Source: Candidatus Eiseniibacteriota bacterium
GTDB lineage: Bacteria > Arandabacterota > Arandabacteria > JAGLYR01
Direction: 5' to 3'
Length of the DNA stretch: 17,382 nt
Assembly (NCBI GenBank): GCA_023132135.1
Contig: JAGLYR010000023.1
Coordinates: forward strand, 1-17,382
Shown here: positions 1 through 17,382 of the stretch, in pieces
Position numbering within the stretch: position 1 is the stretch's first letter
Layout of the letters: every line of letters starts with the position of its first letter
The notes under the pieces: generated by a model
Databases searched by the model: none
What the model was told of the DNA's origin: nothing
The model's input: the letters and a program-made list of their open reading frames with translations, nothing else
Made by a program: the position numbers and the translations under genes

Positions 1-228
1 AATCCGGTAGAGCCAGGTACCGAAGGTGGAACCGTGCCTGAACCGGGGAAGGGAACGGTATGCCTTGAGGAACGCCTCCTGGACGGCGTCCTCGGCGTCT
101 TCCGGTTTCTTGACGATGCTGAGAGCCAGGTTGTAGGAGCGGTCCGCCCACCGGTCGGCAAGAAGGGAGAACGCTTCCCTGTCGCCGCCCTGGACTCTGC
201 TGACCAGTTCTCCGTCGGATATTTCCAT
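1..228 (-). CDS. ECF-type RNA polymerase sigma factor, N-terminal part (truncated by window edge)
   Basis: Only the first 76 codons are inside the window; the frame is open to base 1. The peptide has the look of sigma region 2: an opening helix (DGELVSRVQGGDREAF, residues 5-20), the acidic core-binding stretch PEDAEDAVQEAFLKAYRSL (42-60) and a FGTWLYRI end (69-76) typical of region 2.4 in extracytoplasmic-function sigma factors. Such proteins bind core RNA polymerase and direct it to a small regulon. No anti-sigma gene can be seen because the sequence ends. There are two in-frame ATGs, at 237 and 228. A GAAGA stretch at 238-242 touches the first and lies 9 nt from the second, so 228 is preferred. 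The gene follows ileS on the same strand after 12-21 nt, so co-transcription is likely. The family call is confident; the regulon is unknown. Confidence 0.85.
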   Translation of the reverse strand, partial: MEISDGELVSRVQGGDREAFSLLADRWADRSYNLALSIVKKPEDAEDAVQEAFLKAYRSLPRFRHGSTFGTWLYRI

Positions 229-249
229 GGTTACCATTCTTCAAGACAG

Positions 250-3200
250 TCAGCTGCTTGGCCGCGTTACCCGAGCGATAGCAATTTCAGCCTTCTCGCC
301 TGCTATCTCCAGGGATTCGCGATACTCGCCCTTGTCGTCCTTTTCTTCCAACTGCTCGCACAGCGTTTCCCTGGCGATGTACTCACCCTGGGTCTCGAAG
401 ATCTCCCTCACCACATCGCCGGCCCGGTACGCAATCCGGATGCGGTCGGAAATCTCAAAGCCGGCTTCCTTGCGCATACGCTGGATCCGGTGCACTAGTT
501 CCCGCGCCAGGCCCTCCCTGCGGAGATCATCGGTGATATTGAGGTCGAGTGCAACGAAGATGTCTCCTTCGCTGCACACTGCCAGACCTTCCCGCGGGGC
601 GGAGTCTATCTTGATCTCATCACGTTGCAACTCAATCCGGTTGCCGTCCACCTCAATTTGCAGAGGCTCCTGGCCCTTCCTCAGCTGCGCTACATCACCG
701 GACGGCAGGGCCTCCAGCGCCATCTTGATTTTCGGCATCCTGTCGCCGTACTTCTTGCCCAGGAGCCGGAAATCGGGACTCGCTTTGAACTCGAGCAGCT
801 GTTCAGAGTCTTCAAGATGTTCCAGCTTCCGGATGTTGAGCTCATCCAGAATAAAGGACTCCCACCTCTGGACACTCTCCCGGAAGGTCCCCGCCTTTTC
901 GGCCTTCATCCTCTCCGACGGGCCCACCATCATCCTGGACAGCGGTTGCCGCACCCGCGTGTTCTTCTCCTTCCGCATCGCCCGTCCCAAGGAAATCATC
1001 CTCGCTGCATACTCCATTTCGGCGACCAGCGCCCCGTCGATCAGGGTTTCATCAACCTCGGGATACATGGTTAGATGGACCGACTCGGGTGCGCCCGGAT
1101 CAATCTCCCGCACCAGATTCTGGTACATCTCCTCGCTGAGGAACGGTAGAATCGGCGACATGAGCTTGACCAGACCCACGAGCGCCTCCCACAGGGTGGC
1201 GTAGGCCGCCCTCTTGTCCTCATCCCCCCCACTTTTCCAGAACCGCCGGCGGTTGGCCCGGATGTACCAGTTGGAAAGATCTTCGACGAAAGCGTCCAGG
1301 GCCCTGATGACCGGAGTGACGCTGTACTCGTCCAGCGCCCCGCGGCAGGTCTCCGTGGTCTGGTGAAGCCGCGCCAGGATCCACCGGTCCAGGAGTGTCC
1401 GCTTCGGGTCCTTGGCCGTGAGATCCTCCAGCGTGATCCCATCGAGCCGCGCGTAGGTCACAAAGAAGCCGTACGAGTTCCAGATCTTCAGGAATCTCCG
1501 GCGGACTTCCTCACCCAGTTCCAGCCCGAAGTTGAGATTCACGAAAGGATTCTGCCGGGCGAAGATCCACCGGAGAACGTCCGCCCCGAGTGCATCCACC
1601 GCCTCGTCGAACCAGATCACATTGCCGGTGGACTTGTGCATCTCCTGGCCATCGAGATCCAGCACCAGTGCATGACCCAGCACCGTCTGGAAGGGCTCCC
1701 GGTTTTCCAGGACCGTGCTCATGGCCAGGAGCGAGTAGAACCAGTTCCGGAATTGCCCGGGGAAACACTCGGTGATGAAATGGCTGGGATACCACTCCTT
1801 CCAGTAGTCGGGATCTGTCCGGTAGCCCATGGTGGAGAAGGGAACGATGCCCGCATCCAGCCAGGGATTGCCCACCTCCCGAATTCTGGAGATCTCCTTT
1901 CCACACTTCTCACACTTGATGCGGATCTCGTCGACCCACGGACGGTGTGGGGAGTTGCCATCGAACTCGTCCCAGCCCCTGGTCGTCCGCTTCTCGAGCT
2001 CTTCCCGGCTCCCAATTACGTCGAACCATCCGCACTCGCACTCGAAGATGGGAAGGGCCAGTCCCCAGTAGCGCTTCCGGGAAATGCACCAGTCGTGCAT
2101 GTTCCTGAGCCAGTCAATTTCCCGCTCCATACCAAAGCCGGGCATCCACCGGATCTTCCTGGTCACCTCCATGATCTCGTGGCGGAGCTTGTCCATCGAG
2201 ATAAACCACTCGTCGACCAGGCGGAAAACCAGCTCGCTGGAACACCGCCAGCACACGGGATAGCGGTGAACCAGGGTCGAGAAATCGACTTTAAGACCTT
2301 TCTTCTCCAGATTCGCCAGGATCTCGTCCTTGGCCTCCTCGCTTCTCTTGCCGGTGAGCCAGCCAAAGCCCTCGATAAACCTGCCTGCTTCGTCCAGGGG
2401 CGCAACGGCCGGAAGACCCTCGTCACGCCCGAGGGCGAAGTCCTCCTTTCCGCATCCCGGGGCAATGTGGACGACGCCCGTTCCTTCGCTTTCGTCCACT
2501 TCCTTCCAGGCAAGGACACGATGGACAATGCCTTCCTGGGCCGGGAGTTCGTCAAAGGGTCCCTCGTATTCCCAGCCCACGAGCTTATCGCCCGTCAGTT
2601 CCTCAACGGCCTTGAGCTCCCCCCGCATGCGTTCCAGGGCGGACTTGGCCAGGTAGTAGGTCTCACCGTTTCGTACGGCCTTGACGTAGGCAGTCTTGGG
2701 GCTGACCGCGAGGGCTACGTTGGACGTGAGGGTCCACGGTGTCGTTGTCCAGACCATGATGTATTCGTTTTCCCGGCCCTTGATAGGGAGCCGGATCGTG
2801 ATGCTGGGATGCTCCAGCTCGCGGTAGCCCTCCGTGGCGATCTCGTGGTCGGATACTGCCGTCCCGCAGCGGGGACACCAGGGCATCACATCGTGACCCT
2901 TGTAGACAAAACCCCGCTCGTGGCACTTCTTGATGAAGTACCAGATGGTGTAGTTGTTCTCGTCCGACATCGTGAAGTAGGAATCGGACCAATCCATCCA
3001 GTAGCCGAGGCGGTTGGATTGGCGATCGACCTCCTTGCTGATCTTGAGGGGGCGCTCCTTGCAGAGCTTCACGAATTTGTCGATGCCGAATCTCTCGATT
3101 TCCTTCTTGGAGTTGAACCCCAGCTCCTTCTCGATCTCGATCTCGATCCACAGCCCCTGGCAGTCATACCCGTTCTGGTACCGCGTCTCATGGCCCAGCA

Positions 3201-3420
3201 TGGCGTGGTAGCGCTGGAAGATGTCCTTGTAGGTCCGCCCCCAGGCGTGGTGAACACCCATGGGCCGGTTGGCCGTGATGGGACCGTCCAGGAACTTGAA
3301 CTTGGGGCCGCCCTTGTTCCGGGCGCGGAGCTTATCGAAGATCCGGTTCTCGTCCCAGAACCTGAGGATCCGTTCTTCCTGGCCGACAAGATCGGGTTCA
3401 GGTGGGGTTTCTTTGAACAT
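250..3420 (-). CDS. ileS: Isoleucyl-tRNA synthetase, type 2 (IleRS2) with swapped GVHH signature
   Basis: Charges tRNA-Ile with isoleucine in the cytoplasm (class I aminoacyl-tRNA synthetase, 1056 aa, normal length). The Rossmann fold opens near residue 40. The HIGH-motif position reads G55-V56-H57-H58 (DNA 3247-3258) instead of HxGH. The KMSKS position reads M594-H595-K596-S597-T598 (DNA 1627-1641). The CP1 editing domain looks intact: WTTTPWTL at 224-231 and HIAPGCGKED at 318-327. CPxC-type zinc-ligand pairs occur in the inserted domains. The C-terminal part lacks the Cys-rich zinc finger of IleRS1, which fits the eukaryote-like, mupirocin-tolerant IleRS2 type. The ATG is preceded by AAGGAGC at about 5 nt. 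A promoter lies at 3486-3514; I see no T-box leader. The sigma-factor gene follows closely. Family identity is certain; drug tolerance is inferred from the motif. Confidence 0.97.
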   Translation of the reverse strand: MFKETPPEPDLVGQEERILRFWDENRIFDKLRARNKGGPKFKFLDGPITANRPMGVHHAWGRTYKDIFQRYHAMLGHETRYQNGYDCQGLWIEIEIEKELGFNSKKEIERFGIDKFVKLCKERPLKISKEVDRQSNRLGYWMDWSDSYFTMSDENNYTIWYFIKKCHERGFVYKGHDVMPWCPRCGTAVSDHEIATEGYRELEHPSITIRLPIKGRENEYIMVWTTTPWTLTSNVALAVSPKTAYVKAVRNGETYYLAKSALERMRGELKAVEELTGDKLVGWEYEGPFDELPAQEGIVHRVLAWKEVDESEGTGVVHIAPGCGKEDFALGRDEGLPAVAPLDEAGRFIEGFGWLTGKRSEEAKDEILANLEKKGLKVDFSTLVHRYPVCWRCSSELVFRLVDEWFISMDKLRHEIMEVTRKIRWMPGFGMEREIDWLRNMHDWCISRKRYWGLALPIFECECGWFDVIGSREELEKRTTRGWDEFDGNSPHRPWVDEIRIKCEKCGKEISRIREVGNPWLDAGIVPFSTMGYRTDPDYWKEWYPSHFITECFPGQFRNWFYSLLAMSTVLENREPFQTVLGHALVLDLDGQEMHKSTGNVIWFDEAVDALGADVLRWIFARQNPFVNLNFGLELGEEVRRRFLKIWNSYGFFVTYARLDGITLEDLTAKDPKRTLLDRWILARLHQTTETCRGALDEYSVTPVIRALDAFVEDLSNWYIRANRRRFWKSGGDEDKRAAYATLWEALVGLVKLMSPILPFLSEEMYQNLVREIDPGAPESVHLTMYPEVDETLIDGALVAEMEYAARMISLGRAMRKEKNTRVRQPLSRMMVGPSERMKAEKAGTFRESVQRWESFILDELNIRKLEHLEDSEQLLEFKASPDFRLLGKKYGDRMPKIKMALEALPSGDVAQLRKGQEPLQIEVDGNRIELQRDEIKIDSAPREGLAVCSEGDIFVALDLNITDDLRREGLARELVHRIQRMRKEAGFEISDRIRIAYRAGDVVREIFETQGEYIARETLCEQLEEKDDKGEYRESLEIAGEKAEIAIARVTRPSS

Positions 3421-3485
3421 TCGCGCTCCTTACGTGCGGCCCGGCACTCTCCGGGGCCGGCGTCTGTTCGAGATACAGTCGGGAT

Positions 3486-3514
3486 AAGATAGCATGGAGA
3501 AACAGCGGTGTCAA
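3486..3514 (-). promoter_or_regulatory. Sigma-70 type promoter of ileS
   Basis: On the minus strand the -35 box is TTGACA (3509-3514, 6/6), the spacer is exactly 17 nt and the -10 box is TATCTT (3486-3491, 4/6) with a TGC extended element in front. Transcription would start near 3479, giving a leader of about 59 nt. This leader can fold a GC-rich stem (about 3437-3461) before the ileS Shine-Dalgarno site. Confidence 0.7.
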
Positions 3515-3551
3515 TTGCGGGCCTTCCCTGTTGCGCACCCCAAGAGATTAA

Positions 3552-3578
3552 ACCACGAAGTCCACGAAGAACACGAAG
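3552..3578. repeat. Three tandem 9-nt units NNCACGAAG (intergenic interspersed-type repeat)
   Basis: Three consecutive 9-mers, ACCACGAAG, TCCACGAAG and AACACGAAG, lie between the divergent promoters of ileS and the secreted-protein gene. From memory, CACGAAG arrays with this 9-nt period are scattered between genes in many unrelated bacteria; their function is unknown to me. In one frame the repeat encodes a short run rich in His and Glu, but no gene start supports translation. The rest of the 366-nt gap (3421-3786) holds the two promoters and the leader hairpins listed separately. Confidence 0.6.
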
Positions 3579-3653
3579 GGGAAAACCGTTTGCCGCTGGC
3601 CCGCATTTCTCATCAGCGGCCTCCACTCCCTCGCATTGCTCTCCCTAACATCC

Positions 3654-3682
3654 TTGCGACAGATCGAATGTCGTGGTATAAT
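3654..3682 (+). promoter_or_regulatory. Strong sigma-70 type promoter of the Cys-rich secreted protein
   Basis: The -35 box is TTGCGA (3654-3659, 4/6), the spacer is 17 nt and the -10 box is a perfect TATAAT (3677-3682) preceded by TGG, an extended -10. The predicted start near 3689 gives a leader of about 97 nt before the ATG at 3787. Confidence 0.7.
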
Positions 3683-3731
3683 TGTTGGTGACCACTTGGT
3701 CTGGCATGTCACAGTCTGACCGACGACTTGT

Positions 3732-3771
3732 CCGGTCGTGGGACGACCGGCGCGCAGCCTCAGCGCGCCGG
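3732..3771 (+). promoter_or_regulatory. Two overlapping, mutually exclusive leader hairpins
   Basis: Hairpin A pairs 3732-3739 with 3743-3750 (8 bp, GGG loop). Hairpin B pairs 3747-3755 with 3763-3771 (9 bp, 7-nt loop). Both need bases 3747-3750 (CCGG), so they cannot form together. B ends three bases before the GGGAGG Shine-Dalgarno site (3775-3780). No run of T follows, so this is not an ordinary terminator. It may stabilise the mRNA or gate translation; the role is inferred. Confidence 0.5.
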
Positions 3772-3786
3772 TGCGGGAGGTATGTG

Positions 3787-4620
3787 ATGAGAACCTGGTT
3801 GCCGCTTTCCCTTCTCCTGATTCTGCTCCTCGCCGGTGCAAGCCAGGCGATCCCAATCCGGACCGCTGAGCAAGGCGCTGTGCCGCAGAGGGAGTACACT
3901 CCACGGCAAGACCAATGCTTTCTCTCGTACTACAACTTCTGCTCGGGATGGGTCTTCTACTGGAGCGGCTACTGCTACGGTACGTTCTATGACGCCCCTG
4001 GCCTTCCCCAGTTCGGCACATGCTTCGACCTGGCTGATTGCCCCGGCGAGTGTCGCCACCTGGAAGATGTCTGGTGGGCATGGAGATGGTGGGGTCCGTG
4101 GCATGCGATAGACATCGAGATCTATTGCGCCGACAACAACTCATGCCCCGTCGGCCCGCCGCTGGCTGGTTTCTACAGCGTATGGCTGGGACACTACCGT
4201 CCTTTGGCGCATTTCTCCTTCGGGGGGCTGGAGCTATGCCCTTGCGAAGAGATCGGGAGTGGGAAGTTCATTGTGATGCTGACCTATGTTCAGGACTACG
4301 AGGACCTCTGTCCGTATTCCGACATCAATTCTTACAACATCAACGAGGGCTGCGAGACCGACTGGCGCTGCACAGGGCATTCCTATGTGTATCGAAATCT
4401 TATCCCATACTGCGATATCTACGGCATGCCCGGACCGATGTGGGTGAGCGGAGCCACGTACGGATGTACGAACTACCCGCCCATTCCCCCAGGTTGTCAC
4501 AACTACATCTACAACACAGGTTTCTTCACCGAATGGTTGATCGACTGCTACATCAGCTGCCTGGGGGCGACGGAGACGGAGAGGGAGAGCTGGGGCAGTG
4601 TGAAAAGGCTCTTCAAGTAG
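3787..4620 (+). CDS. Secreted cysteine-rich protein of unknown function
   Basis: I cannot assign a named family. The start at 3787 has GGGAGG 6 nt upstream and gives a clean signal peptide: Arg2, a Leu-rich core, and likely cleavage after ASQA (residue 21). Longer in-frame starts would bury this signal. The mature part (about 256 aa) has 18 cysteines, an even number that suits disulfides outside the cytoplasm. It is very rich in Tyr and Trp (for example FCSGWVFYWSGYC near its start and a WW..W.WW cluster). The last residues are SWGSVKRLFK, a basic-aromatic tail reminiscent of C-termini I recall on secreted proteins of Eisenbacteria-like genomes. It has its own promoter and structured leader, stands alone between ileS and leuS, and ends in TAG. 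It may be a surface or adhesive protein; that is a guess. Confidence 0.75.
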   Translation: MRTWLPLSLLLILLLAGASQAIPIRTAEQGAVPQREYTPRQDQCFLSYYNFCSGWVFYWSGYCYGTFYDAPGLPQFGTCFDLADCPGECRHLEDVWWAWRWWGPWHAIDIEIYCADNNSCPVGPPLAGFYSVWLGHYRPLAHFSFGGLELCPCEEIGSGKFIVMLTYVQDYEDLCPYSDINSYNINEGCETDWRCTGHSYVYRNLIPYCDIYGMPGPMWVSGATYGCTNYPPIPPGCHNYIYNTGFFTEWLIDCYISCLGATETERESWGSVKRLFK

Positions 4621-4671
4621 TACGGGCAATCTTGTCCGTCCGGCCTGGCAGATGTGATTTGGACGGCGCAT

Positions 4672-4810
4672 ACGGCAACCGGGAGGGTCGAAGGTAAGGA
4701 GACTGGCTGCGGCGGGGTTCTGGATCCTCACGAGTTGCCACTGTCCGAAGCGTGACACCTGGCCAGTTGCCGGAGTCAGGATCCTTACCTTCGACCCTCC
4801 CGGTTGCCGT
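4672..4810. repeat. 139-bp element with perfect 29-bp terminal inverted repeats (MITE-like)
   Basis: Bases 4672-4700 are the exact reverse complement of 4782-4810. The 81-nt centre has further partial symmetry: GGATCCT near 4723-4729 and AGGATCCT near 4779-4786, and AGTTGCC twice. It holds no credible gene. No target-site duplication is obvious (GCAT on the left, GCCG on the right). It could be a miniature transposable element or a long transcribed hairpin ending the upstream mRNA; there is no T-tract. The rest of the 4621-4949 gap holds only the leuS leader (GAGAGGA at 4932-4938) and no clear promoter. Confidence 0.65.
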
Positions 4811-4949
4811 GCCGCGGGGTGCTCAAAGGCCCCACATGTCCAACGGGCCAACCTCTACGTTCCACGCATTACGTTTTGCGCCTTGATTTCGACTTCCCCC
4901 CAGACTACTCTATCTTCTTCCATTACCACCCGAGAGGACAGGCAGACTG

Positions 4950-7373
4950 ATGAGTGCAGCATCCGGCTACGACCACATCACAATCGAAGCCAAGTGGCGC
5001 AAGCGATGGGAAGAGCAGAAGCTCCACAACACCGATGTCCACAAGGCTGAGCGGCCTTTCTACAACCTCATGATGTTCCCCTATCCTTCGGCCGAAGGCC
5101 TCCACGTCGGGAACGTCTTCGCCTTCCTGGGATCAGATATCTACGCGCGTTTCACCCGGATGCAGGGGTACGACGTGTTTGAGCCCATGGGATTCGACGC
5201 CTTCGGGATGCACTCGGAGAACTATGCTCTCAAGATCGGGACCAATCCGCGCGAGCTCACCCCCAGGAGCATCCGGCACTTCCGCGAAAAGCAGATGAAA
5301 ATGCTGGGAGCCATGTTCGACTGGTCCCACGAGGTCCAGACCACCGATCCCGCCTACTACAAGTGGACCCAGTGGATCTTCATCCAGCTCTTCAAGCAGG
5401 GCCTGGCCTACAAAAAGAAGTCTCCCGTCAATTGGTGTCCCTCGTGCAAGACGGTGCTGGCCGACGAACAGGTGATGGGCGGCGCCTGCGAGCGCTGCCG
5501 GACGGAAGTGGGCAAGCGGGATCTCGAGCAGTGGTACTTCCGGATCACGAAGTACGCCCAGCGGCTCCTCGACAACCTGGATTGGATTGACTGGTCGGAG
5601 ACCACAAAGATGGCCCAGCGGAACTGGATCGGCCGTTCCGACGGGGCGGACCTGGTTTTCGAACTCCAGGGACGGGATGAGACCCTCACGGTTTTCACGA
5701 CCCGGCCCGACACCATCTTCGGCGCGACCTACATGGTCCTGGCGCCCGAGCACCCGCTGGTCGGGAGCCTGGCCACCGATGGGTACCGGGACCAGGTCAA
5801 GGCCTACGTCGCAAAGGCCTCCCGGGAATCGGAGATCGAGCGGCAGGACGAGACTCGCGAGAAAACGGGCGTTTTCACGGGTTCCCATGGGATCAACCCC
5901 GCGACAGGCAATCCAATTCCCATCTGGATCTCCGACTATGTCCTGATGGGTTACGGGACCGGGGCAATCATGGCCGTGCCCGCCCACGATCAGCGGGACT
6001 TCGAGTTCGCCCGGAAGTTCGAACTGGCCATTGTCCAGGTCATCTCTCCCGACGGGAGAGAGGTTCCTCTGGAGCAGGCCTACGTCGACCCCGGGGTTAT
6101 CATCAATTCGGGGGAGTTCAACGGAATACCGTCGGAGGAATCCAAGTCGAAGATGACCGAATGGCTGGCCGGGGAGGGCAAGGCCGAACCCAAGGTCAAC
6201 TATCGCCTCCGGGACTGGTGCATCTCCCGTCAGCGATACTGGGGACCTCCCATCCCGATCATCTACTGCGACAAGTGTGGTGCGATCGCCGTGCCCGATG
6301 AGGATTTACCGGTGATGCTCCCGGAACTGGCCGACTACCGGCCGGACGGGACGGGCTTGTCTCCCCTGGCGCGGAGCGAGGAGTTCATCAACACCGCCTG
6401 CCCCGCGTGCGGTGGCCCTGCGAAGCGGGAAACCGACGTCAACGACAACTTCCTGGATTCGGCGTGGTACTTCCTTCGCTACCCATCCACGGAGTTCCCG
6501 GACCGGGCCTTCGACACCAATATCACGAAGAAGTGGCTGCCCGTGGACATGTACATCGGGGGCAACGAACACGCGTGCCTGCATTTGATGTACACGCGCT
6601 TCATAACCATGGCGCTCCACGATGCGGGGCTTATCGAATTCGAGGAACCGTTCAAGACCTTCCGCGCCCACGGCATGATCATCAAGGACGGCGACAAGAT
6701 GAGCAAGTCGCGCGGGAACATCGTCAACCCCGACGAGTACATCGAGAACTTCGGGGCCGACTGCCTGAGATCGTACCTGATGTTCATGGGACCCTACCTC
6801 GAGGGCGGGGATTTCCGGGACGAAGGAATCAAGGGTGTCCGCCACTTCCTGGAAAGGGTCTGGAGACGAATCACCGAAGTCCGGCCCACCGGCGAAGAGA
6901 TCGCTGATCCGGAGACCCTCTACGCCATGCACTTCGCAACCAAGGCGGTCACCGAGGACATCCGGCGGCTCTCCTATAACACCGCCCTGGCGCGCCTGAT
7001 GGAGATGATGAATCACGCGTACAAGGCCGACATCAAGACCCGGATCTATTACGAGACCCTACTCCGGCTCCTTGCGCCCTTTGCTCCCCACCTCGCCGAG
7101 GAACTCTGGGAGAGAATGGGTCACGGGGAAACCATCCTGGTATCCGGATGGCCGGCCTACGACGAAATCCACACACGCAAGAGCGAGATCGAGTTCGTCG
7201 TTCAGATCAACGGCAAGGTCCGCAGCAGAATCCGCGTCCCCGCCGACCTCTCCCAGGAGGAACTCGAACCCATCGTCTTTGCGGATGAGAAGGTGAAGGA
7301 ATACACGAGCGGGAAGACAATTGTGAAGAAGATTCTGGTCAGGAACAAACTGATGAACATCGTGGTGCGCTGA
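4950..7373 (+). CDS. leuS: Leucyl-tRNA synthetase with HVGN signature
   Basis: Charges tRNA-Leu with leucine (class I synthetase, cytoplasm). At 807 aa it is somewhat shorter than the E. coli enzyme. The FPYPSAEGLHVGN stretch holds the HIGH motif as H52-V53-G54-N55, with Asn replacing the last His. The following GFDAFGMHSEN replaces the common GFDAFGLPAE, marking a divergent bacterial LeuRS subgroup. KMSKS is perfect (583-587, DNA 6696-6710). The CP1 editing domain has TTRPDT (250-255) and GTGAIMAVPAHD ending at D347, the conserved editing aspartate. A zinc-binding pair set (WCPSC...CERC) follows the catalytic start. The C-terminal tRNA-binding part ends normally. The ATG has GAGAGGA 11 nt upstream. 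The gene converges on the signal peptidase gene with 20 nt between the stops. Confidence 0.97.
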   Translation: MSAASGYDHITIEAKWRKRWEEQKLHNTDVHKAERPFYNLMMFPYPSAEGLHVGNVFAFLGSDIYARFTRMQGYDVFEPMGFDAFGMHSENYALKIGTNPRELTPRSIRHFREKQMKMLGAMFDWSHEVQTTDPAYYKWTQWIFIQLFKQGLAYKKKSPVNWCPSCKTVLADEQVMGGACERCRTEVGKRDLEQWYFRITKYAQRLLDNLDWIDWSETTKMAQRNWIGRSDGADLVFELQGRDETLTVFTTRPDTIFGATYMVLAPEHPLVGSLATDGYRDQVKAYVAKASRESEIERQDETREKTGVFTGSHGINPATGNPIPIWISDYVLMGYGTGAIMAVPAHDQRDFEFARKFELAIVQVISPDGREVPLEQAYVDPGVIINSGEFNGIPSEESKSKMTEWLAGEGKAEPKVNYRLRDWCISRQRYWGPPIPIIYCDKCGAIAVPDEDLPVMLPELADYRPDGTGLSPLARSEEFINTACPACGGPAKRETDVNDNFLDSAWYFLRYPSTEFPDRAFDTNITKKWLPVDMYIGGNEHACLHLMYTRFITMALHDAGLIEFEEPFKTFRAHGMIIKDGDKMSKSRGNIVNPDEYIENFGADCLRSYLMFMGPYLEGGDFRDEGIKGVRHFLERVWRRITEVRPTGEEIADPETLYAMHFATKAVTEDIRRLSYNTALARLMEMMNHAYKADIKTRIYYETLLRLLAPFAPHLAEELWERMGHGETILVSGWPAYDEIHTRKSEIEFVVQINGKVRSRIRVPADLSQEELEPIVFADEKVKEYTSGKTIVKKILVRNKLMNIVVR

Positions 7374-7383
7374 GGCGCACCAC
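7362..7383. terminator. Hairpin shared by convergent leuS and signal peptidase genes
   Basis: A 9-bp perfect stem (7362-7370 with 7375-7383) closes a TGAG loop that contains the leuS stop codon. It lies just past the stop of the opposite gene at 7394. Neither side has a strong T-run (ACTTTCCTATTC on the plus side), so intrinsic termination is uncertain. It may act as a two-way terminator or 3'-end stabiliser. Confidence 0.45.
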
Positions 7384-7393
7384 AGCGACTTTC

Positions 7394-8398
7394 CTATTCT
7401 ATCCTTCTCCCCACCCTCTCAACGCGCGGCGTCCCCGTATCCGGTTCCATCGACCAGTAGATTACGTCCGCCCGGCCAAGGATGAGGTCCTTGTCCAGGA
7501 AACCGAAGTACCGGGAATCGAGCGAGTTGTCACGGTTGTCTCCCATCACATACACGCTGTCGCGGGGCACGGTCAGGGGACCCCAGTTGGCGTACGGAGA
7601 ATCGATGCCTCCCATGTAGATGTACGGCTCGGGAACCGATTCCCCGTCCAGAATAAGCATGTTCCGCCTCACCTCCAGATGCTGTCCCCCCAACGCCACA
7701 CACCGCTTGATGTAGGCCTGATCCCCTCCATTCGGCGGCGCGAAGACGATGATGTCTCCCCGGGCAACATCCGCAAAATCCATGAACCCAAGGTCGGCAA
7801 TGAAGTAGTCGCCGGGCAACAGCGTCCACACCATCGAGGAGGTCGGCGTTGTGAATGCCCGGAACCGGCTCTTTACCGTAGCGGACGGGAATGTGCTGGA
7901 GACGAGGAGACAGAGAAAGCACAGCAGCGCGAGCAGGCGGGTCCCGGCAGTCTGGGGACGGATCACTTCCACCACCGTGCCCACCAGCTTGTCGTGCCAC
8001 GCCTGTCGCTTCCTGTCCCAGAGAGCCCAGAGGAACCCGACATAGAGCACGCCCTCGGAGAACAGGTAGCAGAGACTCCGGAAGAAACCTTTTTTCAGAC
8101 TGATGGGGGATCTGTCGTCCCGCACGGCCCGGATTCCGAAGACCCATTTCCCTGCCGTCTGACGGCCCTGGGAGTTGAATACTGTGAAGTAGGCCATGGA
8201 CAGGGCTCCCAGTCCGGCCAGGAGAACCAGGTACCCTTTCAGGAAGGAGATAGTCCCGCCAAGCAGGGGCAGTCCCACCAGGACGTGAAGTCCCGCCGTG
8301 TACGTCCAGACGATGAGGAGCAGATCCAGAGAAAACGCGCCGACTCTTTCAACAAAGCCCGCGCGCCACTCATCTTTCAATCCCAGGTATTCCGGCAA
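7394..8398 (-). CDS. lepB: Signal peptidase I with N-terminal RDD membrane domain (fusion)
   Basis: Two domains in 334 aa. Residues 14-146 are an RDD-family membrane domain: RVGAFSLDLLLI at 18-29, then GRQTAGKWVFGIRAVRDD (78-95) and WDRKRQAWHDKLVGTVVE (127-144), with about three membrane helices. A helix at 154-170 then leads to a type I signal peptidase, which removes signal peptides from exported proteins outside the inner membrane. The nucleophile is S188 (SSMVWTL, where Trp replaces the usual Pro of SMxPT). The general base is K231 in YIKRCVALGG, and the last box is GDNRDNSLDSRYFG (286-299). The start codon is TTG, with CAGGGA about 5 nt upstream; the next in-frame Met lies inside the RDD domain. 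It follows lat by 73 nt with no clear terminator. RDD domains are poorly understood; the peptidase call is firm. Confidence 0.92.
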   Translation of the reverse strand: MPEYLGLKDEWRAGFVERVGAFSLDLLLIVWTYTAGLHVLVGLPLLGGTISFLKGYLVLLAGLGALSMAYFTVFNSQGRQTAGKWVFGIRAVRDDRSPISLKKGFFRSLCYLFSEGVLYVGFLWALWDRKRQAWHDKLVGTVVEVIRPQTAGTRLLALLCFLCLLVSSTFPSATVKSRFRAFTTPTSSMVWTLLPGDYFIADLGFMDFADVARGDIIVFAPPNGGDQAYIKRCVALGGQHLEVRRNMLILDGESVPEPYIYMGGIDSPYANWGPLTVPRDSVYVMGDNRDNSLDSRYFGFLDKDLILGRADVIYWSMEPDTGTPRVERVGRRIE

Positions 8399-8471
8399 TG
8401 TCGTCCCTGTCTTTCGCCTCGCGACGAAGCCTGGTGAGAAATGCGGGTTGAGGCTCTTCTGTTCTGGATCT

Positions 8472-9806
8472 CTAGATCGCTTTCAGACAATCCCCCAGGA
8501 TCCCGATGCAGCGGTCGATCTCGTCAACCGAAATCGTCAGGGCCGGCCGGAACCGGATGCTCCTCACTCCACCCTTGAAGACCAGAAGCTTCCGCTCGTA
8601 CGCCAGATCCACCATCCTGTCCCGTATTTCCGGATTTGGAAGACTGAAGGCCGCAAAGCATCCCCTCCCGCGGATGTTGGTCACGATCTCGGGGAACTCG
8701 CCGGCAAGCTTCGCCAGACCCGCCAGCAGATGTTCGCCGCTCCTGGCCGCATTCTCAACAAGGTTCTCTTCCTCGATCACTTCCAGATACCGCTGGCAAC
8801 GGACCATGTCCGTGAGGTTCCCGCCCCAGGTCGAGTTGATCCGGCTCGACACCTTGAACACGTTGTCAGGCACCTCGTCAATCCGGCTGGTTACCATGAT
8901 CCCGCAAACCTGGGTTTTCTTGCCAAAGACCAGGATGTCGGGCGCCACATCAAAGTGCTGCCAGCACCACATCTTCCCCGTAGCCCCAAGCCCGGTCTGG
9001 ATTTCATCAAAGATGAGCAGGATCTCGTTCTCGTCGGCAATCTTCCGCAGTTCGACCAAGAATTCCTCCCGGAAGTGGTTGTCGCCGCCTTCACCCTGGA
9101 CAGGCTCGATGATGATGGCGGCAATATCGTCCGGATTGTCGACGATGGCCTTGTGGATCTCGGCGATCGCTTCGGCTTCGATCGCCTGGACCACCGCCAG
9201 GTTTTTCTCGTCCAACGGGAACGTAATCGCCGGGTTCGTAATCCTCGGCCACGAAAACATGGGGAAATACCGGGTCTTGGCAAGATCCGCCGTATTGGTC
9301 ACCGACAGGGTATAGCCGGACCGCCCGTGAAACGCCTGCCGGAAGTGAATGACCTGGTAACCCTTCTCTCCCTTACCCGCGGCCAGGTTCTTCCGGACCT
9401 TCCAGTCGAAGGCTGCCTTCAGCGCGTTTTCCACGGCCAGCGCGCCGCCGGCAATGAAGAAGAGGTGGGCAAACTCATCGGGGACCGCGACCCGGGAGAA
9501 GGTGTCGACGAACTGCGCCATTTCCACCGAGTATACGTCCGAGTTGGTGGGTTTGTTCACGGCCACCCGGCCCAGCTTCTTCATGAACTCGGCAGTAGTC
9601 AATTTCGGGTGGTTGTACCCGATTGGAGACGACGCAAAGAGGGCGAAAAAGTCGAGATACTCCTCGCCCGTAAGAGCGTCGTGAACCCAATTCCCGTGAC
9701 TCTTTTCCACGTCGAAAATCAGAGACATCCCATCGGCCAGCATCTTCTTGCGAAGAACATCGTGAACGTCACCGGGTTTGATCTCCAATCCTCTTGCCAC
9801 CGACAT
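8472..9806 (-). CDS. lat: L-lysine 6-aminotransferase (lysine epsilon-transaminase)
   Basis: PLP enzyme of the class III aminotransferase fold. It moves the epsilon-amino group of lysine to 2-oxoglutarate, giving aminoadipate semialdehyde, which cyclises to piperideine-6-carboxylate. The 444 aa resemble mycobacterial Lat (Rv3290c) closely in FGKKTQVCG, SSRINSTWGGNLTDMVR and GRGCFAAFSLP. With an offset of four residues, K296 matches the PLP lysine K300 and E239 (QGEGGD) matches the substrate-switch glutamate E243 of Rv3290c. D267 (IFDEIQTG) is the PLP-ring aspartate. GAGGTG (9811-9816) precedes the ATG by 4 nt. A second strong site (TTAGGAGG, about 9830-9837) lies further up with no start at the right distance. 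It is 219 nt downstream of the MttB-like gene with a possible terminator between, so it may be a separate unit with the signal peptidase gene. Confidence 0.93.
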   Translation of the reverse strand: MSVARGLEIKPGDVHDVLRKKMLADGMSLIFDVEKSHGNWVHDALTGEEYLDFFALFASSPIGYNHPKLTTAEFMKKLGRVAVNKPTNSDVYSVEMAQFVDTFSRVAVPDEFAHLFFIAGGALAVENALKAAFDWKVRKNLAAGKGEKGYQVIHFRQAFHGRSGYTLSVTNTADLAKTRYFPMFSWPRITNPAITFPLDEKNLAVVQAIEAEAIAEIHKAIVDNPDDIAAIIIEPVQGEGGDNHFREEFLVELRKIADENEILLIFDEIQTGLGATGKMWCWQHFDVAPDILVFGKKTQVCGIMVTSRIDEVPDNVFKVSSRINSTWGGNLTDMVRCQRYLEVIEEENLVENAARSGEHLLAGLAKLAGEFPEIVTNIRGRGCFAAFSLPNPEIRDRMVDLAYERKLLVFKGGVRSIRFRPALTISVDEIDRCIGILGDCLKAI

Positions 9807-9983
9807 GCTGCACCTCGCCTTTCGACCGGCCTCCTAAGGCTATTCGGTCAGTTGCACGTTGAACTTGACCCAGCTGCGATTCTTGCTGAAAGAACGAAAA
9901 AGGAATCAGCGCCGAGACGGATTAACTGCACTCCGGCGAGATCCCCGGGTGGGGTGAATGGGCGATTTGTTTTGACGCTTCGG

Positions 9984-10009
9984 AAAAGCAGCCGGAGAGT
10001 ACCACCGGC
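9984..10009 (-). terminator. Possible terminator after the methyltransferase operon
   Basis: Reading the minus strand, a GCCGG/CCGGC stem (10005-10009 with 9991-9995, 9-nt loop) is followed by TGCTTTT (9984-9990). It lies 17 nt past the stop of the MttB-like gene. The stem is short, so confidence is limited. Confidence 0.35.
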
Positions 10010-10025
10010 GGGCAAACCTGTCAAG

Positions 10026-11486
10026 CTAACACGGCAGCTTCTCGACCCCTTTCCTCTCCCCCTCGTCAGTGATGATCTTCCGCAACGTCTTCACCACCGC
10101 CTCTTCCAGATGCGGCTCGACGTCCTTCTCGAGAAGGCGTTGCACCTCGTCGTTCGCCCTTTCCAGGGCAGACAGAGATCCCCGCTTCAGCCACTCCTGA
10201 TCCGTTGAGCGGTCGATGCTCTTCCCCGGGAAGTAGAATTCCTCCCGGAACCAGCGCAGCGTACTGGGATGAGAGAGGAGATGGTTCTCTTTGAAGAAGT
10301 CATGGAGCTGTTCCGTGGCCATGGGGAACTCGCGGGGTTCCACCCCCCGCACGAGCCTCAGGGCCATTCCGCAGATCTCGTTGTCGATCACCAGCTTTTC
10401 GAGACTCTGGCAGTTCTCGAAAGCCAGCATCCCCGGGCCGGAAACCACGTTCACACCACAGAGCGCGGCCATGAGGGCTCCCATCCCCGACTCCAGCCCG
10501 CCTTGCGCATCGGGCATCTTCGAATCGCTGAGAGCCATGTACGCATGAGTCGGAAGACCCAGCGTCTTGCCTATCTGCGTGTAGGACGCATCGATCATCA
10601 TCGTCTCGATGGCGCCCATGGGCGTGGTGCCTTTTTTCATGTCGAAGATGGAGGGGGAACCGCCGTAGATGACCGGCGATCCGGGCTCCGCCAGCTGGGC
10701 GATCACAACCCCGCTCAATGTCTCCGCAGTGTGCTGGACAATGGATCCGGACAGCGTCACCGGGGCTGTCGCCCCGGACAGCGGCATGGACACGAACTCC
10801 GAGGGAATCCCTGCCCGGGCGCAGTCCAACACGCTCTGGCAGGTGAGATGGCTCCACTTCAGTGGCGGCGAGGGGCAGGCGTCGAAGATGGCCAGGGGTT
10901 TTTCCCTGAGCGCATCTTCGGAGCCCCGGACAGCGACCAGCATGTCCTTCATGGGCTGGAAGGCATCCACCTCGAACGTGCCTGTCACCACCGGCTTCGG
11001 ACAGTGGAGTAACCCGAGATACAACCTGTAGCGGTCGGCGAACCCCTCAGGGATGTCGGAGGGAACTACACCTGTACTCTGGGCAGCATAGTTCTTGAGG
11101 CGGGCCGTGAGCTTCACGAAGGAGACGACATCCACGGACGTCGGCTTGCGAATCGTCTTCGCGTCGTAGTCGTAGACGTTGACGGCGGCCGAACCGGGAT
11201 CAAAATGCACGTTATCGCCCGCCAGGTCCATGGCCGGATCGCCGGCGGCGTCGAATACCTGGATGGATTTCGGGGCTTTCCCCAGCGAGAGACGCACCAG
11301 GTCCTCACCGATGCGAACCCGCCGCTCGGCCTGGTCCACCTTGCACCCTGCATCCGCCAGAAGCGAGAAGGCTTCGCCGTTCTCAACAAAGACACCGATT
11401 CCCCCGAGGATCTCCATGGCCTCCGAGATGATCTTTTCCACCAGGTCGGGTGACAGCATTTCCAGCTTCGGGCGTCTGGCTTTCAT
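10026..11486 (-). CDS. MttB/COG5598 superfamily corrinoid-dependent methyltransferase (non-pyrrolysine)
   Basis: Members of this family move a methyl group from a methylated amine to the cobalt of a partner corrinoid protein; the founder MttB uses trimethylamine and pyrrolysine, others such as MtgB use glycine betaine. The 486 aa cover a full-length member: GSAAVNVYDYD (near 128), GATAPVTLSGS followed by TAETLSGVVIAQLAEPGSPVIYGG, and GGLESGMGALMAALCGVNV with a later SLEKLVIDNEI. The frame has no internal amber codon and TAG is the usual stop here, so pyrrolysine is very unlikely. The ATG has GGAGG about 7 nt upstream. It is the last gene of the operon, 45 nt after the reactivation-domain gene, with a 9-nt repeat pair in that gap. 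The substrate cannot be read from sequence; a quaternary amine (betaine type) is the best guess. Confidence 0.9.
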   Translation of the reverse strand: MKARRPKLEMLSPDLVEKIISEAMEILGGIGVFVENGEAFSLLADAGCKVDQAERRVRIGEDLVRLSLGKAPKSIQVFDAAGDPAMDLAGDNVHFDPGSAAVNVYDYDAKTIRKPTSVDVVSFVKLTARLKNYAAQSTGVVPSDIPEGFADRYRLYLGLLHCPKPVVTGTFEVDAFQPMKDMLVAVRGSEDALREKPLAIFDACPSPPLKWSHLTCQSVLDCARAGIPSEFVSMPLSGATAPVTLSGSIVQHTAETLSGVVIAQLAEPGSPVIYGGSPSIFDMKKGTTPMGAIETMMIDASYTQIGKTLGLPTHAYMALSDSKMPDAQGGLESGMGALMAALCGVNVVSGPGMLAFENCQSLEKLVIDNEICGMALRLVRGVEPREFPMATEQLHDFFKENHLLSHPSTLRWFREEFYFPGKSIDRSTDQEWLKRGSLSALERANDEVQRLLEKDVEPHLEEAVVKTLRKIITDEGERKGVEKLPC

Positions 11487-11513
11487 GCAATATCCTCCAC
11501 AAGGTGTTTTCTC

Positions 11514-11531
11514 AATCTGCGTAATCTGCGG
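11514..11531. repeat. Two tandem 9-nt units AATCTGCGK inside the operon
   Basis: AATCTGCGT (11514-11522) and AATCTGCGG (11523-11531) fill the gap between the stop of the reactivation-domain gene and the Shine-Dalgarno site of the MttB-like gene. From memory this belongs to the same class of 9-nt-period intergenic repeats as the CACGAAG array at 3552-3578. Confidence 0.5.
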
Positions 11532-12164
11532 CTATTCTCTTCTATAGCGGCAGTCTTCCATGTCACACCGGCTGCAGAGAGTCGCGCAGCGGGGCGGCTT
11601 GGGATTGGGGCCGAAGTTGATACCAAAGGACACCGACTTGCGGGGCTTCATCATCATCGAATCCGAGAGTCCCACGTCAATTCTTCCGCCATCCAGAACA
11701 TCGAAGAGCAATCTCTGCCCTTCCAGCTCCCACTCCGCATAGCCGGGGGAAAAACGCGCGCTTGCCCGGAGACCCTCACCGCCTTCCTCCGCCTCCATCC
11801 GATCGTCCAAGACACGGGCCGCTGCCTCCGTCATTTCTGATCCCACGGCATCCAGTACAACGCCCCGGACCAGCTCACCCTCCCTCATCAGCTCGGCCAC
11901 CCTATCCTCAAGGTCCGGACCGATCGTGCAGATGCACAAACCCACCCGGATCGCAGATTCAAAGGCGGGGTGGTTCGGCAACCGATCGCTATCGAAAAAC
12001 CCGTACACACCTCTCGCCCTGGACAGAACTCTCGCATCGTCCAGCGCCTGGCGGATCAGACCCAGCGTCCAGGCGCCGGGATCCTTCCGGGTCTTTCCCC
12101 TCCGGAGGAGGCGCAGGATTTCATCCTCCTGGGGTTCGACCTCAATGGCCTCCACGACCGTCAC
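11532..12164 (-). CDS. Stand-alone MetH-type B12 reactivation (activation) domain protein
   Basis: The 210 aa match the C-terminal activation domain of cobalamin-dependent methionine synthase (Met_synt_B12 family), which binds SAM and reductively remethylates cobalamin oxidised to the Co(II) state. Key marks are the core ending in RFSPGYAEW (compare RxSPGYxxxPD of MetH), SDSMMMKPRKSVS near the C-terminus, and a final CATLCSRCDMEDCRYRR cysteine cluster seen on stand-alone versions. The likely start is GTG at 12164 with GAGG 6 nt upstream. An ORF extension to 12275 is antisense-like Arg/Trp-rich sequence inside the previous gene. It overlaps the 3' end of the homocysteine methyltransferase gene by 23 bp, so translation is probably coupled. 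Its natural partner is the corrinoid protein two genes upstream. The electron donor (flavodoxin or ferredoxin) is not encoded here. Confidence 0.85.
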   Translation of the reverse strand: MTVVEAIEVEPQEDEILRLLRRGKTRKDPGAWTLGLIRQALDDARVLSRARGVYGFFDSDRLPNHPAFESAIRVGLCICTIGPDLEDRVAELMREGELVRGVVLDAVGSEMTEAAARVLDDRMEAEEGGEGLRASARFSPGYAEWELEGQRLLFDVLDGGRIDVGLSDSMMMKPRKSVSFGINFGPNPKPPRCATLCSRCDMEDCRYRRE

Positions 12165-13041
12165 GGCGCGCCTCGATTTCCAAAGCCATCTGCCGGATGA
12201 ACTCAGGCGTCGTACCACAGCAACCGCCCACCAGACCAGCGCCCGCGTCCAGCATCCGGCCGACCCACCCGGCAAAATCCGCGGCTTTCACGGAGTATAC
12301 CGTTTCCCCGGCCTTCAGCTCCGGCTGCCCCGCATTCGCCTGGACCAGGATAGGCAAAGACGTCAGCGGGCGGATAGTCTCCAGGAGATCCAGCATGTCC
12401 TCGGGTCCCAGCGTGCAGTTGGCTCCGACCACCGACGCGCCGGCCTCTTCCAGTGCAGCCAGGCATCCTTCCGGCTGATTCCCCATCAGCGTGAAAAACC
12501 CCCGGGGCTTCCTGTCAAACGTCATCGTGGCGGTGACGGGAAGGCCGGTGGCCCCGGCCGCCGAGACAGCGGCCCGAGCTTCTTCCAGGCCGTACATGGT
12601 CTCGACAGCAAGAAGATCGACGCCCGCGCCCGCAAGAATCCCGGCCTGCTCGGCAAAGATCTCCTTCAGCTCCTCGTAGGAAACCTCACCCGGGAGTCCG
12701 GTGACCTTTCCTGTGGGGCCGATGTCTCCGGCAACGAACTTCCCTTCGGGCCGGACTAAGACAGCCAGATCCGCCCCGGCGCGATTCAGTTCAACGACGC
12801 GATCACTCAGCCCCTTGGCGCCCAGCTTGAGCCGTGTGCCGCCGAAGGTGTTGGTAGTAACTACATCCGCGCCGGCTTCGTAGTAAGCTCGATGCGCACT
12901 GCGGACCACATCCCGCCGGTCGACATTCCACGGCTCCGGCGCCTCTCCACTCGCCAGCCCCTGGGCAATCAGCAGACTCCCCATCCCGCCGTCGAACAGG
13001 ATGGGACCTTGTTCAATCCGTTTGAGAAAACCAGTGGCCAT
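12142..13041 (-). CDS. Homocysteine S-methyltransferase (MetH N-terminal module type)
   Basis: Zinc enzyme of the homocysteine methyltransferase family (BHMT/MmuM/MetH N-terminal module), transferring a methyl group to homocysteine to make methionine. From the ATG at 13041 it is 299 aa, one (beta/alpha)8 barrel. ILFDGGMGS near the N-terminus, TNTFGGTRLKL, then GANCTLGP and GGCCGTTP supply the three zinc cysteines (C209, C274 and C275 in this numbering). GNQPEG resembles the substrate loop of MetH. The folate, cobalamin and activation modules of MetH are absent, and the latter two are encoded next door. A TTG start at 13074 with AGAGG 8 nt upstream is also possible and adds 11 residues. It lies 44 nt (11 nt from the TTG) after the corrinoid gene. 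It could instead use S-methylmethionine, but the neighbours favour methyl-corrinoid. Confidence 0.88.
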   Translation of the reverse strand: MATGFLKRIEQGPILFDGGMGSLLIAQGLASGEAPEPWNVDRRDVVRSAHRAYYEAGADVVTTNTFGGTRLKLGAKGLSDRVVELNRAGADLAVLVRPEGKFVAGDIGPTGKVTGLPGEVSYEELKEIFAEQAGILAGAGVDLLAVETMYGLEEARAAVSAAGATGLPVTATMTFDRKPRGFFTLMGNQPEGCLAALEEAGASVVGANCTLGPEDMLDLLETIRPLTSLPILVQANAGQPELKAGETVYSVKAADFAGWVGRMLDAGAGLVGGCCGTTPEFIRQMALEIEARRDGRGGH

Positions 13042-13085
13042 CACTTCGCTTCCCTGTGCGGAACCCGCGGCCAAGGGTCTTTCCT

Positions 13086-13727
13086 CTACGCCACCAGGCT
13101 CCTGGCGACTTCAACCGCTGCAACAGCCGACTCGCCGTAACCATCCGCGCCAATTTCATCCGCCCAGTCCTGGCTCACGGGCGCGCCGCCCACGATCACT
13201 TTGGCCGGGATGCCCCGCTCCCTCAGGAGATCCACAACCTTCTTCTGGCCGACCATCGTCGTCGTGAGAAGAGCCGACATACAGACCAGCTCGGCTCCTG
13301 TCTCCTTCGTTTTCTCTACGAACGTCGTGACGGGCACGTCGGCGCCCAGATCCGTGACCTCAAACCCATAGGCCGTCATCATGGCCGCAACCAGGGTCTT
13401 GCCGATGTCGTGGATATCGCCCTCGATAGTCCCGATCACGGCTCTGCCCAGCCGCTTACGATCCTGGCCCCCGGCAAGAATGGCCGGCTCGATCACAGCC
13501 AGGGCCGCTTTCATCGCTTCGGCGCCACGGACCAGCTCCGGCAGAAAGTACTCGCCATCTTCCCATAGCCGGCCGACGTGCTCGATCCCCTTGACAAATC
13601 CCTCGTCCAGGATCTTGTTCACATCCACTCCGGCAGCCAGTCCCTTCTCCGCCAGATTCCTGGCCGCGTCGCTGTTTCCCTGGATCACAGCTTCCCGCAT
13701 TTCCTTCAACAGTGCCTCACTGTTCAT
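13086..13727 (-). CDS. Corrinoid (methylcobalamin-carrying) protein, MtgC/MttC type
   Basis: Methyl carrier of two-domain type in 213 aa. The first half is the four-helix cap domain (MNSEALLKEMREAVIQG to YFLPELVRGAEAM). The second half is the Rossmann-like B12-binding domain with the DxHxxG signature D104-I-H106-D-I-G109, where H106 is the lower cobalt ligand. SALLTTTM and GGAPVSQDWADEIGADGYGE follow, closing over the nucleotide tail. This is the layout of MtgC, MttC and the cobalamin module of MetH. The ATG at 13727 has CGAGG about 9 nt upstream; the longer frame to 13835 runs through the promoter region and is rejected. It is the first gene of the operon, so it should be made in the largest amount, suitable for a carrier shared by three enzymes. 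Confidence 0.93.
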   Translation of the reverse strand: MNSEALLKEMREAVIQGNSDAARNLAEKGLAAGVDVNKILDEGFVKGIEHVGRLWEDGEYFLPELVRGAEAMKAALAVIEPAILAGGQDRKRLGRAVIGTIEGDIHDIGKTLVAAMMTAYGFEVTDLGADVPVTTFVEKTKETGAELVCMSALLTTTMVGQKKVVDLLRERGIPAKVIVGGAPVSQDWADEIGADGYGESAVAAVEVARSLVA

Positions 13728-13782
13728 TATTGAGACCTCGATGTATGAGAAACCCGACACTCCTCTGTCCGATCCTGTGCTC

Positions 13783-13811
13783 TTGACAATCACGCGTCCC
13801 CTGTGTATGCA
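13783..13811 (+). promoter_or_regulatory. Candidate ogt promoter
   Basis: TTGACA (13783-13788, 6/6), 17-nt spacer, TATGCA (13806-13811, 3/6). The predicted leader is about 84 nt. The -10 box overlaps the palindrome TATGCAAAGCATA (13806-13818). The -10 match is weak, so the call is tentative. Confidence 0.4.
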
Positions 13812-13825
13812 AAGCATAGATTGAC

Positions 13826-13854
13826 AGGGTATCACGCGATGGTCTCGGGGTCAA
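13826..13854 (-). promoter_or_regulatory. Candidate promoter of the corrinoid methyltransferase operon
   Basis: On the minus strand, TTGACC (13849-13854, 5/6), a 17-nt spacer and TACCCT (13826-13831, 3/6) with a TGA extended element. Transcription would begin near 13819, at the edge of the palindrome 13806-13818, and would cross the candidate ogt promoter. I see no cobalamin or SAM riboswitch in the short leader. Confidence 0.35.
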
Positions 13855-13901
13855 CGTCGGCTCCGGCGTTCAATCTATCACCACATACAGGAGCAGAGAT
13901 C

Positions 13902-14471
13902 ATGAACAGACCAAAGAAGAGCGTCTCCCTTCCTGTCCTCAGAATCGGCAGCGATATAGCCTTCATTGACGTGGTGAAGGCCCGTCATGGGTGGGTGGCC
14001 TACGCGCTGACAAGCAAAGGGCTTCGCGCGACGCGCATGGCGCGCCGATCCAAGAGCGAAGCCCTTCGACAGCTGAGGCAGGAACGTCATCTGAGAGGGT
14101 ACACGACTGAGCCCGCGCCCGGGAAGGTCGCCGTCCCCTGGGGAGCATTCCTGATGCAGGCCATGGAGGGCAAGGACCTTGATCTCTCGCGTATCCCGCT
14201 TGACGACCGCGGATGGAGCGATTTTGCCAGGAGAGTCTACCGCCGTGTCCGGAAAATCCCGCGCGGGAAAACCATGAGCTATGGCCAGGTAGCGAAAGCC
14301 ATCGGAAAACCACGCGCCGCCCGGGCCGTCGGACAGCTCATGGCTCGAAATCCCGTCGCGCCGGTGGTCCCGTGTCATCGGGTAGTTGCTGCGGATGGCA
14401 GCCTCTGCGGGTTCTCTGCAGAAACAGGGATCAAACTGAAGGAGAAGATGCTAGCCCGCGAAAAAGATTAG
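13902..14471 (+). CDS. ogt: Methylated-DNA--protein-cysteine S-methyltransferase (O6-alkylguanine repair)
   Basis: Suicide repair enzyme that takes the alkyl group from O6-alkylguanine onto its own cysteine. It is 189 aa: a poorly conserved N-terminal domain (1-100) and the conserved C-terminal domain. That domain has GKTMSYGQVAKAIGKPRAAR (122-141, the helix-turn-helix with the arginine finger), GQLMARNP (144-151) and the active site VPCHRVV with C158. The start at 13902 has AGGAG 8 nt upstream; an earlier in-frame start at 13803 lies in the promoter region and has no ribosome site. There is no Ada-type regulatory domain. It is transcribed away from the corrinoid operon and closed by a strong hairpin at 14478-14505. 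It ends in TAG. Confidence 0.95.
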   Translation: MNRPKKSVSLPVLRIGSDIAFIDVVKARHGWVAYALTSKGLRATRMARRSKSEALRQLRQERHLRGYTTEPAPGKVAVPWGAFLMQAMEGKDLDLSRIPLDDRGWSDFARRVYRRVRKIPRGKTMSYGQVAKAIGKPRAARAVGQLMARNPVAPVVPCHRVVAADGSLCGFSAETGIKLKEKMLAREKD

Positions 14472-14477
14472 CCTGGG

Positions 14478-14505
14478 GGAGGGTCGGGGTGGAGCCCGAC
14501 CCTCC
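14478..14505 (+). terminator. Hairpin after ogt
   Basis: An 11-bp perfect GC-rich stem (14478-14488 with 14495-14505) with a 6-nt loop begins 6 nt past the ogt stop. ATTATT follows in place of a T-run, so it may be a terminator or 3'-end protector. It shares the core GGGAGGGTCG with the arms of the 4672-4810 element. Confidence 0.5.
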
Positions 14506-14577
14506 ATTATTGGAACTTCCGTCCCCGCCATACGTATGTACCGGTAGACGATTCCAGCACCTCGCAATGGAGAGAGA

Positions 14578-16839
14578 ATGACCGAATTCGCTCGAAATGC
14601 CCGGAGAGTGGGGACCGCCATGGCTGTCCTGGCCATGGTCGCCTCACCAGGGGCGGTCGAAGCTGAGGAGACGAACTTCGAAAAGGCTACCTACGAAGTG
14701 TCCCGGGCTGTCTCGCCTGTTCGCATTGATGGTGTTCTGGATGAGGAAACCTGGAAGCACGCGGTCGTCATCAATCTGCCCTACGAAATCATGCCCGGGG
14801 AGAACATCCCGCCGCCGGTCTCTACCGAGTGCCTGATCACCTACGACGATCGGAACCTCTACGCCGGGTTCCGGGCCCACGACCCCGATCCCTCGCAAAT
14901 CCGCGCCCACTACTGTGACCGGGACAAGGCATATCGGAATGACTACGTCGGGATCATGATCGATCCCTTCAACGATGAGCGCAGGGGACTCGAGTTCTTC
15001 TGCAATCCTTTCGGGGTGCAGATGGATTTTTCCCGGAACGACGTCTCCAGCGGTAATCAGGAGGACGCGACGTGGGATGCCATCTGGAAGTCGGCCGGTC
15101 GCATTACCGACGAAGGGTACACGGTGGAGATGGCCATTCCCTTCACATCGCTGCGTTTCCCGAGAACCGAAGGCAGGCAGACCTGGGGGTTCATGGCCTT
15201 CCGGGCGTATCCCCGGACAGACCGCCACCAGATCGGGAGCAAGCCCTACAACCGGGATCTCAACTGCATGGTCTGCCAGTGGGACAAGATCGTAGGATTC
15301 GAAGGGATTACACCCGGCCGGAATATTGAGATAGCCCCCACCTTCACCGCTCATCGTACCGACGAGAGAGAGGAGTTCCCGGAAGGATCGATAGCGAACG
15401 GTGATCCGGACCCGGAGCTCGGCATCTCGGCCCGATGGGGTATCACGCCCAACTGGAGCGTCCAGGCGGCGCTCAATCCCGATTTCTCCCAGATCGAGGC
15501 CGATATGGCCCAGCTGGAAATCAACACGAGGTACGCGCTCTATTTCCCCGAGAAGCGCCCGTTTTTCATGGAAGGCGCCGACTTCTTCCGGACCCCCATC
15601 GAGGCCGTGTACACAAGAACCGTGGTTGAACCTTCCCGGGGTCTCAAGCTCAGCGGGAAGGAGGGTAGGAGCGCTCTCGGTGTCTTCACGGCCCGGGATG
15701 ACGTCACGAGCCTGATGTTTCCATCCAATCAGGGCTCGGATATCATTTTGCTGGATCAGGACGTGACTACCGGTGTGTTTCGCTACCGCCGCGACGTGGG
15801 AGAGACATCCAACCTGGGAGTTCTGACCACGGCGAGGGAGGGAGACGAGTACCGCAACCGCGTGTACGGAGTGGATGGAAATCTCTGGCTGACCTCAAAA
15901 GATCTCATCCGGTTCCAGCTCCTGGGGACGATGACAAACTACCCCTGGGAGACGGCCGAGGAGAACGACCAGCCACACAAACTGTTTCATGGATTCGGGG
16001 CGGACGTGGTCTACCAGCATGGAGAGCGGGACTGGCAATGGTGGGCCTACTGGGATCATCGCGACCCCGGATTCAGGGCGGATGTGGGTTTTGTCCGGAG
16101 GGTGGATCTTCGGGAGTTCGGACTTGGCGGACAGCACACCTGGTGGGGTGAGCCGGGAGCCCGGCTCAGGCGCGTCTTCCTGGGCCTGGAGGGAGAACGA
16201 ACGGAGGATCACAGTGGATTGCTGACCGACAGGTCCGTCAACCTGTTTGCCGGCGCCGAAGGCCCCTACCAATCATGGCTCCAGACGCGGGTCTGGCATG
16301 AGACCGAGTACTATGACGGGGACACCTACGATCTGAACGCGGGGCACTTCTTCTTCAACATCCGTCCCTCGGGAGATTTCACCTGCTCTGTGGGCGGCAA
16401 CCTCGGCGAAGCCATCGACTACGATAATTCCCGGAAGGGGAAAAGGATTCGCCTGTCGCCCGGACTCACCCGGGATCTTTTCCGGCACCTGTACCTGCAG
16501 GTCGATCATACCTTTGAGCGGTTCTACGTGGATGGGGACCGGCTTTTCGAAGCGCGCCTCCACCAGGCGCGTCTGACCTACCAGTTCAATATCCGGACCT
16601 TCGCCCGCGCGATCGTCCAGTACGTCGACATCGATCGCAATGTGGATCTCTACATCGACGAAGACACCGATGCCGAATCCCGGGATCTCTTCACCCAGTT
16701 CCTCTTTTCCTACAAGGTCAACCCGCAGACGGTATGTTTCCTGGGTTACTCCGACAACTGGGAACGCGAGATCGGATTCGATCTGACCCAGAGCGACCGG
16801 ACGTTTTTCCTCAAAATCGGGTACGCGTGGGTCCAGTAG
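14578..16839 (+). CDS. DUF5916-type outer-membrane beta-barrel protein with CBM9-like domain
   Basis: The 753 aa start with a signal peptide (basic MTEFARNARR, hydrophobic 11-27, likely cut after A29). Residues 45-255 look like a CBM9-like beta-sandwich, opening with PVRIDGVLDEETW (47-59), as seen in carbohydrate-binding and related surface proteins. From about 260 a DUF5916-type beta-barrel follows, with the family hallmark FPEKRPFFMEGADFF at 323-337, alternating aromatic strands and a terminal strand ending FFLKIGYAWVQ, as expected for insertion by the Bam machinery. It should sit in the outer membrane, perhaps binding or passing a glycan or other ligand; the real function of the family is unknown. 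GGAGAGAG lies just before the ATG. No partner gene is adjacent. It ends in TAG inside a hairpin shared with the next, convergent gene. Confidence 0.88.
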   Translation: MTEFARNARRVGTAMAVLAMVASPGAVEAEETNFEKATYEVSRAVSPVRIDGVLDEETWKHAVVINLPYEIMPGENIPPPVSTECLITYDDRNLYAGFRAHDPDPSQIRAHYCDRDKAYRNDYVGIMIDPFNDERRGLEFFCNPFGVQMDFSRNDVSSGNQEDATWDAIWKSAGRITDEGYTVEMAIPFTSLRFPRTEGRQTWGFMAFRAYPRTDRHQIGSKPYNRDLNCMVCQWDKIVGFEGITPGRNIEIAPTFTAHRTDEREEFPEGSIANGDPDPELGISARWGITPNWSVQAALNPDFSQIEADMAQLEINTRYALYFPEKRPFFMEGADFFRTPIEAVYTRTVVEPSRGLKLSGKEGRSALGVFTARDDVTSLMFPSNQGSDIILLDQDVTTGVFRYRRDVGETSNLGVLTTAREGDEYRNRVYGVDGNLWLTSKDLIRFQLLGTMTNYPWETAEENDQPHKLFHGFGADVVYQHGERDWQWWAYWDHRDPGFRADVGFVRRVDLREFGLGGQHTWWGEPGARLRRVFLGLEGERTEDHSGLLTDRSVNLFAGAEGPYQSWLQTRVWHETEYYDGDTYDLNAGHFFFNIRPSGDFTCSVGGNLGEAIDYDNSRKGKRIRLSPGLTRDLFRHLYLQVDHTFERFYVDGDRLFEARLHQARLTYQFNIRTFARAIVQYVDIDRNVDLYIDEDTDAESRDLFTQFLFSYKVNPQTVCFLGYSDNWEREIGFDLTQSDRTFFLKIGYAWVQ

Positions 16840-16863
16840 TTAGCCTGGGTTATCCAGGCTAAC
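16839..16863. terminator. Hairpin shared by convergent DUF5916 and GNAT genes
   Basis: A 10-bp perfect stem (16839-16848 with 16854-16863, 5-nt loop) begins at the last base of one stop codon and covers the TAA of the opposite gene (16840-16842). There is no T-run on either side. It is placed like the hairpin at 7362-7383. Confidence 0.45.
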
Positions 16864-17268
16864 CTGCATCTCCCTGTGCGGAATCCCCGCGTCCATGAAC
16901 TCTCCGCCGACTGCCTGGAAGCCGTGCCGTTCGTAGAAGGGAATCGCGTGGGTCTGGGCCCAGAGGGTGACGCGTGAGAAGCCCTTCTCCCTGGCCAGGT
17001 CCAGAAGCTTGTGGAGCAGGCGGTCTCCGATTCCCCGGCCGCGCCATTCCTCCAGCACAGCCATTCGCTCGATATGGCCGTCCGCCCTCAGGCGCCCCGT
17101 GCCGACGGCCTCTCCGTCCTCATCGTACGCCAGAACGTGCGCGCAATCCGGATCCAGTCCATCCCACTCCAGTTCCTCCGGGACATTCTGTTCCTTGATG
17201 AAGACCGTCTCGCGAATACGCCGGATGTCGCCTTCGGCTTCCGTCCATTTCACACTGCGGATGGTCAT
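16840..17268 (-). CDS. GNAT-family N-acetyltransferase (ElaA/YjcF-like)
   Basis: Transfers an acetyl group from acetyl-CoA to an unknown substrate. The 142 aa have the ElaA/YjcF-type start (RETVFIKEQNVPEELEWDGLD, about residues 19-39) and the acetyl-CoA loop of GNAT motif A, RMAVLEEWRGRGIG (68-81). A C-terminal IPFYERHGFQAVGGEF stretch (109-124) is typical of motif B. The start at 17268 is chosen because family similarity begins at MTIR. It has no clear ribosome site; an ATG at 17283, with GAGA about 8-10 nt upstream, or a GTG at 17334 are alternatives. It stops with TAA at 16840-16842, right against the DUF5916 gene. The substrate cannot be inferred. Confidence 0.85.
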   Translation of the reverse strand: MTIRSVKWTEAEGDIRRIRETVFIKEQNVPEELEWDGLDPDCAHVLAYDEDGEAVGTGRLRADGHIERMAVLEEWRGRGIGDRLLHKLLDLAREKGFSRVTLWAQTHAIPFYERHGFQAVGGEFMDAGIPHREMQVSLDNPG

Positions 17269-17297
17269 TCGCGTATGTAGCATATCAAGAGTCTCTG

Positions 17298-17343
17298 GCC
17301 TGGACTGTGCACGAACCCGGATGGATTCGCACACAGTCCAGGC
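17298..17343. repeat. Long imperfect hairpin upstream of the GNAT gene
   Basis: A 12-bp perfect stem (17298-17309 with 17332-17343) continues after a 2x2 internal loop with CGAA/TTCG (17312-17315 with 17326-17329) and a 10-nt loop. It could end a gene lying beyond the right edge or sit in the GNAT leader. The last 39 bases of the window hold nothing I can name. Confidence 0.5.
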
Positions 17344-17382
17344 AGGGCAATAGAGAAGTTGTTCGTCTTCTTCCTTCCCCCC

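Follow-up and report, generated by a model that had tools for sequence, protein, structure and literature searches.

Of the systems described so far, MtgBCDE of Ruegeria pomeroyi, reported in 2025, comes closest. There, the corrinoid protein MtgC and the pterin protein MtgD are both required for methionine synthesis as well as for growth on glycine betaine, and RamA and DUF1638 have been proposed to carry out repair (PMC12478193). The same split enzyme occurs in Phaeobacter inhibens, with no member of PF02965 (PMC5764234). Both share with the gene set described here the separate PF06253, corrinoid, and PF02574 proteins, and one corrinoid protein is common to methionine synthesis and betaine demethylation in those systems. 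Those systems have MtgD (PF00809), rely on RamA and DUF1638 for repair, lack PF02965, and often have scattered parts, whereas in our set no MtgD equivalent was found, a PF02965 protein is present, the genes form a compact cluster, and there is no MetF.

Methionine synthase (MetH) resembles the set in that its homocysteine, cobalamin, and activation modules are recognizable here as separate proteins, but the set has no pterin-binding module and an MttB-like enzyme instead, and it consists of four chains rather than one. MtgABC of Desulfitobacterium and MtqABC of Eubacterium limosum likewise combine a non-pyrrolysine MttB-superfamily enzyme with a corrinoid protein; in those systems MtgA or MtqA passes the methyl group to folate and repair is carried out by RamA or RamQ, whereas a homocysteine methyltransferase and a PF02965 protein are found here. 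The core methionine synthases MesA-MesC are folate-independent, MetE-like proteins of PF01717 and are thought to receive the methyl group from a corrinoid protein (PMC7857596). In contrast, the acceptor enzyme described here is MetH-like (PF02574) and is accompanied by its own dedicated corrinoid and donor enzymes.

The DNA analyzed, referred to below as the window, is a stretch of 17,382 nucleotides from contig JAGLYR010000023.1 of a Candidatus Eiseniibacteriota bacterium. In a sequence-only reading of the window, this exact four-part set was not known as a characterized pathway. This held for the exact set, of which no published account was found in the open-access literature, which omits most subscription papers, but the link between an MttB enzyme and a split synthase was already known (PMC12478193, 2025). 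We regard it as most likely, and on balance probable, that the set is a four-subunit, B12-dependent, folate-free methionine synthase.

Gene products of the cluster

The set is read on the minus strand from 13727 to 10026, in the order corrinoid protein, homocysteine methyltransferase, activation domain, and MttB-like enzyme (Table 1). That four such genes lie on one strand in this order had been claimed beforehand, and it was borne out by the Pfam and NCBIfam matches and by the coordinates. All Pfam matches of the four genes exceeded the curated cut-offs, that of the activation domain barely (PF02965, 28 bits against a cut-off of 25). The activation gene has a GTG start at 12164 and overlaps the preceding homocysteine methyltransferase gene, and a gap of 45 bases separates it from the MttB gene.

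Table 1. Features of the cluster and the adjoining downstream gene (cysteines are numbered on the 304-residue translation from 13056)
Feature	Coordinates	Strand	Basis
Corrinoid (B12-binding) carrier protein, MtgC/MtbC type	13086..13727	-	PF02310, PF02607, TIGR02370; DxHxxG motif (GDIHDIG)
Homocysteine S-methyltransferase, MetH-type module	12142..13041	-	PF02574; zinc cysteines C214, C279, C280
Free-standing MetH-type activation (SAM-binding) domain	11532..12164	-	PF02965; SPGY motif, C-terminal CxxCxxxxC
Non-pyrrolysine MttB-superfamily methyltransferase (TIM barrel)	10026..11486	-	PF06253, model fold
L-lysine 6-transaminase, next gene downstream	8472..9806	-	TIGR03251, 660 bits vs cut-off 520.8

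The four gene products are identified by family matches and by conserved catalytic motifs. The corrinoid protein matched the Pfam domains B12-binding (98.8 bits) and B12-binding_2 (74.3 bits) as well as the NCBIfam family of methyltransferase cognate corrinoid proteins, TIGR02370 (216.3 bits against a cut-off of 215.3), and its motif G102-D103-x-H105-D106-x-G108 was kept in all or nearly all of 55 relatives. The closest solved structure to the homocysteine methyltransferase (PF02574, 230 bits) is 1Q7M, the N-terminal half of MetH from Thermotoga. Its three zinc cysteines were present in 39 of 40 relatives, and the protein combines the PF02574 domain with the conserved cysteines of the homocysteine-binding zinc module of MetH (TIGR02082).

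The activation protein has one clear solved relative by sequence, TM0269 (1J6R), which is a separate activation domain of methionine synthase in Thermotoga, and the free-standing state was thus already known there. In Foldseek, its AlphaFold model, made with 30 sequences (mean pLDDT 91), matched 1J6R best and MetH activation domains next. The S-P-G-Y element at the SAM site was nearly invariant in 45 relatives. The protein has both the fold and the SAM-binding RxxxGY-like motif of PF02965; the MetH-type reactivation domain named in the sequence-only reading was confirmed by the PF02965 match and by the fold match to 1J6R.

The MttB-like protein (PF06253, 292 bits) has no in-frame amber codon, and the nearest folds by far to its AlphaFold model (pLDDT 91) were those of MttB (7XCL) and MtgB (9YCE and 2QNE), with a TM of about 0.92. 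At the pyrrolysine column, Leu is found in the window protein and Leu, Met, or Phe across 82 sequences, which rules out a pyrrolysine enzyme; the fold and the lack of a pyrrolysine codon place the protein in the non-pyrrolysine branch of the MttB superfamily (PF06253). Matches to PYLIS_3 in Rfam lay within mttB coding sequence devoid of a pyrrolysine codon and represent homologous coding sequence. In a comparison that took in two characterized enzymes only, MtgB and the pyrrolysine MttB, 29 columns conserved at 95% or more in the family of the MttB-like protein differed from both, among them S99, F171, F201, W211, Y316, S349, and E357. These distinctive columns argue that the whole family acts on a single substrate, not necessarily glycine betaine. 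The substrate may therefore not be a known betaine, an observation that counts against the folate-free reading. No literature on the active-site structure 9YCE of MtgB was found in the open-access papers searched.

The L-lysine 6-transaminase was considered as a fifth part; it adjoins MttB in one other locus only (L071) and is probably not part of the core set. A methionine-linked riboswitch near the cluster was also considered, and Rfam scans of the window, eight same-phylum loci, and 18 other loci returned no SAM or cobalamin riboswitch.

Distribution of the gene set

Searching 84,980 species genomes with a profile built from the MttB proteins of the same phylum yielded 240 relatives; the best 80 were retrieved with flanks of up to 10 kb on either side, and their neighbors were clustered. 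These loci were collected through MttB likeness alone, so that the counts apply to loci reached by way of MttB and not to occurrences of the other three genes apart from it. Only four families were found in more than 12 of the 80 loci, namely MttB (75), the corrinoid protein (54), the activation protein (46), and the homocysteine methyltransferase (39); the next commonest families reached 12 loci, with distances and strands that show no link. All four genes stood together on one strand in 30 of the 80 loci, in most of them within 3.5 to 5 kb. The closed set of four recurring families, together with these 30 complete loci, rules out a chance neighborhood, and the four genes are co-inherited as a set. 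The search for the same neighborhood that the sequence-only reading had proposed as a check thus found it, with strong co-occurrence of the four genes in relatives. Of the three outcomes that would have spoken against that reading, two were looked for and did not occur, namely missing co-occurrence in relatives and a complete MetH or MetH-type folate module in the genome of the window.

The carriers include Zixibacteria, Aminicenantes, WOR-3, Cloacimonadota, Bacteroidetes, Asgard archaea, and others. The order of the window was also observed in Zixibacteria, one WOR-3 genome, Latescibacterota, and Asgard archaea, while the order MttB, activation, corrinoid, and homocysteine methyltransferase was observed in WOR-3, Stahlbacteria, Cloacimonadota, Zixibacteria, Bacteroidetes, Spirochaetes, and others. 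When 84 MttB proteins were placed in a maximum-likelihood tree, a branch with 100/100 support parted the two gene orders.

Within the phylum of the window organism, the gene set is common and the tight cluster is not. One MttB gene was found in seven of eight genomes, and PF02965 exceeded its cut-off only in the genome of the window. In the main family of the phylum, the corrinoid-homocysteine pair adjoins a BadF-type ATPase (PF01869; TIGR00241 above cut-off) in place of PF02965, and MttB is located apart from the pair, beside rlmN and an ArsR-type regulator. This separation of MttB is a further observation that counts against the folate-free reading. Among the 80 loci, a RACo/RamA-like protein (PF14574, PF17651, and a 2Fe-2S domain) was present in seven, five of which had no activation gene, and neither RamA nor DUF1638 was found in the contig of the window. 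The PF02965, RACo/RamA, and BadF-type proteins are candidate reactivators that appear to stand in for one another, a replacement pattern that is as expected if the PF02965 protein repairs the corrinoid.

Methionine synthesis in the carrier genomes

The assembly that holds the window has a size of 3.4 Mb and is 96% complete, so that about 4% may be missing. It was analyzed with twelve profile searches, and the controls of each search matched where expected. No complete MetH was found with the MetH profile, the best match reaching 161 bits against the TIGR02082 cut-off of 1010.85; the profile matched only two window genes and one unrelated B12 domain. The MetH-type pterin (folate) module, corresponding to MetH residues 343-588, had no match either. 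The single PF00809 protein of the genome (C126) gave a strong full-length match to Pterin_bind and looks like a dihydropteroate-synthase type. Profile searches of this genome likewise returned no MetF and no PF01717 protein, the latter indicating the absence of MetE, a split MetE, or Mes. The genome has one MttB gene and a PLP enzyme of the kind that includes methionine gamma-lyase and cystathionine gamma-synthase.

On the basis of these profiles, the genome lacks both the reductase and the acceptor module of folate-linked methionine synthesis. The negative for the folate module applies to proteins recognizable by the PF00809 and MetH profiles; a corrinoid:folate methyltransferase of the MtgA kind would escape both, and MtgA has no sequence identity to solved folate methyltransferases (PMC7154762). 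The absence of MetF and of MetE/Mes fits a folate by-pass, and the earlier interpretation, in which the methyl group passes directly to homocysteine, was partly supported: it agrees with the lack of MetH, MetF, MetE, and Mes and with the co-occurrence of the four genes. In the same phylum, MetH was absent from all eight genomes, PF01717 from all seven relatives, and MetF from six of the eight genomes, and one genome (G007) had both a pterin module and MetF.

Among 50 other carrier genomes, MetH exceeded its cut-off in seven (among the matches listed), MetF was present in 30, and PF01717 in 12. MetF, PF01717, and complete MetH were all absent from 18 of the 50 (among the matches listed), including all six Asgard genomes tested and two single contigs labelled as chromosomes, CP070686 (WOR-3, G047) and CP070750 (Aminicenantes), in the latter of which the parts are scattered. 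At least one of these 18 (G011) has a pterin module, and the number without any folate module is therefore below 18. The cleanest case is an Asgard genome (G012) with exactly two MetH-like pieces, both in the cluster (among the matches listed). In some carriers, the set thus appears to be the only methionine synthase that the profiles found. Further carrier genomes hold MetH-like proteins or fusions of homocysteine methyltransferase and MTHFR, and these, together with the seven carriers of full MetH, indicate that methionine supply is not an obligatory role of the set everywhere. Where MetH is present, the set may function in betaine utilization or as an additional source of methionine.

Proposed reaction and competing explanations

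In the folate-free synthase that we favor, the MttB-like enzyme would demethylate a quaternary, or otherwise methylated, amine and load the methyl group onto the carrier protein, whose corrinoid would be in the Co(I) state. The MetH-type zinc enzyme would pass this methyl group from Co(III) to homocysteine, giving methionine. The activation protein would bind SAM and, with an outside electron donor, re-methylate corrinoid that has slipped to Co(II); SAM as the methyl source is predicted from family membership. The methyl flow, the direction of the reactions, and the repair chemistry are proposed here from the gene content. A quaternary amine is the plain expectation for the methyl donor, and glycine betaine the plainest guess. 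It would be unusual for a free-living cell to depend on outside betaine for its methionine, and we count this against the folate-free reading.

The set might instead serve catabolic demethylation as in Desulfitobacterium, with the methyl group passing to folate through a separate MtgA/MtrH-type enzyme and the homocysteine enzyme forming a side branch. The bacterial non-pyrrolysine MttB enzymes characterized in the papers examined do feed folate (PMC7154762, PMC8604678), and MtgA has no sequence likeness to PF00809. However, no MtgA/MtrH-type gene recurred within 10 kb in the 80 loci, whereas the homocysteine enzyme did, and the MetF needed to oxidize methyl-folate by the usual route is absent from the genome of the window. 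We therefore consider this explanation unlikely.

It is quite unlikely that the set represents a split synthase of the Phaeobacter/Ruegeria type, using both folate and betaine, whose pterin module is encoded elsewhere and was missed. Ruegeria MtgBCDE does both with scattered parts (PMC12478193), and the same-phylum genome G007 has the pterin module and MetF mentioned above, but the genome of the window has neither a MetH-type pterin match nor MetF, and the same is true of the Asgard genome G012 (among the matches listed).

A third explanation holds that the MttB-like protein took over the role of folate, its donor being a methyl-pterin or other internal methyl carrier and not a quaternary amine. 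A single MttB clade with deeply conserved distinctive residues in very different hosts is as expected of a universal donor, and the barrel bears a weak fold resemblance to dihydropteroate synthase. Nevertheless, MttB and MtgB are much the closest matches in fold, and MetF, which would make the methyl-folate, is absent from the genome of the window and from 20 of the 50 carriers. To our knowledge, all characterized relatives of the MttB-like protein use amines, which also counts against such a donor, and we judge it very unlikely.

It is highly improbable that the PF02574 protein is a corrinoid-independent betaine-homocysteine methyltransferase with the other three genes forming a separate demethylase, since, although Phaeobacter Bmt uses betaine and DMSP directly in vitro (PMC12366255) and the protein matches the NCBIfam betaine-homocysteine model moderately, this match stays below the cut-off (NF005718, 210.8 bits against 338), the protein is structurally closer to the MetH module, BHMT aligning over the first 230 residues only, and the constant adjoining partner of the gene is the corrinoid protein.

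If the set is a folate-free methionine synthase, it would fill a gap in annotation: a complete synthase would be present in genomes that, for want of MetE, MetH, and MetF, are usually taken to be methionine auxotrophs. A broad MttB-superfamily branch, in which most members have no known substrate, would also gain a function and an acceptor. We put forward only tentatively the wider proposal that a B12-dependent synthase of this kind, fed by a new MttB subgroup, could be the sole methionine route in several uncultured phyla and in Asgard archaea, where methionine supply would be tied to a methylated osmolyte and not to C1-folate. If the main reading holds, the methyl-donor half of methionine synthase would be exchangeable with the acceptor, carrier, and repair parts left in place, and the repair part would be exchangeable as well.

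Corrinoid reactivators and the activation protein

The place expected for the free-standing MetH-type activation protein (PF02965), next to the corrinoid-homocysteine methyltransferase pair, was occupied by a BadF-type ATPase at three loci from the phylum of the window (Table); this ATPase is possibly a new type of corrinoid reactivator. At five further loci (L060, L072, L096, L118, and L121), all of which lacked a PF02965 protein, the corrinoid and MttB genes were adjoined by a RACo/RamA-like activase. The activation protein of the window carries a C-terminal CxxCxxxxC motif, which was conserved across many relatives with either gene order and was lost in the Aminicenantes group. This motif may form a metal or iron-sulphur site, the like of which is, to our knowledge, not known in MetH.

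Table. Features at the window and related loci
Feature	Location	Strand	Context
BadF-type (acyl-CoA dehydratase activase-like) ATPase	L033:4146-5099		same phylum
BadF-type ATPase	L034:5332-6291		same phylum
BadF-type ATPase	L036:4937-5914		same phylum
CxxCxxxxC	window 11532-11600	-	C-terminal end of activation protein
Homocysteine methyltransferase-MTHFR fusion	L045:1433-3352		G002, one genome of same phylum
RDD-signal peptidase fusion	window 7394-8398	-	single open frame
ArsR-type regulator	L039:6359-6943		divergent from MttB gene; same phylum
ArsR-type regulator	L040:4163-4591		as L039
ArsR-type regulator	L043:4122-4700		as L039
ArsR-type regulator	L044:2340-2768		as L039
L-lysine 6-transaminase	window 8472-9806	-	adjoins MttB gene
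L-lysine 6-transaminase	L071:3445-4776		adjoins MttB gene; KSB1 genome

Fused proteins and PYLIS_3 matches

Proteins matching the homocysteine methyltransferase-MTHFR fusion of G002 in size and make-up were common in carrier genomes of other phyla. The window also encodes an unusual fusion of an RDD membrane domain (PF06271) with a type I signal peptidase domain (PF10502).

Above-threshold matches to Rfam PYLIS_3, a pyrrolysine insertion element, were observed within mttB-like genes lacking an amber codon (L055, L058, L061, L062, L063, L070, L087, L090, L095, L122, and L125). The model seems to pick up mttB coding sequence, not an element.

Neighbors of the MttB gene

The ArsR-type regulator of the same-phylum relatives could belong to the methionine-cycle (SahR) type; in these relatives, rlmN mostly came next after the MttB gene. 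The transaminase and MttB genes were seen side by side in only two cases; this pairing may be connected with methylated lysine or pipecolate.
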